Below are positions 1 through 64,000 of a stretch of 64,000 bases of DNA, one piece after another. Every line of letters begins with the position of its first letter. Position 1 is the stretch's first letter. Below the pieces are notes generated by a model that saw only the letters and a list, made by a program, of their open reading frames with translations, did no database searches and had not been told where the DNA came from. The DNA lies in IMG/VR virus record IMGVR_UViG_3300036770_004511, positions 1 through 64,000 of that record. One strand, given 5' to 3'. A program made the position numbers and the translations under genes. Origin of the DNA: a virus.

Positions 1-1002
1 AGGATCGTACCCTGTTCCGCCGCTGTTTCCTTGTCCAGTAGTACCAGATCCTCCCAATGTCGAGACGTCACCTCCTCCTCCCCCACCTGACCCGCCGCTG
101 ACTCCATTGGCGCCATAATTTCCGCCTCGTCCGCCCCCTATAGCTGTTAGTGAAAAGGCTCTAGAATCAGATCCGTTAGCTCCAATGCTGCCACCTGCTC
201 CGACTACAATAGTATATGTAGATGTAAAATTAACTACCTGTGTTCCAGACAGTAATCCACCTGCTCCTCCTCCTCCTCCCCAACCATTTGCATTACCAGC
301 ACCTCCACCAGCAACTACCAAATATTCCACCGACATTGAGGTAGCTGTGCTAGTACTAGTAACTGCCATCCAAGCCCCTGCCACCGTATCATAATATTCT
401 ACTCGAGCGATTTCCGTATTATATCTTATAACACCATTGTTAGGCGAGCCGGGACGTTGAGCTGTATTGCCTGTGGGTAAGTCGAAGAATCCCGAGCTTG
501 TAGTCATGACATCATAGACTGAGGCTACACCGCCATCGCCTCCGACAGTTGCCCAGGCATTGCTGAAATATACGTTGAGTTCACCGGTTTCGGTGTTAAG
601 CCACATGGCACCTTGGCTACTACCCACTGGCGCAGTATCACTTACTGTGACATTGGCCCCGCCGCTACCACCTGAACCCGCCGGTCCGGTCGCACCAGTT
701 AGGCCAGTAGCACCCTGCGGACCAGTGGCTCCAGTTGTACCAATACCGGTAGCACCTGTAGGTCCTGTATTACCTGTAATCCCGGTTGATCCGGTTGCTC
801 CTACATTACCTGCTATACCAGTAGCACCTGTTGATCCTATGCCAGTGGCACCTGTGAGTCCTGTATTACCTTGTATTCCAGTAGCACCTGTAGCACCAAT
901 AGCCACACCTGGTTCCCAGCCTTCACCGTCATAGGTCCACGTATTACCGTTATATGTATAGGTTTGACCTTGCGTGGGATTTGACGGAAATTGAATTGGC
1001 AT
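1..1002 (-). CDS. FPSNP-type tail fibre with glycine-rich tip (3' end beyond window)
   Basis: This frame is open from an ATG at 1002 to the left edge (334 codons), so the C-terminus is missing. The product starts [15 protein letters not shown], the N-terminal Trp/FPSNP module shared by ten genes here. It then has about 80 residues of collagen-like Gly-X-Y repeats ([13 protein letters not shown] style), an LW-D module ([19 protein letters not shown]), an AQRP module ([16 protein letters not shown]) and the start of a glycine-rich domain opening with VEYLVVAGG. It is probably a trimeric tail fibre or adhesin: a small N-terminal anchor, a collagen stalk and a glycine-rich tip. No Shine-Dalgarno sequence is visible; a TAAATA motif lies 6 nt before the ATG. 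The exact receptor and position on the virion are unknown. Confidence 0.85.
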
Positions 1003-1007
1003 TTAGA

Positions 1008-1015
1008 TATTTATT
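1008..1015 (-). promoter_or_regulatory. Late-promoter-like AATAAATA close to start codon
   Basis: The minus strand reads AATAAATA here, one base from the T4 late -10 consensus TATAAATA. It ends 6 nt before the ATG at 1002 and there is no Shine-Dalgarno sequence, so a transcript from it would have almost no leader. Confidence 0.5.
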
Positions 1016-1030
1016 GTGTAATTTTACAGA

Positions 1031-2269
1031 TTAGGCAACATAAGAACCAGTGCTAGTAAAGGTATGATAGGTGTAGCCACCAGCACTGGTTATGGTTCCA
1101 CCTGTACCTCGTTGACTACCCAAATATCTTATAATAACAATACCAGACCCACCTGCACCACCTACTACCCAACTTGTATTTCCGCCTGAACTACCTGCCC
1201 CGCCTCCGCCGCCCCCGGTGTTGGCTCCTCCCGCTGATCCATTACCGGTGGTGCCAGCCGCTGGAGCATTACCGCCACCACCGTTTCCGCCAACTCCACC
1301 ACCTTGTCCATTGACACCGCCAGCACCACCACCACCTGATCTAAATGTACCAAGTGATTGCCAATTTAATCCTGCTCCACCATTTTTGTCTGTGGCTGCT
1401 GCTGCGGCACCGCCACCTCCGCCTGCAGGATTAGGGCCACCATATCCATTATTACCTTGTCCTGCTATACCAGAACCACCAGTTTGGTATCCTCCGCCGC
1501 CCGATCCGCCCGATCCGCCTGCATAACTACCAGGCGCCGGGCCTGCTGTGGAACCACCGTATCCGCCGCCTGAAGCGATCGAACTTATTGCTCCACCGAT
1601 AATACTACTACTACCGCCATTGGTAGCAGCTACAAATGGGCTTCCTGTTCCTGCTGATCCACCGGCACCAACTGTAATAGCATAGGTTACTCCTACCCCT
1701 AAGTTAACTGAATTAGTGACATATCCGCCACCTCCGCCACCACCGGCATAGGCACCTCCGCCACCACCTCCGCCACCACCTCCGCCACCACCTGCTACTA
1801 TGAGATAGTCTATAGGATACACACCAATTTGTGTTATATTATTCCAACCGCCACTGTAATAAATTTCTAAAAAGTTAGTGGTAGAATTAACTCTCATGGC
1901 ACCGTCTACCGGAGTTCCGGGTCTTTCTACTGTAGTTCCTACTGGTAAACCAAAATATCCAACAGTGTTAGCAGAAACATCATAAACATTTGCTACACCA
2001 CCAGCTCCAGCTGGGCCAGTAGCACCTTGGACTCCAGTAGCACCAGTGGCACCAGCCCCTGTAGCTCCTGTGACCCCTGTAGCTCCTGTGACTCCTGTAG
2101 CTCCTATTAACCCACCATAAGGTAAACTGTTCCAAGACGTACTTCCATTACCAATTTTGAATTGATCTGTGTCTGTTTCTATACCCATTTCCCCGTCGGC
2201 TAACACAGGGTTGGCCGAAGACCATTCAGACGCCGTTCCTCTACGGAATTGAAATTGTATATTGGGCAT
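1031..2269 (-). CDS. Tail fibre with Mtd_N-like N-terminus, collagen stalk and glycine-rich tip
   Basis: The product is 412 aa from the ATG at 2269. This start overlaps the stop of the upstream gene (TAATG) and follows GGAGGAG; a longer frame from 2287 lies inside the upstream gene and is rejected. Residues 1-52 ([16 protein letters not shown], then GEMGIETDTDQFKIGNGS) match the N-terminal domain of Bordetella phage major tropism determinant and many fibres, which attaches the fibre to the tail. Next come a short collagen-like segment (about 55-85), an AQRP-type module with the variant TTVERP, and a glycine-rich domain from YLIVAGGG ending GGSGIVIIRY. It is a receptor-binding fibre candidate. 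No reverse transcriptase or template repeat was seen, so the Mtd-like domain does not imply a diversity-generating retroelement here. Confidence 0.85.
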   Translation of the reverse strand: MPNIQFQFRRGTASEWSSANPVLADGEMGIETDTDQFKIGNGSTSWNSLPYGGLIGATGVTGATGVTGATGAGATGATGVQGATGPAGAGGVANVYDVSANTVGYFGLPVGTTVERPGTPVDGAMRVNSTTNFLEIYYSGGWNNITQIGVYPIDYLIVAGGGGGGGGGGGGGAYAGGGGGGGYVTNSVNLGVGVTYAITVGAGGSAGTGSPFVAATNGGSSSIIGGAISSIASGGGYGGSTAGPAPGSYAGGSGGSGGGGYQTGGSGIAGQGNNGYGGPNPAGGGGGAAAAATDKNGGAGLNWQSLGTFRSGGGGAGGVNGQGGGVGGNGGGGNAPAAGTTGNGSAGGANTGGGGGGAGSSGGNTSWVVGGAGGSGIVIIRYLGSQRGTGGTITSAGGYTYHTFTSTGSYVA

Positions 2270-3495
2270 TAATTTACTCCTCCACAATCAAATGCCGGTC
2301 CTTGAGTATACACTGTAGTCGGTGCACCCCCATCAAATGTGTAAGCTGTACTAGGCCCAGCTGGGCCTGTTGCACCAGTTAACCCAGTAGCACCAACAGG
2401 ACCAACTGCAACACCAGCCCAGGCACCACCATAATATATTCTTAGTTTACCAGTTTCATTGTCTAACCACAAACTGCCCTCGGTGCTAGTCACTGGTACA
2501 GTATTACTAACTGTGACAGTAGCTCCACCTGATCCAATTGTGACATTACCGATTTGACTACCCGTTGGCAGGATTACTGCATTATTAGAACTAGTAATTA
2601 ATGCACCACCTAGATCAATGGTATTACCTGACAGATACAGATCACGCCAACGCTGTGAAGTTGACCCTAGGTCATAGGTTATATTAGCACTAGGTAGTAT
2701 GTTAGACGATACTGCTAATAAATTAGCCGCTGGTCCGGTTGCACCAGTGGCTCCACCGGGCCCTACCGAACCAGTAGGTTGTACCCAATAAAAATCGTCT
2801 CCATCATTATAATAAATTAATAATCTACCAGTATTGGTATTGAACCATAATGCACCCACTGCCGGGGTCGATGGTGCTGTATCACTCACTGAGATTGTGG
2901 CACTACCTGATCCTACTCCAATGACATTACTGCCAATGCGACTGCCTTCGGGCAGCACAATAACAGATCCATTGGCCGAAATCTGTGCAGATCCAAGGTT
3001 AAGTACATTACCAAAATAAGCATCACGCCAACGTAATGCACTGGTGCCTATATCGTAGACATTGTTAGTATCAGGAATTACACTGGTACTAACCGCCAAT
3101 AAATTACTGCTGACACCGGTCGCACCAGCTGGTCCTGTGCTACCAGTTGCGCCTGTATTACCTGGAGTTCCTGCTGTACCTGTAGCGCCAGTGGCTCCTA
3201 CGCCAGTGGCACCCGTACCGCCCACTGGTCCAATATTACCCTGTGTACCAATAGCACCTGTACTACCTACTGGTCCTGTACTACCTACTGGTCCTGTACT
3301 ACCAGTAGCTCCAATTGGCCCTTGAATGCCTGTAGCGCCAGTGGCTCCTCCAGGATCACCCTGGACGCCAGTGGCGCCTGTTGCACCGGCTGGTGCATAG
3401 CTAATTTTCCAATATGAACCAGTCCAACGCCAAGTTATATTGGCGTAGGTATATGTATCATTTAGCTGCGGACTCGCAGGAAAATTAGCTGGCAT
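2269..3495 (-). CDS. FPSNP-type collagen-containing tail fibre
   Basis: The product is 408 aa, starting [17 protein letters not shown] (variant FPASP of the shared N-terminal module). Collagen-like Gly-X-Y repeats fill residues 36-130. Two copies follow of a pair of modules: one containing [18 protein letters not shown] (about 135-195 and 255-315) and one of the LW-D type (about 200-240 and 320-365), separated by more collagen. It ends without a glycine-rich tip. The internal duplication is clear because the two halves share RWRD..Y and the [13 protein letters not shown] segments. It probably forms a trimeric shaft rather than a tip. Its stop overlaps the start of the next gene (TAATG), implying translational coupling. 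Confidence 0.85.
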
Positions 3496-3507
3496 TTACC
3501 TAGAAAA

Positions 3508-3879
3508 TCACTGCGCGGCAGGAATTTCTACCCAACTTGTAGTTGCTTCATCCCAACTGTACATGTTACCATCTGTAGGCATAGGTGTAGGTGGATCCCA
3601 TAGGCATGAGCTTTCATTTAATACCCAGCTGGCAAACGGCTTAGGTGGAATAAACGCATCACGTTGTGGATCGTAGCTGTAGCCAATACCAGCATAGTTT
3701 TTACGGTATGGTGTGCCACCTTCTTTGTGTACTCCACCGTAGGTGTTGTAACTAGTACGTTTGCAGAGCTGTCCACGGAATTGACCGTAATGTGCTTCCC
3801 AATCGTAGTTGCTTTCATCTTTTCCGACGATTACTTCAGTTACAATAAAGTTTTCATCTAAAAACGCATAGTGTGCCAT
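3508..3879 (-). CDS. Conserved aquatic T4-like phage protein of unknown function
   Basis: The product is 123 aa, starting MAHYAFLDENFIVTEVIVGK after a strong GAGGAGA site. The segment YRKNYAGIGYSYDPQRDAF followed by PPKPFASWVLNE is a pattern I recognise from many marine and freshwater T4-like phages, where the protein is annotated only as hypothetical. It is rich in Trp, Tyr and Pro, with no signal peptide or membrane segment. A perfect T4-type late promoter lies about 33 bp upstream, so it is expressed late and probably made with the virion proteins. A role in the virion or in fibre assembly is possible but not shown. Confidence 0.8.
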   Translation of the reverse strand: MAHYAFLDENFIVTEVIVGKDESNYDWEAHYGQFRGQLCKRTSYNTYGGVHKEGGTPYRKNYAGIGYSYDPQRDAFIPPKPFASWVLNESSCLWDPPTPMPTDGNMYSWDEATTSWVEIPAAQ

Positions 3880-3911
3880 TAAAAAATCTCCTCAAAGTAA
3901 TATTGATCTTG

Positions 3912-3919
3912 TATTTATA
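3912..3919 (-). promoter_or_regulatory. T4-type late promoter TATAAATA
   Basis: The minus strand reads GTATAAATAC, an exact match to the T4 late -10 consensus. It lies 33 bp upstream of the ATG at 3879, just after the stop of the oxygenase gene, leaving room for an SD-containing leader. Confidence 0.8.
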
Positions 3920-4522
3920 CTACAAGATTAGTTCTGTGAGCTCCATGTTATCACCAATTTTGCCCACAGGAAAAGTGTTGAAACTCAAACTAATTCTTGT
4001 AACCGAATCTGCAGCCACGCTTTGAACCATGTGTTCAAGGTGACTGGGAAACATAATTAACTGACCTTCAACGCTGTCAAACCACCAACTTTCACTGTTA
4101 AACATATTCCAGTTGTCGGTTTTAAATTTAATCTGTTGGTATCCTGAACGATAAAAATAAATTTTATCTTGTCCGGGATTAGTCTGTACATAAAACACGC
4201 CGCTGACTATGCTGTTTGGGTGTGCGTGTTTGTGATGATACTGCCCGGGTGTAGTAAAATTCCCCCAGCTTTGTGTGATTCTTAGTTTAAGATCTGTACT
4301 GGGCTGATAAATTTCTCGAAAATATTCGTTGGCTGATTCTAAGAAAAAAGTTTTTAAATCTTTTAATTTCTTTTTTTCTACTATGTAATTGTCTTCTGTG
4401 CTGGTATTACCCATATTGGATCTTTGCGGTTGACTGGTAATAAAATCTAATTCGGCTTTGGTAATTTTTCGATCTAGTGTAAAAAATGCCACCGGCGTAG
4501 GAAAAAGTTGATTGATTTGCAT
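3920..4522 (-). CDS. 2OG-Fe(II) oxygenase-like protein (2OG-FeII_Oxy_5 / TIGR02466 type)
   Basis: The product is 200 aa. The core matches the small phage family of 2-oxoglutarate/Fe(II) dioxygenases: a His-rich strand YHHKHAHPNSIVSGVFYV (His97, His99, His101), then FPSHLEHMVQS with the distal His164, then TRISLSFN with Arg176, the expected 2-oxoglutarate carboxylate ligand. These enzymes couple decarboxylation of 2-oxoglutarate to hydroxylation of a protein, nucleic acid or small molecule. The substrate is unknown. The gene lies inside the fibre cluster next to collagen-like genes, so fibre hydroxylation is a reasonable idea, but members also occur in aquatic phages elsewhere. The fold assignment is fairly secure; the substrate is speculation. 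Confidence 0.8.
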   Translation of the reverse strand: MQINQLFPTPVAFFTLDRKITKAELDFITSQPQRSNMGNTSTEDNYIVEKKKLKDLKTFFLESANEYFREIYQPSTDLKLRITQSWGNFTTPGQYHHKHAHPNSIVSGVFYVQTNPGQDKIYFYRSGYQQIKFKTDNWNMFNSESWWFDSVEGQLIMFPSHLEHMVQSVAADSVTRISLSFNTFPVGKIGDNMELTELIL

Positions 4523-4572
4523 TTGAGAATTCCAGTAAGTATTACTGTAATTATCGCTTGAATGTTCTTTGT

Positions 4573-7500
4573 TTAATTAAAAGTAACCGTTCCGGTTCCG
4601 GCTGTAACTGTATATGTTCTATAGCCAACTTGACTAGTACTTGTTGTGACATTAGCTGTGATACCTGCTGAGAATGTGGCTGAATACTGTACAGGAACAC
4701 GGAGAATTACAATGCCAGAACCACCTGTGCCACCGTTGCCATTACCGGAAGGATTTGATCCGCCACCACCACCACCTCCACCGGTGTTTGTGGTTCCACT
4801 ATCGCCGTTAGTATTGTTATTTTTGGCAGATCCGCCGCCACCTAACCCACCTAACCCGGCAGTTCCGCCATTCCAGGATCCACCGCCTCCGCCGCCCGAA
4901 TAAGTAATATTACTACCACTTATTGAACTATTTGCGCCTATACCCCCGTTGCCCCCAGTAGTGGTTGTGCCGGTTGTACCTATAGCTCCTGCTCCGCCGC
5001 CGCCGCCACTTCCATAATTAGGTCCTCCTGTTGCACTTGCGCCTCCGTTATTTCCCTGACTTGGTGCTGTGCTTGGTGTGTTTCCTGAACCACCTGCTGC
5101 AAGAGTGCTACCAGTTACTCCATCAGTTGTTCCGCCCCCACCAGACCCGCCAGGGCCCCCGGCATTTGCCGAACCGCTAGTAACTATTCCCCCTCCATAC
5201 CCTCCGCCGGTAGAAGTAATAGATGAAAATACCGAATCGCTGCCTTTAGTTCCTACACTTGCTGTTCCACCGGCGCCACCTGCTCCTACAGTTAATGCAT
5301 AGGAAATTCCTGTAGTAATAGATGTAGCTGTTCCAGTTAAGAATCCACCGCCACCGCCACCGCCACCTCGTTGGTATCCACCACCGCCTCCACCAGCAAC
5401 CACCAAATAATCTACTGTAAGTGGTGGACTAGTTGTAAAAGAAATCAACCCTGTGCCTGCGTTGAATCTTGTGTATTTCTCTGCTGCGTTTATAGCAACA
5501 GTTTCTGCGGCGAGCCCGGTTCCTACGTTAATATAATAATTGTTTGAGTAGCGCAGAACGACTACTCCCGACCCCCCCGACCCTCCTGCATGAGTCCCCG
5601 GATAAGTCTCAGCTGTGCCACCGCCCCCACCCCCTCCGGTGTTTGTACCGCCAGTACCGCCTGCTCTGGATCCTGCTCCGCTACCAGCAGTTCCGGGACT
5701 GCCTGTGTTAAAACTATTGCCGCCGCCGGTGCCTACATTGTTATAGCCGGCGGCGCCACCACCACCACCTAGTCCACCATTTCCAGATTTTGCCGAGGTA
5801 TAATGACCAGCACCACCGCCACCGCCTGCAAATGTCAGTGTTGTGCCTGTAATTGTGGTATTTGCCCCAGGCCCACCGTGCGGAAACGCTCCAGATGGAT
5901 AACTAGAACTATCAGCACTTATACCCACACCACCGGCTCCACCGCCACCACCTCCATCTACTTTTAGGCCGCCGACATGATAACCAGAACCACCAGCATA
6001 GCCCTGAACAGGCGTAGTAGCAGGTGTATTACCGGCTCCCCCGGGTCCAGCTCCAGTTGTTCCATTATTACCATTGCCGCCGCCTCCTGAACCACCTGAT
6101 CCGCCTGCTGGATTACCCGGAGCATAAATTGCACCACCACCACCTCCAGCTGATGTAATCACATTAAAAGTGCTGTCACCGCCTTTTGTTCCCGCAGCAG
6201 CTACCACACCAGCGCCTCCGGCTCCTACAGTAACAGTGTAGGTTGTATTAAGTTGTATATTTCCTAATGTACTATTTCTAAATCCGCCACCGCCGCCGCC
6301 ACCGCCGCCGTGTGTGGCTCCACCACCTCCACCCCCGGCTACTACAAGATATTCAACAGAGATTGGTGGAGCTGAAGTAAACTTAACAGTCCCTGCTCCG
6401 GCAGTAAACTCAGTTATTCGAGTATTACCGGAAATAACCGAATTAGCAGTTAATCCTGCAGATACAACAGGGTAAAAATTAAGATTAGTCCTTACTATAA
6501 CAATGCCGGATCCCCCGGCACCACCAGTAAAAGAATTAATTCCACCGCCCCCTCCGCCCCCTCCGGTGTTAGTTCCACCGGCACCACCAGTGGCCCCAGG
6601 GTTTCTAGCTGACCCACCGCCTACACCGGGTGCAGAAGTATTGAATCCGCCACCACCTCCACCGATTCCCCCAGCGCCGGCTTGTTTACTATTATGAGTA
6701 GCTCCTCCACCTCCACCTGCATAGTAAAAACCATCAAAGGCTAATCTCCCAGGGCCACCTGCACCGGCAACCGAAGTGTTTGTTGCCGGTGATTCCCCTA
6801 CACCGGCGGCTCCACCGCCGCCGGCACTGGGATGATCTGCAGCATTAACAAATCCAACTGACCCTCCAGCATATCCTTGCCCGGCTGTGCCTGCGGCGCT
6901 GCCACCCGATGACCCTGAGTAAATCCATGTTGCTCCGCCACCAGACCCGCCGCTGGCAGAGTTCTGCCAGTTGTACGGCGATGAATAAGCACCAACAAGA
7001 CCGCCGCCTTTGCCGCCACCCAGACTGGTAATCGACGCAAATGTGCTATTGGACCCGTTAGCCGAAGATCCAGTCGCGGCGCCAGCTCCTACCGAACACG
7101 GATAATCTGCTTCTAAATTTAATGAAAGACTTGATTCAGCAGCCGCGCCGCCACCACTTGTACCAAGACTTGTCCTAAATCCGCCAGCACCTCCGCCTCC
7201 ACCTCCCCAGCTTCCCCCACATCCGCCACCAGCAACTACAAGATAGTCTACAGATAGAGTACCACCCCCAGTGGCGTCACCGGCAGTTTTATTAACCGCC
7301 ATCCAACGTTGATAAGCAGAATCCCAGTACTCTACATTTAATGTAGAACTATTGTATCGGATTGCTCCCGAAGGTGGCACGGCCGGGCGTTGTGCTGTGG
7401 TGCCCGAGGGTAAGTCAAAGTATCCGGTACTATTGTTAATTTGGTCACTGACAGCAGTCACATTGCCGGCTGTACTGGCTGCTGATTTTGTCCAGGTACG

Positions 7501-7578
7501 CCCAGTCCAGATCCAAGTAACACCGGCATTGCTGTAAGTATCGTTGACATTGGGATTCGAGGGAAATGTTAATGGCAT
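4573..7578 (-). CDS. FPSNP-type adhesin with three glycine-rich domains
   Basis: The product is 1001 aa. Residues 1-35 are the FPSNP/Trp module (MPLTFPSNPNVNDTY) and about 45-100 the AQRP module (YFDLPSGTTAQRPAVP). Three consecutive glycine-rich domains follow, opening near residues 111 ([10 protein letters not shown]), 409 ([10 protein letters not shown]) and 722 ([10 protein letters not shown]), each ending in a strand such as GGSGIVIVR. Short linkers between them contain AGLTANSVIS/AGTGLI-type beta segments. There is no collagen. Such Gly-rich domains resemble the polyglycine-helix sandwiches seen in T-even type adhesin tips, so this may be a long tandem tip. The tandem copies are similar enough that expansion by recombination is likely. 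Confidence 0.85.
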   Translation of the reverse strand: MPLTFPSNPNVNDTYSNAGVTWIWTGRTWTKSAASTAGNVTAVSDQINNSTGYFDLPSGTTAQRPAVPPSGAIRYNSSTLNVEYWDSAYQRWMAVNKTAGDATGGGTLSVDYLVVAGGGCGGSWGGGGGGAGGFRTSLGTSGGGAAAESSLSLNLEADYPCSVGAGAATGSSANGSNSTFASITSLGGGKGGGLVGAYSSPYNWQNSASGGSGGGATWIYSGSSGGSAAGTAGQGYAGGSVGFVNAADHPSAGGGGAAGVGESPATNTSVAGAGGPGRLAFDGFYYAGGGGGATHNSKQAGAGGIGGGGGGFNTSAPGVGGGSARNPGATGGAGGTNTGGGGGGGGINSFTGGAGGSGIVIVRTNLNFYPVVSAGLTANSVISGNTRITEFTAGAGTVKFTSAPPISVEYLVVAGGGGGGATHGGGGGGGGGFRNSTLGNIQLNTTYTVTVGAGGAGVVAAAGTKGGDSTFNVITSAGGGGGAIYAPGNPAGGSGGSGGGGNGNNGTTGAGPGGAGNTPATTPVQGYAGGSGYHVGGLKVDGGGGGGAGGVGISADSSSYPSGAFPHGGPGANTTITGTTLTFAGGGGGAGHYTSAKSGNGGLGGGGGAAGYNNVGTGGGNSFNTGSPGTAGSGAGSRAGGTGGTNTGGGGGGGTAETYPGTHAGGSGGSGVVVLRYSNNYYINVGTGLAAETVAINAAEKYTRFNAGTGLISFTTSPPLTVDYLVVAGGGGGGYQRGGGGGGGGFLTGTATSITTGISYALTVGAGGAGGTASVGTKGSDSVFSSITSTGGGYGGGIVTSGSANAGGPGGSGGGGTTDGVTGSTLAAGGSGNTPSTAPSQGNNGGASATGGPNYGSGGGGGAGAIGTTGTTTTGGNGGIGANSSISGSNITYSGGGGGGSWNGGTAGLGGLGGGGSAKNNNTNGDSGTTNTGGGGGGGGSNPSGNGNGGTGGSGIVILRVPVQYSATFSAGITANVTTSTSQVGYRTYTVTAGTGTVTFN

Positions 7579-7579
7579 A

Positions 7580-8152
7580 CTACAAACTCGCTATTCTAAA
7601 TAGCCATATATCTACTGTACGACCTTTCCAGGTACCTAATGTTAGATCGGTGGTAGGTGACATAGTCCACCCAGGATTTCCCGAAGGGGCACCCGCATGA
7701 CCTGCTGTTCTTGTGCCAGTTTGTGTCCAACCTTGTAATCTATATGTTGATGAGACACTGTCTACCCGATAGATAAGGTGAAAATCTTCGGTATGATTGT
7801 CCTCGGACCCCATTCTAGCTGTCACACCCACTGCGTTAGTAGTTCCATCTTTTGTCACAGCATATTGTGTCCAAATATCTCCACCACTGGCCTGTCGATA
7901 ACTCATATGCAAGGCATAAATTCCTGTTAAAGCGTGAGTCCATGTTCCGCCCGAAGTATTTGTAGTCACTGAGATATTTTTAAGTGTACCAAATACCCTG
8001 TAGATAGGCATCGTGACACCATCAGTGGCTGTACTAGAAACAGTAATTTGGAAGGCATCATCAAATAATGTACCAAAATTGGCATAGGCACTACCGTTTA
8101 ATATGCTATTATCAGGTAGAGTTATCTGTGATCCGCTTATACTAATTGGCAT
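7580..8152 (-). CDS. Beta-rich fibre-tip-like protein, function unknown
   Basis: The product is 190 aa, starting MPISISGSQITLPDNSILNG and ending TWKGRTVDIWLFRIASL. It is rich in Thr, Ser and aromatic residues and looks all-beta, with no signal peptide. It ends 2 nt before the next gene and begins just after the small protein ending at 8155, so it is part of a tight leftward operon of alternating roughly 180-aa beta proteins and roughly 100-aa helical proteins. By position it may be a third tip subunit following the duplicated pair to its right. I do not recognise a family, and a minor virion or tip role is inferred only from context. Confidence 0.7.
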   Translation of the reverse strand: MPISISGSQITLPDNSILNGSAYANFGTLFDDAFQITVSSTATDGVTMPIYRVFGTLKNISVTTNTSGGTWTHALTGIYALHMSYRQASGGDIWTQYAVTKDGTTNAVGVTARMGSEDNHTEDFHLIYRVDSVSSTYRLQGWTQTGTRTAGHAGAPSGNPGWTMSPTTDLTLGTWKGRTVDIWLFRIASL

Positions 8153-8154
8153 AA

Positions 8155-8457
8155 TTATTCAGGTTTTGGGTATCGGGCTTTGACTGCTAGACAATCTTGT
8201 ATATACTTATCAATTTGAGCTTGCTCGCCTTTGACCACTGCATCTAAGTAATCTGTGATAGGTGGATATTCTCGTGCCCTGAGACGTTGATATTCTGTGG
8301 CTGCGATTTCGGCCTTGATCGTTTTAATGACTGCTACGACTTCGTCTTGAGTGGGTTGTGTTTGATTTTGATCGTGCCAGATTAAACCTTCATAACTGTC
8401 CCCCGTCAGTGACCATTCTGCCCCGGGGCGCAATCTCAAAAGTGCTCGATCGATCAT
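8155..8457 (-). CDS. Small helical protein, XkdW-like, copy 1
   Basis: The product is 100 aa. An N-terminal part mentions the fibre-like phrase EGLIWHDQNQTQPTQDE, followed by a helix ending YQRLRAREYPPITDYLDAVV and then YIQDCLAVKARYPKPE. The R.REYPP...LDA and AVKARYPKP pattern is common in small proteins next to phage tail-fibre genes (XkdW-like). The start codon overlaps the previous stop by one base. It is clearly related to the product at 8984-9298. Roles suggested by context are a fibre-assembly chaperone or a cap subunit, neither shown. Confidence 0.75.
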   Translation of the reverse strand: MIDRALLRLRPGAEWSLTGDSYEGLIWHDQNQTQPTQDEVVAVIKTIKAEIAATEYQRLRAREYPPITDYLDAVVKGEQAQIDKYIQDCLAVKARYPKPE

Positions 8458-8981
8458 TATGCTATCTCCATTACTACAATTGTTGATGATCCTCTATAAC
8501 CATCACTATTACTGGCAGTGTTATCATTTTCTGTACGATTTACATAAACCGTAGATGAAGTTTGAGGGCCTACATAAATTTGATAGGTCAATTGACTAAG
8601 AGTGTAGGGTTGATCTAAAAAAGTAAATGGATCGTTGCCAGTTACTGAAACATGTTGATCGTAGTGCCTGCCTATTACACCAGTCAAACTACCGCTGGGA
8701 GTACCACCGCCAATATCTACACCATTTCTTTTTAATTTCATATAAAATTGTGTTATTGTACTAGTGCCCGATCCATTTACATAACCGAAAACTAAAAACT
8801 TACTTTCTAAAAATCTCGGGCTTATGTCAACAGATAATCCAGGCACAGCAGCGCCTCCACTGTTTATTTGAACAGTTGTAGTAAATGGCGTAGTCAAAGT
8901 GGCTGATTTCACCTGTAATACAGCATCGTATTTAATGCCTGCTGTGTTTTGCCATATATCAAATTTTGCATAACTGGGCAT
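8457..8981 (-). CDS. Beta-rich fibre-tip-like protein, duplicated cassette copy 1
   Basis: The product is 174 aa, starting MPSYAKFDIWQNTAGIKYDAV after AGAGGA. It ends STIVVMEIA. It shares an overall pattern with the product at 9295-9846: the opening AKF..W....G, a central SPRF..SK/SL segment and a closing hydrophobic strand ending KEIA/MEIA. The protein looks like a jelly-roll or C1q-like tip, but no family is firmly recognised. It precedes the XkdW-like gene with a one-base overlap, repeating the gene pair immediately upstream. Confidence 0.7.
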   Translation of the reverse strand: MPSYAKFDIWQNTAGIKYDAVLQVKSATLTTPFTTTVQINSGGAAVPGLSVDISPRFLESKFLVFGYVNGSGTSTITQFYMKLKRNGVDIGGGTPSGSLTGVIGRHYDQHVSVTGNDPFTFLDQPYTLSQLTYQIYVGPQTSSTVYVNRTENDNTASNSDGYRGSSTIVVMEIA

Positions 8982-8983
8982 AA

Positions 8984-9298
8984 TTATCCTCTAGGGTATT
9001 GGAGTTTTACCTGAGCACAGGCGGCAATATAGGCAGTCATTGGTTCGGTGTTTCCTTGTGTTTGCCAATAAATAGCATCGGCTAGGTCTTCCAGTGGTGG
9101 ATATGCTTGAGCTCTTTGACGTTGATATAATCGTGAATCATAATCGGCCTGTAGCCTGGCAATTTCTGTTTGTAGTTGTTCTAATGTCGGTTCAACTTCG
9201 GGCTTATTTTTTAACCAAACTATTGACTGATAGTCTTCGTTTTCTAATATAAATTCAGATTCAGGATATAGGCTTAATAAAGCATTAGTAACGTTCAT
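8984..9298 (-). CDS. Small helical protein, XkdW-like, copy 2
   Basis: The product is 104 aa, with AAGGAGATAG before the ATG at 9298. Its start overlaps the upstream stop by 4 bp. Residues around YQRQRAQAYPPLEDLADAI and the C-terminal CAQVKLQYPRG match the product at 8155-8457, so the two are paralogues from a duplicated gene pair. The N-terminal half holds an acidic helix and the phrase YQSIVWLKNKPEVEPT, equivalent to EGLIWHDQNQTQPT in the other copy. It is likely a fibre-associated chaperone or accessory protein; this is inference from position. Confidence 0.75.
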   Translation of the reverse strand: MNVTNALLSLYPESEFILENEDYQSIVWLKNKPEVEPTLEQLQTEIARLQADYDSRLYQRQRAQAYPPLEDLADAIYWQTQGNTEPMTAYIAACAQVKLQYPRG

Positions 9299-9846
9299 TG
9301 TGCTATCTCCTTGGCAATAATTACTATATCGTGATCAAACCCCCAAATAGCACTGTCCCCTGCAGTATTACCAAAATACAACACCCCTGTGCCACCAGTT
9401 TCTCTCATAGCTTCAAATCCGTATTCGCAGGCGTTTGTTGTGCCTGGAGTATCAAGAGCTATGAAGTTTACCCACATGGGATCGTTTACATCGTACCCGG
9501 GGGGTCTTATTGTAATTCCTGCAAATACTTGTCTACTGCCATTTGCTACACCTGCAGTGAGAAATGAATATGTCTTAGTTCCTGCTACACTCCTAAAAGC
9601 TCGAAAACTGTAAATAGTATTAGAAGCATAACTAGCTCCGGGATTAACAGGTATGTAATATTGTAGACTTATCAAACTATTAGCAAATCTTGGTGTAATA
9701 GATACCCGGTAATTTATGCTGGGCTCTGCAAAACTTGTAGAATTTAGTGTTGTTCTAGTCACACTGCTAACATAGGCAGTTTGAACAACTGTACTAACTA
9801 ATTGTCCTGAAGTCAATTCCCATCGATTGAATTTCGCTGTACTCAT
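9295..9846 (-). CDS. Beta-rich fibre-tip-like protein, duplicated cassette copy 2
   Basis: The product is 183 aa, starting MSTAKFNRWELTSGQLVSTV and ending HDIVIIAKEIAQ. A central ITPRFANSLISLQYYIP strand matches ISPRFLESKFLVFGYV in the paralogue at 8457-8981. The composition is beta-rich with no Cys pairs or signal peptide. It is followed, with a 4-bp overlap, by the XkdW-like gene. I read the pair as tip protein plus accessory protein. The start lies directly after the stop of the FPSNP gene to its right. Confidence 0.7.
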   Translation of the reverse strand: MSTAKFNRWELTSGQLVSTVVQTAYVSSVTRTTLNSTSFAEPSINYRVSITPRFANSLISLQYYIPVNPGASYASNTIYSFRAFRSVAGTKTYSFLTAGVANGSRQVFAGITIRPPGYDVNDPMWVNFIALDTPGTTNACEYGFEAMRETGGTGVLYFGNTAGDSAIWGFDHDIVIIAKEIAQ

Positions 9847-10305
9847 TTATACTATCGTCCAAGTTGATCCATCTGGAACCGTAACTACTACATTATTAGC
9901 AACAGTGACCGGTCCCGGTGTTTGAGCGTTAAACCCTGCAGGCACTGTAAAATCTGATGTAATAATATTTCTAGCAATATAGAAAGGAATATTACTACTT
10001 ATAGTTCCTCTTGTGTATATGTTAGTGTTAATTTGTGTGAAATCAGGAGTACCGCCCCCACCACCCAAGGTAATCCAAGAGTTGCCCACATAACCATTTA
10101 AATCCCCGTATTCGCTGTCAATCCACAATGCACCGGTGGTAGGGCTAGAAGGTGCAGCATTACTTACAGTCACTGACGCTCCGCCACCACCAGAACTGAC
10201 CCCGGCACCGGCCTTGGACCAAAGGTTGCCCAACCAAGTCCAGGTTGTACCATTGTAGACATAGGTTTGATTTAAGGTGGGATTTGAGGGAAATTGGATT
10301 GGCAT
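9847..10305 (-). CDS. Short FPSNP-type fibre protein
   Basis: The product is 152 aa: the FPSNP/Trp module ([19 protein letters not shown]), an LW-D module (APSSPTTGALWIDSEYGDL) and a C-terminal beta segment ending ANNVVVTVPDGSTWTIV. That last segment is a common C-terminus of small phage fibre proteins, where it forms a short beta helix. Unlike its neighbours it lacks collagen and a glycine-rich tip, yet it ends in a natural-looking domain, so it is probably complete. It may cap or connect other fibres. A TAAATA motif lies 7 nt before the start and no SD is visible. Confidence 0.8.
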   Translation of the reverse strand: MPIQFPSNPTLNQTYVYNGTTWTWLGNLWSKAGAGVSSGGGGASVTVSNAAPSSPTTGALWIDSEYGDLNGYVGNSWITLGGGGGTPDFTQINTNIYTRGTISSNIPFYIARNIITSDFTVPAGFNAQTPGPVTVANNVVVTVPDGSTWTIV

Positions 10306-10311
10306 ATCTAA

Positions 10312-10319
10312 TATTTAAT
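10312..10319 (-). promoter_or_regulatory. TAAATA motif (ATTAAATA) adjacent to start codon
   Basis: The minus strand reads ATTAAATA ending 7 nt before the ATG at 10305, and no SD is present. It is a weak match to the late promoter core, similar in position to motifs at seven other genes. Confidence 0.35.
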
Positions 10320-12453
10320 TAAATGTTATAGTTCCTGTTCCGGCTGTGACTGTATAAATTTTAAATCCTGCCACTGCGGTGCTGACAGTACTGGTTATTC
10401 CTGCCGAGAATGTAGCTGAGTTTGTACTGGGAATCTTAAGGATAGCTACCCCAGAACCTCCATTGGCTCCACGAGCATTACCGGTCAAACTTCCGCCACT
10501 TTCTAAGTTACTACCACCTCCACCACCACCTCCGGTGTTAGCTGTTCCAGCTACAGCATCAATCGCCGGACTGTAAGCAGCACTAGCTCCGCCACCTCCT
10601 GCGCCACCAGACTGACTGCCAGTACCACCTCCACCTCCGCCCCCACCGTATCGTGTGGCTGTGCCTGTTATTGATGATTCCTTACCTATACCGCCAGTGG
10701 CACCGTAAGAAGAAGAACTGCCATTTCCGCCCACACCTCCGCCACCTCCGCCACCTGATCCATATCCTCCGCCACCTCCGCCCGCATAACCTTGTCCTGT
10801 TACGCCTGGGCCACCTGTTTGTCCTGGCTTAGAGTGTCCGCCCCCGGACCCTCCTGACGGTCCTGTGACATTTCCTTGTCCTCGGCTACATCCACCGCCG
10901 CCGCCATAACACCTGTAGGTATTGGTATTATCAAATAAGAAGCTATCTGTTCCATTGCCACCAAAATCACCAGTGGATGTACTACCGACTCCGCCGCTGC
11001 CTATAGTAACTGTGTAAGCTGTTCCTAAACTCACCGGACGACTGCCGGTTAAAACACCACCGGCTCCGCCACCGCCCCCATAATACCCGCTGCCGCCACC
11101 GCCACCGCCGGCCACTAACAACCATTCAACAGTTACTACAGTTCCGCTGATGAACACAACATTGCCAGCACCGGCGGTAAAGGTTGTGAGATTAAACAAT
11201 CCTGTAGTCTGTGTTGATGCTGTTAATCCGCTATCAATTACTAATCCGTATCCATTGGGATATTTTAATATAACAAAACCTGAGCCACCTGAACCAGCCG
11301 TTTGATCGGTGCCACTCCAGCCGCCACCTCCGCCACCACCTCCAGTATTTGACGCAGCTGGGCTAGCCGCAGAAGTGTGACTACCATTGGTTCCCCCGCC
11401 TATGCCACCTATGCCTGTAAAACCAGGGTTGCCGTGCGGAGAGTTCATTTGACAACCACCTCCGCCGCCACTGTGATAGTACTTGGCATTATATAATTGC
11501 CCTATTGTACTTTCACCGAAACCGTTTTCTATGCCTGCACCACCTACTGCGGTGCCCGGACTTGCTGCCCCCGGAGCTGTGGCTCCTCCGCCACCAGCAC
11601 CTGCCACAGCACCAGATACGGCACCACCTGAATATCCCTGTGGCGACGAACCAGCTCCACCAGGTTTATTGTAACCTCCACCGCCGCCGGATCCACCAAG
11701 CACCGGTGACGAACTTTCCCATCCTGCGCCGCCGGATCCACCAAGAGCCACTAAACCAAATACGCTACTATTGCCCCCACTTGTACCTAAAGATCCCCTA
11801 TTTACAGCGGCTGCTCCACCACTGCCAACACTGACAGAGTATGTGGTGTTTGTCGTAGCTGTATAACCTACGTTGCTGAAAAGATAGCCGCCGCCACCTC
11901 CGCCTCCGCCGAGTACGCCTCCGCCGCCCCCACCGGCTACTATTAAATATTGTACATTAAGTTGTCCTAAGCTGACAATAGGTGGTTGTGCGGCCGAGCG
12001 TTCCACTGTGACCCAGACATTGGCTGCTGTTTCCCAATACTCAATTCTGCCTATTGTAGTGTTAAAACGCATATAACCATTGGCCGCTGTCGCAGGTCTT
12101 TGTGCTGTAGTGCCTGTTGGCAGGGCAAAATATCCTGAACTGTTGGCGGCCATATCATAACCACCACCACTTACCCCGGCGCCGGTAGCTCCTGTGGCAC
12201 CGGCTGCGCCTGCTGGCCCTGATCCGGTTATTGCTGCCCAACTACCAGCAAAATATACACCCACATCACCAGTCTCGTCGCTCAACCATAGGGCACCTTC
12301 CGTAGGGCTCACAGGTGCTGTGCTACTGACTGTAATACTAGCACCACCCCCGGCACCGCCTTTGGTCCATATATTACCGTTGTAGGTCCAGGTTATACCA
12401 TTAAAAGTATAAGTATCGTTGGCTGCTGGATTACTGGGGAATGAGATTGGCAT
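10315..12453 (-). CDS. FPSNP-type adhesin with two glycine-rich domains
   Basis: The product is 712 aa: FPSNP module (MPISFPSNPAANDTYTFNG), LW-D module (SPTEGALWLSDETGDV), a very short GATGATGAG collagen remnant, AQRP module (YFALPTGTTAQRPATA), then glycine-rich domains opening near residue 168 (VQYLIVAGGG) and residue 443 (VEWLLVAGGG), with a linker resembling those of the 1001-aa paralogue at 4573-7578. It ends YTVTAGTGTITFN, nearly the same C-terminus as that paralogue (TAGTGTVTFN), so the two share a common C-terminal cap. It is probably a host-recognition tip. Confidence 0.85.
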   Translation of the reverse strand: MPISFPSNPAANDTYTFNGITWTYNGNIWTKGGAGGGASITVSSTAPVSPTEGALWLSDETGDVGVYFAGSWAAITGSGPAGAAGATGATGAGVSGGGYDMAANSSGYFALPTGTTAQRPATAANGYMRFNTTIGRIEYWETAANVWVTVERSAAQPPIVSLGQLNVQYLIVAGGGGGGVLGGGGGGGGYLFSNVGYTATTNTTYSVSVGSGGAAAVNRGSLGTSGGNSSVFGLVALGGSGGAGWESSSPVLGGSGGGGGYNKPGGAGSSPQGYSGGAVSGAVAGAGGGGATAPGAASPGTAVGGAGIENGFGESTIGQLYNAKYYHSGGGGGCQMNSPHGNPGFTGIGGIGGGTNGSHTSAASPAASNTGGGGGGGGWSGTDQTAGSGGSGFVILKYPNGYGLVIDSGLTASTQTTGLFNLTTFTAGAGNVVFISGTVVTVEWLLVAGGGGGGSGYYGGGGGAGGVLTGSRPVSLGTAYTVTIGSGGVGSTSTGDFGGNGTDSFLFDNTNTYRCYGGGGGCSRGQGNVTGPSGGSGGGHSKPGQTGGPGVTGQGYAGGGGGGYGSGGGGGGGVGGNGSSSSYGATGGIGKESSITGTATRYGGGGGGGGTGSQSGGAGGGGASAAYSPAIDAVAGTANTGGGGGGGSNLESGGSLTGNARGANGGSGVAILKIPSTNSATFSAGITSTVSTAVAGFKIYTVTAGTGTITFN

Positions 12454-12457
12454 ACTC

Positions 12458-12465
12458 TATTTAAT
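12458..12465 (-). promoter_or_regulatory. TAAATA motif (ATTAAATA) adjacent to start codon
   Basis: The minus strand reads ATTAAATA ending 5 nt before the ATG at 12453. It is a weak late-promoter-like match in the same position as at 10312 and 16219. An AAGG lies further upstream than usual for an SD. Confidence 0.35.
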
Positions 12466-14044
12466 ACCTTAATTCTATGTAACCGTCACTACCATTTCCG
12501 CCACCGCGGTGTCCATTTTGACAACTATGCCCGCCACCACCCCCGTTACCATTGCCGGTTGCGTGGTTTCCTGGATTAAAGTTTGAGACGCCGGTTCCGC
12601 CTGCACCATAGGTACTACCACCACCGTTTTGTCCACCCCCACCACTACCGTCGCCGGTCGCAGCGTTGCCTGCACTACCTGCCGTAGAGCCACTGTTTGT
12701 CCCCGCGTTGACAAGAAAAGAACCGCCTGCACCAGCAACTGTGTTAACTTTTCCACTGCCACCACCATAACCGATATTTGTAAATCCAGTGGTATTCTCC
12801 CCTGCGACACCATTACTACCACAACTAGTGGCTCCTAATCCTTTAGCCCCAACTACTAATGTATACTGTGTACCTGCGGTAACTGGTACATCTAAGGCAT
12901 TGGCATAGCCTCCTCCTCCGCCACCAGCTGCCCATTGTCCGTTTCCAGAGTTACCACCACCACCTGCTCCTATTAAGATGAGTCTGCTCAGTTTGCTAAG
13001 TGTATCCGGAGCAGTCCAGAAATATGTTCCCGCTGTGCTAAACGTTTCAATTATTGGTGCCCTAACAGTAATAGAAAATTGCCTCGCATTCGTATTAATC
13101 CCATCGGTTACTGACACAGTAAAGGTATATGTAGTGTCAGCAACTACATTGTTAGGCGTTCCTGTTAGTGCTCCTGTACTGGTATTGAAACTCATATTAG
13201 GAGGCAAACTGCCAGTGGTGATCGAGTAGGTTAACGGTTGCCCGTCAGCATCAGTGGCCGCTGCTGACAATAAAGTATAATTTGTTCTATTGCTGTCGTA
13301 AATTGACCCCAATGATCCTGCTGCTGTTGTAAATGTAGGAGATCCACCACAATCAACAACATCTTGAAGTGTAACAGTCATTCCTGCCGGGCTAACTACT
13401 TGTACATCCAGTGGCTCTTCGGCTACTGTAAAAGCTCTAGGTGTAGTTGCTGTAATATTATTAAGATTATTAATAGTAACTGTACCTGCTGTCACCGCAT
13501 TACCAGAATTTGTAATGAATCTAACACTAGTACCTGCTACAAATCCGCTACCAACAATAGTGAACACTGTTTCTGCATTGCCATTGAACGTTGTTGGGCT
13601 AACTGAAGTAATACCTAAACCACTCAATTGTACCCAATCATTACCATAGAACTCGAGAGCATTAGCTGTTGTATTATACCTTGCCATTCCTGTGTGCGGA
13701 CTCGCAGGACGCTGTGCTGTTGTGCCTGAAGGTAAATCAAAATAGCCTGTGCTTGTACTAGCGATATCGTAAACAGCGGCTACACCACCTCCGCCACTGG
13801 ATCCACCACCTCCCGATATACCAGCCCAACCACCGTTAAAATATACAGCCACATCGCCGGTATTTTCATCTAACCATAGACTACCTTCTGTGGTTGACGC
13901 AGGTTTGGTTTCGCTGACAGTTATAGTGGCGCCGCCGGCACCTGCGCCGCTCTTTGTCCAACCGTTACCATTGAAGGTCCAGGTCGTACCACTGTAGATA
14001 TAAGTTTGGTTCAAGGTAGGATTACTAGGAAAACTTAAGGGCAT
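12461..14044 (-). CDS. FPSNP-type adhesin with IPT/TIG and Ig-like domains and glycine-rich tip
   Basis: The product is 527 aa. In order: FPSNP module (1-35), LW-D module (to about 80), AQRP module (about 88-140), an IPT/TIG-like Ig domain (about 143-225: ITSVSPTTFNGN, IVGSGFVAGTSVRF), a cadherin/putative-Ig (He_PIG-like) domain (about 225-330) with SLPPNMSFNTSTGALTGTPN, and a glycine-rich domain to the C-terminus (GSDGYIELRY). Ig-like folds of this type act as spacers or carbohydrate-binding modules in phage tails. It is the only member of the paralogue set with the He_PIG domain, which supports module shuffling. Confidence 0.85.
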   Translation of the reverse strand: MPLSFPSNPTLNQTYIYSGTTWTFNGNGWTKSGAGAGGATITVSETKPASTTEGSLWLDENTGDVAVYFNGGWAGISGGGGSSGGGGVAAVYDIASTSTGYFDLPSGTTAQRPASPHTGMARYNTTANALEFYGNDWVQLSGLGITSVSPTTFNGNAETVFTIVGSGFVAGTSVRFITNSGNAVTAGTVTINNLNNITATTPRAFTVAEEPLDVQVVSPAGMTVTLQDVVDCGGSPTFTTAAGSLGSIYDSNRTNYTLLSAAATDADGQPLTYSITTGSLPPNMSFNTSTGALTGTPNNVVADTTYTFTVSVTDGINTNARQFSITVRAPIIETFSTAGTYFWTAPDTLSKLSRLILIGAGGGGNSGNGQWAAGGGGGGYANALDVPVTAGTQYTLVVGAKGLGATSCGSNGVAGENTTGFTNIGYGGGSGKVNTVAGAGGSFLVNAGTNSGSTAGSAGNAATGDGSGGGGQNGGGSTYGAGGTGVSNFNPGNHATGNGNGGGGGHSCQNGHRGGGNGSDGYIELRY

Positions 14045-14045
14045 T

Positions 14046-15548
14046 TTAGGTCAATACCACTCTGATAACTACAATTCCACTACCACCACTGCCGCCATTA
14101 TTATTTGTATTAAAATGAGTACCACCTCCTCCTCCACTGCCGGTGTTGGCACCTGCTGCTCCGCCCACTGTACTAGTCTGACCGCTTTGCCCGGCATAGG
14201 CCGGGTTCAATGCACTACCACCGGCTGCGCCGCCACTAGGACCGGCTCCACCTCCCCCTCCACCAATTCCACCGGCTCCACCGTTTCCACTGTAACCTCC
14301 ACTGCCGCCGCCGCCGGCCCAATAATAGTTAGTACCTAAAATATCATTGGCGGTGCCGGGACCGCCGTTACCAGGAGCAGTTGAACCGGCTCCAGCCGAT
14401 CCGCCGCCACCACCCGAATACCATTCGCCATTACTAGGGCCGCCAGCATAACCTTGTCCTGCTGTTCCCAAGGCATAATTATTATTTCTTCCTGAACTTC
14501 CACCGCCGCTGCCGCCTACTCCTGCAGCTATAGCTGACTGATTATCACTGCGATGTCCACTTGCGCCGCCACCGCCACCAATGGCGGTTAGGGTATGAAA
14601 TACACTATTGCCGCCATTGGATCCACGCGATCCGCCGGCACCCACTGGTGCCCCTGAACCGCCGGCACCCACTGTCACTGTATAGGTACCCGCCGGCACC
14701 AACAAACTATTTTCTGCAAGATACCCGCCGGCACCGCCTCCGCCGCCCATATCATTTCCGCCACCAGCGCCACCGGCTACAACCATACATCTGACAGTAA
14801 TATTTGCATTAGTTATAAAAGTACCTGACGTAGTAAAAGAATGAACTCTTACATTACCAGTCTGGGTAATTGTCCCCCCAATTGGTGCGTCAGAAATCGT
14901 AATAGGAACAGTATTTGTTAATCTACCATAGACATCACTTATTTGTAAACTGCCATTAGTACCAGAAGCTAAATCACTAACCGTAGTCGGCACTGTTACA
15001 GTTATAGAACTAGTGCTAGTAAATGTAACATTAGCAGGTATCACTGATCCACTAAATACGAATCTTACAACACCAGGCCCTAATAAAAAATTAGCACCAC
15101 TTATAGTAATTGAGTTAGTGATACCTTTCCAAATATATCCGCTTACTCCAATGATATAAGGATCACCACGGCTATTACTGGTTTTTAAATTTCCTGCGCT
15201 ATCATAAGTACCGTCTAATGTAAAAGTTTCGTTCACACCGATTGGTACTCTGGTAGCTGTCCTCTGTGTTCCGTTATTATCTAACTTTAAATTAACGGTA
15301 GCAGTCGCCGTGTCTTTGTTAAAAATAGTTAAACTACGTACTACTCTCCTATAACCCGACGCCGGAGCTGCAACTAAAGTAACATCTGTGGTTCCGTTTA
15401 AAACTCCATCCGTAGATCCTTCTGTAAATACTGTGCTATTGCTGTCTGCGTAGGCAACAGTGAATTCAGGATTAGTGGTGGTTACCGCCGTCGTAAGGTT
15501 AGCTTTAAGCGTTTTAGTAGTTGAATCTAATACAAAAATCTGCGGCAT
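14046..15548 (-). CDS. Adhesin with distinct N-terminal domain, IPT/TIG domain and glycine-rich tip
   Basis: The product is 500 aa. It does not start with FPSNP. Residues 1-130 (MPQIFVLDSTTKTLKANLTT, then NPEFTVAYADSNST) match nearly the whole 109-aa protein encoded just upstream at 15552-15881. Residues about 131-215 form an IPT/TIG-like domain (ITISGANFLLGPGVVRFVF), and about 230-500 a glycine-rich tip opening CMVVAGGAGGG and ending GGSGIVVIRVV. GGGGAT precedes the start. The first domain probably attaches to the tail or to the small homologue, suggesting a base and tip pair. Confidence 0.85.
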   Translation of the reverse strand: MPQIFVLDSTTKTLKANLTTAVTTTNPEFTVAYADSNSTVFTEGSTDGVLNGTTDVTLVAAPASGYRRVVRSLTIFNKDTATATVNLKLDNNGTQRTATRVPIGVNETFTLDGTYDSAGNLKTSNSRGDPYIIGVSGYIWKGITNSITISGANFLLGPGVVRFVFSGSVIPANVTFTSTSSITVTVPTTVSDLASGTNGSLQISDVYGRLTNTVPITISDAPIGGTITQTGNVRVHSFTTSGTFITNANITVRCMVVAGGAGGGNDMGGGGGAGGYLAENSLLVPAGTYTVTVGAGGSGAPVGAGGSRGSNGGNSVFHTLTAIGGGGGASGHRSDNQSAIAAGVGGSGGGSSGRNNNYALGTAGQGYAGGPSNGEWYSGGGGGSAGAGSTAPGNGGPGTANDILGTNYYWAGGGGSGGYSGNGGAGGIGGGGGGAGPSGGAAGGSALNPAYAGQSGQTSTVGGAAGANTGSGGGGGTHFNTNNNGGSGGSGIVVIRVVLT

Positions 15549-15551
15549 TGA

Positions 15552-15881
15552 TTAATCCCCGTACCAGGTTTCACCTGATTGTAGTGTAACCTTAGCTATT
15601 TGTCTTTGTGTTCCGTTGCTATTATATTTAAGATTAAATGTAACGGCTGCTGTATCACCGTTATATACTGTAATATATTTAACTATTCTTCTTGTACTAG
15701 CTGCTGGTGCTGCAACAATAGTTACATCTGTTGTACCGTTAACAGCGCCTTCTGAGCTGCCTTCTACAACCGTGTTTGCACTAGTGTCAGCATAACAAGC
15801 AGTGAATTCTGGGTTGCTGGTAGCCACTGCCGCAGTTAAATTGACTATCAATGTTTTAGTAGTTGTATCCAGTACGTACAT
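15552..15881 (-). CDS. Small beta protein homologous to N-terminus of the adjacent adhesin
   Basis: The product is 109 aa from the ATG at 15881; a longer frame overlapping the upstream gene is rejected because homology to the neighbour begins at MYVLDTTTKTLIVNLTAAV. Shared segments include NPEFTACYADTSANTV, LNGTTDV/VNGTTDV, VAAPA and FNLKYNSNGTQRQIA. It ends at the point where the neighbour continues into an IPT domain. The beta pattern also resembles the small proteins at 33503-33859 and 50745-51071. It is probably a short virion subunit that forms the same base as the longer fibre. Confidence 0.8.
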   Translation of the reverse strand: MYVLDTTTKTLIVNLTAAVATSNPEFTACYADTSANTVVEGSSEGAVNGTTDVTIVAAPAASTRRIVKYITVYNGDTAAVTFNLKYNSNGTQRQIAKVTLQSGETWYGD

Positions 15882-15883
15882 AA

Positions 15884-16213
15884 TTAACCTGTAAACCAAA
15901 CATAAGCATTTGTCACTGATTGCCCAGGAGCTCCGTTGGATCCTGCAGGCCCGGTAGCGCCTGTAGCACCATCCTGTCCCGAACCACCACCTCCACCGCC
16001 GGACAATATCCAACCCCCGGCAGCGTAAACATATAGATCACCAGATTCACTATTCAACCAAAGTTTACCTTCTGTGGGATAGTCCGGTACAGTGGCACTT
16101 ACACTTGTACCTGTAACAAGTTGACGCCAGCGACTACCTATCCAAATCCAGGTTTTTCCACCTGCGGTGAAAATTTGGTTTACAGTGGGGTTACTAGGGA
16201 ACTCTATAGCCAT
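15884..16213 (-). CDS. Minimal FPSNP-type protein with collagen remnant
   Basis: The product is 109 aa: FPSNP module (MAIEFPSNPTVNQIFTAGG), LW-D module (YPTEGKLWLNSESGDLYVY) and only [16 protein letters not shown] of collagen before it ends VTNAYVWFTG. It has no tip domain. Either it is a complete short base piece or a fibre gene truncated by recombination just before its tip. The stop (TAA) lies 2 nt before the next start, so it is in the same transcription unit. Confidence 0.8.
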   Translation of the reverse strand: MAIEFPSNPTVNQIFTAGGKTWIWIGSRWRQLVTGTSVSATVPDYPTEGKLWLNSESGDLYVYAAGGWILSGGGGGGSGQDGATGATGPAGSNGAPGQSVTNAYVWFTG

Positions 16214-16218
16214 AATAA

Positions 16219-16226
16219 TATTTAAC
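16219..16226 (-). promoter_or_regulatory. TAAATA motif (GTTAAATA) adjacent to start codon
   Basis: The minus strand reads GTTAAATA ending 6 nt before the ATG at 16213; no SD is visible. It is a weak late-promoter-like match. Confidence 0.35.
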
Positions 16227-17949
16227 CTAACGAGATGTTTCCTGTTCCAGCTGTAAATTTATAGATATAATAACCAGGTCTTGCACTTGAGTCTAAAGTA
16301 TAACTTAATCCCACGTTAATATTACTCAATTGGTTGGTTAGTGCGAGAATTACTACCCCGGATCCACCACTGCCGCCTTGAGCGACGGTACCGTACGGAC
16401 CACCAGGTCCGCCGTGTCCTCCGCCACCTCCTCCGGTATTAGCAGTGCCTGATCCCGACGACGTTCCATTACATCCACTGCCACCGGCACCGCCACCACC
16501 GGTGCCACCGGCCTGCGGCACGCCTTCTGCGCCACCGCCGCCCCCACCACCGTAGTAAACATTAGAACCAGTGATATTAAATTGTCTACCTACACCAGCA
16601 ACACCTGCTGTTGCAGTACAACCGCTAGTGCCGCCAGGTCCTGGGGCGTTTCCGCCGACCCCGCCTGCACCGCCCCCACCGCCGCCTGAGCCTGCACCAT
16701 ACATACCCGAGTTACCGGCACCACCAGATGAACCATATCCTGTAAACGGAGATTGATTAGTCTGTGTAGGCGATGTATAAGCAGCGGTTGCGCCAGTGCT
16801 TCCGCCCGAACAACCGCCGTTGCTATCGTGTCTACCTCCGCCATAGGCATAGTAAGTATTGCCATTGGTTGTAATGGTAGAGTCGGATCCCGAGCTTCCG
16901 TTATCCTGAGGTTGCCCGGCTGCGCCACCTGCACCAACTGTTATTGAAGCCTGCCCAATAATAGTTAATGAACTAGTGTAAATTATACCACCGGCTCCAC
17001 CACCGCCACCGGCTCCACCATAATAAGATCCTTTGCCAGCTCCACCGCCGCCTACAAGTAAGGCCTCTGCAGTTGCCGTCGGCAACGGAGTTGGTGTTGG
17101 AGTTGGCGTTGGTACAGGTGTTGGAGTGGGCGTTGGTACAGGTGTTGGAGTGGGTGTCGGAGTGGGTGTCGGAGTTGGCGTTGGTACAGGTGTTGGAGTG
17201 GGTGTCGGAGTGGCTGAATTTAAGTCGACCGTTTTCCATTCACCGAGATAATAAACTTCAAATTTTCCTATGGTACTGTTTATTCTCATTGCACCAGCTG
17301 GTGGAGAGACCGGTCTTTGAGCCGTAGTTCCAATTGGGATATCAAAATATCCAGTGCTGGTAGAAGAAACATCATAAACTTGTGTAGAACTGCTACTACC
17401 GCCTCCGCCTGCCCCGCCAATTTCAGCCCAGGCATTACCAAAATATATACTCAGGTCACCAGAATCTTCATCTAACCATAAACTTCCTGACTTTGGTGAC
17501 GCAGGTGCAGAGTTACTAACAGTGACAGTAGCGCCACCACCAACTGTTAGAACATTACCTTCTGAATCCGTAGTAATTAAACTGCCTGTGCCCGCAGTTA
17601 GAACAATAGTATTACCACCGGAAGTCAAACGCAAACTGTCTGATATAATAGGAACAGTCAGTGAGTTCGCACTGTTTATAAAGCTAACTCCATTGGCTGT
17701 ACTTTTTACTTCTGTACCACCTAGATCTATAGTGTTACCTGACAGATAAAGATCACGCCAACGTTTGGCACTGTGCCCTAGATCGAAAACTTCGTTATGG
17801 CTGGGTATTACATGACTACCAATGGCTTCCATGTTGATCATGGCAGTTGATGCATCAACTTGCCAACGAGACCCAGTCCATTTATAGGTAGTATTACCTA
17901 TAGTAACTGTGTCATTGACTTGCGGGTTAGATGGAAAATTTATTGGCAT
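16222..17949 (-). CDS. FPSNP-type adhesin with Pro-Thr spacer and glycine-rich tip
   Basis: The product is 575 aa. In order: FPSNP module (1-35), a [16 protein letters not shown] module (about 40-95), LW-D module (about 140-185), AQRP module (about 190-245: [16 protein letters not shown]), a Pro-Thr-Pro-Val spacer of about 45 residues, then a glycine-rich domain from about 295 with [13 protein letters not shown], and a C-terminal beta segment ([11 protein letters not shown]). The Pro-Thr spacer, absent from most paralogues, should be an extended hinge. It is likely a receptor-binding fibre. Confidence 0.85.
17083..17214 (-). repeat. Pro-Thr codon tandem repeat in fibre gene
   Basis: Low-complexity tract encoding [13 protein letters not shown] in the gene at 16222-17949. 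The same kind of tract occurs in the gene at 20168-23644, at the end of the gene at 44314-46605 and, shorter, in the genes at 33925 and 49555. Such tracts favour recombination between paralogues. Confidence 0.8.
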
Positions 17950-17957
17950 AATTATAC

Positions 17958-18266
17958 TTAACTATCTACTTTATGTGACCACCAAGTGTCAACAAAATCA
18001 CTTAATTCATCGTCAGTTAATGGTTGGCTATCTGCGCCAACTTGTTGTTCGGTGATGCTTTCATCGTGTTGTATTCTTATTAATCTATCCAATAGATCTC
18101 GCTTTGATAATTCTATAAGTGTATCTGGCACATAGTAATTTCTATTAGATTCTATAACTGCCACGTAAGTCTGGCCGTCCCAAAAATATCCGCCATCAAT
18201 GATCCAATCGGGATGATCTACACCACGTTTGGTCATATGTAATCTGTATTCAAAAACTTGTTTCAT
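17958..18266 (-). CDS. Small protein after fibrinogen-like fibre, function unknown
   Basis: The product is 102 aa from the ATG at 18266, which overlaps the upstream stop (ATGA); an upstream ATG at 18314 lies inside the previous gene and is rejected. It starts [20 protein letters not shown], contains [14 protein letters not shown], and has an acidic C-terminal helix ending [18 protein letters not shown]. No signal peptide or membrane segment is visible. The translational coupling to the fibre gene suggests an accessory or chaperone for that fibre, like the small proteins beside the cassettes near 9000. I do not recognise the family. Confidence 0.75.
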
Positions 18267-20134
18267 TTTACGAAAATATATCCCAAGCCCGGATACCTGG
18301 CATCGGTACTCCATCTATGACCACCGGCATTGACGTTCCTTACCCCGGAAGCTAAATTTGTGTAATTATTCGTATAAGTCCCCATTCCTACAGCAGCATC
18401 ATTACTACTACAATCACCTTCATTATTCATAGTTATACCCCATCTCATAGAGCAGTTTGTAACATTAGTTACATTGAATCCTGTAGTATTACAATTAGGT
18501 TGATTGTCAAAATTACTGGATGCCTGCCCAGTTCCGGTTTGAAACCAAGTCATAAATTGTGCCCTACTGTTTTGGCTAGACGACTGCGTTCCTGTAAAAA
18601 AAGATTTGGCAGTGTTTCCAGTTTTAGCTTCTAATAGGGCGTTTGATACAGTTCCGAGCGCTAGTCTAAAACCAGTAGTTAATGTAAATTCATAATACAA
18701 TCTATTTACACTGTGGTTTCCGTCATCGGCTAATAACGTACAACCTGTTTCATTTACTGGAATAGTAGTTGTCCAATTAGCTCCGCCGTACATGAAAGAA
18801 TCAGTTTGTGTAGCAGAAATTTTAGCTACCAACATATACCCGCCGTTTGTCATATCACAATAGACTTGAACAGGCCCAGAACTTGATTGAATCCAATAGA
18901 TGCCATCGCCTTTACTAGCACCGGCAGCAATTATAGCTGCTGCTGAACTTGCAGGATTCGTAGCTGAGGATCCCAAACTTGATGATATTGCTGCCCATAA
19001 ACTATTTGCGTAGCCTTCTATCTGTCCTGTAGTTGAGTTATATCTTATCCAACCATTTATAGGTGATGCTGGGCGTTGGGCAGTAGTTCCGCTAGGGATA
19101 GCAAAATAACCAGTAGAACTAGTAGCTGTATCATATATGGCTGCTGCCGAACCAGGTGCTCCGGCTGGTCCAGTTGCACCTTGTGCGCCGGTCGCACCTG
19201 CTACTCCAGTGGCACCTGTAGCACCAAATCCGGTCGCACCTGTGGCACCAGTGGATCCTAAGCTACTTGACATATCACCACTGGGACTACTTGTTACTAA
19301 CCCATTGCCGCTAGTACTTATACTAACCGCATTGTTACCAGTTCCGATAGTGATACTACTTACAGCGATAGACACCGGCTGACTAGCATTGGCCACACTA
19401 GTGAAACTAACACCATTGCCAGTGGTTTTGATAGCAGTACCGCCCAGGTCGATGGTATTGCCCGACAAATACAAATCACGCCAACGTAAGCTACTAGATC
19501 CTAGATCAAATGCTACATTGGCTGTGGGCAAAATACTTGTAGAAACTGCCTGCAGATTGACAGATGCACCACTTATGACAGTATCTATATAAGGCTCAAC
19601 CCAAAGATAATTGTCCCCGTCGTAGATATAGACAAACTCACGCAGAGTATCACTGTCCATCCAGCGATCGCCGATACCGGCTGTTGTAGGTGCTGTATTA
19701 CTAAAAACAAAGTTTCCACTGCCACCGCCACCGCCGGATCCACCTGCAGGTTCTAACCAAAATGCGTTATCACCATCATTGACATAAACTAATTCAATTA
19801 GGTCTTCGGAGTTTATCCAGCGATCACCAACTACCGGACTAGTTGGTGCGATATTGCTAAATGTTAGCGTATACCCTGCACCTCCGCCACCTGACACAGT
19901 TACAGTTACATCGTTGCCTGAGGCAATGGCATTAACAGCACTGCCTACAAAATTAATACTACTAACAGCCGAAGTTATTACATTGCCTTCGTCGCTGACA
20001 GTGATATTAGCTAGGCCAACAGCCCCTCCGCCGGCAATTACAATTTGCCAATAGCGGCCATTCCAAGACCAAGTATACCCATTAAACGTATACGTTTGGT
20101 TTAAACTTGGATTTGAGGGGAAATTATAAGCCAT
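18263..20134 (-). CDS. FPSNP-type fibre with fibrinogen-like C-terminal domain
   Basis: The product is 623 aa: FPSNP module (MAYNFPSNPSLNQTYTFNG), two variant LW-D modules (GDRWINSEDLIEL and GDRWMDSDTLREF), a [16 protein letters not shown] module (about residues 195-255), a short collagen stretch, and an AQRP module. Residues about 390-623 read SKGDGIYWIQ, VQVYCDMTNGGYML, CSMRWGITMN and GLGYIFVK, the pattern of fibrinogen-related domains: a YWI strand, the VYCDM signature and a late RWGI/GYIF region. Such domains bind acetylated sugars in animals. The Ca/acetyl-binding residues cannot be assigned by eye. It replaces the glycine-rich tip of the paralogues. Confidence 0.8.
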   Translation of the reverse strand: MAYNFPSNPSLNQTYTFNGYTWSWNGRYWQIVIAGGGAVGLANITVSDEGNVITSAVSSINFVGSAVNAIASGNDVTVTVSGGGGAGYTLTFSNIAPTSPVVGDRWINSEDLIELVYVNDGDNAFWLEPAGGSGGGGGSGNFVFSNTAPTTAGIGDRWMDSDTLREFVYIYDGDNYLWVEPYIDTVISGASVNLQAVSTSILPTANVAFDLGSSSLRWRDLYLSGNTIDLGGTAIKTTGNGVSFTSVANASQPVSIAVSSITIGTGNNAVSISTSGNGLVTSSPSGDMSSSLGSTGATGATGFGATGATGVAGATGAQGATGPAGAPGSAAAIYDTATSSTGYFAIPSGTTAQRPASPINGWIRYNSTTGQIEGYANSLWAAISSSLGSSATNPASSAAAIIAAGASKGDGIYWIQSSSGPVQVYCDMTNGGYMLVAKISATQTDSFMYGGANWTTTIPVNETGCTLLADDGNHSVNRLYYEFTLTTGFRLALGTVSNALLEAKTGNTAKSFFTGTQSSSQNSRAQFMTWFQTGTGQASSNFDNQPNCNTTGFNVTNVTNCSMRWGITMNNEGDCSSNDAAVGMGTYTNNYTNLASGVRNVNAGGHRWSTDARYPGLGYIFVK

Positions 20135-20140
20135 ATTTCT

Positions 20141-20148
20141 TATTTATT
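20141..20148 (-). promoter_or_regulatory. Late-promoter-like AATAAATA close to start codon
   Basis: The minus strand reads AATAAATA ending 7 nt before the ATG at 20134, with no SD between. One mismatch from the T4 late consensus; a transcript starting there would have almost no leader. Confidence 0.5.
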
Positions 20149-20167
20149 TGTATATTTTAATTCAAAT

Positions 20168-23100
20168 TTATAGGTTACCGGTATTTGTTGAGGGCCAACT
20201 ACGACCGGCTCCCCAAATAATTCTTACGATTCCGGAAGCGCCATTACCGCCGCTATTACCACCTCCACCACCACCCCCACCATAATTGCCTCCAGGACCT
20301 GCCGCATCACCTGGATGATAACTTATTCCGGCAGTGCCAGCAGCACCTCCACTTCCACCACCGCCACCACCACCTGATGCTACGCCTGCTGTGCCATTGG
20401 CGCCTTGGCCTAATTCGCCGACTCCGCCACCGCCACCAGAAGTAGGCGTAGAACTACCAGCAGCTCCACCAGCAGCTCCACCGCCACCACCGCCAGAACC
20501 CGCAGTGCCATTGGCCTGATTCAGACCTCCTGCGCCGCCGGTTCCGGTATAACCACCTGCACCACCTGCGCCACCACTTTGGAAAGTTGCACCACTATGA
20601 TTATTACCTGGGCCGCCATTGCCGCCGCCATCACCTGTATAAGATCCGCCGCCTCCCCCTGCATTATTGCCTGCACCACCACCACCGTTTCCACTAACAG
20701 TACCTGCACTAACGAAATAACTCTGTCCTCCGTCGGCGGCCGGCCCAGAACCGCCCCGTCCTCGTTGTGCTCCGCCGGCACCAACAACTATAGTATAACT
20801 TTGGCCTGCAACAACCGGAATATTATTCTTCCAGCCTAAACCTCCGCCCCCACCACCTGAACTACCACTGTACCCGTTATGTCCTCCCCAACCGCCTGTA
20901 CCTCCCCCACCGCCCCCGACACAGAGCACGTGAACGCTACTGACTCCTGCAGGAGCTACCCAAGTGTAGGTCCCTGCTGTTGTATACTCAATTTGACCAG
21001 TGGCCGGAGCCGGTGGAATCGGAGTAGGTGTCGGAGTAGGAGTAGGTATTGGAGTTGGGGTTGGAATAGGAGTAGGAATAGGTGCAGAAGTTGTAACAAC
21101 AAAATATCCGGCGCTGGTAAATGTATGCAAGGTATTACCATTGTGGGTGCTCACTGAACCACCGGTAGCGAGCTGTGTAGTTCCCGGATATTTGAAAATT
21201 ACAACTCCAGCTGCCCCGCCTGCGCCTTGACCTCCGCCTCCATTTCCGTAACTTTGATTGGTATAATTAAAAATAGACGCTACACCAGTGGGCACAGTTG
21301 CGCTACTAGACGAACTACCGGCATAAGTTGCTGAGCCTGTTCCAGTAGCATAATTGGCACCGCCATTGGCATTAGGTCCATTTATACCTCCTCCTACACC
21401 GCCATTTAATCCACCACCGCCGCCTCCAGCTCCGCCTCCGTCGCCGCCTCCGAAATCAGCTCCGGTACCGCCGGTCATACTGCCCGAACTTCCGTTTGGC
21501 TGATTCCCTCCAGGTAACCCTGCATAGTTGTCGGCGTTACCTTCTCCTCCGCCGCCTCCGCCTCCGCCTCCGGCGGCAACTGCTAGGTAACTGCCAGAGA
21601 AAAATACTCCGGACCATCCGCCGCCTGACCCACCTGCTCCAGAAAAACCGCTGCTGCCTGATCTTCCACTGGCACCGCCACCATTGGCTCCGCCCGGATT
21701 ACTGTAATTTTGTGACTCGCCTGAATTTGTTATTCCGCCCCCACCAATGCTGACTGTAACATTAGAACCCGAAATTAATGTAGCCAATGAATAGGCCGCT
21801 CCGGCTCCTCCTCCGGCTGCGCCTCCTCCGCTGCTGTTATCTCTAGCGCCACCAGCACCACCGGCGCCAACTGCTAGAATCTCAACATCTAAACTACTAG
21901 GAGGAATTGGAGTCGGCGTTGGAATTGGCGTCGGCGTAGGTGTTGGAGTAGGAGTTGGTATTGGAGTCGGCGTTGGAATAGGTGTAGGTATTGGAACAGG
22001 CACCGGCGGTATGGGTGTAGGTGTCGGGGTCGGTGTAGGTATGGGTGTAGGTGTAGGGGTCGGTGTAGGTATGGGAGTAGGTGTAGGAATCGGTGTAGGT
22101 ATGGGAGTAGGTGTAGGAATCGGTGTAGGTATGGGAGTAGGTGTAGGAATCGGTGTAGGAACTTCAGCATAGCGTATACCATTGGGTTTTACTGCACTCG
22201 TACCGTCGGCATTATAAACAAAAAAGTGATATGACCCTATATTTTTAGCAGGACTTGTAAACTGAAATGCAGTTGGTGTTAGATTTGCACTCACACATTC
22301 GATATCATCAACATAGGCTAACAGATTTGGAGCAAATCCTGTACCTTGCACAGTAATAGTCTGTCCTCCAGCATTACTGGCAAAATTAAATCCACCAGGA
22401 TAAACAAGATTAGTTATTTTTACTGCTTGCCCAATCGCTTGTCCGCCTACTGTGCTACCAACTGGAAGTTGAACTGCCGGCCCTGTGCTAGTTATTACAG
22501 CACTGCCTAGTATAATGCTGCTTCCACTTAAGTATAAATCGCGCCAGCGTCTTGAGCTAGAACCTAAATCATAAGCAACATTTGTGTTAGGAACTAAACT
22601 TGCGTTAATTGCAGTATTTGGATTTAAATTGCTAAGATTAGTATTGGCTCCTATTGAAGCAATACCAACTGCTTTACTGATTATCTCTACCCATTGAGTG
22701 CTGTCGCCGTCATTGAGCAGCACAAGTTCTACCATGTTATCCGTGTCAACCCAGCGATCACCGACATTGGCCCCTACGGGTACAGTATTACCAAAGAATA
22801 CTTGTCCAGGACCAGTGGCTCCTGTAGCTCCAGTGGCACCACCAGGACTGCCAGGGAAACCTGTAGCCCCTTGCGGTCCTGTTGCTCCACTGGTTGTACT
22901 GGCACTTTGAACAATTATTTCACTATCTACTGTAGGAGCAGTGTTAAACAGTATCCACTGACTGTTAGCAGTAAAATTAATATTAGGTGTTTGATAAATT
23001 CCATCAACAAAAGCAATAAGTTGATTGGTATTCGCTATGTTACTCTGCAGATCAAAGTCTGTTTGTGTGCCAGTACCAGTAAATGTTCTAGTAAACGCAC

Positions 23101-23644
23101 TTACCGCACCAGCAACGGTTACATTACCAGCTGGACCTTGTGGGCCAGTGGCACCAGTTGAACCTATGTCACCAGCTGCCCCAGGGAGACCAGCTGTTCC
23201 AGTAGCTCCTGTAGCACCTGTGGCTCCTGCTCCAGTGGCACCAGTTGCACCCACATCCCCTGGTGTACCAGGATTTCCTGGAGTTCCTGCTACTCCTGTA
23301 GCACCTGTGGTACCTGCGCCGGTGGCACCAGTGGCTCCAATTGGTCCTTCGGGCCCTGTGGAGCCTATTGGGCCTGCGGGCCCTGTAGATCCTTGTACGC
23401 CTGTGGCACCTGGAGGTCCTGCAATGCCAGTGCTACCAATTGGACCTTGAGGGCCGGTAGCACCTGTGCTACCAATTGGACCAGTGGCACCTCCGGGACT
23501 GCCAGGAATACCCGTAGCACCTGTGCTACCAGTAGCTCCTTGGAACAGAATAGGTGCCCAACGTTCCCCATCCCAGCGCCAACTATTTGTGTTGTAGCTG
23601 TAGGTTTGACCTAAAACTGGATTTGAGGGAAATAATAAAGGCAT
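20168..23644 (-). CDS. Large FPSNP-type adhesin with collagen, Pro-Thr spacers and two glycine-rich domains
   Basis: The product is 1158 aa. In order: FPSNP module ([18 protein letters not shown]), collagen-like repeats (about 35-200), one copy of the [16 protein letters not shown] module (about 185-255), more collagen, a GDRWVDTDN module, a [16 protein letters not shown] module (about 350-410), an IPT/TIG-like domain (about 415-490), a Pro-Thr-Ile spacer (about 493-581), a glycine-rich domain (about 590-850), a second Pro-Thr spacer, and a final glycine-rich domain ending [14 protein letters not shown]. It is the most complete example of module stacking in the locus. Probable function is host recognition at the end of a long fibre. 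Confidence 0.85.
21902..22160 (-). repeat. Long Pro-Thr/Pro-Ile tandem repeat in fibre gene
   Basis: About 85 codons of PTPIPTPTP-type repeat in the gene at 20168-23644; the DNA shows near-perfect units of GTAGGTGTAGGAATCGGT on the plus strand. A second, shorter tract lies at about 21005-21095. Slippage or recombination would change spacer length without breaking the frame when multiples of three are gained or lost. Confidence 0.8.
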
Positions 23645-23664
23645 TTTAACCGTAATTAACCAAG

Positions 23665-23672
23665 TATTTACC
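23665..23672 (-). promoter_or_regulatory. Late-promoter-like GGTAAATA before the 1158-aa adhesin
   Basis: The minus strand reads GGTAAATACTT at the stop codon of the protease gene, 21 bp upstream of the ATG at 23644. It matches the TAAATAC core of T4 late promoters but not the first bases. Confidence 0.4.
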
Positions 23673-25329
23673 CGTATCTGCGTATCTTGTTTCTAGGCCA
23701 AGTACGTCCATTTGCAGGTCTCACTTTAAAATTCTTTTTAGGAAAAACATTTCCATTGACTGGTCTTTCGTTTTTATAAACTGCATACTTGTTAGGTCCT
23801 CCGTAGAGTAAATTATACGAAAGATAATTACTAGCACCGTAGGCAGTACTGAATGCTCCATCGTCTAATATACCCGAATTAGCGTAGGTAGTGATGTAGG
23901 TCAAAGCCTGTGCTGAGGTTAGATTAGGATAAGTTTCTAAAGCACAAGCAATTAATCCGCAGACCTGTGGCGAAGCCATACTGGTTCCACCTTTAATTGA
24001 TTTGTAAAAACCAGAGTTTCTACTGTCTGCAACACCTGCAACTTGATCGGCACTAGTAACACCACTGCCAGCAGCAAAAATATCTGTTCTTGGACCAGCA
24101 TTGCTATAGTCAGCCTTGCGTTCTGCTATAGTACTGTCAATTGCACTTACATGAATGACCCCGGTAGCAGCACCAGGACTAGGACCACGCATGTAATAAT
24201 AGTTAGAACCTAACTTTAAATAGTTGTTGTAATCAACGCCGCCTTCTCTATCATTGTACATGAAATAGTTTCCGGCGGCACCAACTAGTATAATTCCATC
24301 ATTGATACAATCTGCCATGTCTGCGTCAAGACTTCCATCCCTTACATAAAAGACCATTGTGGTTCCTGAGTCAGGACTAGCTACTAAATCAAAGTTTATC
24401 CTGTCTGTAACAGTCCAACCACCGCCGGGTTTGGTATAGACTACACCCTGGTAACCGATTTCTGTGATATTTTGTAATACAAGACTACTACTAAATCCAA
24501 AACTCATATTACAAATCGTAGGATTTTTACGGCCTGTAGCTGGATTAATAGGTTTATTAGCGTGCCAGACTCTTATGTAATTGAATAAGTCGTAGGTGTA
24601 ATTGGCATAACCCGAAGAATTAGCTGTACCACCAGCATAAGGACTAATATTATAGATATTAGCATCTCTTGCCCATCCACAAGTACTGCCGCAGGCGATA
24701 CCAGCCACGTGATTTCCGTGACCGTTATTGGCTTCTTGTCCTGAGATAAAGTCGTAGACATAGGTTCCTGCTGCTGTTCCTCTGACCTGTGTATTGTACT
24801 GAAACCAATTAAACTGATTTAATCTAGTTGGACCTGTGCCATCTTGCTTAGTACTCCATTCCGGATGTCCTGGTACACAATGACCGTCTACAATAACTAC
24901 ATCCACATTCTTACCTGTGTTAGTTAAATTGATAGTTCCCGATACTACAGCAGTCCCATCGCTACCCCAGGTACTACGTTTAACCCCTTCGTAGCCTCTG
25001 AGAAGTCCCCAATTTACGTAGGATCCATTGGCAGTACCACCTTTGGCAAAAACGCTGCCTGTCTGATAACCTTCCATGGGCTGTATTGTGTGTCCTAGAT
25101 CACGATAGTGTCTGTGAATAGTTTCTACACGTGGATCTTGAGCGAGTTGAGTTACTTCTTCGTCGGTTAAATAATAATGTGTACCGCGACTCATTGGTCT
25201 ACGATAAGCACATTCTACTGTACGATCTGGGACACTGTCTGACCCAAATCTACTTTCCATTTCATCATAGAATCGGTCTAGGTCTTCGCCCTGTCTCAAT
25301 ACTACTATATACTCGCGTTCTTCGCTCAT
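23668..25329 (-). CDS. Subtilisin-like serine protease (family S8) with I9-like propeptide
   Basis: The product is 553 aa, with AGAGGA before the ATG. The S8 catalytic triad is visible: Asp148 (VDVVIVDGH), His204 ([10 protein letters not shown]) and Ser450 ([12 protein letters not shown]), plus the oxyanion Asn354 (VGAAGNYF). Residues about 5-80 (EYIVVLRQG, then [19 protein letters not shown]) look like an inhibitor I9 propeptide, so the enzyme is probably made as a zymogen and self-activated. No signal peptide is present. It lies between fibre genes with 2 nt to the upstream gene, so it is co-transcribed with virion proteins. It may process fibres or, as a virion part, digest host surface proteins; the target is unknown. 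Confidence 0.9.
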
Positions 25330-25330
25330 A

Positions 25331-26149
25331 TTAATCCTCTGTCTTTAATAGAGTAAGAGTTACAGTAATTGCAGCACTACCGCCGCTTAAATTTGTAACT
25401 GCCACTGGAATTGTAGTTGTAACTGGATTTTCATCATTGAAACCTAATACAGCCGGAGCCAGAACTATAGTCTGAGGTGAAGCATTTGTAATAACTTCGG
25501 TAACAACACCGGTATCAGGTGTAGGATCTGTGCCTTGTGCGCGACTGCTATCAGCTGTTCTTGCTGCTGCACTGGTATACAACCTGATCCAGGCTGCATG
25601 AGTGCTGGTAATTTTATAAAGATTATAGCCTTTAAATCCAGCAATATCAATGTTGGCTGTTGTATTATTTGCTATGCCGCTAGTTGTAGCATTTGTAGTG
25701 CTTCTAGTCCATATAGTGCCCGGTGTGCCTGGTGCACCTGCTGAACCAGTGGCTCCCGGACTGCCTGGATCGCCGGTAGGGCCTGCTGCACCCATTGGTT
25801 GAACCCAGTAGTCTGTGGTTCCGTCATTGTAATAAACAAAAATTTCACCACTGTCACTGTTGAACCAAAAGCTACCCACGCTAGGACTAACAGGGCTAGT
25901 GTTACTGATAGTTACAGATGTGCTGCTTCCGTTACCGCCGGTTCCCGGTGATCCCGGAGGTCCAGCTGGTCCGGTAGCACCAGTTGCTCCTATTCCTCCT
26001 GGTGATCCAGGAGCTCCACCAGTGATATTCCCTACCACTGTGGTCAGTGCTGAATATACTATGTTACTACTAAGCAAATTTTCAGTGGTTAAAATCTGCA
26101 CATTACTGGCAGAATCTAATCCTTTAGGGTTAAACTTTTTTATAGCCAT
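25331..26149 (-). CDS. Collagen-containing virion protein with beta C-terminal domain
   Basis: The product is 272 aa: an N-terminal segment (MAIKKFNPKGLDSASNVQIL), collagen-like repeats ([18 protein letters not shown]), an LW-D type module (SVGSFWFNSDSGEIFVYY), a second collagen stretch, and a C-terminal domain of about 120 residues (GYNLYKITSTHAAWIRLYT ...) typical of small beta-rich proteins of cyanophage fibres. GAAGGTGT precedes the ATG. The coding sequence abuts the protease gene to its left and the giant collagen fibre to its right, each with a 1-2 nt gap. It is probably a fibre or a connector of the giant fibre. Confidence 0.8.
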   Translation of the reverse strand: MAIKKFNPKGLDSASNVQILTTENLLSSNIVYSALTTVVGNITGGAPGSPGGIGATGATGPAGPPGSPGTGGNGSSTSVTISNTSPVSPSVGSFWFNSDSGEIFVYYNDGTTDYWVQPMGAAGPTGDPGSPGATGSAGAPGTPGTIWTRSTTNATTSGIANNTTANIDIAGFKGYNLYKITSTHAAWIRLYTSAAARTADSSRAQGTDPTPDTGVVTEVITNASPQTIVLAPAVLGFNDENPVTTTIPVAVTNLSGGSAAITVTLTLLKTED

Positions 26150-26150
26150 T

Positions 26151-29100
26151 TTACACCTTCACATAAGTTTTCTGTAACTTTACTACATTCCCGCTGCCTG
26201 CACCTGTGCCTAATAATCTGACTTGACCGCTTGATATATCTGTTGAAAAGGTCATTAATGCTGCTGCTCCTGTGTACACTGTGGCATAAGTAACCAATTG
26301 GGCCGTGGTTCCGTTGTGCACTATCATGGCTTCAGTGGCTTGATACTCTGTAGAATTGCTGATACTGATCACATATTTGGCGGTTCTAATATTAGTTGTT
26401 CCAAATTGATCCAAAGCAATTGCTGAAGTATTTACTTGAATACCTGTAGGATCTGCCGTAATAGGATCAGTGCCTAATTGATTACTAAAACCTTGTACTA
26501 CAATATCTGCGTTAGCATCAGGAACACCCGCAAAACTTAGTAGATTATCAGCAATAGTAAAATCTATGTCAGGTATTTGATAAACACTGTCAACAAAAAC
26601 CACAACACTCCTACTAGAAACCAAACTAGTAGATAAAGAATAATTACTAGCTACACCGTTTCCAGTGAATCGATCCACAAAACCTGTGGTTAATATAACA
26701 TTCCCAATGTTACCGGCAGTAGCAGTCACAGTAATTGTTACATTTGAACCTGATGTAGTGGCTTCTACCGCCGAACCAACAAAATTCAAACTGCTTATAC
26801 TGCCAGCTACCAATGTTCCTTCATCGTAAACAGTAATATTAGCTGAAGTTCCAGCCGGCCCCGGTGCTCCGGTAGCGCCAGTGGATCCTATACCGGTGGC
26901 TCCTGTGGCACCTTCTGTACCAGGAGTACCCGGTGTCCCGGCTGAGCCTGATGATCCTGTGGCTCCGACAGGGCCAGTAGCCCCTGTACTGCCTTGTGGC
27001 CCTGCTATACCTGTGGCTCCTCCTGGTGTTCCTGGTGCTCCAGTGGCGCCTTGTGGGCCTGTAGCACCATAGGTATTGGTACTGCTTTGTACAATAATTT
27101 CGCTGTTTGTAACAGGAGCACTAGTAAATATAATCCACGAACTGTTGCTGGTAAAATTTGTACCAGGAATTTGATATATTCCATCAACAAAAGCAATTAG
27201 CTGATTAGTATTAGCTACATTAGCAGCAAGATCAAAAGCTACTTCTGCGCCTGTGCCAACAAATGTTCTTGTAAATGACTCAACTGGGCTGGCATTGTTT
27301 ACTCCCGGAGTTCCTGGGGGGCCAATCGGGCCTGTACTACCAGTAGCTCCTGCTACACCAGGCGTGCCAACTGAACCTGTTGCCCCAGTACTTCCTACTG
27401 TGCCCGGAGAACCCGGAGAACCCGGAGAACCTGTTACGCCTGTGGCACCTGTGGCGCCCGGGCCGCCTGCAGTTCCTGGAGTGCCTGGGGTTCCCGCTGC
27501 ACCACTTGCTCCCACTGGACCAGTGGCACCAGTAGCTCCTGCTGTACCAGCTGAGCCAGGGTTGCCAGGGTTGCCGGCAGGACCCGTTGCACCGGTAGCC
27601 CCATTTAATCCAGCTCCACCAATAAATGGTGTTCCGTTACTGTAAAAATATTGACTAGCATATACTGCTACATTAGCTAAAAAGTTATTAGCTCTGATAT
27701 TACCTTCGGTGTCTATGCCTCCGGCTACAATAAAATCGTTAGCAGTAAACAATGTACTACTGCCACCAACTTCAATCCAACCATTGGCCAGGTACACAGC
27801 TAGTTTACCATTGTCACTGTCTAGCCATAAGTCCCCTTCTTGTGGGTTCAACGGTGCTGTCGCGCTGACTGCTACCTGTGCTCCTCCAGTAGCATTACCA
27901 CCACTGGCAGCAATTAGCGTACCACTATGTTGTACTGTGATTTCACTGTTGGCAACAGGAGGATTATAAAAACTTATATAAGTGCTGTTGGCACTAAAAT
28001 TCACACCTGGTATTTGATAGATACCGTCAATGTGAATTAGTAAGCTATTTTGACCAGCTATGTTTCCCGAAAGGACATAGTTTACATTGGTTCCATCAGC
28101 AGTAATATTCTGGCTAAACGGCCAGTACCAGCGACTTTCAAGATCAATAACCGGTGTAGTATTTTGTATTATAATTTCTGCATTAGCAGCCGGAGCACCA
28201 ACAAATGTAACATAGTCAGCGTTAGCTGTAAAATTAATACCAGGAAGTTGATATATACCATCAACATGCACCACCAAACTATTACCACTGAAAGTGTTAC
28301 TAGTCAGTGGATAATTAGTCTGTGCCCCAGTCCCTATACTTTGTTGAGTAAATGGTTGGAATCTTGCATCGTAAAAACTGCCCGGGTCACCTTTTATACC
28401 AGTAGCGCCTGTGGCACCTGCGCCTGTGGCTCCTGTTGCACCTATAGGACCATTGGCTCCGTCAGGACCGGCCGGTCCTTGTATACCAGTGGCACCTGTT
28501 GCACCACCGGGATCTCCTGGGCTGCCCGTAGGTCCTTGTATACCAGTGGCACCTGTTGCACCACCTGGGTCTCCTGTGTCACCTTTTTCACCTGCTATAC
28601 CAGTGGCGCCGCGTGGACCAGTAGCGCCCGTTGATCCTGGGCCCCCGGGACCTCCTGCAGGACCTGTGGCTCCTGTGGCACCGCCGGGACTACCCGGACT
28701 TCCTGGATCCCCCGGTGTACCCGAAGGACCTGTGGCTCCTGTGGCGCCCGATCCTCCTGGACTTCCTGGACTTCCTGGTTCACCAGGTATACCTGCTGGG
28801 CCTGTTGCTCCGCCAGGGTCTCCTGGAACACCAGCTGGGCCAGAAGCTCCTGTAGCTCCAGTGGCGCCTCCGGGATCTCCTTGATCCCCTTTAGGTCCAG
28901 TTGCGCCTGTGGATCCATCTATACCATCAGTGCCGTCGGCACCACTTGGGCCTGTTGCGCCTGTTGCACCTGTGGCTCCCAAATCACCTGGTGTACCAAC
29001 TTCGCCCGGTTCACCCGGAGCACCGTCTGGTCCTGTTGCGCCTGTTGCACCGCCCGGATCGCCAGGTTCTCCTGCCACACCAGTTGCGCCTGTTGCACCA

Positions 29101-32100
29101 CCGGGATCGCCGGTATCGCCTTTTGGTCCGGTAGCACCGGTAGCTCCACTCGCACCAATACCAGTTGCACCTTGGCTACCAGTAGCTCCCGGAGGTCCTT
29201 GGATACCAGTTGCACCCCCAGGTCCTGTTGCGCCTGTGGATCCAATCTCTCCATCGATACCAGTGGCACCGCGTGGTCCCGTGGCACCAGTAACACCTGT
29301 TGCGCCAATACCTGTTGCGCCTGTAGCACCATATGGTCCAGTGGCTCCGGTGCTGCCTGTTTGTCCTGTGTCGCCCTTGGCACCAGTTAAACCAATTGAG
29401 CCAGTAGCACCTGTGGATCCAATATTGCCTGTGATACCAGTAGCGCCTGTGGCACCAGGAAATCCTATATTTCCTTGAGCACCCGGAACTGCTGTACTAA
29501 TATCTAACCAGAATGAATCAAATTGATTATTGACCCAAACATACAGTATATCATTGTCTGAGTTATACCATAATGAACCAGTGACTGGGTTGATTGGGGC
29601 TGTAGAACTAACTGTAATTTCTGTAGGTCCAGTAGCACCTTGTATACCAGTCGCGCCTGTGGCACCAACGCCTGTAGCTCCTGTTGCACCTGTATCACCC
29701 TGCGGCCCAGTTGCACCTTGCGCTCCAGTGGCTCCTGTTGCACCCGACGGATCACCCGGGTCACCTTTAGCACCAGTAGCTCCAGTTGCTCCAGAATCGC
29801 CCGGAGTTCCTGCCGTGCCCGGGTCTCCTGGAGTGCCACCAGGACCGGTAGCGCCAGTTGCGCCACCACCGCCAATGAAGGGCACACCATTGGCATACAA
29901 GAACGTTCCTGCCCTAACACTAGTGAATACAGCGTTCTCTACTGTACTAAATGTTATGCTTTGATATGGTACTGCGTTAGCGTTACTGGTTATAACAATG
30001 TTATTTCCAGAGCGTATAGTAACATGGTCTAGCCCAACTGCTACTAACTGTTCACTGTTTTCTACTTCCCAGTATTTGAAAGTAGAATTCATAGCAACTA
30101 AAACATTACCGTTGCCTCTATCTCGTACTTCAAATCCCGATTCTTCATCAAATAACAAACTAGAAACTGTAGATACTGTAACATTAGGTTGTAAATTACC
30201 TATGTGCAGTGTACCAACAGTAAGAAATGTTGGTCCTGTGGCACCTGTAGCGCCACCAGGGTCACCCTGTGGTCCTGTGGCTCCTGTACTACCTGTAAAT
30301 CCTGATGCACCAGTTGCACCATCTGGGCCTGCTGGACCAATTGGGCCTACTGGCCCTGTGCTACCAGTAGCACCATTTACACCAGGAGTGCCCGGTAATC
30401 CGCTTGCGCCTGTGGCACCATCATTGCCCTGCGAACCAGGTGCGCCAGCTGGGCCCGTTGCACCCGTGGCACCATTGACTCCGGGTGTACCTGGAATACC
30501 CGATGCACCTGTGGCACCTAATAGTCCTTCCCCTGGCGGTCCAGCAATACCTGTGGCGCCAGTGGCACCCATTCCAGCATATTCACCAGGTAGACCTTGT
30601 GGACCAGTGGCTCCTGTGTTACCTGTGTCACCCGGTGGCCCTTGTATACCAGTTGCACCAGTGGCTCCATCTACACCGTCGGTGCCTGGCAGCCCTGATG
30701 CTCCAGTGGCCCCTGTACTACCTAAATTACCAATTGGACCTTGTATACCAGTTGCACCTGTGGCTCCAGTGATACCCGGTGTACCTGGTAGTCCAGTAGC
30801 ACCTTGATCTCCATCTACACCGCTAGGACCAACCGGCCCGGGTAGTCCTGTAGCACCTGTAGCACCATCTGCACCATTGCGTCCTGGTAATCCCGATGCT
30901 CCAGTAGCCCCTGTGCTACCTAAATCTCCAATTGGCCCTTGTATACCAGTAGCACCACTAGCACCTGTTACACCCGGTGTACCCGGTAAACCAGTGGCTC
31001 CTTGTTCTCCATCTTCGCCTCGTGGACCGACTGGTCCCGGTAATCCTGTAGCACCGGTGGCACCTTGGCCTGCGAACTCTCCTGGTAAACCTTGTGGACC
31101 AGTTGCTCCTGTGTCACCTTTATCCCCCGGAGGGCCGGCTATACCAGTAGCACCTGTAGCACCGTTTACCCCTGGAGTACCCGGTAATCCGCTTGCTCCT
31201 TGATCTCCAGTCTCGCCACGTGGTCCCACTGGCCCTTGTATACCAGTTGCGCCTGTAGCGCCATCAATACCAGGTAATCCTTGTAGACCAGACGCTCCTT
31301 GCTCGCCGGTATCACCTTTTGGTCCCACTGGGCCCGAAATACCTGTGGCTCCTGTAGCTCCTGCTGTGCCCGGGGCACCAGGAATACCACTAGCGCCTGT
31401 ATCCCCTGTTTCACCTTGTGGGCCCACTGGCCCTTGTATACCAGTGGCACCGGTCGCTCCATCAATACCTGCTATGCCCTGTAGACCACTAGCGCCAGTG
31501 GCACCTTGTTCGCCTGCTGGGCCCACTGGCCCAGCTAATCCAGTTGCACCTGTAGATCCTACGGTACCAGCTGTACCCGGTAATCCTGTAGCTCCTTGTT
31601 CGCCAGTTTCACCACGTGGACCCACTGGACCTTGTATACCAGTCGCGCCTGTTGATCCATCAATCCCCGGCAATCCAGTTAAACCGGTGGCCCCTTGTTC
31701 GCCTGTTTCTCCGCGCGGCCCTACTGGTCCTTGTATACCAGTAGCGCCAGTTGATCCATCTAATCCTGCTGTGCCTTGAAAACCAGTGGCACCTTGTTCC
31801 CCTGTATCACCTTTGGCTCCCACAGGTCCTTGTATACCAGTTGCACCTGTACTACCTGTTATTCCTGGAGTTCCTGCTAACCCAGTAGCTCCTTGTTCCC
31901 CATCTATACCACGTGGTCCCACTGGCCCTTGTATACCAGTTGCGCCAGTAGCTCCGTCCAATCCTGCTGTGCCTTGTAGCCCGGTGGCACCCTGTTCTCC
32001 GGTATCACCTTTTGGACCTACTGGGCCCGAGATACCAGTGGCTCCTGTAGCACCATCTATTCCTGCTGTACCTTGTAACCCACTTGCGCCTGTAGCACCC

Positions 32101-33497
32101 ACCGAGCCTGCAGGGCCCACGGGCCCAGGTAAACCACTTGCACCAGTGGCGCCATCTATACCTGCTGTACCTGCAGGACCAGTTGCTCCAGTAGAACCCT
32201 GTATACCAGAGGGACCAATCGGTCCTGCTATACCTGTGGCACCTACTGTGCCCGGTGTTCCTGGAATTCCAAATCCGGTCGCACCTTGTTCTCCAGTGTC
32301 TCCTTTTGGTCCTACTGGGCCTGGCAGTCCGGTGGCACCAGTGGCTCCTACAGGACCTGTAGCCCCGGGTTCTCCTATACCAGTAGCACCTTGTTGCCCG
32401 GGTAGTCCAGGCGCACCTGCTATACCAGTGGCACCAGTTGAACCCAAATCTCCGGATGGCCCAGGAGTTCCTGCTATACCTGGTAATCCAGTGGCACCAA
32501 CAGGACCAGCTATACCTTGAACACCAGCTGGACCGGTAGCACCTTGCGTTCCTGCAGGACCAACAGGACCAGCTACACCTGTAGCACCTGTAGCGCCTGT
32601 AATGCCCGGAACACCTTGACTACCGGTTGCTCCAACAGGGCCTGCAGGACCAGCCGGCCCAAGAGCACCGGTAGCTCCAATTGATCCTGTGGCTCCAATT
32701 ACACCCTGCGGGCCTTGAGTGCCTGCGGTTCCTGGCGCACCAGTGGCCCCAGTTAATCCTGGTGCTCCAGTGGCACCTACACCGGTAAATGCCGCGCCGT
32801 TAGCATAAAATATACTGTCTGCGTAGATACTGCCGCCAGCATAGATATTTCCACCTACACCTAATCCGCCGTCGACAACTAATGCCCCAGTAGTAGGGCT
32901 AGTACTTACTGTGATATTACTTAGATATAAACTACCAGCTGATACTGCCGCAGCAGTGCCGGTCACTTGTCCACTGTCAACCGTGGCATTGGTTAAAAAT
33001 ATCAGTTCACCGGTGCTGTTATCCCAACCAATGAATGCACCCCGATCTGCACCATCCCTATAATAGTGCATGAGCAGACCAAGATCTTGTCCATCATCGA
33101 CAACAAGATCGGCTCCGCCCGGGCCTGTATGAATTTCAAATACACTAGTAGTTACTGTTTCATTACTGGTATTAACAGTGGTGGTATTGCCTAAAACCAC
33201 TAAATTACCGGTTACTACAACATCAACAGCAGCTAGATTGTTTAATGTACCAACCTGTGTGATTTGAGGCTGGCTTGGTGTCATTATGGTACCATAAATG
33301 GTACTTGAGGCTATATTTCCTGCATGTAAATTGCCTGTGATGCCTACGCCACCTTGAACACGCAATGTACCTGTATCTACATTGATACTGGCAATATTAC
33401 CTGTTAAGGTTAGTGGAGTGCCTAGTACAGTGTGAGTAAGGTTACTGGTGCTGTCAAAATTACTCAGTACAACCGGCTGTCGCAGGTACCTAATCAT
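26151..33497 (-). CDS. Giant collagen-like tail fibre
   Basis: The product is 2448 aa, the second largest here. About 240 N-terminal residues resemble fibre bases with repeats such as VVVTGNLVVLGNTTTVNTSN and GALVVDGGLGVGGNIYA. Then follow several long Gly-X-Y blocks (the largest encoded at about 30240-32780, another at about 28380-29490) with the period [16 protein letters not shown], interrupted by beta modules: FYANGAAF/FLYANGVPFIG, LW-D modules, and four copies of a 60-70 residue module containing VDGIYQIPG.NF...SEIIVQ. It ends VRLLGTGAGSGNVVKLQKTYVKV. Collagen triple helices give a long semi-rigid trimer. It may be a long side fibre. Confidence 0.85.
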   Translation of the reverse strand: MIRYLRQPVVLSNFDSTSNLTHTVLGTPLTLTGNIASINVDTGTLRVQGGVGITGNLHAGNIASSTIYGTIMTPSQPQITQVGTLNNLAAVDVVVTGNLVVLGNTTTVNTSNETVTTSVFEIHTGPGGADLVVDDGQDLGLLMHYYRDGADRGAFIGWDNSTGELIFLTNATVDSGQVTGTAAAVSAGSLYLSNITVSTSPTTGALVVDGGLGVGGNIYAGGSIYADSIFYANGAAFTGVGATGAPGLTGATGAPGTAGTQGPQGVIGATGSIGATGALGPAGPAGPVGATGSQGVPGITGATGATGVAGPVGPAGTQGATGPAGVQGIAGPVGATGLPGIAGTPGPSGDLGSTGATGIAGAPGLPGQQGATGIGEPGATGPVGATGATGLPGPVGPKGDTGEQGATGFGIPGTPGTVGATGIAGPIGPSGIQGSTGATGPAGTAGIDGATGASGLPGPVGPAGSVGATGASGLQGTAGIDGATGATGISGPVGPKGDTGEQGATGLQGTAGLDGATGATGIQGPVGPRGIDGEQGATGLAGTPGITGSTGATGIQGPVGAKGDTGEQGATGFQGTAGLDGSTGATGIQGPVGPRGETGEQGATGLTGLPGIDGSTGATGIQGPVGPRGETGEQGATGLPGTAGTVGSTGATGLAGPVGPAGEQGATGASGLQGIAGIDGATGATGIQGPVGPQGETGDTGASGIPGAPGTAGATGATGISGPVGPKGDTGEQGASGLQGLPGIDGATGATGIQGPVGPRGETGDQGASGLPGTPGVNGATGATGIAGPPGDKGDTGATGPQGLPGEFAGQGATGATGLPGPVGPRGEDGEQGATGLPGTPGVTGASGATGIQGPIGDLGSTGATGASGLPGRNGADGATGATGLPGPVGPSGVDGDQGATGLPGTPGITGATGATGIQGPIGNLGSTGATGASGLPGTDGVDGATGATGIQGPPGDTGNTGATGPQGLPGEYAGMGATGATGIAGPPGEGLLGATGASGIPGTPGVNGATGATGPAGAPGSQGNDGATGASGLPGTPGVNGATGSTGPVGPIGPAGPDGATGASGFTGSTGATGPQGDPGGATGATGPTFLTVGTLHIGNLQPNVTVSTVSSLLFDEESGFEVRDRGNGNVLVAMNSTFKYWEVENSEQLVAVGLDHVTIRSGNNIVITSNANAVPYQSITFSTVENAVFTSVRAGTFLYANGVPFIGGGGATGATGPGGTPGDPGTAGTPGDSGATGATGAKGDPGDPSGATGATGAQGATGPQGDTGATGATGVGATGATGIQGATGPTEITVSSTAPINPVTGSLWYNSDNDILYVWVNNQFDSFWLDISTAVPGAQGNIGFPGATGATGITGNIGSTGATGSIGLTGAKGDTGQTGSTGATGPYGATGATGIGATGVTGATGPRGATGIDGEIGSTGATGPGGATGIQGPPGATGSQGATGIGASGATGATGPKGDTGDPGGATGATGVAGEPGDPGGATGATGPDGAPGEPGEVGTPGDLGATGATGATGPSGADGTDGIDGSTGATGPKGDQGDPGGATGATGASGPAGVPGDPGGATGPAGIPGEPGSPGSPGGSGATGATGPSGTPGDPGSPGSPGGATGATGPAGGPGGPGSTGATGPRGATGIAGEKGDTGDPGGATGATGIQGPTGSPGDPGGATGATGIQGPAGPDGANGPIGATGATGAGATGATGIKGDPGSFYDARFQPFTQQSIGTGAQTNYPLTSNTFSGNSLVVHVDGIYQLPGINFTANADYVTFVGAPAANAEIIIQNTTPVIDLESRWYWPFSQNITADGTNVNYVLSGNIAGQNSLLIHIDGIYQIPGVNFSANSTYISFYNPPVANSEITVQHSGTLIAASGGNATGGAQVAVSATAPLNPQEGDLWLDSDNGKLAVYLANGWIEVGGSSTLFTANDFIVAGGIDTEGNIRANNFLANVAVYASQYFYSNGTPFIGGAGLNGATGATGPAGNPGNPGSAGTAGATGATGPVGASGAAGTPGTPGTAGGPGATGATGVTGSPGSPGSPGTVGSTGATGSVGTPGVAGATGSTGPIGPPGTPGVNNASPVESFTRTFVGTGAEVAFDLAANVANTNQLIAFVDGIYQIPGTNFTSNSSWIIFTSAPVTNSEIIVQSSTNTYGATGPQGATGAPGTPGGATGIAGPQGSTGATGPVGATGSSGSAGTPGTPGTEGATGATGIGSTGATGAPGPAGTSANITVYDEGTLVAGSISSLNFVGSAVEATTSGSNVTITVTATAGNIGNVILTTGFVDRFTGNGVASNYSLSTSLVSSRSVVVFVDSVYQIPDIDFTIADNLLSFAGVPDANADIVVQGFSNQLGTDPITADPTGIQVNTSAIALDQFGTTNIRTAKYVISISNSTEYQATEAMIVHNGTTAQLVTYATVYTGAAALMTFSTDISSGQVRLLGTGAGSGNVVKLQKTYVKV
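30240..32780 (-). repeat. Main Gly-X-Y collagen-coding block
   Basis: About 845 codons of Gly-X-Y with GATGATG, GPVGPRG and GEQGATG units in the giant fibre gene. The DNA is highly repetitive, which makes this stretch a likely site of unequal recombination and of assembly error. Confidence 0.85.
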
Positions 33498-33502
33498 TGC
33501 GG

Positions 33503-33859
33503 TTAGCTCATTACCTCATAGGATATTAAAAACTGTAATAGTCCATTTTGGCTAGCCGAAATACGTATACTATCCCCTTCTTCTATGTAGATACCAGTGT
33601 CTTTACCAACTATAACCACCGGGGAGCCTAAGCTGACTGGTACATCTACTGCTAGTTTGAAACTTACACTGTTTCTGTATAAATCCACAGTGCAAGTAGT
33701 TGGAGCACCGCCTACATTAGTGACAAATAAACTGTTGACTCTCAGCACTTGATTACTGTTCAAGCCATTGCTTATAGCCGGCAGCATGGTGGTAGTAACC
33801 CACTCTGCGTGGGTTTTTCCAATAATAGTTGTGCTACTGATTAGATTAGGTGCAGCCAT
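33503..33859 (-). CDS. Small beta-rich virion protein
   Basis: The product is 118 aa, starting MAAPNLISSTTIIGKTHAEWV after TTGGATAA. The segment VNSLFVTNVGGAPTTCTVDL followed by VGKDTGIYIEEGDSIRI matches a common small phage beta-sandwich protein type; the same pattern (V.N.G..PT, then GD.I) is in the product at 50745-51071, and more distantly at 15552-15881. It lies directly upstream of the giant collagen fibre (gap 5 nt), so it may anchor it. No enzymatic residues are seen. A late-promoter-like GCTAAATA is 27 bp upstream. Confidence 0.8.
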   Translation of the reverse strand: MAAPNLISSTTIIGKTHAEWVTTTMLPAISNGLNSNQVLRVNSLFVTNVGGAPTTCTVDLYRNSVSFKLAVDVPVSLGSPVVIVGKDTGIYIEEGDSIRISASQNGLLQFLISYEVMS

Positions 33860-33885
33860 GTTTTATCCAATTATTACCAATAATG

Positions 33886-33893
33886 TATTTAGC
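33886..33893 (-). promoter_or_regulatory. Late-promoter-like GCTAAATA
   Basis: The minus strand reads GCTAAATACATT in the 65-bp gap between genes, 27 bp from the ATG at 33859. It keeps the TAAATA core and would transcribe the small beta protein and the giant collagen fibre. Confidence 0.5.
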
Positions 33894-33924
33894 GACACCC
33901 TATTCCAGTGAGAGTTGGGCATTT

Positions 33925-36477
33925 TTAAGCCAAACTCAAGGTAATTGCACACCAGCCTTCAGTGTAAGTTGTGGAGGTTATACCATTTGCAGTAGATCCA
34001 GGGAAATTAGTTTTGAATCCAGTACTGGTTATTCTAATATTAGCTGTTTGCCCGGCTGTGATCAGACCGGCATGTACTGCTGCACGTCTAAGATCACTAT
34101 CCGAAGTATATCCATATGTGTTATTGCCCCATACTTGAGCACCATTAACGGTGCCGGTTATTTGTGCTACGTTTCCTGAAATATTTTTAGCTCCGACTAA
34201 TCCGACACCATCAAAGCTAGGAGGACAAACAAAAGTTCCATCGCCCTGTATACCATAAACCGGGGGAGGAGTAGGAACCGTGGTTGGGGTGGGAATAGGC
34301 AATGGAATCACACCACCTTTCCATAAATTAATATTATCTAGATAAAAGTTAGCACCAATCAATTGCCCGCCGCTGGCATCATAGCTACCAGCTATGAACA
34401 CAAATCTATAACTACCTGCGTCACTGGATCCAATGGTATATTCCAAGGTTTGCCATCCTGTGTACAGCCCAAATTCATTTAATAATAGCACAGATTTACC
34501 GGTAGAGGGATTAATCAAATAAGCAAATACGTCATATTCATCATTGAACATTTCTGCACGCCAATTCATAACAATCTTATCACCTGCTGCCACAATAAGA
34601 TTTTGGTTACTAACAATATAAGGACCGCGTACTATGCCATAGGGTTGATTTACACTGCCTTCTTGGCGTAATTTTAATACACGATTACCCAAAAATCCAG
34701 GAACGAAGCCACCGTCGGCTGCCCAAGAATATTGATAAGTTCCTGTTACTGCATCACCAAATGGGGCGGGACTGTTTCCATGTACTGCTTTGGGATTATT
34801 AGGAGTTGGGAATCCGAATATGCTACTGGCCCCATTGGTACGTACACCTTCAAGATATATAGTCCAGCCTGGGTAAGTCACTGTGGTGCCGCTAGTGACC
34901 ACCGGAGAATCAATTTCAAAGTCGCCATTGAAGAAGTAATCAATAGCGTCGGGCGGAATTGGCACCGGTACAGGTATAGGAATAGGTGTGGGTATCGGTA
35001 GCGGAGTCAATGTATCAACAATTTCTACATTGGCTTCTAATGGACCATTTAGTAACTTTAATGTAAAAAATTCTCTGCGCGACGACTCATTGACTCCGTC
35101 TATGCGCGGCGTGAATTCTACATTAGCGAAACCGTTGATCATTTGAAAGGTCCCACTGAGTATATTGGCTGGCTGCACAAAGTCTGAATCATCTACGCCT
35201 GGCGTTTTTATTATAATATAATCCCAGCTGGATCCATTGGGAATTCGGGGTTCGGTGGCACTGTCGTGTTGTAGAGTAAAACGTACACTATCGCCTTCAG
35301 CCACCCTGCCAGTATTGGCATAAAGTCTTAATGTAACATATACAATATCAATGCTGACTTGCACACTAGGAAATTCCTGTAACCTGACTGTAAAAGTTTC
35401 ATCACGATCAGTGTCTATCATGATCTGCAACGGCAAGTCAGCATCGCAACGATTAGCGTCTGTGGTTACTGTATTCAGCTGCGGTAAAAAGATCCCTGTT
35501 AATAAATTATAATTAATTTCACTGGTAACAGTGGTACTCACTGTGGCATTGAAATCGCGACTATTGATTTTGTCTCCTACTATTTCAAAAAACACTTCAC
35601 TATTAACTGGCACGCTGGTTGTATGCAAACTCACAGTAACATTGCCACCAACATACACCCGACTTTTATTAGAGGTCAAGCTATAGGTAATAGGTGGAGC
35701 ATTACCATATACATCTACTGTGATAACTTTGGGTTCACCAATTTGCCCGGTTTGAGTAATTAGTGTATAGGTAAATGCGTCTGTGCCTTGAAACATTCTA
35801 TAAGGCACATACAGTATACCTTGGCGGTCTTGGGTTAAACGTGCGTAACCCCACAGTGGCTGAGTTAGTACTACCGGTTCTACTCGCTGTGCTTCTAATG
35901 CTCTACGACGTAATCGTTTGTTCCATTCCCCAGTGCCACTGATGCTGGCAGTGTCAGGGCTACCTCCAGCAAACCGTCCAGGATTATGAGGCAGTTCAAC
36001 CCAGTCATAACTTTTATAATTATCAAACCTGAATACGGCTCCTCGCTTGGCTGGGTCACTGGTGCGTTCTGGTAATGGATCATATACAGTATCATAAATC
36101 ACAGTTAGAGGAGCAATAATATCTCTATTAAATTCTATTACGCCGCCTGTCTTGGCCCAATTAGTTCCATCACCAGTTCTATCACGGAGAAATCTAAATT
36201 CGGTCCAAGGTAGTCCAGGCCATGTTCTACTATTAAACCCGCCGTAGTTTATTATACGATATCCGCGATAGGGCCTAAATTCTTTTTCGTAAATTTCTAA
36301 AAAATGTATTGTTCGTATATCAAAATTAACAGGAATTTGATTACGATACGCACCCACAATGCGTCGTACAATAGCACCACGTTGGGTATCTTCTAATGTG
36401 GTGATACGATTAGGCATAAAATGATAAATGTCCCTGGTTACAGGCACTATCACTCTATTGTTCTGTATCAACAGCAC
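33925..36477 (-). CDS. Large adhesin with Calx-beta-like repeats, galactose-binding-like domain and LCCL-like C-terminus
   Basis: The product is 850 aa from a GTG at 36477; GAGGAGG sits just upstream and the overlapping ATG runs into a stop after three codons, so GTG is the start. Residues 1-270 are a unique region with cadherin-like beta features (GILYVPYRMFQGTDAFTYTL). About 275-500 hold Calx-beta-like repeats (GRVAEGDSVRFTLQHD). A Pro-rich spacer precedes a galactose-binding-like beta sandwich (about 512-715: FNGDFEIDS, PGWTIYLEGVRTNGA, NFYLDNINLW). After a second Pro-Thr spacer, residues 745-850 match an LCCL domain (VWGNNTYGYTSDSDLRRAAV, HAGLI, then GITSTTYTEGW). It is probably a host-binding appendage. 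Confidence 0.85.
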   Translation of the reverse strand: MLLIQNNRVIVPVTRDIYHFMPNRITTLEDTQRGAIVRRIVGAYRNQIPVNFDIRTIHFLEIYEKEFRPYRGYRIINYGGFNSRTWPGLPWTEFRFLRDRTGDGTNWAKTGGVIEFNRDIIAPLTVIYDTVYDPLPERTSDPAKRGAVFRFDNYKSYDWVELPHNPGRFAGGSPDTASISGTGEWNKRLRRRALEAQRVEPVVLTQPLWGYARLTQDRQGILYVPYRMFQGTDAFTYTLITQTGQIGEPKVITVDVYGNAPPITYSLTSNKSRVYVGGNVTVSLHTTSVPVNSEVFFEIVGDKINSRDFNATVSTTVTSEINYNLLTGIFLPQLNTVTTDANRCDADLPLQIMIDTDRDETFTVRLQEFPSVQVSIDIVYVTLRLYANTGRVAEGDSVRFTLQHDSATEPRIPNGSSWDYIIIKTPGVDDSDFVQPANILSGTFQMINGFANVEFTPRIDGVNESSRREFFTLKLLNGPLEANVEIVDTLTPLPIPTPIPIPVPVPIPPDAIDYFFNGDFEIDSPVVTSGTTVTYPGWTIYLEGVRTNGASSIFGFPTPNNPKAVHGNSPAPFGDAVTGTYQYSWAADGGFVPGFLGNRVLKLRQEGSVNQPYGIVRGPYIVSNQNLIVAAGDKIVMNWRAEMFNDEYDVFAYLINPSTGKSVLLLNEFGLYTGWQTLEYTIGSSDAGSYRFVFIAGSYDASGGQLIGANFYLDNINLWKGGVIPLPIPTPTTVPTPPPVYGIQGDGTFVCPPSFDGVGLVGAKNISGNVAQITGTVNGAQVWGNNTYGYTSDSDLRRAAVHAGLITAGQTANIRITSTGFKTNFPGSTANGITSTTYTEGWCAITLSLA

Positions 36478-36478
36478 A

Positions 36479-39400
36479 TTATCCTCCTCTAATCAACCAG
36501 CCCACTGGCCACTTCATTCTTCGAGCGATTACATACTTATCAGGTCCCGAATTATGGTAGACTAAGTTTGTGGGCTGACCAGTGCTGGTTATAAATCCAC
36601 TGGGATGGTTGTAGAAAGTACGCCGATAACCTGGGTCAGCAGGAATAACTTCATGATATGATTTTTCTGTGCCGCGACCACGTTCAAAGAAATCTGGCAA
36701 GGTCACTGCTACATTAGGAGCCAATGGCCCATAGTAATACATCTTGGGTCGGCTTGGTACTGCAAAAATGTGTGTATTAAAGAATATGCGCGAGTTATAG
36801 TAGTTAGTACCTGGTATCTGGTAAGCCATTGCACTAACATAATTACCAGCCTGTGCCACTGCTGATTGAAACTCACGGAATCCACCGCGACTGGCCCTAT
36901 AGGTTTGATCAAATAGAATGAACTGTGGTTCGCTACCAGTTTCAGCTACAGCAGTAACGGTCACTGCTAGACGTTCTTCTGTACCAGGATATAAACTGGT
37001 AAAGTATGGATATCCTACATTAATCTCTATGTTGCCTGTGCGATTTAATACAATAGTTTCAACAATAGCTGCTGTGTTTGCTGCATGATAAGTAGGATGT
37101 TGAACAAATACAGGACAATCACCATCAGGTGTTCCAAAGCTAGCAAAGTCTACTTTTCTTACTATAAACCCATTGGGCACATCTAAGTAAAGTCGATTAT
37201 TCAAACTGGCTTGACCGCATACCACAGTGTTAGCAATGTGCCCATCCCAATCTTTCTTAGCAATAAATTCTAAGATACGTGTTTCACGCACACCATAATA
37301 TTCGCTGTCATCTAGTACAAACAAAGGCTCTTGATCTAGTTCTGGGTCATTACGCCCGATTATAGAGTCTGGGCTATAGTTTATTGCTGGTAAACTAAAC
37401 CTTATGTTAAAATCAAGATAACTACGTAGTGCTGTTAATTTGAAATCAGGATACCTTACTTGATACAGTAAAGGATCTAATCCAAATTCCATTATGTTAT
37501 CTTGTACAAGATCTGGACCTAATATCAATTCTGGACTACCTGACTTGTCTACAAACAACGGTTCCAGTGTTCCTTCTGGTCCTCGGTCAGTTCTAATAAT
37601 TTCCGGAACAAGCACCCCATCTATACCACCAGGCAATCCAGTGAATATCCACTGTTGCTCGAAACCAGACACTTGTGTAAACTGCGTGATCTCTGCGTTC
37701 ATACCAAATCCTGGTATTGCACTCATTGATGTTATTTGTGCTGTGCTTTCGAAGCCCGGGATCAACGAAGGTCTATATATTTCTGCATCGGCTTCAAGAC
37801 CTGGAACTGTACCAGGTAGGTACTTGTCAAAATTACTTTGAAGTGTTATACTATCAATAAGTTCAATCTTTTCCCATGGGTTACGCCAATAAAAATCCTG
37901 CATGCCAGCATAGGCGAAATCAAAACTCAATCTGATATTTTCTGATATGGGATCAAAATCATATTGACTTTGCATGGGTATGCCTGAGGCCACTGGTGCA
38001 AACTCAAAACCAATGTCAAATTCTATCCCTGGGTCCCATGGCGCCAATTCCATAATAGGATCTACTAGAGTTTGATGCACACTGGTATATTCAGCTTCAG
38101 TATTAACATAGATCAAGTTTTCTAATCCACCTGTATTGCCCACAATAGGTATTTCTAGACTAGGCATAAGATTAGCTAAGAATACGTTGCTGACTATCAA
38201 GAATCCATTGGCTGTTTGTTCTAAATTACCTAGATAATTGTTACTAACGATCTCAGTATAGCTAATAACGTTACCGTTATAATCTAATAAAAATTCTTGT
38301 GCAGCTACGGTAAGATTTGGGGTATAACTATCGTAAAATAAATTTTGAATCGGCTCACGATCTGACGTAGTGCCTGTATTAAACAAAGTCATAGGCAATT
38401 CAGCTGCACCATTGGATTGGGTGTAGAATATGTTAGCCATGAACTGCTGACGAAATTGTCCTCCGTCCATCCCAAATGTAGCAGAGTACCCTACTGCGCC
38501 ATTGTAGGTTATTAGCTCACCGAAATTGGTCTGTGACCAATTTCCTTGGGTCCCGGTTACAAATAACGTCTCAGGATCAAAAACATCAGACTCAGCATCG
38601 GTTAACACTGGAGTAGTCGATATCAAAGTACGTGCATTAGGTTCAAGATAATTCTGTGTGCCTGATTGCACGACATCAAAATCATCATTGTCGTGAGTAT
38701 TATACGATCCAGAATAGGTTGTGGTATTTTTACTAAATCTAATAAAAATGTCACCTGCTAATTTAGCATACTCATTGGTAATAGCCTGCAGCTTAGGAGC
38801 CGGAGACTGTCCAGTAACCGGAGCAGTATAGGTTAAAGTAGGCCCGGCCAGACCATTGCTTATATTATCTATTTCAAAATACGTAGGAGGTTGGAACCCT
38901 TCGGTCGGAGCTGTATAACGTATCTCTGTGGCACTAAAAGTTTTATTACTCACTGCACCGGCCTCAAAATACGTAGCAGGTTGATATCCTTGTGTTGGAG
39001 CAGAATAACTAACTTGAGTAGGACCACGAGACTGTCCGCTTACTGTACCAGTTTCAAAGTAATTCGGCGGCTGAAACTTTTGTGACGGGGCTGAAAATTC
39101 CATCTGTGTGGGTACATGAGATTGTCCACTGACTACCCCGGTTTCAAAGTAATTTGGTGGTTGGAATTTCTGCGACGGTGCTGCAAATTCCATCTGTGTA
39201 GGCACATGAGATTGACTGCTTACTGTACCAGTTTCAAAATAAGCAGGTGGATAAAACTTTTCGCTGGGCGCATCGAAGTACAGCATGGTAGGTATAACTG
39301 ACTGCTCAGGGCTGGTTACTGCTCCGTTAAACTGTGTTACTTGTTCAACAAACTCAGCAGTTTTAACATTGCCTAAGAACTGTGTGCCTTGACCTATAAA

Positions 39401-42400
39401 TCCCTGTTCGGGTGCACCTACTTTAACTATGTTACCTTTTTTATATTCGGCTATTGGTGCTGCTATTTCGGCGCGAACTGGCCCAGCTTCAAATTGTCTT
39501 GATACTTCAAATTCTACAAGGTCGTCTCTGTTATAATAACGTTTTTCTAGCGTAAATGTAGTCTCAGATCTTGATTCAATAAATCCAGGCTCAATGCTGC
39601 TGGTAGGTACAATTTGTTGTTCTAGTCTTTCTAGATCCACAACGTCTAGTTCATAGTTATTGTCGCCACCAGTAAGTATACCTTGATTGCTAACGATTTG
39701 ATTATTGATCTGCCAAGTAGCAATAGGTAAGCGTATGTTACTACCATCCACGTCTGACTGCAATTGATATACAGTAACAGCAGATTCATAATAGTTGCCC
39801 ACATACCATTGTAATTCCACATTACTACCAGTGGTAACATTGGTAACGTACTCACCATAGCTACGACCATTTACGTTGAAATTAACTCCAGGATTATCAA
39901 CTACTAATCGTCCCCCAGCGACCGGTCCTGCGGTTAATGTAGCGTTGCCTGTAAAATAAGCTGGTTCGCCATCGTAGTGTAGTTCAGTTTCAAGATATCC
40001 TGCTTTTCTAGGCACATAGGTAAGATATCTTGTATAAGGATTTTCTAATGTAGCATAGCTAACATTAGCAAACCAAGGACCCGGAGGTGCAGTTCGAAAT
40101 ATCATACGATAAGTCTTGGGGCCTGTAATTACTATTTCTCTACGATCAAACAGTCTCAAACTAGTTATAACGTTTTCTACTGTTACAACATCTCCAATGA
40201 TAAAATCAACAAAAGTTCCTTTTGTTAATGATATTGTATTCCCAGACCGGGTTCTAGTAAAACTTACAATCAACCCAGTATCGTCAAAACTAGCTGTATA
40301 ATAATAAGGAATGTAGTATGTACCACTAGCGTCAATGGTAACGTTAGCTGTGTACACAGTATCTTGTGGCAGGTTTTCATATAAAATATCAACTATCACA
40401 TAGTTTATTCGCTGCGACTCGGGCACAGCAGGTAAAGCAAATTGATAATCGCCTAGGCTAAGAATAGGTGCAATAGAGCGTTGTGATCTACTAAATGGTA
40501 CAGTAACCGACACAAAACTAGTAGGTGTAATTAGTGCAGCGTTACCGGTTATGTTTCCTACAAAACCGGAATACGGAGCTCCGTTTACTGTAAGATATCC
40601 ATAATTTAATCCTAGTACCACATTTGATTGAGTAGGAATAGTTTGATCTATACTAAACTCGTATCTAGCTTCGGTACTAGTCAAAGCAGGAACCATTACA
40701 ACATCAGGATGTCTTGGCAAATATCCTAAGCTGCGTTCGTGAAAACATCCTGCACCCATATAGATCCAGTCACCGCCTACTCCATAGCTACCAAACAAAT
40801 AACTCATACCGGCAGTGGCAACTACGTTAGCTGATATAGTGTTATTGCCTACCGCTACACCAACAGGTTTAGTACTGGTATAATCTAGTGTATCATAGAA
40901 TAATTCGATGTATTGAAATCCACGACCGCTGTAGAATCCTGCTTCATAGGTCATAGCAGGATGTAGTTGATATTTTTTGAAAAGTATGGGTGTATTTTCA
41001 GTCAGGCTAACTGCATTACTAATTCCAAAAAAGTTGCCTTCAAATACACTAGATGCTATCACTGTGGCAGTCAATGGTCTGTCAAGATATACACGTTGGC
41101 GTATAGCATACAGATATGTCCCAAACATAAGATTAGCTGCATCTGACGAAAATTCTACTTCAGTGCGAACCGCAGTGTAAGTGGTACCTGATGCAATAGT
41201 AGGAGATCCGGTCATTGACAATATTAGGGTATATTCGGTAACTGACGAGGTACTAGAACTTGCAGCAATTACACTATTGCCTTCATCGATTATATTAAAT
41301 TGAACTGTGGTACTGGTAGTATGGATATCACTGATATTACCAAAAGTAACCGACACTGTTTCTGTGCCTTCTACCACTGCATCTGCATTAGGACGCAGTA
41401 TCAATGATGCTGCATTACTATTGACTATCACAGTGCCCGACATAGCAGGACTGGTTAGGAAATCATCTGATGTAGCACCAGCTATACTATACTCTAACTC
41501 ATACCCGTTGGCAATGTTAGTTGTGGTAACTGAAATAGTAACTGTATTAGCCGTAAGATTATTACCTTCAGTGGCTACACTTCTATCCACTGAAGCTGTT
41601 ATTGTTTTAACAATAACCTGTTTACCGATCAATCTAGCATCAGCAGGTAGTCCGGTCCCGGTTAGTCTTTGACCTGAATATAATTTGTCGTAGTCGTTGA
41701 CCGACACTAAAGTTTGTTTGCTTGCGCTATAGTGTTTAATCACTGTAACAGTTTCAGTGAATCTATTGACACTGACTATGTCTGATCGCAATACAGCGTA
41801 GCCCGGAGACATAACACCACCATTTTGCCATAAAGAATGAGAACCGATTTGAAAAGTAGAATCAATTGTGGGGTCAATATGTAGATCAACAACTAGTATA
41901 TTGCCTAAGGTAGCCAGCGTCCTATAGTCGTAATTAGAACCAAGGAATTCATTAAGTTCTTCAGAACTGATTCTACCTTGAAATATGCCTCCTATGTGTA
42001 CATTTGCATATTTTTTAATTAGGTATCTGCCTATTCCAAACCAACTTGAGTACCATGCCATGGTTACTAAACTATTGGTGCCAGGTTCTAATGTGCGAAT
42101 AACAGGAGTTTGATAATATGCATCTCTATATGTCACAGTGGTAGTGTTAGTAATTCCTGTACCACTGACATAGTCGCCGACATTGGCTTTTGACAAATCA
42201 GCTACAGGTATTTCATTGTGGCTCACTGTATTGGTCCAGACTGGCAAAGTATTACCAAAAGGATACGAGTCCATACTAGTACCTACCCAACGCACACGCA
42301 GCCCATCAAATTGCTTGAAATTTTGATATTGATAATATACACCAGGTTGTTCGCCGCTGGTTAGTGCGCCTGGTATTATATTAGTAGGATTACGATTATC

Positions 42401-44272
42401 GATGGGTAATCCTTGATATAAATTACCATGTATAGCATATACCGCAGGGAACGCAAAGGCAGCTAAATTAGCAGCAGGATCTGTTGAAATATTACTGTCA
42501 AATGTTATATATCCATTAGTACTAACATTAACATTAGCCATCACATAATCCCAAAGTCGGAAATTAAATCCCAAGGGAATATCTGTGGTCATACCATTAA
42601 CATGTGTACCTGTGGGTACTGTGTTTGTAAATGTAGTTGCACCAGATATTCTCAGGTCAGCAATGTTCCCGCTTTTATAATGGTCGGTGAGTTGGGCACT
42701 AGACACCGACCTTACTTCAAAATCAAAAGCATTTTCACCTAGCACAAACACAGTTTTAGCCCGGCCTTGTGCAGAGCTACGATAGCTTACACTAACGTAA
42801 TCACCTACACTAACAGGTTCATTTTCTATGCCATTGGTATATACAGTGGTATTATTAGGCGCCTTAGGCATGATATTTTGATCACCTAACATTTTAACTT
42901 CAACAGGATTAGATCCAATATGACTAACTGGTCCTAGTTTACTATCCATAGTAAACGGAATAACTTTTTCAATTCCAGTTAAATTTAATACAGTATAATT
43001 TTTTAAGTAGTGGCTGGCTAATATACTAGTTCCTACTACACTAACAATGGTTACCTTGTCTGCGAAACGATGAATGCCGTAGGTATCGTCGCCCTTGTAT
43101 TCTAATACGTCAATGGTATCGTGTCCGGTTACCCATAAACGATTTTCAAAATTCCTACAGTAAGCCGGTACAAATCCAGGTGTAGGCCAGACTGTATATG
43201 ATCCGGTGGAATCAGTAAAAATCAATAAACGTTGAGCATTTGATTCTGGTACTGCCACCCTATCATTATCGATTTTAGCAGGTGTACCCAATGCTGTTGA
43301 TGTGTACAATACTGTTTTTGTAGCACTATTAACAAAAATCGCTTTTTGTGATTTAGTGGTAACCACTGCACCATTTTGCCAACATGTTAATGTAACAATT
43401 TCTTCTCCGGGCACTGCAATTTGATTTTGTAGTTGAAAATTGCGATTTAACACATACACAGCGCCGGCACCAGCTAACCAAATTTGGTTGCTGGTTACAT
43501 CCAATGCTGTGACGATTGGGAATAAACTATTAAGGAATTTTTTTCTAGCCAAGTCCAGAAAAGAACCACCCACTGGTAAGTCTTGTTGAAATGGCAAATC
43601 GTCTAAGCTAAAAAATGGCAATGCCTTGGGCTTGAACTCATCGCTGGCATAATATCTACGGTCGAAACGTATCCTATAGACTTTGAAATCACTGCCTAGT
43701 ACTATAAGATCATGTGTGTAAGTACCCACTTGCTGATCGCTGATCGATTTGCGATATTCAATTGGGCTAGCAGGTAACTCTACTCTACTGATACATATCT
43801 GTTCTACACTATAAAAACTTACACTATAAGTAAGTGGATCTAGTACTACATGTAGTTCTTCAACATCAATTAAACCGTGGCCAAATCCTACTAGCCTTTG
43901 AGTATTACGTAGTGCGTTGGTACTAAATGTAATTTCTTGAGTAAAATTAATGTAGTTGTACCACTTGCGTTTAACATCGGCTTCTTTGAGTACCGGTGAA
44001 TAATTATTTTGATTAACTACAGCAAAATATTGTTCTATACCATCGATATAGTAAGAATGGAATCTATGAGCTAGGTACCCTGCAGGCGTAGTTAATCTTA
44101 CCTGCAAAGTATCGCCGGTCTTAACTAGCACCGGCTGACTAGTTACTTGTAGACCGTTGCGATATAAAGTCAGTAAAGGATCAACTACTACTAATTTGTG
44201 ATTATAAGTAGCTCGATATTCAGTACTAACATTAGTATTGGGAACGCATGAACTCAGACTCGAAAACATCAT
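36479..44272 (-). CDS. Giant virion adhesin with propeller-like, Calx-beta, tandem-repeat and SUEL-lectin-like regions
   Basis: The product is 2597 aa, the largest here. Residues about 240-470 contain WD-like blades (NQIWLAGAGAVYVLN, NRLWVTGHDTIDVLEY), resembling a beta propeller. Near 567-590 is a NVSTNGYITF strand as in nidogen-like domains. About 881-1017 hold a Calx-beta-like repeat. About 1657-1824 hold five 30-residue repeats and part of a sixth (PPNYFETG, SHVPTQMEF). About 2150-2200 hold 15-residue repeats (IPGFESTAQITSMSA). About 2331-2431 match a SUEL/galactose-lectin domain (KVDFASFGTPDGDCPVF). It ends GWLIRGG. No function for the rest is recognised; a long multi-domain baseplate or fibre adhesin is likely. 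Confidence 0.8.
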   Translation of the reverse strand: MMFSSLSSCVPNTNVSTEYRATYNHKLVVVDPLLTLYRNGLQVTSQPVLVKTGDTLQVRLTTPAGYLAHRFHSYYIDGIEQYFAVVNQNNYSPVLKEADVKRKWYNYINFTQEITFSTNALRNTQRLVGFGHGLIDVEELHVVLDPLTYSVSFYSVEQICISRVELPASPIEYRKSISDQQVGTYTHDLIVLGSDFKVYRIRFDRRYYASDEFKPKALPFFSLDDLPFQQDLPVGGSFLDLARKKFLNSLFPIVTALDVTSNQIWLAGAGAVYVLNRNFQLQNQIAVPGEEIVTLTCWQNGAVVTTKSQKAIFVNSATKTVLYTSTALGTPAKIDNDRVAVPESNAQRLLIFTDSTGSYTVWPTPGFVPAYCRNFENRLWVTGHDTIDVLEYKGDDTYGIHRFADKVTIVSVVGTSILASHYLKNYTVLNLTGIEKVIPFTMDSKLGPVSHIGSNPVEVKMLGDQNIMPKAPNNTTVYTNGIENEPVSVGDYVSVSYRSSAQGRAKTVFVLGENAFDFEVRSVSSAQLTDHYKSGNIADLRISGATTFTNTVPTGTHVNGMTTDIPLGFNFRLWDYVMANVNVSTNGYITFDSNISTDPAANLAAFAFPAVYAIHGNLYQGLPIDNRNPTNIIPGALTSGEQPGVYYQYQNFKQFDGLRVRWVGTSMDSYPFGNTLPVWTNTVSHNEIPVADLSKANVGDYVSGTGITNTTTVTYRDAYYQTPVIRTLEPGTNSLVTMAWYSSWFGIGRYLIKKYANVHIGGIFQGRISSEELNEFLGSNYDYRTLATLGNILVVDLHIDPTIDSTFQIGSHSLWQNGGVMSPGYAVLRSDIVSVNRFTETVTVIKHYSASKQTLVSVNDYDKLYSGQRLTGTGLPADARLIGKQVIVKTITASVDRSVATEGNNLTANTVTISVTTTNIANGYELEYSIAGATSDDFLTSPAMSGTVIVNSNAASLILRPNADAVVEGTETVSVTFGNISDIHTTSTTVQFNIIDEGNSVIAASSSTSSVTEYTLILSMTGSPTIASGTTYTAVRTEVEFSSDAANLMFGTYLYAIRQRVYLDRPLTATVIASSVFEGNFFGISNAVSLTENTPILFKKYQLHPAMTYEAGFYSGRGFQYIELFYDTLDYTSTKPVGVAVGNNTISANVVATAGMSYLFGSYGVGGDWIYMGAGCFHERSLGYLPRHPDVVMVPALTSTEARYEFSIDQTIPTQSNVVLGLNYGYLTVNGAPYSGFVGNITGNAALITPTSFVSVTVPFSRSQRSIAPILSLGDYQFALPAVPESQRINYVIVDILYENLPQDTVYTANVTIDASGTYYIPYYYTASFDDTGLIVSFTRTRSGNTISLTKGTFVDFIIGDVVTVENVITSLRLFDRREIVITGPKTYRMIFRTAPPGPWFANVSYATLENPYTRYLTYVPRKAGYLETELHYDGEPAYFTGNATLTAGPVAGGRLVVDNPGVNFNVNGRSYGEYVTNVTTGSNVELQWYVGNYYESAVTVYQLQSDVDGSNIRLPIATWQINNQIVSNQGILTGGDNNYELDVVDLERLEQQIVPTSSIEPGFIESRSETTFTLEKRYYNRDDLVEFEVSRQFEAGPVRAEIAAPIAEYKKGNIVKVGAPEQGFIGQGTQFLGNVKTAEFVEQVTQFNGAVTSPEQSVIPTMLYFDAPSEKFYPPAYFETGTVSSQSHVPTQMEFAAPSQKFQPPNYFETGVVSGQSHVPTQMEFSAPSQKFQPPNYFETGTVSGQSRGPTQVSYSAPTQGYQPATYFEAGAVSNKTFSATEIRYTAPTEGFQPPTYFEIDNISNGLAGPTLTYTAPVTGQSPAPKLQAITNEYAKLAGDIFIRFSKNTTTYSGSYNTHDNDDFDVVQSGTQNYLEPNARTLISTTPVLTDAESDVFDPETLFVTGTQGNWSQTNFGELITYNGAVGYSATFGMDGGQFRQQFMANIFYTQSNGAAELPMTLFNTGTTSDREPIQNLFYDSYTPNLTVAAQEFLLDYNGNVISYTEIVSNNYLGNLEQTANGFLIVSNVFLANLMPSLEIPIVGNTGGLENLIYVNTEAEYTSVHQTLVDPIMELAPWDPGIEFDIGFEFAPVASGIPMQSQYDFDPISENIRLSFDFAYAGMQDFYWRNPWEKIELIDSITLQSNFDKYLPGTVPGLEADAEIYRPSLIPGFESTAQITSMSAIPGFGMNAEITQFTQVSGFEQQWIFTGLPGGIDGVLVPEIIRTDRGPEGTLEPLFVDKSGSPELILGPDLVQDNIMEFGLDPLLYQVRYPDFKLTALRSYLDFNIRFSLPAINYSPDSIIGRNDPELDQEPLFVLDDSEYYGVRETRILEFIAKKDWDGHIANTVVCGQASLNNRLYLDVPNGFIVRKVDFASFGTPDGDCPVFVQHPTYHAANTAAIVETIVLNRTGNIEINVGYPYFTSLYPGTEERLAVTVTAVAETGSEPQFILFDQTYRASRGGFREFQSAVAQAGNYVSAMAYQIPGTNYYNSRIFFNTHIFAVPSRPKMYYYGPLAPNVAVTLPDFFERGRGTEKSYHEVIPADPGYRRTFYNHPSGFITSTGQPTNLVYHNSGPDKYVIARRMKWPVGWLIRGG
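38800..39305 (-). repeat. 90-bp tandem repeat, about 5.5 copies, in giant adhesin
   Basis: Encodes 30-residue units of the type SHVPTQMEFAAPSQKFQPPN continuing YFETGVVSGQ. Units 2 and 3 are nearly identical, while 1, 4 and 5 have diverged and 6 is partial, a pattern that points to recent duplication of the middle units. Confidence 0.85.
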
Positions 44273-44313
44273 GCGCCCCCATGTTTATAACCCTGTGCAA
44301 TGCTCACTCTCCA

Positions 44314-46605
44314 TTAAGGCGTTGGAGTTGGGGTTGGTGTCGGTACTGGGGTCGGAGGTGTCGGTATAGGTGGTGTCACGCTGGTGTCGGCGACATTAAC
44401 CGACGCTGCTGTAGCTACCACTGTTCCTACCTGTGAATCAGTTCTAATTTGTAGTATTAGAGTTTGTGTGCCTTCTGTTTCGCTGTCAATGTACGGCTGT
44501 AGTGCAATATAAGCAAATCCACTAGCATAACTACCTTGCACTGACACGTTTCCAAGATTTACATTTTCATTAAAGTCTCTGGCATTGGTTGTTCCAATGT
44601 TGTTCCAATACAAGGTTGTACCAACCGGAACATAGGTAGTCTTTAATGTGTAAACAATCAATCCACCTTCATTAACTGATGCAGGCGGAGCAGGATCAAA
44701 TATATATGTTGGTGTTAGGCTAGAATCAATTACGTTAACTGTAGCGGCAGTGGCTACAGATGGTCCGGCTACGGTCTTTGCTAGATTAACTATCAAAGTT
44801 TCTAGCGTTTCCGTAGTCGAATCTAGTCTAGGTGTAATTTGTAGAGTAGCATTACCATTGTTGTCTAATATCACCACACCGTTGTTAACACCACCTACTA
44901 GGTCAACAGCAGTTGTAGTCCCGGTATTGGTCCAGTAAACCGGTGTTCCACCAGGTACACTGACTGTGGTAATGGTGTATCCCACTGTGTTACCTTCGTG
45001 TACCATTGGTACATTTGGTGTGATGGTATAGCTAGGCGTGAAGCTGAGATCAGTTACTGTAACTGCTGAACTGGTAGCCACTACCGGAACAGCAACACCA
45101 GGTCTACGACGCAATTCTAATTGAATTGTTTCGGTACCAGTTTCTGTAGTTATATCATTTGCCAGCGTTCTAACAATACTAGCAGTATTACTAAACACTC
45201 TAATATATCCAGAGTTGCGATTATCTGTAAAATCTGCCGCAGTTGTTGTACCCACGTTGGTCCAGTAAATACCTGCACCATTGGCTACATTGGTTGTAGT
45301 AATATCGAAAGATACAGCATTACCTTCTGTTACCACACTGGTATTAGCGGTTACTGTTACACTATCTTGAATTTGTACGTGACTATCTTCGGTCGCTTCG
45401 TCGGCTGCTGTGAGCACCATAATACGCATACCTGTACCATACTGTCTTGTAGCATATGCTGCTGTGTAGGTACGAGGAGTGGATTCGCCGTATACTTTTA
45501 CATCAATTACACTACCACCGCCCACAACTTCTGCGCCTACTGTTCCAACCATGTCAAGCTCGTCGCTGTATCTAAAACGTGGGGTACTTAGGTTGTTAAT
45601 AAAACTAACCACATATTCACCACTTTCTGTGATACTATTTTGTGGGAATGGGTTTAACACAGCAGGACTGTCTGTGGTATTAACCGCTGCATATTTTTTA
45701 CGACTTGGACTAACCACATCCAATTCACGCACAATAAATTTGAAAAAGTTTTTGGGATTAGTAGTTCCGCCCACGCAAAAAACCGGACAACGACTACGCT
45801 CTAATTCAGGATCGTTATCTCCACGCAACGGACCACCACCACGTACATGACCTGTTAGGCGATCAACTGCACGTTGTACCACAAACCAACGAAATGGGCT
45901 TTTACCATAACCTTCATCACTTTCAACTCTCTGTGCTTCGGTGGCCGCTACTGTACCTGAGGTTTCCCAATTAGTTTGAGGAATTTCTTCTTGGCTGTCC
46001 TCCCAAACTCCTAAATATATACCACGGTTACTCATGCTTAACATGTAACTCATTGGATATGCACGATTAGCAGATTCTTCTTTGTTGTTTACTGCTCGAT
46101 CAATCCAGTTTAATTTACTGTTACGCTTGTCAGGACTACCAAATTGGCTAGTTGTGTCAGTTGAGTTCTCTTTCCATTTAGCCCACAGCTCACTAAGATT
46201 TCCCGGTGGTTCAATTTGTGCCACAAACTTTGCAGCGTCATCTGTGGCTGTATCAGACGGTTTTTCACGTCTGTCGTTTAGAAAAGCAATCGTGCCTGAA
46301 TCTGGCAATTGTAGACTGGTTCCTAGATGCACAGCCAATCTATCTTCATCAATCAAATTAAAACACACACGCCATGCACTGGTGATATTACTGTTACTGA
46401 CTTGGTACTCGGCCAATGGATCAATGTCTGATGTACCTTCGTAAATAAACTTTCCACTAGTTGATGAAGTCGTAGGAGCAGTGGAAGTTTTTAATTTGAA
46501 ATACTGTTTACCGTTAGGATGTACTTTGGTTAATTCGCCATGCAGATCCGTTAATAATTCTGCAATTTTAAGAAATCCTAATTTAGTTACTGATACAACA
46601 GCCAT
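44314..46605 (-). CDS. Virion structural protein with Calx-beta-like repeats and Pro-Thr tail
   Basis: The product is 763 aa, with AAAGGAT before the ATG. Residues about 1-400 align by eye with the C-terminal half of the product at 46617-48845: YPMSYMLSMSNRGIYLGVWE, FVVQRAVDRLTGHV, RCPVFCV, FKFIVRE, LSTPRFRYSDELDMVG, ESTPRTYTA and TGMRIMVL. Then three Calx-beta-like repeats follow (about 415-745: SVVTEGNAVSFDITTTNVAN; MVHEGNTVGYTIT; SVNEGGLIVYTLKTTYV), each with a WTN/WNN.GTT..DF segment. It ends [17 protein letters not shown], a spacer with no domain behind it. It is probably a baseplate-associated structural protein. Confidence 0.8.
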   Translation of the reverse strand: MAVVSVTKLGFLKIAELLTDLHGELTKVHPNGKQYFKLKTSTAPTTSSTSGKFIYEGTSDIDPLAEYQVSNSNITSAWRVCFNLIDEDRLAVHLGTSLQLPDSGTIAFLNDRREKPSDTATDDAAKFVAQIEPPGNLSELWAKWKENSTDTTSQFGSPDKRNSKLNWIDRAVNNKEESANRAYPMSYMLSMSNRGIYLGVWEDSQEEIPQTNWETSGTVAATEAQRVESDEGYGKSPFRWFVVQRAVDRLTGHVRGGGPLRGDNDPELERSRCPVFCVGGTTNPKNFFKFIVRELDVVSPSRKKYAAVNTTDSPAVLNPFPQNSITESGEYVVSFINNLSTPRFRYSDELDMVGTVGAEVVGGGSVIDVKVYGESTPRTYTAAYATRQYGTGMRIMVLTAADEATEDSHVQIQDSVTVTANTSVVTEGNAVSFDITTTNVANGAGIYWTNVGTTTAADFTDNRNSGYIRVFSNTASIVRTLANDITTETGTETIQLELRRRPGVAVPVVATSSAVTVTDLSFTPSYTITPNVPMVHEGNTVGYTITTVSVPGGTPVYWTNTGTTTAVDLVGGVNNGVVILDNNGNATLQITPRLDSTTETLETLIVNLAKTVAGPSVATAATVNVIDSSLTPTYIFDPAPPASVNEGGLIVYTLKTTYVPVGTTLYWNNIGTTNARDFNENVNLGNVSVQGSYASGFAYIALQPYIDSETEGTQTLILQIRTDSQVGTVVATAASVNVADTSVTPPIPTPPTPVPTPTPTPTP

Positions 46606-46616
46606 TTATCTATCCT

Positions 46617-48845
46617 TTATTGTATTGGTAAATCGGGTTTGTCTGGAATATCTTTTAGTATCGCTATTCTCAGTCCGGTATTGTAAGAGTTATTAGCCGG
46701 CATGGCTCTATATGTACGCGGTCCCGATTCTGCATATGCTGCCAGTGCAATATCGTTTGTAGCCATACACACATCTGCAGAGGTTTGACCTACCATATCT
46801 AATTCACTGGAATATCTAAACCTTGGCGTAGTCAAATTGTGCAAGAAACTAATTAAGAATTTACTATCCTCAGTCAACGCAATTTGTTTAGTACTATTAA
46901 TTATAGCAAAACTATCTTGGCTGTGTGCGTCTGCAGGGGTGCGATATGGGGTAGATTGATCTTTGATCTTCCAGTCACTGACTGTGCCACCAGTAGTATC
47001 AAGGGTATAGCTGCGTGTGTCCTTGTCACCTTGTGTTGGGTGCGGGGCGTCGCTTTCGCGAACAATAAATTTCCAATACCTGTGGCCTACACTATTAATG
47101 CAAAAAACTGGACATCTACCGGTGGTAATCACTTTACCTGTTAAACGATCAACCGGGCGTTGTATTAATACCCAATTGAAAAATACATCACTGTCTGACT
47201 TGGTCTTTTGCATCACACTCCAGTTACTTTCCCAAATTCCAAAGAAAAGTCCTCTGTCAGTAATACTCATTGTGTAGTTAATAGGATATGTTTCTGGATC
47301 CCCTTTGCCAGCGCTGGCTCCTACACGTATTTTTCTGTTAATAAATCCTTGATCTGGTTTGGTTGTATCTGGTTTAACATTTGGACTCGCGCCACCGGTT
47401 GGGGCATTACCGACTAAACCAGCTAAATCAGTTACAGTAGTTCCAGTTTCGTTCCAAATCTTACTAACTGTACCATTATCCTTTAATTGCAAATCAGTAG
47501 CAGCATAAACTGTAGCAGTTTGAGTATCTAATACATCAAACTGTATTCTCCATGGCTGAATGTCTTCGAATACAAAATGTAATTGCTCGCCATCGGCAAT
47601 GCTCTGATTAGAAGTCAGTGTAACTTTTGCCCAGCTGGTATTAGCACTAATAACATCTTTCACATACACAGTCCCATTAACTGTACCAACTGTTAGCGCA
47701 CTGGTTACACGATGACCTGGCCATACTACTCGCTCAAAATTATTTGTGCTAGTTAAATTATTAACGGTTAATATGTTACCGGAACTCATACTGGCTACTA
47801 CATTACCATAAACACCAGCTGGATCACTAAGAGGATCAATTGCTCCGGTGGTTTCTAGTACAACTTTATATGTATCGGGCACTGTTAAATTATTGTTAAC
47901 AACTGTGGCACCTGCTCCACGCAATAACACTGTTTCGCCTGCTGCTATGTTAGCAGATTGGTTTAACTTAAAGTACCAGGCCTTACGTAAATTCTCATAT
48001 CCAGAAGTGACCACTCCACCAATTTGACCGGAGATGGTAGCATTAATCGGAATATCAAAAGCTATTTTACTAACAATCCTGGTGCCTGGAGGAATGTCAG
48101 TTCCTAATAGGGCAGACGCTGGATCTGCAAAAATCTCCATACCTTCGTAACGAACTGTACTACTATTTGTAGACTCGTCTTGCCATGACCAAATTGCGTT
48201 AGCAGCAGTAGGCCAAGTAGTTCCAGAATTGCCACCTTCGCCACCTGTTCCCCACTCAGTAACCCAGTCAGAATAAAACGAAGGCGTAGACATTGGAGGA
48301 TGAGTTGCTTTAACATATCTCGGACGTCCTGAAGTAACAGGAGTAATACCTGAACTGTTATTAATCTGCATCCTATTGACAAATTGTGCTTTGCTAAAAA
48401 GAAGGTCCGCTGTATATGGATCAGCTGCGCTGGAGTATACCAAGGGCCTTGGCTGTACTGTGTCAACTGTAATGTATTTGGTACCCGACGGTACAGTCCA
48501 ATCTCGCAGTGTACCATCTACTGGATCAACCTGCGTAACTGTGATAGCATATGGTTGTGCTACACTGGCGTTTGGCTCAAATGCCACTAGCTTATCACCA
48601 ATGGAGTAGCCTTTTCCTCTGTTGTTTAGATCGTATAAACGCTCAGCTACAGGCCATCCACTGAATGCTGTATTTTTAGTGGTACTTTCAACAAACACCA
48701 CGTTGACTACAGAAAATGCCCCGGTGCTTAACATGTCATTTACCATACTGTAAATAACTTGCCCAACTGTGACAAATCCTGTCTTTTCAACAGAATAGAA
48801 CTTTCTGTTAAGTTTTACATTTTCGTAGACTGTACGAACGGCCAT
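46617..48845 (-). CDS. Virion structural protein, paralogue of the Calx-beta protein
   Basis: The product is 742 aa, starting MAVRTVYENVKLNRKFYSVE after AAAGGA. The C-terminal third (NYTMSITDRGLFFGIWESNW, PVDRLTGKV, RCPVFCI, FLHNLTTPRFRYSSELDMVG, YAESGPRTYRAM) is shared with the product at 44314-46605; here it ends GLRIAILKDIPDKPDLPIQ, with no Calx-beta extension. The N-terminal 450 residues differ and are beta-rich. Proteins with the PVDRLTG...PRFRYS..LDMVG pattern occur among cyanophage virion structural proteins. The T4 homologue, if any, is not recognised. A CATAAATA late promoter lies about 32 bp upstream. Confidence 0.8.
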   Translation of the reverse strand: MAVRTVYENVKLNRKFYSVEKTGFVTVGQVIYSMVNDMLSTGAFSVVNVVFVESTTKNTAFSGWPVAERLYDLNNRGKGYSIGDKLVAFEPNASVAQPYAITVTQVDPVDGTLRDWTVPSGTKYITVDTVQPRPLVYSSAADPYTADLLFSKAQFVNRMQINNSSGITPVTSGRPRYVKATHPPMSTPSFYSDWVTEWGTGGEGGNSGTTWPTAANAIWSWQDESTNSSTVRYEGMEIFADPASALLGTDIPPGTRIVSKIAFDIPINATISGQIGGVVTSGYENLRKAWYFKLNQSANIAAGETVLLRGAGATVVNNNLTVPDTYKVVLETTGAIDPLSDPAGVYGNVVASMSSGNILTVNNLTSTNNFERVVWPGHRVTSALTVGTVNGTVYVKDVISANTSWAKVTLTSNQSIADGEQLHFVFEDIQPWRIQFDVLDTQTATVYAATDLQLKDNGTVSKIWNETGTTVTDLAGLVGNAPTGGASPNVKPDTTKPDQGFINRKIRVGASAGKGDPETYPINYTMSITDRGLFFGIWESNWSVMQKTKSDSDVFFNWVLIQRPVDRLTGKVITTGRCPVFCINSVGHRYWKFIVRESDAPHPTQGDKDTRSYTLDTTGGTVSDWKIKDQSTPYRTPADAHSQDSFAIINSTKQIALTEDSKFLISFLHNLTTPRFRYSSELDMVGQTSADVCMATNDIALAAYAESGPRTYRAMPANNSYNTGLRIAILKDIPDKPDLPIQ

Positions 48846-48876
48846 TATAAAATCCTTTAATTCTAAGAACTTATTT

Positions 48877-48884
48877 TATTTATG
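48877..48884 (-). promoter_or_regulatory. Late-promoter-like CATAAATA
   Basis: The minus strand reads CATAAATA, one mismatch from the T4 late consensus, 32 bp from the ATG at 48845 and in a 76-bp gap that holds nothing else obvious. Confidence 0.7.
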
Positions 48885-48921
48885 AAAAAATACCACACTG
48901 TAGTCCCATGTTATATTTACC

Positions 48922-49545
48922 TTAGCTGAGTATTGACGTATAGTAGTAAAATTGTAGTACAACTGGAGACCCAGCTCCCACTGAACTTACACTAGTAATT
49001 GTTGCATACACATTAGACTGAGGGGGTTCTTCCATGTTAGCAAATATGCTGTAATTTCTACTTTGGTAGCTACTGCCATCATTCAAAGTCACAGTTCCAT
49101 CGTCGGTTAAATGGCCACTGGCGCTAATAAAAGTATACGGATTAGGTTCAGTTTTGGCCGGACTACCAAAAACTTCAACTTTGATTCCTGGGCGATTGAC
49201 AGTAACGTTATATACAATCGAACTTAGTCCTGTGTTTAGAATTACGTTAGCATTTCCGTACCCAGGCAAACTAGGTATAGTCACTGTATATCTTTGTCTT
49301 GTAATACTGGCATTAATCGGGGCAGGACCCCAAAATGTTTTTAAGCTACCCGATCCCTCTGCATACAGAATAGATCTTCCAGTGGGTGCCACATTAGGTA
49401 AGGTATACAGTGGCTTATCACTGCCCACTGTAATAGATCTGTTGGTTACATCAAAATACAGTAAATTACCGTCGATGCGTAGGTCTACCCCTTGGCGTTC
49501 CAAGTTGGGCAACAGCATTGGACCTGATACGCGACCTATAGCCAT
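48922..49545 (-). CDS. Beta-rich virion protein, function unknown
   Basis: The product is 207 aa, starting MAIGRVSGPMLLPNLERQGV after AAGGAAA. The opening DLRIDGNLLYFDVTNRSITVG, followed by PTGRSILYAEGS, is of the type found at the N-terminus of proteins of cyanophage tail fibres and baseplates. The rest is beta-rich (DDGTVTLNDGSSYQSRNYSI) and ends SPVVLQFYYYTSILS. No signal peptide, repeat or catalytic motif is seen. The short gaps (9 nt to the right, 76 nt to the left) put it in the fibre operon. It may anchor the neighbouring fibre or belong to a baseplate ring. Confidence 0.75.
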   Translation of the reverse strand: MAIGRVSGPMLLPNLERQGVDLRIDGNLLYFDVTNRSITVGSDKPLYTLPNVAPTGRSILYAEGSGSLKTFWGPAPINASITRQRYTVTIPSLPGYGNANVILNTGLSSIVYNVTVNRPGIKVEVFGSPAKTEPNPYTFISASGHLTDDGTVTLNDGSSYQSRNYSIFANMEEPPQSNVYATITSVSSVGAGSPVVLQFYYYTSILS

Positions 49546-49554
49546 GTTGTTTCC

Positions 49555-50742
49555 TTATGAAAGAACAACGTTCTTAATTAGTTTGATATTATCCAAGTAT
49601 AATTGAGTTCCTACTGCCCCACCACCGGATCTATCAGTACTACCTGAAACTACTACTAATCTATATTCCCCAGCTTCAGAGGGTGTAAATGTACGTGATA
49701 ATTTAGTCCACGGTTTCGATGCACCAAATTCGTGTAGCAATAATAAAGTATTGCAGGTTTTTCCAACCAAGTACATAACCACATCGTAATTTTCAGTAAC
49801 ATAAAAGGCTAATGGTTTGTTCTCAACCTTCCAATAAAGTTCCAGCGTGTCGCCACTGGCAATATTAACAAAATTATCACTAACTAGATAAGGTCCACGA
49901 GATACACCCGAAGCCTGGGTAATTGTACCCACGCTAAACAATAACAAACCACGTGTGCCTGTATCCCCAGGCGCAGCTTCTGTGACCACAGATCCATTGA
50001 ATGCCACAGTGGCTAGCACAGAATCATCAAAAGAATAATTTGATAAATTAGTACTAACAGTGGGACATCCAGCAATATTTCGAGCACCATTGATTCTAGT
50101 ATTTTCGAGATATATTTTCCATCCCGGGATAGAAATCTCAGTACCATACTGTGAAGCAGATGTAGTGGATTCAAATGTTCCGTTAACAAAATTATTCAAT
50201 GTAGCGCCAATTGGCGGCGTGGGCGCCGGCACTGGTGTTGGTCCAGATGGTACCGGAAGAAGAACAGGAACAGGAACTGGGACCGGGGGAGGTGGTGGTG
50301 TTGGCGGCGGTGGTGGTAACGCAGTAAATGCGTCACCGTTGGTTAGCCCGTGTAGTATAATAATAGGATGATTCAACGGTGGTGGACTAGTAAATGATAT
50401 ATCATATCCGCTTACTGTATACGCACTATTAGGATTTTGAAAAACATTGTGTATGAATACCAATATAAACAATTCATTACCATTGGGGTATGGATACTTC
50501 ATAGGTCCGAATGAGACATCAGTGCCGTTACCATAAAATGTGTCTTTGGCGGGTACGTAGATTTCATTCCCCAACATACTACGCCATTTATTTTCAAAAT
50601 ATACCTCAGGTCTTTTTCGAGAAGTATTGTAGCGCATGAGTCCATCAACAGGTGATTCCGGACCAATGGCCACAGACCCAACAGGCATTCTTATTGAATA
50701 GCTTCCAGATTTTAATTCACGATTTTTGGCATACCGCCCCAT
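49555..50742 (-). CDS. Fibre protein with Pro-rich hinge and galactose-binding-like C-terminal domain
   Basis: The product is 395 aa, with AGAGGTT before the ATG. The N-terminal part includes an AQRP-type module without Gln-Arg (PVGSVAIGPESPVDGLMRYN) and a distant copy of the VDGIYQ module (FIHNVFQNPNSAYTVSGYD). A hinge of about 35 residues follows (PPPPPTPPPPPVPVPVPV). Residues about 185-395 form a beta sandwich (FVNGTFESTT, PGWKIYLENTRINGA, YDVVMYLVGKTCNTLLLLHE, YLDNIKLIKN), clearly homologous to the domain encoded at about 34310-34930. Such folds often bind sugars. It is probably a receptor-binding or connector fibre. Confidence 0.8.
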   Translation of the reverse strand: MGRYAKNRELKSGSYSIRMPVGSVAIGPESPVDGLMRYNTSRKRPEVYFENKWRSMLGNEIYVPAKDTFYGNGTDVSFGPMKYPYPNGNELFILVFIHNVFQNPNSAYTVSGYDISFTSPPPLNHPIIILHGLTNGDAFTALPPPPPTPPPPPVPVPVPVLLPVPSGPTPVPAPTPPIGATLNNFVNGTFESTTSASQYGTEISIPGWKIYLENTRINGARNIAGCPTVSTNLSNYSFDDSVLATVAFNGSVVTEAAPGDTGTRGLLLFSVGTITQASGVSRGPYLVSDNFVNIASGDTLELYWKVENKPLAFYVTENYDVVMYLVGKTCNTLLLLHEFGASKPWTKLSRTFTPSEAGEYRLVVVSGSTDRSGGGAVGTQLYLDNIKLIKNVVLS

Positions 50743-50744
50743 AG

Positions 50745-51071
50745 TTAAACCTCTATAGAGCTCACGGTAACTACCACATTAACAGCAGGATTAGCCGATG
50801 GCAAAATTAAATTTGCAAACAATGCATCGCCAGGAGATAGCATGAGTTTTTCTGTGTCCATTACATAGGTATCATTAGCAGTCAAACTAACATTATAATA
50901 GATAGCCCGACTCATTGAAACAGTTTGTCCATTAGGCACTGCAAACACACAAAAATTAGTAGGCTGGGAGCCAATGTTACACAAATACACACAAGTTATT
51001 ACACTACTGCCAGTAATGCTGGTAAAAATTGGTGATGGTACGTTAGTTAATAAGGTGCTAGTAAATGCCAT
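50745..51071 (-). CDS. Small beta-rich virion protein
   Basis: The product is 108 aa, starting MAFTSTLLTNVPSPIFTSIT. The pattern VITCVYLCNIGSQPTNFCV, then KLMLSPGDALFANL, resembles the product at 33503-33859 (VNSLFVTNVGGAPTTCTV, IEEGDSIRI). Two Cys residues are present in the N-terminal half. It precedes a fibre gene at a 2-nt gap, just as its homologue precedes the giant collagen fibre, so these small proteins may be fibre anchors. No strong SD sequence is seen. The function is inferred from position only. Confidence 0.75.
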   Translation of the reverse strand: MAFTSTLLTNVPSPIFTSITGSSVITCVYLCNIGSQPTNFCVFAVPNGQTVSMSRAIYYNVSLTANDTYVMDTEKLMLSPGDALFANLILPSANPAVNVVVTVSSIEV

Positions 51072-51075
51072 ATAA

Positions 51076-51741
51076 TTACATCAATAATGAAAATATCAAT
51101 GCCTTGCGTTTGGTAATAAATTCTTCCTGCCTACCTGTAGGCAGCGTTGTGAAAATTCCAGTCTCGCCTGGGCCCGGCGCTTGAGCATACATCAGGCTAC
51201 TCTGGGGCACAAAGGGTACAACAAACCCCGGAGGTGTATGTTTGACTTGTAGCGCACCTTGAGTACTGGTTTCCGACCAGCCTGGTACTAAAATAATATT
51301 GCAGGGAAATGGACTGCGTATTTCATAACAGTCGGTATACAAATGATTGCCCAGTCTGGGTAATAGATCATCTTGTATTTTTCTTAATACAGGATCAACA
51401 GCTATATTACTATAATTAGTTCCATCATTGGTTAATTGCCAAGCATTGCTAGACTCATTCCACTTTATTGTAACATCTGGTTCTAGACCACGTTCTACCC
51501 GTATCCCAGCATCTAGTACCGGTGTGCCAGTTACATTACCACTGACTGTAATAAATTGATTGTCTATTATACTGTTAACACTTTGTACTGTAATAGTTTG
51601 TCCGCTAACGTACAAATTTCCATTTACATGGACACCGCCTTGTCCGTTGTTTGGTGTAAAGAAAATATCTCCAGTACCACAAATTGTGTTACCAACGGTT
51701 TCAATAGTGTAACTGCCGGTGATTCTGTCATAGGAGCTCAT
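51076..51741 (-). CDS. Fibre-like virion protein
   Basis: The product is 221 aa, starting MSSYDRITGSYTIETVGNTI. The segments GGVHVNGNLYVSGQTITVQS and NSIIDNQFITVSGN are typical beta-helical fibre repeats (NG.L.V.G...V), also present at the start of the giant fibre at 26151-33497. The C-terminal 100 residues (RSPFPCNIILVPGWSETSTQ, ending RKALIFSLLM) are not recognised. It is the first gene after the terminator at 51769-51799, so it needs its own promoter; a GATAAATA sits 7 nt before the start. It is probably a short fibre or baseplate pin. Confidence 0.75.
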   Translation of the reverse strand: MSSYDRITGSYTIETVGNTICGTGDIFFTPNNGQGGVHVNGNLYVSGQTITVQSVNSIIDNQFITVSGNVTGTPVLDAGIRVERGLEPDVTIKWNESSNAWQLTNDGTNYSNIAVDPVLRKIQDDLLPRLGNHLYTDCYEIRSPFPCNIILVPGWSETSTQGALQVKHTPPGFVVPFVPQSSLMYAQAPGPGETGIFTTLPTGRQEEFITKRKALIFSLLM

Positions 51742-51747
51742 ATTCGA

Positions 51748-51755
51748 TATTTATC
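51748..51755 (-). promoter_or_regulatory. Late-promoter-like GATAAATA close to start codon
   Basis: The minus strand reads GATAAATA, one mismatch from the T4 late consensus. It is the only promoter-like sequence between the terminator at 51769-51799 and the ATG at 51741. No SD is visible. Confidence 0.6.
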
Positions 51756-51768
51756 TAAACATATAATC

Positions 51769-51799
51769 AAAAAAATAGCACCCGAAGGTGCTATTTTTT
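51769..51799. terminator. Bidirectional intrinsic terminator with C(UUCG)G-type loop
   Basis: A perfect stem AAAAATAGCACC / GGTGCTATTTTT closes a CGAA loop (plus strand), which reads CTTCGG on the minus strand. Flanking A and T runs make it functional in both directions. It ends the minus-strand transcript of the gene at 51814-52233. Confidence 0.85.
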
Positions 51800-51813
51800 A
51801 TTCACTGCTGTGA

Positions 51814-52233
51814 TTATAGATCAACAGCATTAGTGCCAGCATCATCATCGCCAGCTTCTTCGATCTGTGCTGTACTGTCTGTAGTACTAGAACTAAAGTT
51901 CCATGGTCCTACAAAAATTACTGCGCCACTGGCGTCAACCACAGTTATTTTACGAGCTGTGATTTTACTAACATACCCAACTGCGCCTCCTGTAGCACCA
52001 TCGTCACCTTGTGCCTTGATGCTCATTTCACCTGCTGCTAAACTACCGTCAGCTTTGTTGACTAATGTGCAAATAGCAGTGGTACTGGCACCAACTTCTT
52101 GACATTTGAATTTTTTACTACCTAGTTGCTTAACAATATATCCATTTACACTAGATGTACCGTTGTGAAAACGCACACGAATATTATTGTTGGTATCGGC
52201 AGAAAAATATCTTTTATTAATTGGACGTCCCAT
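51814..52233 (-). CDS. Conserved T4-like phage virion protein (MGRPINKRYF family)
   Basis: The product is 139 aa, starting MGRPINKRYFSADTNNNIRV after an AAGGAGAAAC site. The segment GYIVKQLGSKKFKCQEV, then CTLVNKADGSLAAGEMSI, is a pattern I recognise in aquatic T4-like phages, where the protein is a conserved small structural or hypothetical protein. It ends in an acidic tail (EEAGDDDAGTNAVDL). It stands alone between a promoter region on its right and a strong terminator on its left, so it is made as a single-gene transcript, perhaps in high amount. A head-decoration or neck role is possible but unproven. Confidence 0.8.
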   Translation of the reverse strand: MGRPINKRYFSADTNNNIRVRFHNGTSSVNGYIVKQLGSKKFKCQEVGASTTAICTLVNKADGSLAAGEMSIKAQGDDGATGGAVGYVSKITARKITVVDASGAVIFVGPWNFSSSTTDSTAQIEEAGDDDAGTNAVDL

Positions 52234-52309
52234 TTGTTTCTCCTTGGTAATGGCGTTCTAGGCCTACGGGGTGGGTTCCCCATAAACTCTCTGTTAAGAG
52301 CGAACATAG

Positions 52310-52317
52310 TATTTACC
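52310..52317 (-). promoter_or_regulatory. Late-promoter-like GGTAAATA (leftward)
   Basis: The minus strand reads GGTAAATACTATG, keeping the TAAATACT part of the T4 late consensus. It lies 77 bp from the ATG at 52233 and back to back with the rightward promoter at 52321-52328. The leader between them contains a GGG/CCC-rich palindromic stretch at about 52268-52281. Confidence 0.5.
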
Positions 52318-52320
52318 TAT

Positions 52321-52328
52321 CATAAATA
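52321..52328 (+). promoter_or_regulatory. Late-promoter-like CATAAATA (rightward)
   Basis: The plus strand reads CATAAATA, one mismatch from the T4 late consensus. It is followed by an SD (GAGGTGA, 52342-52348) and the ATG at 52353, a normal leader length. Confidence 0.65.
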
Positions 52329-52352
52329 ATAAACAACCCACGAGGTGACCAT

Positions 52353-53261
52353 ATGCGTTCGATTATTGCTATATCTATCGCTACCCTGTTTATAGCAGGT
52401 TGCGCTACAAACACAGATTATAAAATGTATGCTGAAACTCAGCAAAAAATTGCACAAGCTAATGCTGTGGCTCAAACAGCCAGGTATAATGCCCTAGCAG
52501 AAATTGCCAAATCTGGCGATAGTGCTGCCAAAGTTGCCGCTGTACTAAGTATTCAAATGGGCAATATGAACGGTAGTGGTCAACCTCCTCAACAAAATAT
52601 CGCAGCGCCAGAAGATCTTAATCAGAAAATGCTGCGTTGGGCAGGTGTGTTATTACCAACTGTAACACAAGGTTTGGGAATCGCGGCACAAATTCATGCT
52701 GCCAATGTACAAAAACAAGTAGCAGTTACACAAAGTAATAATGCTGCTGCTACTGCTCAAAACACTAATAACACATTTGCTGCAATGAGCACAAGCATGG
52801 CTACTAGTAACACTAACATTGCCAAAGCTGGTTTTGATGCTATTGGTGCTGCCGGCACTGCACTGACAAATGTAGCCACAGCTGGGCTAACTGCTACACA
52901 AAACACAGCCACAGCTGGTTTAACTACGGCAAGTACATTAGGTACTGCTGGTATTACACAAGTCGGAAGCACAGCTCTTGCTGGATTTAATAATTCTACT
53001 ATTTTAGGCACAGCTGGCATTAATGGTGTTAATGCTGCTACCACAACTGGTGTAACTGGCATCAATACTGCCATTGCAAGTGGAAATACTTTGACTAATA
53101 ATGTAGCTACTGGGTACACCACTGCTTTACAATCGGCCATTGCTAAGTTAACTGGTACAACTACTACAACTACAACTACAACAACCAATACTACAACTAC
53201 AAGCACTAATAATAATGTTTGCCCAGCAGGACAAATATTAACTGGTGGTACATGCCAGTAA
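52353..53261 (+). CDS. Predicted lipoprotein with Ala/Thr-rich repeats
   Basis: The product is 302 aa, one of very few plus-strand genes here. It begins MRSIIAISIATLFIAGCATN, a lipoprotein signal with lipobox IAGC, so Cys17 should be lipidated and the mature protein held at a membrane. Residues about 20-160 are Ala/Gln/Asn-rich and helical. About 160-260 hold imperfect 10-12 residue units of the type ATAGLTATQNT / GTAGITQVGST, then a run of Thr and a C-terminal CPAGQILTGGTCQ with two Cys. It has its own late promoter and a terminator, so it behaves as an independently expressed insertion (moron-like). Possible roles are superinfection exclusion or lysis; neither is shown. Confidence 0.8.
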   Translation: MRSIIAISIATLFIAGCATNTDYKMYAETQQKIAQANAVAQTARYNALAEIAKSGDSAAKVAAVLSIQMGNMNGSGQPPQQNIAAPEDLNQKMLRWAGVLLPTVTQGLGIAAQIHAANVQKQVAVTQSNNAAATAQNTNNTFAAMSTSMATSNTNIAKAGFDAIGAAGTALTNVATAGLTATQNTATAGLTTASTLGTAGITQVGSTALAGFNNSTILGTAGINGVNAATTTGVTGINTAIASGNTLTNNVATGYTTALQSAIAKLTGTTTTTTTTTTNTTTTSTNNNVCPAGQILTGGTCQ

Positions 53262-53280
53262 CAATATAACTGTTAGCCAA

Positions 53281-53308
53281 CAAAAAACCGCCTTTCGGCG
53301 GTTTTTTG
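53281..53308. terminator. Bidirectional intrinsic terminator
   Basis: The stem CAAAAAACCGCC / GGCGGTTTTTTG closes a TTTC loop. It lies between the convergent lipoprotein (plus) and gp23 (minus) genes and has T runs on both sides, so it can end both transcripts. Confidence 0.9.
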
Positions 53309-53338
53309 TCCTTCCCATCCCTTGAGAAGAATTCCAGT

Positions 53339-54514
53339 TTACTGGAATGATAGGTTTTGCATAGCGATCTCAGAAACGTAGTCGCCTGCGTTACCAAGAG
53401 AGCTTGCTGTATTTGTTAGCTCTACGTAGCCGTAGCGTGTCATAAAGCCAACTACTGGTTCAAATGTAGCTGGATCAAGTACAACACCACTGCTCATTAG
53501 AGGAACATATGGGCAATAGAAAGCGGCTGCATCAGCTTCGCTGGTACCTTTGTAACCAACTAGAACTGGTGTAGTATCGCTAGCATAGCTGTCAACATAA
53601 ACCTTCATTGCGCCATTTAGTGTACCAACAAACTTGGTGTTAGTTGGAGCTTCGAATGTGCCTTCTGTTGTACGAGCAAATGCTGAAGTTGTTGCGCTTT
53701 GTAGCACTGTTAATGCAGCAGGACTCACAACTGCCCAGTTTGCAGCACCACGACGTGTGCGTTGAGCGATACGATTCGCTGCACGATTGATTAGAACTGC
53801 TAGAGCAGCATGTTCATCACCAACGAATGTAGCTGTACCACTTACTGCGGCTTGGTTGTAGGTTTCTTCTGTTGCTGCTAGACTACGCAAGCTGGCTAGG
53901 ATTTCTTGGTCGATTTCAACTGTGATTTCCTGTGCTAGAGCTGCCATGATTTCGGCCTCAACATCTAGACCATGCATAGCTTGTGCGTCTTGTGCTGCTT
54001 CGAATGTCCAACGAGCACTTAACTTACGTGTTTTAGCTTCAACTGTTTGCTTTAAGATCTGCACGTTGATCTTACGACCTGCAACACCTTCAAAAGCAGC
54101 AGTTGAATCAGCACGACTGGTACTTAGGTTACCAGAATATGCTGTAGCAATACGGAATGGGCTTAGTGCCTCATCACCGGCTGTTGCACCGTCTGCAGAT
54201 GTAGTAGCAGTCGCAGTGTCAGCATAACGTACACGTAGTGTATGGATTTGTGCAACTGGACCAGTCATTGGCTGAACACCAACGATTTCGTTAGCAATAA
54301 CGGTTGGCATTACACGACGGATCACTGGTAGAATCACACGGTTTAATGTAGCGATCTGACCAGCACTGGTTGTGCCAGCTGTTGCTGTTTCCATCAAGTT
54401 TTTACGAGTATTCTCGAGAATCACGCTCATGCTTGTGCGGCGCGAGCCTTGTAAGCCTTCTAGCAGGGCATCTTTAGTTTCGCCCCAACGGCTTTCTAAT
54501 AGTTCTTGTGTCAT
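53339..54514 (-). CDS. gp23: Major capsid protein gp23
   Basis: The product is 391 aa, with AAAGGGA before the ATG. The signature VILPVIRRVMPTVIANEIVG, then VQPMTGPVAQIHTLRVRY, is the conserved core of T4-type gp23, the HK97-fold subunit of the icosahedral head. At 391 aa it is much shorter than T4 gp23 (521 aa) and shorter than typical cyanophage versions, so insertion loops are probably missing. Possible prohead-protease sites of the LxE/IxE type in the N-terminus are LLE19, ILE34 and LME42; cleavage after Glu42 would leave a mature chain starting TATAGTTSAGQ, at the position where T4 is cut. It ends YVSEIAMQNLSFQ. No gp24 vertex gene is visible next to it. Confidence 0.95.
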   Translation of the reverse strand: MTQELLESRWGETKDALLEGLQGSRRTSMSVILENTRKNLMETATAGTTSAGQIATLNRVILPVIRRVMPTVIANEIVGVQPMTGPVAQIHTLRVRYADTATATTSADGATAGDEALSPFRIATAYSGNLSTSRADSTAAFEGVAGRKINVQILKQTVEAKTRKLSARWTFEAAQDAQAMHGLDVEAEIMAALAQEITVEIDQEILASLRSLAATEETYNQAAVSGTATFVGDEHAALAVLINRAANRIAQRTRRGAANWAVVSPAALTVLQSATTSAFARTTEGTFEAPTNTKFVGTLNGAMKVYVDSYASDTTPVLVGYKGTSEADAAAFYCPYVPLMSSGVVLDPATFEPVVGFMTRYGYVELTNTASSLGNAGDYVSEIAMQNLSFQ

Positions 54515-54538
54515 TTATATTCCCTTTAGGTTAAACTA

Positions 54539-55639
54539 TTATTTCAACCCTGCCAAACGCTTGAGTTCAACAACGTTGTTCTCTGTAGCAGTTTCTTGGG
54601 CTGCTGCTGGTTTAGCAGTTTTATCCCCTGTGACTTCTGTACGGCTTTCAGTTAGAGCATGACGCTCTTCTTTCTTGCCAGTATTCAGAACAGCAGGAAG
54701 ATACTTTTCAAATGCAGTCTTCAATTTTGGAGTCTGCACACCTTCTAGAAGTTCACGCATTACCGCTTGCTTCTCTTTTATTAGAGTTCCAAGTAGCTCG
54801 TCCATTACTGCACGGCGATCTTGAGTCTCTTTGATCACGCGGATCTCGCGTTCTTTTGATTCAACAATACGCTCAGCTTGTGATTTGGCTGTGGCCATCT
54901 CAGCAAGTTGTGTTGTTTGTTGTTCGATAACTTTCCTTAGCTTTTGTAGCTCTTTGCTTTCATTGAGATGTGTCAATGAAAACTCACTGGCAAATGCTTC
55001 GAAAATACGACGCCCAAACATGTTCTCGCGAGCAAGTTGGATGTCTTCTTTGAGTTGATTTAATTCTGCACCCAGCTTCTGGCTTACTGATTCTTTGACT
55101 AGGCGTGCGCTTTGCTCAATAAAACGCTTTTGGATTGATTCTAGTTTGTTTTTGGCTTCCGCTACTAAACGAACTTTGGTCTCAACCACAGCTTTCTTAT
55201 CTTGAGAGAATTCACGAATTTCTTCAGCCAACGCACGAACAATAAATTTTTCGAGACGTTGATAATTCTCTTTTTGCATTTTACGGTCTTTGTGTAGTTC
55301 TTTAACTTCTTCGGCTAGTTTTGTAACCATGAAGTCATTGAAACGACCTGCGCTTTCGACCATGTGATTTTTTAACTTCACACGATCTTCTACCATAGCC
55401 TGTTTCTCGCCTACAAATTCTTCAATTTCTTTAGCGAGACTATCAGTAACCATCTTGTCTAGTGCTTCAACCATTACTTGCTTGTCATGCTCATAGCGTG
55501 TGGCCATTTCCTCGCGGAGTTCGGCACGAATCTGGTCACGAGCTTCTACTAATTTAGCTTCCCAAGCTTCGTTGATGGCTGACTTAGTATCTTCGTTAAT
55601 TAGACCGCTATCCAGCAATGGTTTCAAAGCGTCAAACAT
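54539..55639 (-). CDS. gp22: Prohead scaffold protein gp22
   Basis: The product is 366 aa, with AGGAGAAA before the ATG. It starts MFDALKPLLDSGLINEDTKS and then is almost entirely charged helical coiled coil (RAELREEMATRYEHDKQVMV, EFVGEKQAMVEDRV), ending with an alanine-rich tail, the usual make-up of T4-type gp22. It forms the internal scaffolding core around which gp23 assembles and is later degraded by gp21. It is longer than T4 gp22. The gene order gp21, gp22, gp23 is conserved. The coiled-coil repeats EELREF/EEIREF and LAEE recur about every 60 residues. Confidence 0.9.
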   Translation of the reverse strand: MFDALKPLLDSGLINEDTKSAINEAWEAKLVEARDQIRAELREEMATRYEHDKQVMVEALDKMVTDSLAKEIEEFVGEKQAMVEDRVKLKNHMVESAGRFNDFMVTKLAEEVKELHKDRKMQKENYQRLEKFIVRALAEEIREFSQDKKAVVETKVRLVAEAKNKLESIQKRFIEQSARLVKESVSQKLGAELNQLKEDIQLARENMFGRRIFEAFASEFSLTHLNESKELQKLRKVIEQQTTQLAEMATAKSQAERIVESKEREIRVIKETQDRRAVMDELLGTLIKEKQAVMRELLEGVQTPKLKTAFEKYLPAVLNTGKKEERHALTESRTEVTGDKTAKPAAAQETATENNVVELKRLAGLK

Positions 55640-55650
55640 TGCGGTTTCTC

Positions 55651-56289
55651 CTATAGTTTTAAGTCTCTAATTAGACGAACAACTTCGTCCTTAAGAAACT
55701 TTTGCACTTTTTGATTTTCCCTAACGTCATCTGCCATTTCTAATACACGATGTCCATGACGCATGTTCATTAGACCTTCGTAAATGGCTTTTGGATACGC
55801 ATGCGGAGCACTTGGCTGCGCTACTATATCTACTGTGACGATTTCAAATTCACTGACGTGCCCAGTGGATTCGCTGACATTGCCGCTACCGCGGCTTGAA
55901 ACACCCAACTTAACACCACTTTCTAACATGGTCTTAACGAGTTGCCCCATGGGTGTTGGCAGAATCTTCAGTTTGCCGTGGCCGGCTGGACCATCCATCC
56001 ACATTTGTTCAATCATGTGGCTGACACGATCTAGGTTGATTTTAAGATCATCGGGATGATCTACTTCACCTAATACTGAATATCCGCTCTTGATCTGTTC
56101 ATTGATTGTAGTAACTGCTTTAGCAATTTCGTTAACAGGGTAAACACGCTGGTTAGCATTCTTTACCCCGCCCTCAATGAATATACCTTTCATGTACAGG
56201 TTTTTACCGGAGCCGTCACTGTTATCCTCATGCAAGACTTGCATCTTGGCATGATCAAATGTGAGCTGTTCTCTTAGGTAATGTGCCAT
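55651..56289 (-). CDS. gp21: Prohead core protease gp21
   Basis: The product is 212 aa. The segments GIFIEGGVKNANQRVYPV, LGEVDHPDD (His78), GVKLGVSSRGSGNV (Ser131/132) and EIVTVDIVAQPSAPHA (Asp154) match T4-type gp21, a serine protease of MEROPS family S80 with a His-Ser-Asp type centre related to herpesvirus assemblin. It is made in the prohead, cleaves scaffold and capsid subunits after LxE/IxE, and then digests itself. An AAGGGC sits in a poor SD position before the start. The gene lies 7 nt after the acidic core protein and 12 nt before gp22. Confidence 0.95.
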   Translation of the reverse strand: MAHYLREQLTFDHAKMQVLHEDNSDGSGKNLYMKGIFIEGGVKNANQRVYPVNEIAKAVTTINEQIKSGYSVLGEVDHPDDLKINLDRVSHMIEQMWMDGPAGHGKLKILPTPMGQLVKTMLESGVKLGVSSRGSGNVSESTGHVSEFEIVTVDIVAQPSAPHAYPKAIYEGLMNMRHGHRVLEMADDVRENQKVQKFLKDEVVRLIRDLKL

Positions 56290-56296
56290 GGATTAA

Positions 56297-57178
56297 TTAG
56301 CCCTTGCTACCTACTAGGCTCTTCTTGTCTACACCCATGCTACCACTGGTTGTTTGACCTTCTTTGCCTTTGGCTTTTTCATAGCTGGTATTTTTCTTGT
56401 TGTACCAATCTTGTGCACCTTTGTTACCGCCCGGAACGTTTACGTTACGCTTGGCTAACTCATGCTCGGTTTGACCCTTGCTGTATGCATTGTTTGGTTT
56501 TGGTGTTGGCTTGCCATCAGCGGCTTGCTCTGTTCCACCTTTGACAATGTTAGCATTGCTGCCACCCATGTCATTTTTCATGTTATCTGTGATGCTCTTG
56601 GCATTGATTGGCTGGCTTCCGCCTGCACCAACTTCATGTCCTTCGCTGTCAACTGGTGGACGCTGTACTTTGTCTACATATTCACGTACCATGGCTTCTT
56701 TAGGTTCGCCCATGTCGTCGCCCATGTCATTACCTGGCATTTCCATGTCAGCATGCTCTGGCTCGTCCATTTCGTCACTCATTAGTGCATCAAATTCAGC
56801 TTTGAGCTCATCTAGTGCAGCTTCGAGATCCATTACGCGATCTTCGATGTTATCCTCGCCACCCATTTCATCGCCCATTTCGCCGCCCATGTCGTCTCCG
56901 CCCATGTCGTCTGCAGGCATTTCCATGTCAGCATCCATCTCGCCGCCCATGTCATCCATTTCGTCATCGGCTTCAGCCATACCCATTTCGTCTTCGGCTT
57001 CTACTTCGTCGACTAGGTTGCCTACTGGATCTACAATACTTTCTTCAACGTCTTCTTCGTCAATGAGATTCTCATAAATCTCACGGCTCTTCTCTACTAC
57101 GATTTGATGAAAGAGTTCGCGAGCCTTAGCATCTTGCTCATTGATAATGTATTCAATCAACTGCTCATACTTGTTCAT
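56297..57178 (-). CDS. gp68: Acidic prohead core protein, gp68-like
   Basis: The product is 293 aa, with AGGAGT before the ATG. After a helical start (MNKYEQLIEYIINEQDAKAR) comes a strongly acidic region of Met-Gly-Asp-Glu repeats (DMGGEMDADMEMPADDMGGD), then a Lys/Gly/Asn-rich basic C-terminus. Position between the small gp67-like gene and gp21 matches T4 gp68, and the acidic composition suits an internal core protein that is digested by gp21 to small peptides. The repeat-rich centre is the part most likely to vary in length. The homology to T4 gp68 rests on position and composition, so the symbol is tentative. Confidence 0.7.
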   Translation of the reverse strand: MNKYEQLIEYIINEQDAKARELFHQIVVEKSREIYENLIDEEDVEESIVDPVGNLVDEVEAEDEMGMAEADDEMDDMGGEMDADMEMPADDMGGDDMGGEMGDEMGGEDNIEDRVMDLEAALDELKAEFDALMSDEMDEPEHADMEMPGNDMGDDMGEPKEAMVREYVDKVQRPPVDSEGHEVGAGGSQPINAKSITDNMKNDMGGSNANIVKGGTEQAADGKPTPKPNNAYSKGQTEHELAKRNVNVPGGNKGAQDWYNKKNTSYEKAKGKEGQTTSGSMGVDKKSLVGSKG

Positions 57179-57216
57179 TAGGGACTCCTATTAAAATTAA
57201 GTATTACTATATTAGA

Positions 57217-57224
57217 TATTTACA
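57217..57224 (-). promoter_or_regulatory. Late-promoter-like TGTAAATA
   Basis: The minus strand reads TGTAAATA, with the TAAATA core, 39 bp from the ATG at 57178, in the 95-bp gap between the two prohead core genes. Confidence 0.5.
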
Positions 57225-57273
57225 TAGAATTGTAATATCTGGTGTCAAATGGTGGTATTTTGAGCTATTTTGA

Positions 57274-57504
57274 CTACAGAGTCGGCGCAGCACCAGCTTC
57301 TACCGCTGGTTTATACTGCTTGCTAAGGCTCTCGACCTTCTTTTGCTCTTCGTATTTTTTGAGGTCGTTCATCATACGCAGGCGTTTAATTTGTGCCAGT
57401 GTAAGTCGACTCTTACGCAACTCGCCCATCTTTTTAGCACTGTTATCCTGCTTTTCGTCCCGGTATGGTTCGGGAATATCTTCAAAAATATCTGCAATAA
57501 ACAT
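57274..57504 (-). CDS. gp67: Small prohead core protein, gp67-like
   Basis: The product is 76 aa from the ATG at 57504 (MFIADIFEDIPEPYRDEKQD); an upstream ATG at 57570 is inside the portal gene and is rejected. The middle is basic and helical (GELRKSRLTLAQIKRLRMMN) and it ends VEAGAAPTL. Position right after gp20 matches T4 gp67 (80 aa), a scaffold-core protein. Unlike T4 gp67 it is not strongly acidic overall, so the assignment rests on position and size. A perfect TATAAATA ends 5 nt before the ATG, inside the portal stop region. Confidence 0.65.
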   Translation of the reverse strand: MFIADIFEDIPEPYRDEKQDNSAKKMGELRKSRLTLAQIKRLRMMNDLKKYEEQKKVESLSKQYKPAVEAGAAPTL

Positions 57505-57508
57505 ATGG

Positions 57509-57516
57509 TATTTATA
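57509..57516 (-). promoter_or_regulatory. T4-type late promoter TATAAATA at start codon
   Basis: The minus strand reads ATATAAATACC, an exact T4 late consensus, ending 5 nt before the ATG at 57504 and partly outside the portal stop. A transcript from it would carry little or no leader for the gp67-like gene. Confidence 0.7.
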
Positions 57517-57517
57517 T

Positions 57518-59245
57518 CTATTGCGCCGCTGCGGCCGGTGCTGGTGCTGCCGCCCCTGCTGGCGATCCACCTATGCCAGGAGCAGCACCAGGTTGTGGGA
57601 GTCCACCCTCGGCTCCTGCCTCTGGCCCACCCACTGCCGGCATGCTATCTAGTGCCTCGATATCAGAACTAATGCCCCCCGGAGTAATTCCTACACTACG
57701 TAAACCAACCTCGGCTCCCGAATCCTCTGCGGTTTCGCCCTGTTCCTGCAGCCACATTTCTTGGTTTTCTGTCATTTCTTCTTCAGTTAGGCCTAGATAA
57801 CGCTTCATTAAAAAACGTTTACTGAAGTAAGGTATTTGTTCTAATTGTCCAAAAACACCTATTCTAGCTGCATCAATTTCAACCTGACGATGCTGTGCAA
57901 AGTTTTGCGGTTCATTTAATCGTAGTTCGAACAGTTGATTTTCAATGTTTATGCCACGCCAACGCATAAACATCTTAAATTCTTTATCCAACGTACCGCA
58001 AATCATGTTTTGCAGACGCATACAATACCTATTAAAACGCCATTCCTGAATCAGTGCAGTACCCACACGCCCATCGTTATAGGTTTGAGTTCCATCTTCA
58101 CTGCCTGTTGGCAAATAACTACTAGGAATACGTAGACCACGGAATAATTTATTAGTAAAAAATCTTAAGTCAGTGATCTCGCCCAGATTTTGTCCGCCTG
58201 CTAGTGTTTCTACGCTACTTCCACGGCCTTCTGCTGTTTGCGGGAAAAAGTAATCTTCGTTAGTACTCAATGGATTATAGGTAGCATCCATCATATTAGC
58301 ACTACCACCTGTTTGAGTAGGTATTCTACGTTGATGAATTTCGTTTTTAATCTTTTCCACAAAGGCCATGGCCATGTGTGTAGGCATGTTACCTACGTCA
58401 ATCTTAAAGATCCTACGTTCCGGTGCTCTTTGCACACGATAGATAATAATAGCATCCTCTAGTAGTTCCTTTTGTTTGAATACTTTGAAGATGTTTTCTA
58501 ATACGCTGTTACCAAAAGGCCAAAATATATCTAAACCTTCTGTTAAACTGAGATGTACTACATGTTCTGCGTTAATACCTACTTCGTTTTGTGCATGACT
58601 AAACCTGCTGCCGCCGGTAAAAGGTGCACTAGGTTGTATATAAGCACCATTGGGCCCACCAACCTGTGGATGATTAATGTAGGTATCTGACGTACTAACC
58701 ACTGTTACAGTTAAATTTTGTAAATTAGGCTGTATTTCTTTAACCACATACTGCTCAGGTTCTTTGCCTTCTGCTTCATTTACAATAACTTTAGTAACTT
58801 TACTCATTTCAACCCAGTAAAGTTTGAAAGTTTCCGGATCTCTAATGAATATCTGATCTCCATACTTGATAGTATTACGTACTATCTTAAAGATACGCTT
58901 ATTAAATTCATTAAGAGTTACCCATTGCTGCAACTGTTCTTTAATAATATCCACTTCTGTATCAGTGGGCTTATCATTGAAATGTATACTAAAAGGTAGT
59001 TGAGTGGTATCGTCTAACTGGCTGCTGAACTCTGCTAGAATATCTAAAGCCGCATTGATTTCTGAATCCATGTCCATCTGTTCGTACTGATTATAGCGTT
59101 CAACACGATTAGGATGCCCTGTATAGACTTCAGGTAAATTGCTTTGATAATTACGATACGTAGGAGTTCCGGATCCCGAAGTACCAGTGCCTGCAGGATT
59201 AGTTAGTGCCGAATTAGGCGCCTTAAAATATTTTTTCCAACTCAT
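57518..59245 (-). CDS. gp20: Portal protein gp20
   Basis: The product is 575 aa. It matches T4-type gp20 throughout: NQYEQMDMDSEINAALDIL, RVQRAPERRIFKIDVGNMP, FRGLRIPSSYLPTG, RFNRYCMRLQNMICGTLDKE and VFGQLEQIPYFSKRFLMKR. It forms the dodecameric ring at the head vertex through which DNA is packaged and ejected. The length is close to T4 (524 aa) and cyanophage versions. The C-terminus is Ala/Pro/Gly-rich (GAAPGIGGSPAGAAAP). A CATAAATA ends 9 nt before the start. To its right is the tape-measure gene, not sheath and tube genes as in T4. Confidence 0.95.
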   Translation of the reverse strand: MSWKKYFKAPNSALTNPAGTGTSGSGTPTYRNYQSNLPEVYTGHPNRVERYNQYEQMDMDSEINAALDILAEFSSQLDDTTQLPFSIHFNDKPTDTEVDIIKEQLQQWVTLNEFNKRIFKIVRNTIKYGDQIFIRDPETFKLYWVEMSKVTKVIVNEAEGKEPEQYVVKEIQPNLQNLTVTVVSTSDTYINHPQVGGPNGAYIQPSAPFTGGSRFSHAQNEVGINAEHVVHLSLTEGLDIFWPFGNSVLENIFKVFKQKELLEDAIIIYRVQRAPERRIFKIDVGNMPTHMAMAFVEKIKNEIHQRRIPTQTGGSANMMDATYNPLSTNEDYFFPQTAEGRGSSVETLAGGQNLGEITDLRFFTNKLFRGLRIPSSYLPTGSEDGTQTYNDGRVGTALIQEWRFNRYCMRLQNMICGTLDKEFKMFMRWRGINIENQLFELRLNEPQNFAQHRQVEIDAARIGVFGQLEQIPYFSKRFLMKRYLGLTEEEMTENQEMWLQEQGETAEDSGAEVGLRSVGITPGGISSDIEALDSMPAVGGPEAGAEGGLPQPGAAPGIGGSPAGAAAPAPAAAAQ

Positions 59246-59253
59246 AATATTTG

Positions 59254-59261
59254 TATTTATG
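59254..59261 (-). promoter_or_regulatory. Late-promoter-like CATAAATA close to portal start
   Basis: The minus strand reads CATAAATA ending 9 nt before the ATG at 59245 and overlapping the gap after the tape-measure stop. No SD is visible. Confidence 0.6.
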
Positions 59262-59269
59262 GGTACCTA

Positions 59270-62155
59270 TTAAACTGTGTTATTAAGTATCTGCTGCTGG
59301 ATACTACGTAAATCTTGCATAATACTGTTCATCTGTTCCTGTTGTTGTACCATTAAACTATTAATACTCAATTGATCTTTAAGCACCTTGGTCATTTCTG
59401 TGGTTTGAGTTGCTGTGATTTGAGTGTTAGGAGTATCTGTAGGAGCAGAATTATTTTGCAATATCTGGGAAATCTGAGAAACAAGAGTTTCGGCACCGAC
59501 AAAACTATTCTGACCAACTGCTTCTACTGCTTCTCGTGCCATCAAAGAATTCGATCTCATCTGCTGCTGCACAGGCCCAACTATACCATTTAAGGCAGAT
59601 ACCAGCATAGCAGCGTCTGGGCTGCTACCAGAATTAAGTAATTTTAATAAATCATTGGGCACAATAGAACCAGACAAGCCCGGTACAAATAATTCTGGTC
59701 CTTCTTCACCTACAATATACGGCTGGCTCCCACGCACTGATCCCCCACGGGCACGACCTTCTACGCCCTCAGAATCCATAAACTTCATCACAGTGTCGTA
59801 TAAAAACTCACCCAGTGCCTCACCGGCAAGGCTACCAAGATAACCTCCCACTGCGGCTCCTACTGGCCCACCAAGTAAACCGGCTATGCCTCCTACAAAC
59901 TTACCAGCCAGACCACCAAATGCTTTGCCCTTAGGTACAGCTTTGGCACCGCCAGGCTTAGGTTGTTTATTGGCATCCCCAGGGGGAGGTGTTTTACCAG
60001 GGCCACCAGTGACCACATCTGCTACAGGGTTAGACCCCATGACAATAACATAGTATGGATTTTGTGCCGAACCATTGGGAGCACCGAGATCTGGTTTACC
60101 ACCAGTGCCTAGTACTGCTCCTAGTGCGCCTTTGAGCCCGTCTTTCTGAAATCCTTTGAGCATGTCAGGAATTTTTTCACCAGCCGCTTTACCTACTTTG
60201 TATCCTGCTATACCACCTACACCCATCCCGGCATACTTTCCGCCGGTCCCTGCAACTTCTTTACCGTCAACACCACCTAACATATTTTTAATTTTTTCAA
60301 CTATGCTGCCGGTGCCAGTGATTAAATTATTAAACTGTGATAAGATACCACGTATAGCAGCACCTATGCCTTCTATGTCTAGTGCTCCTGCTAACTTTTT
60401 AAGTCCGTCAGCAATGGTATTGACATTATCCGACAGGGCGTTGCCAAATTCCTGCATTAGTTTAGATATAGTGCTTTCTACTAATACTCTTAGTTCTTGG
60501 GCTCGCTGCTGAATTGTTGTAATAACATTAGTTAACGGATCTTTTTTGTCGGCTTCGGCGCCTTCTTTAATTTGCTTTAATTGAGAATCGATGGCTTCTT
60601 TAGTGGCTTTGCTAGCGTAACTCATTGTATCTAGCATTAATTTACTGACTTCCCCTGCTAGACTGTCGGGTTTCGCAAAGGCTGCTAGGGCCATTGCTTC
60701 TTGGCTTTGCATACTTTGACGTATGGTTTCGCCATTGGCTTTCATGTACTCTGCCACTTGGCCAACACTGGCGTTACCTGTCTTAGCACCGTCGGCTAGC
60801 ATTTCAGCCAGACGTTTCATTTCAGGACTGCTGTTGGCCAACACTGCTAACGCAGGAGTTATAATTGTGCCAGTATTAGCAATTTCAATGGCCATCTTAC
60901 GTGCAGCCGCCGGTGCTGCTGCCATGGCTTGTTCGACTTGAGTTCTTTGTTCGCCTGTTAATTTGTTTAGCTGTTGCTGGAAACGCAGATTCATCATGTC
61001 TTGACGAGCCTGCTCCATTTTCTTTTTGGCATCTTCACCGGTTATGGATGCAATTAAACGCAGGTTTTGGGCATATTTTTCAGTTTGGATAGCAACTTCT
61101 CTGTCGCTGGCCTTAAGAGGACCAGCCATGCCAGCCATGCTACGCATGGTCTCGGCTACTAGACCAGCTTGTTCTTCAACGCTGTAGCCTAAATTCAACA
61201 ACCTGCGCTGCATTTCCGCGCCACCTTGTGCTAGAGCTTTGCTTAATCTCCGAGACCCTTCAGTCACACCTAGGCCTGCTGCTGCAATATTATTTGCATT
61301 TTCGCTAACTACTCGACTAAATTGTTCTAAGGTTAATCCGCCTTGATGTGCTGTTTTTAGCATGTCGCCTAAGCCACCAGCAAAGGCAGCACCTGCACGG
61401 TTTAACCCTTGGAATGACTTTACATAACTATCAATTTGGGCAGTGAGCATTTCAAATGCACCAACTGCTACGCCGCCTACTACACCAACTACTGCACCAA
61501 AGGCTTTGCCTAAGCCACCCAGTAAAGAACTGATTACTTTACCTAAACCAGGAAATACAATACCTACTAGATTACCAACTACACCACCTAAACTACCAAA
61601 AACTCCACCTGCAGCCTGTGCTGCACTGGTTAAAATCTTAATCCCTGACGAAAATAAACCTGTGAATAACCGAGTATCACTGCCACTTTGTGTGAGATTA
61701 GTAACAATATCTTTGGTTACGCCAGCTAGATCCTTGGCAAACGTATATCCTGTGGTAACCAAACTACTGGCAAAATTTACTGTGGCACGTTTGGTGTTTT
61801 CCCAACCTGCTTGAATCTCAACTTCTCGTTTTTTGGCTTTGAGTAATCTACGTTCTTCATCGTCAGTAGAATCGTTAATAGCTTGTTGCAGTCCATCTAA
61901 GTTAGCAGTAACATCTTTGTACTGCATAGAGCCAGTTCGGAAAAACTCAGACCACTTAGCAGCAGACTCGGTGCTGGTTTTTAGACTTCCTTTGAATCGA
62001 TCTAGATCTTTTACCAGTGCACGAAGACGTTCTCGCTCGGCCTTTTGTTCAGGTGTTTCCTGTGCGGCAGCCCCAGCACCGGGTCGCCCAGCCAAACCAT
62101 CGGCTACACCTTGAGCAATGCTTTGTTGTAGACGATCGTAATCAAAATCTGCCAT
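59270..62155 (-). CDS. Tail tape-measure protein
   Basis: The product is 961 aa. N-terminal helices (about 1-150) lead into a hydrophobic Gly/Ala/Val stretch (about 160-260, VFGSLGGVVGNLVGIVFPGL) with potential membrane segments. A long helical part (about 270-640) follows, then a second Gly-rich hydrophobic region. Near the end is the hallmark ARGGSVRGSQPYIVGEEGPE, then LFVPGLSGSIVPNDLL, found in many tape-measure C-termini. It fixes tail length and is expelled into the host envelope during infection. It is longer than T4 gp29 (590 aa). It is divergent from the gp26-type gene, with two face-to-face late promoters between. Confidence 0.85.
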   Translation of the reverse strand: MADFDYDRLQQSIAQGVADGLAGRPGAGAAAQETPEQKAERERLRALVKDLDRFKGSLKTSTESAAKWSEFFRTGSMQYKDVTANLDGLQQAINDSTDDEERRLLKAKKREVEIQAGWENTKRATVNFASSLVTTGYTFAKDLAGVTKDIVTNLTQSGSDTRLFTGLFSSGIKILTSAAQAAGGVFGSLGGVVGNLVGIVFPGLGKVISSLLGGLGKAFGAVVGVVGGVAVGAFEMLTAQIDSYVKSFQGLNRAGAAFAGGLGDMLKTAHQGGLTLEQFSRVVSENANNIAAAGLGVTEGSRRLSKALAQGGAEMQRRLLNLGYSVEEQAGLVAETMRSMAGMAGPLKASDREVAIQTEKYAQNLRLIASITGEDAKKKMEQARQDMMNLRFQQQLNKLTGEQRTQVEQAMAAAPAAARKMAIEIANTGTIITPALAVLANSSPEMKRLAEMLADGAKTGNASVGQVAEYMKANGETIRQSMQSQEAMALAAFAKPDSLAGEVSKLMLDTMSYASKATKEAIDSQLKQIKEGAEADKKDPLTNVITTIQQRAQELRVLVESTISKLMQEFGNALSDNVNTIADGLKKLAGALDIEGIGAAIRGILSQFNNLITGTGSIVEKIKNMLGGVDGKEVAGTGGKYAGMGVGGIAGYKVGKAAGEKIPDMLKGFQKDGLKGALGAVLGTGGKPDLGAPNGSAQNPYYVIVMGSNPVADVVTGGPGKTPPPGDANKQPKPGGAKAVPKGKAFGGLAGKFVGGIAGLLGGPVGAAVGGYLGSLAGEALGEFLYDTVMKFMDSEGVEGRARGGSVRGSQPYIVGEEGPELFVPGLSGSIVPNDLLKLLNSGSSPDAAMLVSALNGIVGPVQQQMRSNSLMAREAVEAVGQNSFVGAETLVSQISQILQNNSAPTDTPNTQITATQTTEMTKVLKDQLSINSLMVQQQEQMNSIMQDLRSIQQQILNNTV

Positions 62156-62164
62156 GTTTTTGGT

Positions 62165-62172
62165 AATAAATA
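62165..62172 (+). promoter_or_regulatory. Late-promoter-like AATAAATA (rightward)
   Basis: The plus strand reads TAATAAATATCTAT, one mismatch from the T4 late consensus, 33 bp before the ATG at 62206 with GGAAAT as a weak SD. Confidence 0.6.
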
Positions 62173-62186
62173 TCTATATATCAACT

Positions 62187-62194
62187 TATTTATG
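62187..62194 (-). promoter_or_regulatory. Late-promoter-like CATAAATA (leftward)
   Basis: The minus strand reads CATAAATA, one mismatch from the T4 late consensus, 32 bp before the tape-measure ATG at 62155. It lies to the right of the rightward promoter, so the two face each other. Confidence 0.65.
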
Positions 62195-62205
62195 GAAATC
62201 AAACT

Positions 62206-63051
62206 ATGGAAAACCAGCAGCCTAATCCGCTAAGTCGCTATTTTCGACAACCTGCTATATATCTTAAACTGCCCAGTGAAGGACAATGGTGGCAACCGGG
62301 CTCGTTAGATCTCCCAGATAATAAAGAGTTACCCATTTATCCCATGACTGCCAGGGACGAAATCATATTAAAAACACCTGACGCATTAATGAATGGGCAG
62401 GGCATGGTAGATGTTATACAAAGTTGTGTACCAAACATTAAAAACGCTTGGGCTTGCCCCAGTGTTGACCTAGACGCTATATTAATTGCTATACGCTTGG
62501 CTACCTATGGCAATAGCATGGATTTTGAAAGCACCTGCACTCAATGTAACAGCAAAAATCTGCATGGTATAAACCTAACAGAGCCCTTAAGTGCTATACA
62601 GTGCCCAGATTTTGGCAAGTACGTGCGCTACAAAGATCTTAACATACGCTTGAAGCCACAAAATTACAAACAAATCAGTGAAGCAGGACAGATTACCTAC
62701 GAAGAACAACGTATTAATAGTGCACTGATAGATCAAGAAATGCCAGAAGCAGAAAAAAATCGCATGCTGACAGAAAGTATTAAACGATTAATAGATCTAG
62801 GTATACAGGCTTGCAGCAATAGCACAGAATATATCGAAACCAATGGTCAACATGTAACCGAACGTGAATTCATTGACCAATTCTATAGCAATGCCGAAGC
62901 TGAAGTTATTAAGTTGCTACAAACTAGAAACGCAGAGATCACACAAGACAGTCGTATCCCGCCATTTAATCTACAGTGTGAAAGTTGTAATCAAACTTAT
63001 CAAGCGGAACTAACATTTGATTATTCAAATTTTTTCGCGCAAGGCTTTTAA
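62206..63051 (+). CDS. gp26: Baseplate/tail assembly protein, gp26-type (T4_baseplate family)
   Basis: The product is 281 aa, starting MENQQPNPLSRYFRQPAIYL. LPSEGQWWQPGSLDLPDNKE, then YPMTARDEIILKTPDALMNG, is the signature of the T4 gp26-type family (Pfam T4_baseplate), a hub or assembly protein. Two CxxC pairs (Cys111/114 in CTQCNSKNL and Cys258/261 in CESCNQTY) should form a zinc ribbon. The frame ends at a TAA at 63049. Codons 276-277 are TTT TTC preceded by T, a UUUUUUC slippery heptamer, and the next frame (minus 1) holds the gp51-type sequence with no start codon of its own. It sits beside the tape measure, as tail assembly chaperones do. Confidence 0.85.
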   Translation: MENQQPNPLSRYFRQPAIYLKLPSEGQWWQPGSLDLPDNKELPIYPMTARDEIILKTPDALMNGQGMVDVIQSCVPNIKNAWACPSVDLDAILIAIRLATYGNSMDFESTCTQCNSKNLHGINLTEPLSAIQCPDFGKYVRYKDLNIRLKPQNYKQISEAGQITYEEQRINSALIDQEMPEAEKNRMLTESIKRLIDLGIQACSNSTEYIETNGQHVTEREFIDQFYSNAEAEVIKLLQTRNAEITQDSRIPPFNLQCESCNQTYQAELTFDYSNFFAQGF

Positions 63052-63269
63052 CCTTTAAGACCGAAGCAGAGATTATAGCTTTCTTAGATGGCTATGATCG
63101 TGAGGTAAAAGCCTTCAAAGAAGAATTACTGCGTATGTGTTGGTTTATGAGGGGTGGTGTCACCTACAGCGAAATTATGCAGATGAGTCAGCCAGAAAGA
63201 GAGATTATTGCTAACATTATCAAAAGCAATTTGGAAATTACTAAAGAATCTAAAGTTGCATTCTTTTAA
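63021..63269 (+). CDS. gp51: gp51-type assembly domain, probably made by -1 frameshift from gp26
   Basis: This frame is open from 63021 (after a TGA at 63018) to a TAA at 63267, 82 codons. It reads TFKTEAEIIAFLDGYDREVK, then LLRMCWFMRGGVTYSEIMQM, and ends TKESKVAFF, matching the C-terminal pattern (MRGGV.Y..IM.M...ER..I) of gp51-type baseplate hub assembly proteins of T4-like phages. No ATG, GTG or TTG lies in frame before the conserved core; the first in-frame ATG is inside it. The -1 slip at T TTT TTC (63030-63036) would give a 354-aa fusion ending in this domain. A non-AUG start such as ATT is the alternative. A terminator hairpin overlaps its stop. Confidence 0.75.
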   Translation, partial: LFKFFRARLLTFKTEAEIIAFLDGYDREVKAFKEELLRMCWFMRGGVTYSEIMQMSQPEREIIANIIKSNLEITKESKVAFF

Positions 63270-63297
63270 GATTTGCTTTCGCAAATCTATTTCTTTC
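63269..63297 (+). terminator. Intrinsic-type terminator after gp51-type frame
   Basis: The perfect 8-bp stem AGATTTGC / GCAAATCT closes a TTTC loop and is followed by ATTTCTTTC, a moderate T-rich tail. It starts in the stop codon of the gp51-type frame. Confidence 0.65.
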
Positions 63298-63670
63298 GCT
63301 CTCGCTCAGAAATCTTTTTTTTTACTTTTGAAAGAAGGCATTCATCCAGATAATTCAGTCATAATTCGCCCGTTGCCGGGCGAAAAATAGAGATGCCTTC
63401 ATCCGAGTGCATCAGCCACTGATTTTGGGAGAGTTGTTTTACAACAGGAGGCGGTTGACCTGTACCCCCACTCTTGCCTTCGCGAATGTCAACGGAACCC
63501 TGGTCGCACCTATCAGCAGCACGATTTGGGCCTACGGTTGTTTCTTTTTCACAGAGCCGTAACCATTTGAGACCTAAAGTTAGTTCTATCCTCGCAATGC
63601 CCAAGATCTGACGGTAAATGAATACAGCCTCAATGGGAGTCGAGCAGCCCCGACCAAACACTATTGCATG
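63298..63670. other. Unassigned hairpin-rich region
   Basis: This 370-base stretch has no convincing gene. It contains an outer inverted repeat GAAGGCAT (63334-63341) / ATGCCTTC (63393-63400) enclosing a perfect hairpin TTCGCCCG / CGGGCGAA (63365-63372, 63377-63384, loop TTGC). A further hairpin GTTGTTTTACAAC lies near 63432, and GTCG/CGAC pairs lie near 63640. A minus-strand frame from a GTG at 63661 to 63359 (100 aa) is open but has no SD and no recognised motif. The base make-up looks more GC-rich than the flanking genes. Options are a structured RNA, a transposon remnant (for example an IS200/IS605-like end with its hairpin) or a decayed gene. Confidence 0.4.
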
Positions 63671-64000
63671 TTAACGGCACAAGGCCGCGATGTTTTCTTT
63701 GTTTTTGTTAAGGAATTGTTCTAGATCGAATATTTGCCAGACTTGGTGTCTTGATCTGTAGGTAAATGAGCTAAGGGTTTGGTCCCAGTTTTGATTGTAT
63801 GGTACTACTACGAATGTGCCTTTGCGTGTGAACTTCATGAACAGAATGTTAAAATCACCCTTGTCAGCTACCTCTAACATCTGTTCAATCCATCCGTCTA
63901 ATTGCTTACATGAGCCTGTGAATAATTGATGAAATGGAAAATCTGCGTAATTTTTTGCTTCAGCGTTCATACGACCAAAACTGGGTCCTGGTACTATGTC
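63671..64000 (-). CDS. Probable PD-(D/E)xK nuclease (5' end beyond window)
   Basis: The frame ends at 63671 and is open to the right edge, so the N-terminus is missing; an internal ATG at 63970 is not taken as the start because the upstream codons continue the reading (DIVPGPSFGRMNAEAKNYAD). The pattern Asp, then Glu-Ala-Lys (NAEAKNYADFPF), fits the D...ExK core of PD-(D/E)xK nucleases such as Holliday-junction-resolvase-like enzymes. It continues HQLFTGSCKQLDGWIEQMLE and KFTRKGTFVVVPYNQNW, and ends NKENIAALCR. The family is inferred from this motif and the alternating strands; the substrate (DNA or RNA) and its role are unknown. Confidence 0.6.
   Translation of the reverse strand, partial: DIVPGPSFGRMNAEAKNYADFPFHQLFTGSCKQLDGWIEQMLEVADKGDFNILFMKFTRKGTFVVVPYNQNWDQTLSSFTYRSRHQVWQIFDLEQFLNKNKENIAALCR

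Follow-up and report, generated by a model that had tools for sequence, protein, structure and literature searches.

A subtilisin-like serine protease of 553 residues is encoded inside the fibre operon of a T4-like phage, and its relatives in other viruses are tied to a single type of fibre end: 97 of 106 distinct relatives directly follow a gene ending in a conserved domain of about 130 aa, here called A. When A is not followed by the protease in T4-like phages it is followed by a gene of a second family, B, and a short C-terminal tail is shared by the A-linked proteases and the small genes (family C) found behind B. Our tentative interpretation of this arrangement, held with somewhat less than even confidence, is a swappable fibre-tip system in which A, on variable shafts, takes either the subtilisin or B by way of the shared tail, the subtilisin acting as a virion-borne "protein depolymerase" that would cut a host surface protein at adsorption.

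The protease gene and its family

The window (the whole stretch of 64,000 nucleotides that was analyzed) belongs to a T4-like phage and contains genes for gp23, gp20 and an S77 prohead protease. The last is a separate gene at 55651-56289, so that head maturation has its own enzyme. The features considered below are listed in Table 1.

Table 1. Coordinates in the window of the protease gene, its parts and its neighbours
Feature	Position	Strand	Remarks
S8 subtilisin-like protease, 553 aa	23668..25329	minus	PHROG 9158, E=6.2e-98
I9-like propeptide region, residues 1-76 (end approximate)	25102..25329	minus	Inhibitor_I9 match below cut-off; conserved across relatives
Peptidase_S8 catalytic domain, residues 139-498 (Asp148, His204, Asn354, Ser450)	23836..24915	minus	Pfam match; tetrad conserved
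C-terminal tail motif R537-P-A-N-G541-R-T-W544-P545-R546	23692..23721	minus	Proposed docking peptide
Partner fibre, collagen-like shaft and C-terminal tip domain A, 272 aa	25331..26149	minus	
Tip domain A (PHROG 15343), residues about 143-272 of partner fibre	25334..25723	minus	
2448-aa gene, same gene run	26151..33497	minus	Ends 1 bp before partner fibre
1158-aa tail-fibre-like protein	20168..23644	minus	23 bp downstream of protease
CTAAATA, T4-type late promoter-like	33886..33892	minus	26 bp upstream of first gene of the run; weak

The protease ORF starts with ATG. Its product matches the Pfam Peptidase_S8 profile (PF00082) over nearly its full length, positions 1-286 of 288, with E=1.1e-20 and a score of 74.5 bits that is well clear of the curated cut-off of 21.8. 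The catalytic Asp, His and Ser and the oxyanion Asn occur in the correct S8 order and in the expected motifs, including GGTSMASP, and the protease is thus complete, as the preliminary description had claimed. PF00082 was the sole Pfam family matched, with no sign of Peptidase_S77, and neither Pfam nor PHROGs gave a match to tail-fibre assembly chaperone or gp38-type adhesin families. Profile matches in the PDB were to keratinase, proteinase K and aqualysin-1, with E values down to 6e-23. The PHROG 9158 match spans residues 4-549 and positions 5-573 of the 696 in the profile, the unmatched end of which would correspond to a C-terminal extension of longer members. This was the only S8 match in the whole virus record of 67,671 bases, and the enzyme it encodes is apparently active.

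The N terminus shows no hydrophobic signal peptide, in agreement with the earlier view that the protease lacks a secretion signal. That view also included a propeptide, for which the outcome was mixed: when the first 82 residues were compared with Inhibitor_I9 (PF05922), positions 2-75 of 82 were matched with E=0.011, but the 16.8 bits obtained fall under the curated cut-off of 21.2. The same resemblance was found in 12 of 25 relatives (best E=0.0022), and a profile search with the propeptide returned chance matches only. An I9-like propeptide is a plausible identity for this region.

Members of the family, PHROG 9158, were found in Kyanoviridae isolates and in hundreds of IMG/VR contigs. The isolates belong to the T4-like phages that infect marine Synechococcus and Prochlorococcus, and their proteases are 25-40% identical to the one in the window; the nearest environmental contigs reach 64%. 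Profile searching gave at least 548 confirmed contig matches, and with hundreds of homologues a chance origin of the ORF is excluded. Only 8 genome contigs were matched, and the titles of nearly all of them indicate a metagenome-assembled genome or bin; the family therefore looks viral, and a cellular origin was rejected, the 8 matches being probably phage sequence in bins. Of 99 relatives that were aligned, 98 have the complete Asp-His-Asn-Ser tetrad, and on this count catalysis is under selection. The exception is the S-CAM1 protease (L007:8987-11239), which has Glu, masked by the aligner, at the position of the catalytic Asp and lies on a very long branch while keeping the A pairing; it is possibly inactive or altered. 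It also has a cupredoxin-like domain, recognized by eye, inserted within it. Domains of this appearance, likewise recognized by eye, are C-terminal in the proteases of S-H9-1, ACG-2014i and AG-345-P14 (loci L009:7998-10001, L008:7998-10067 and L015:7983-10151), and the C-terminal cupredoxin-like domains contain the residues Cys-x(2)-His-x(3)-Met.

The description of the protease as tightly spaced within a fibre operon was confirmed, with 1 bp between it and the collagen-like fibre gene 5' to it and 23 bp to the gene that follows. The gene order is observed directly, and it suggests that the fibre and protease genes are transcribed together. CTAAATA has a single minus-strand match in the window, the one upstream of this run. 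The related sequence ATAAATA was seen on the minus strand at 1008, 3912, 20141, 48877 and 51748 and at other positions, largely in short intergenic gaps. These sites resemble T4-type late promoters, although the evidence is weak and the AT-richness of the gaps may account for the matches.

Pairing with tip domain A and the shared tail

Among 89 tallied loci, all except two have the A gene and the protease gene -4 to +4 bp apart. The A-bearing partners vary in length between about 140 and 1700 aa (contig ends cut some of them short), and have a variable, often collagen-like shaft and a constant C-terminal domain. The preliminary description had proposed a search of related phages for this gene beside fibre genes, and the adjacency to an A-tipped gene was evident in nearly all relatives. 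Since most of the paired loci were first found via the protease, a second search of IMG/VR contigs was done from A alone. Among 52 distinct copies of A with a readable next gene, this gene was the protease in 38, B in 14 and anything else in none, with gaps of -4 to +6 bp; the search used a closer alignment subset containing A domains from both protease-linked and B-linked fibres, so that 38:14 is not a census. In T4-like isolates A likewise precedes the protease or B, and S-H9-1, ACG-2014i and AG-345-P14 each carry both pairs. In the siphovirus types PSS2 and S-CRES1, whose genomes have no S8 match, A has other neighbours.

Family B proteins (610-930 aa) directly follow A-tipped fibres, for example at L128:5386-7680, L009:4575-6875, L008:3175-5502, L048:708-2675, L129:5371-7194 and L132:5365-8151. 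They share a conserved PCPYYLPDDF stretch, and most end in GIAFCARTT or similar. B had no Pfam or PDB match and no recognizable enzyme domain; profile searches of the PDB with A and with B gave nothing credible. Phage Sf-CH1b has an A-tipped fibre with B as partner and no S8 match in its genome. Synechococcus WH8102 is given as the host of both Sf-CH1b and Sf-FR1, the latter with S8, and the protease is therefore not obligatory for that host. S-BM3 was considered as a further genome free of S8 and rejected, since searching it in six frames revealed part of an S8 domain match; its protein S-BM3_00202, labelled "peptidase S8", gave only YHYH and Ig domains in hmmscan.

A second feature common to these operons is a tail of the form RPxxGxxYPR. 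In the alignment of the proteases its columns are highly conserved (R537 0.89, G541 0.89, P545 0.95, R546 0.94). The motif R-x(1-5)-G-x-x-[YFW]-P-R lies at the end of A-linked proteases or further in, behind the catalytic domain. A total of 98 among 3410 C-termini have it in its strict form, where shuffling gives 3.0, and most of the 98 are A-linked proteases. A relaxed form ([YFWH]PR) occurs in 118 of the 119 A-linked proteases and in none of the 7 relatives without A. This agreement among the proteases was rejected as independent evidence, because the protease tree shows a single joint change, a loss or gain, of A and the tail. The independent support therefore comes from the A-B-C operons and from PSS2. 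In the A-B operons B itself has no tail, and the small gene behind it bears one in all 12 contig cases that could be read; the same tail is on the gene after B in the isolates S-SCSM1, Sf-CH1b, S-BM3, S-H9-1 and ACG-2014i. These small genes make up family C (about 77-120 aa, for example L128:7683-7916, L048:2678-2920, L009:6878-7111 and L132:8154-8516). In PSS2 the A protein is followed, three genes on, by a tail-bearing protein. From this co-occurrence we infer that the tail may be a connector, either to the A tip or to a shared neighbour.

Possible roles of the protease

We consider the chances about even that the protease is borne on the virion, docked on the fibre tip, and cuts a host-surface protein, its location, docking and substrate all being deduced from the arrangements described here. 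The particle would then carry a two-part device, consisting of a collagen-like shaft with tip A and a subtilisin, synthesized in an inhibited form, mounted on or near that tip. The neighbouring genes for fibre and protease would be expressed late in infection. By analogy with its family, the I9-like N-terminal domain would aid folding in the cytoplasm and block activity until it is cleaved off. The tail, given its co-occurrence with A, would anchor the enzyme to the fibre tip or to a neighbouring tail part, and at adsorption the particle-bound enzyme would cleave a host-surface protein, much as tailspike depolymerases act on polysaccharide.

Virion data for a relative come from phage S-SCSM1, for which mass spectrometry of virions reported 45 phage proteins (PMC9602691); by our count, 48 genes in its GenBank record are labelled as virion protein. 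Among these are SSCSM1_228 (S8 and Laminin_G domains), SSCSM1_231 (A) and SSCSM1_232 (B). SSCSM1_228 is a distant relative of the protease, from the clade that has neither A nor the tail. Several structural genes do not bear the label, and the non-structural ones named in PMC9602691 do, and hence it probably reflects detection by mass spectrometry, although the two counts differ. Among the relatives, fusions to Laminin_G, Ig and esterase domains occur. In S-TIM54 (L014:6435-12872) a single chain of 2145 aa has an I9-like start, a carboxylesterase-like domain, an S8 domain and Ig domains. The suggestion in the preliminary description that the enzyme is carried on the virion and cuts the host surface thus gains indirect support from the paired tip domain, the shared tail, the lectin-like and Ig fusions and the virion label on a distant relative.

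The same description offered fibre maturation as the other role. On this reading the protease would trim its partner or neighbouring fibres at assembly and then be lost or remain as a passenger. The position of the gene within a run of fibre genes is as this predicts, as is a precursor-type protease made in the cytoplasm, and phage proteases commonly process virion proteins. Conserved peptidases of jumbo phages have been argued to do so (PMC7824862). However, A-tipped fibres occur in Sf-CH1b, with B, and in PSS2 and S-CRES1, with other neighbours, all in genomes without an S8 match, which argues that A needs no such enzyme to mature; moreover, the single chains in which the enzyme is joined to Laminin_G and Ig domains point to a resident part. 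A maturation role is weakened by these findings and seems to us unlikely. The protein could also be a binding protein that cuts only itself and serves as a fibre adhesin or cap like T2-type gp38, any other proteolysis being incidental. Its alternation at one slot with B, in which no enzyme domain is recognizable, suggests that what the occupants of this slot have in common may be binding and not cutting, and S-CAM1 retains the pairing despite its altered catalytic residue. The full tetrad is nevertheless kept in nearly all members, although pure self-cleavage predicts the same, and we judge this reading to be quite improbable. Synthesis in the cytoplasm without a signal peptide would also suit a late intracellular protease that degrades host proteins or aids lysis and lies beside the fibres by chance. 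Strict coupling to one tip domain, a tail found as well on fibre-operon genes that encode no protease, and fusions to virion-type domains would all be unexpected for such an effector, which we regard as very unlikely indeed.

Relation to known systems and other features of the window

The order of Asp, His, oxyanion Asn and Ser and the surrounding motifs are common to this protease and to S8 subtilases of the proteinase K, subtilisin BPN' and aqualysin type, as is probably an I9-like N-terminal region. The protease differs from them in being virus-encoded, in lacking a signal peptide, in its long insertions and RPxxGxxYPR tail, and in its genetic tie to a fibre. The T4 gp21 prohead protease (S77) is also a phage serine protease but is of a different family. 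In T4-type gp37-gp38 adhesin pairs and in tail-fibre assembly (Tfa) pairs, a gene lies right behind the fibre gene and alternative partners are found at one slot. The slot arrangement here is alike, although no sequence relation to these pairs was found in Pfam or PHROGs and the partner is a protease. The enzymes known to aid entry of tailed phages cut sugars or peptidoglycan. Tailspike depolymerases (PMC6966330, PMC6116005) resemble the proposed use, as virion-borne enzymes that open the host surface, but the protease would cut protein instead of polysaccharide and is a separate chain outside the spike. The words protease, proteinase, proteolytic and subtilisin are absent from the review PMC6116005.

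S8 genes in cyanophages are already known, both from GenBank annotation and from the literature. The genes of S-CREM1, S-H38, S-WAM2, S-H9-1 and Sf-FR1 that bear the annotation "subtilisin-like serine protease" or "peptidase" belong to the same PHROG 9158 family and lie in the same order behind an A-tipped gene; the PHROG 9158 entry itself has no function assigned. An S8 peptidase, T4-GC518, was noted in the T4-like cyanophages P-HM1 and P-HM2 as gene presence only (Sullivan et al. 2010, PMC3037559), and neither phage appeared in the set of records that the window protease matched. The literature searched, which was covered in part, gave no account of the A-protease module, the B alternative, the tail or virion subtilisins in phages. 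If the proposal is true, the fibre-linked protease, present in hundreds of contigs of aquatic viruses, would represent a new type of entry enzyme, in viruses of very abundant cyanobacteria. The module would also single out families B and C as counterparts in function, or partners, of the protease, and it yields directly testable predictions concerning protein in virions, binding of the tail to the tip and the effect of an active-site mutant.

The minus strand from 1 to 20134 of the window carries an array of fibre genes with a common N-terminal motif like MPxxFPSNPxxNxTYxxNGxTWxW, many of them with Gly-rich C-terminal domains. The array gives the impression of a set of exchangeable fibres. Within this array, at 3920-4522 (minus), lies a gene for a 2OG-Fe(II) oxygenase (PF13759, E=5.7e-19), which could hydroxylate collagen-like fibres.

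Follow-up and report, generated by a model that had tools for sequence, protein, structure and literature searches.

How a reading frame that overlaps the end of a gp26-type gene in the −1 register is translated, and what its product does beside the tape-measure gene, is the question raised by this locus. The window, i.e. the whole stretch of DNA analysed, comprises 64,000 of the 67,671 bases of an IMG/VR virus record; a Megablast search of it against phages gave no match. Its minus strand carries T4-like morphogenesis genes, namely those for a prohead protease, for the portal protein gp20 (57518–59245, − strand; PF07230, E 7.7e-106), which fixes the T4-like context, and for a 961-residue tape-measure candidate (59270–62155, − strand), assigned by synteny and a weak match to the phrog_973 tape measure family (E 1e-3). 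The RaK2 gene at the position of this candidate is noted there as similar to tail tape measure protein, and CBB_251, the counterpart in phage CBB, is abundant in CBB virions. The gp26-type gene (62206–63051, + strand; PF12322 T4_baseplate, E 1.6e-13, over the cut-off; phrog_150, E 2e-16) is adjacent to the candidate and divergent from it. The original prediction had likened this arrangement to that of lambda; the adjacency holds, but the tape-measure candidate lies on the opposite strand rather than being co-directional as in lambda.

The short product of the gp26-type gene has 281 residues, with two CxxC pairs (C111/C114 and C258/C261) in the alignment; its AlphaFold model has a pLDDT of 92. 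Comparison with the PDB, both by sequence and by fold, gave no match, and the fold matches in BFVD were phage proteins only, the best being of the same kind. Foldseek also related the model (62206–63051) to unannotated proteins of the giant phages phiRSL1, vB_EamM_Special G, RSF1, Motura and pT24 (E 1e-5 to 1e-7), which may be unrecognised tail chaperones of those phages.

In the window the gp26 frame ends AAT TTT TTC GCG CAA GGC TTT TAA. The slippery heptamer T TTT TTC, read in the gp26 frame at 63030–63036 (+ strand), is followed 12 nt later by the TAA stop codon of the short product (63049–63051, + strand), as had been predicted. An open −1 frame spans 63021 to 63266 and, from the slip onwards, encodes a 77-residue extension (63036–63269, + strand; TAA stop at 63267–63269) with a conserved FFR..LL motif, predicted to form a helical domain (pLDDT 89.5). 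The first ATG, GTG or TTG of this frame is an ATG 35 codons past the slip, within the conserved core, in line with the earlier claim that the gp51-type frame lies at −1 and has no canonical start before that core. With tandem slippage, the long product would join gp26 residues 1–277 to the 77 residues of the extension, giving the 354-residue fusion originally proposed.

Relatives were surveyed in IMG/VR (11 loci; 80 loci) and among cultured jumbo phages found by tblastn. The pattern N NNT TTT TTN occurs near the end of the gp26 frame in 106/106 usable loci of the first survey, the last heptamer codon being TTC in 103, TTT in two (XacN1 and CM1) and TTG in one (RL38J1); NNT TTT TTC is kept in 80/80 cyanophage-type loci, and the site is likewise present in Aeromonas Ah1, Vibrio D484 and Rhizobium IC12 and RL38J1. 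The distance from the heptamer to the stop codon is mostly 3 or 12 nt, and reaches 33 nt in some enterobacterial jumbo phages. Among 78 divergent representatives the codon preceding TTT is AGT, AAT, CAT, GAT, ACT, CGT, GCT or TAT; the base before TTT is always T, whilst the encoded residue is free (Ser, Asn, His, Asp, Thr, Arg, Ala or Tyr). An in-frame T TTT TTN is present at the site in all 78 gp26 representatives, compared with four occurrences in their 21,556 other codons. From each gene's own codon use, a T before TTT is expected at the site in ~28 of the 78; the corresponding log10 P, by a statistic that ignores relatedness, is −23 (wobble T) or −16 (TTT).

Conservation of the heptamer at the junction, which the original prediction proposed as a check across T4-like phages, extends over both sets of loci but not to the distant Ackermannviridae phage 0507-KN2-1 and Vibrio K474, which keep the −1 overlap without it. 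In Klebsiella 0507-KN2-1 (locus L202, 3289–3462) the −1 ORF follows gp26 at ATT TTC ATT TAA with no start nearby, and in K474 (locus L204, 3208–3402) TAATGATG is present. Since both retain the −1 ORF, other routes to the extension exist.

The −1 frame itself is open from the slip in 106/106 loci of the first survey. After the first six heptamer bases, position +6 is C in 75/77 representatives and +7 is G in 74/77, whilst +8 is free. Because +6 is a wobble position of gp26 and +8 a second codon position, this pattern is the reverse of that expected from gp26 coding; it fits a near-invariant arginine codon (CGN) of the −1 frame rather than constraint on the gp26 frame. The block FFR-x-RLL is conserved from the slip onwards, ahead of any possible start and, judged from the alignment, selection on the −1 frame starts at the first codon past the slip. 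No start codon lies within 12 codons of the slip in 35 of the 77 representatives, the window included; two representatives have no ATG in the −1 frame at all, and the PA5oct −1 frame contains no ATG, GTG or TTG anywhere. The commonest early start, a TTG at codon 6, is not conserved, and the window has TTA there. With no usable start in this lineage and FFR-x-RLL conserved ahead of any possible one, translation must enter from gp26. The proposed absence of a separate gp51 start is therefore borne out in the window's lineage but does not extend to the cyanophages, which have a conserved ATG 5 codons past the slip, with no evident Shine–Dalgarno (SD) sequence.

In public records of cultured jumbo phages (loci L017, L015, L021 and others) the extension is unannotated in PA5oct and RaK2 and cut to an internal start in Atu_ph07, and it is deposited as a separate hypothetical protein in CBB, GAP32, 121Q and Munch.

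Downstream of the heptamer, the window can form a 14-bp stem (−27 kcal/mol, z −3.2) between a 5′ arm starting 4 nt past the heptamer (AAGGCTTTTA.CCTT; 63041–63055, + strand), within which the gp26 stop codon lies, and a 3′ arm at 63102–63115 (+ strand; GAGGTAAAAGCCTT). Both arms are supported by minimum free energy folding and covariation, and the 5′ arm also by duplex z; an additional hairpin is seen in the window, by folding, within the loop of the long stem (63071–63099, + strand). The weak AAGG/CCTT stem noticed originally is in fact only the foot of this structure. In the representatives generally, the 5′ arm, GGCTTTTGAC, lies 4–6 nt past the heptamer and the 3′ arm, GTCAAAAGCC, ~50 nt further. 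Relative to dinucleotide shuffles, the z score of 100-nt folds starting at +7 is −2.62 ± 0.21 across 78 representatives, compared with −0.1 to −0.3 upstream. For 65 environmental representatives, 80% of them below −2, the energy of the duplex between +9..+26 and +30..+112 has a mean z of −3.34; three control placements give −0.04 to −0.10. In 40 unique cyanophage-type loci it is −2.02 (control −0.31), the stem being supported in half of the cyanophage types, and in 12 cultured jumbo phages it averages −0.63, most of them being without a supported stem and XacN1 alone having a strong one.

RNAalifold found no consensus structure for the full mixed alignment, and covariation was therefore counted directly on the named 8-bp helix in 57 sequences. 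Paired cells make up 86.6% of this helix, 38 cells are double-changed (14 when shuffled), and the covariation score of 0.246 compares with at most 0.157 when the helix is slid. Columns 21 and 77 pair as GC in 35 sequences and AU in 18, and are unpaired in two; column 21 is the silent third base of a leucine codon (TTG/TTA), and column 77 a non-synonymous second base (xCA/xTA; Ser/Ala/Thr or Val/Ile). Columns 18 and 80 pair as UA in 31 and CG in 14, coupling a silent CTT/CTC change to Lys/Arg. The Fisher p values, 1.6e-11 for columns 21/77 and 6.6e-8 for columns 18/80, both ignore relatedness; on the tree the covarying columns change 7–11 times, and an independent-pairs test restricted to well-supported (starred) branches yielded 2–3 pairs, concordant or unchanged and none discordant, too few to reach significance. 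The same 5′ arm is matched by an alternative 3′ arm at ~+53 in loci L060, L066 and L068, and at ~+90 in L099 and L111. The putative role of the stem is to stimulate slippage.

The reading that we favour, with a probability of about 0.88, is that −1 programmed ribosomal frameshifting (PRF) at this locus yields the two members of a tail assembly chaperone pair. Most ribosomes would end at the TAA at 63049 to yield the gp26-type short protein. A fraction would be held by the stem (63041–63055/63102–63115) whilst TTT and TTC are occupied by the P- and A-site tRNAs, would slip one base back on T TTT TTC into the −1 frame, and would go on to produce the 354-residue long protein with its helical C-terminal domain. 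Frameshifting at T TTT TTC, and the efficiency with which it would occur, are here deduced from sequence. If they act as lambda gpG/gpGT do, the two forms would bind the tape-measure protein (59270–62155), coating and holding it during polymerisation of the tail tube.

Alternatively, the −1 ORF could be a separate small gene, translated from a start of its own by termination–reinitiation near the gp26 stop. This proposal draws support from the cyanophage ATG, which directly follows the gp26 stop, from a TTG at codon 6, or a different start no more than 12 codons in, present in approximately half of the representatives (in 17 of which a start lies near an SD-like match, mostly the stop codon plus GG), from TAATGATG in K474, and from the separate ORFs annotated in many jumbo phages in GenBank. 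However, FFR..LL is conserved in the −1 frame even where, as in the window, no start lies within 12 codons, the PA5oct frame has no start to use, the annotated −1 starts cut into the conserved domain, and reinitiation leaves both the fixed T TTT TTC and the stem unexplained; we regard it as very unlikely. Still less probable is transcriptional slippage on the T run, by which a subset of mRNAs would carry the shifted frame. A T run is indeed present at the site, but it has only six Ts in 104/106 loci and seven in the other two, and transcriptional slippage usually needs longer runs than these; moreover, the site is fixed in codon phase and the stem sits at the usual 4–6 nt spacing.

It is also conceivable, but improbable, that frameshifting is real and that its products are structural parts of the baseplate hub rather than tape-measure chaperones. 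PF12322 and phrog_150 are named for the baseplate or baseplate hub, and older T4 genetics, cited in a review of the T4 tail (PMC3004832), placed gp26 in the hub. Against this, gp26 and gp51 appear among the hub assembly chaperones in the same review, which describes gp51 as needed for assembly and not in the final particle, and a short/long pair beside the tape measure is a hallmark of chaperones. In the accessible passage of the CBB virion table, CBB_251, the tape-measure neighbour, has 29 peptides and the gp26-type CBB_250 is unlisted, an absence that is weak because the CBB portal is likewise missing from that passage. In PA5oct, four neighbouring genes are marked as detected by ESI-MS/MS, whilst gp26 is not.

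The chaperone reading of gp26/gp51 in T4-like phages, which the original prediction also advanced, agrees both with the listing in PMC3004832 and with Vladimirov, Gautam & Davidson (2022, Virology 566:9–15), who, as cited in PMC10885494 and PMC12846349, identify gp26/gp51 as T4-like tail assembly chaperones; with that identity already published, the idea of the pair is not new. According to the PRFect paper (PMC10885494), that work describes some T4-like phages in which a short chaperone gene is accompanied by a longer fusion gene in place of frameshifting, and PMC12846349 cites it for poly-T frameshift signals in T4-like chaperone genes. Going by these secondary citations, frameshifting in some T4-like relatives is probably already known too.

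Amongst characterised systems, the −1 PRF reading invites comparison with lambda G/GT (Levin et al. 1993; Xu et al. 2004) and P2 E/E+E′ (Christie et al. 2002), both cited in PMC12859696 and reportedly frameshifted tail chaperones, in which a short form and a −1 extension, the latter produced when ribosomes slip close to the end of the first frame, are encoded beside the tape-measure gene. In arrangement the window is alike, having a short form and a −1 extension beside the tape-measure gene; it differs in that this gene is divergent, in its zinc-ribbon-like CxxC motifs and in its downstream long-range stem. The tail chaperones of Vandenendeviridae/Andersonviridae, for which −1 PRF at GTTTTT is described (PMC12846349), are likewise myovirus chaperones in which the downstream ORF is taken from conservation to be a −1 extension, a likeness of arrangement again; their slippery motif differs from that of the window, and the accessible part of that paper reports no stem for them. 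Cyanophage gp26–gp51 (Sf-FS3 and 80 IMG/VR loci) resembles the window in that T TTT TTC precedes the stop of gp26, that gp51 occupies the −1 frame and that a stem signal is present. It differs in its conserved ATG, owing to which reinitiation may occur there, and in an extension that is shorter and clearly homologous to the C-terminus of T4 gp51.

T4 gp26/gp51 belong to the same protein family and likewise provide short and long chaperone forms. The T4 arrangement was, however, rejected as a model for the window, as T4 26 and 51 are divergent separate genes, short and pre-fused long, with no heptamer, whereas in the window one gene with a slip site and stem would serve for both. Both T4 proteins match PF12322 over its full length, gp51 being ~48 residues longer; on these matches, they are paralogs and gp51 is a pre-fused long form. 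The gp51 C-terminus shows homology to the −1 ORF of cyanophages (hhalign 95.8%, E 3e-9), but its match to the −1 ORF of the window's lineage is marginal (hhalign probability 5%, E 0.002). The label 'gp51-type' given originally to the latter therefore depends chiefly on its position, its motif and the cyanophage intermediate.

A 47-domain tree unites every T4-type gp26 and gp51 domain sampled in one clade (97/95), to which the PRF-bearing Ah1 and D484 are sister (81/89), long branches meeting among two gp26 rows; one change separates PRF from duplication. As the root was not inferred, the direction from PRF to duplication is the simplest reading rather than a proven one. We infer that the frameshift arrangement is ancestral in the T4-like superfamily and was replaced by one duplication in T4-type Straboviridae, where genes 26 and 51 would encode the short and the pre-fused long form, respectively. 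More broadly, we consider it likely that the T4 superfamily originally made its chaperone pair by PRF with a covarying long-range stem, that the single duplication in Straboviridae froze its products as 26 and 51, and that some environmental lineages rebuilt the 3′ arm elsewhere whilst the spacing of the 5′ arm stayed fixed.

The region 3′ of the −1 ORF contains further noncoding elements. Directly after it, at 63270–63325 (+ strand), two hairpins in tandem are followed by TTTTTTTTT, together a probable intrinsic terminator of the gp26–51 transcript. Directly downstream of the chaperone locus, an element of ~350 nt (window 63325–63690, + strand; also L038:5066–5497, L035:4642–5062 and others) is much better conserved than the proteins, with 84–93% nucleotide identity to its counterparts in L002, L035, L036, L038 and L039, the gp26 proteins of which are ~50–79% identical. 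Of 72 environmental loci with enough sequence, 69 carry it on the same strand, at a median of 90 nt past the −1 ORF; its core, GGAGGCGGTTGACCNGTACCCC, is shared by at least 120 IMG/VR stretches. A hairpin within it covaries (columns 153–173, AU 10/GC 10; score 0.362, compared with at most 0.157 when slid). The element has no shared ORF and no match in Rfam or in cultured phages; a known RNA family, tRNA or tmRNA was rejected on the Rfam and ARAGORN results, and we regard it as a candidate new structured RNA. In RaK2-like jumbo phages the same place, between the −1 ORF and the endonuclease VII gene, is taken up by a 600–800-nt stretch in which few genes or none are annotated (L014:6044–6829 in CBB; also L016, L012, L018, L019, L020, L027 and L029). 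This stretch is ~67–95% identical between phages, and has no confident Rfam match and no detectable relation to the ~350-nt element of the window.

Judged by the readable literature, three points are new here: the covarying stem, how widely the arrangement occurs among environmental relatives, and the placing of the T4 duplication as a single event. The findings bring a large lineage of T4 relatives, made up of environmental and jumbo phages, into the range of tail chaperones made by frameshifting, and correct a widespread annotation in which the −1 ORF is either overlooked or entered as a hypothetical gene of its own. The stem offers a testable role, and the origin of T4 genes 26 and 51 can now be tested as the single splitting of one frameshift gene into a short gene and a long one. 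If this origin is correct, the Straboviridae duplication would account for the old 'catalytic' gp51.
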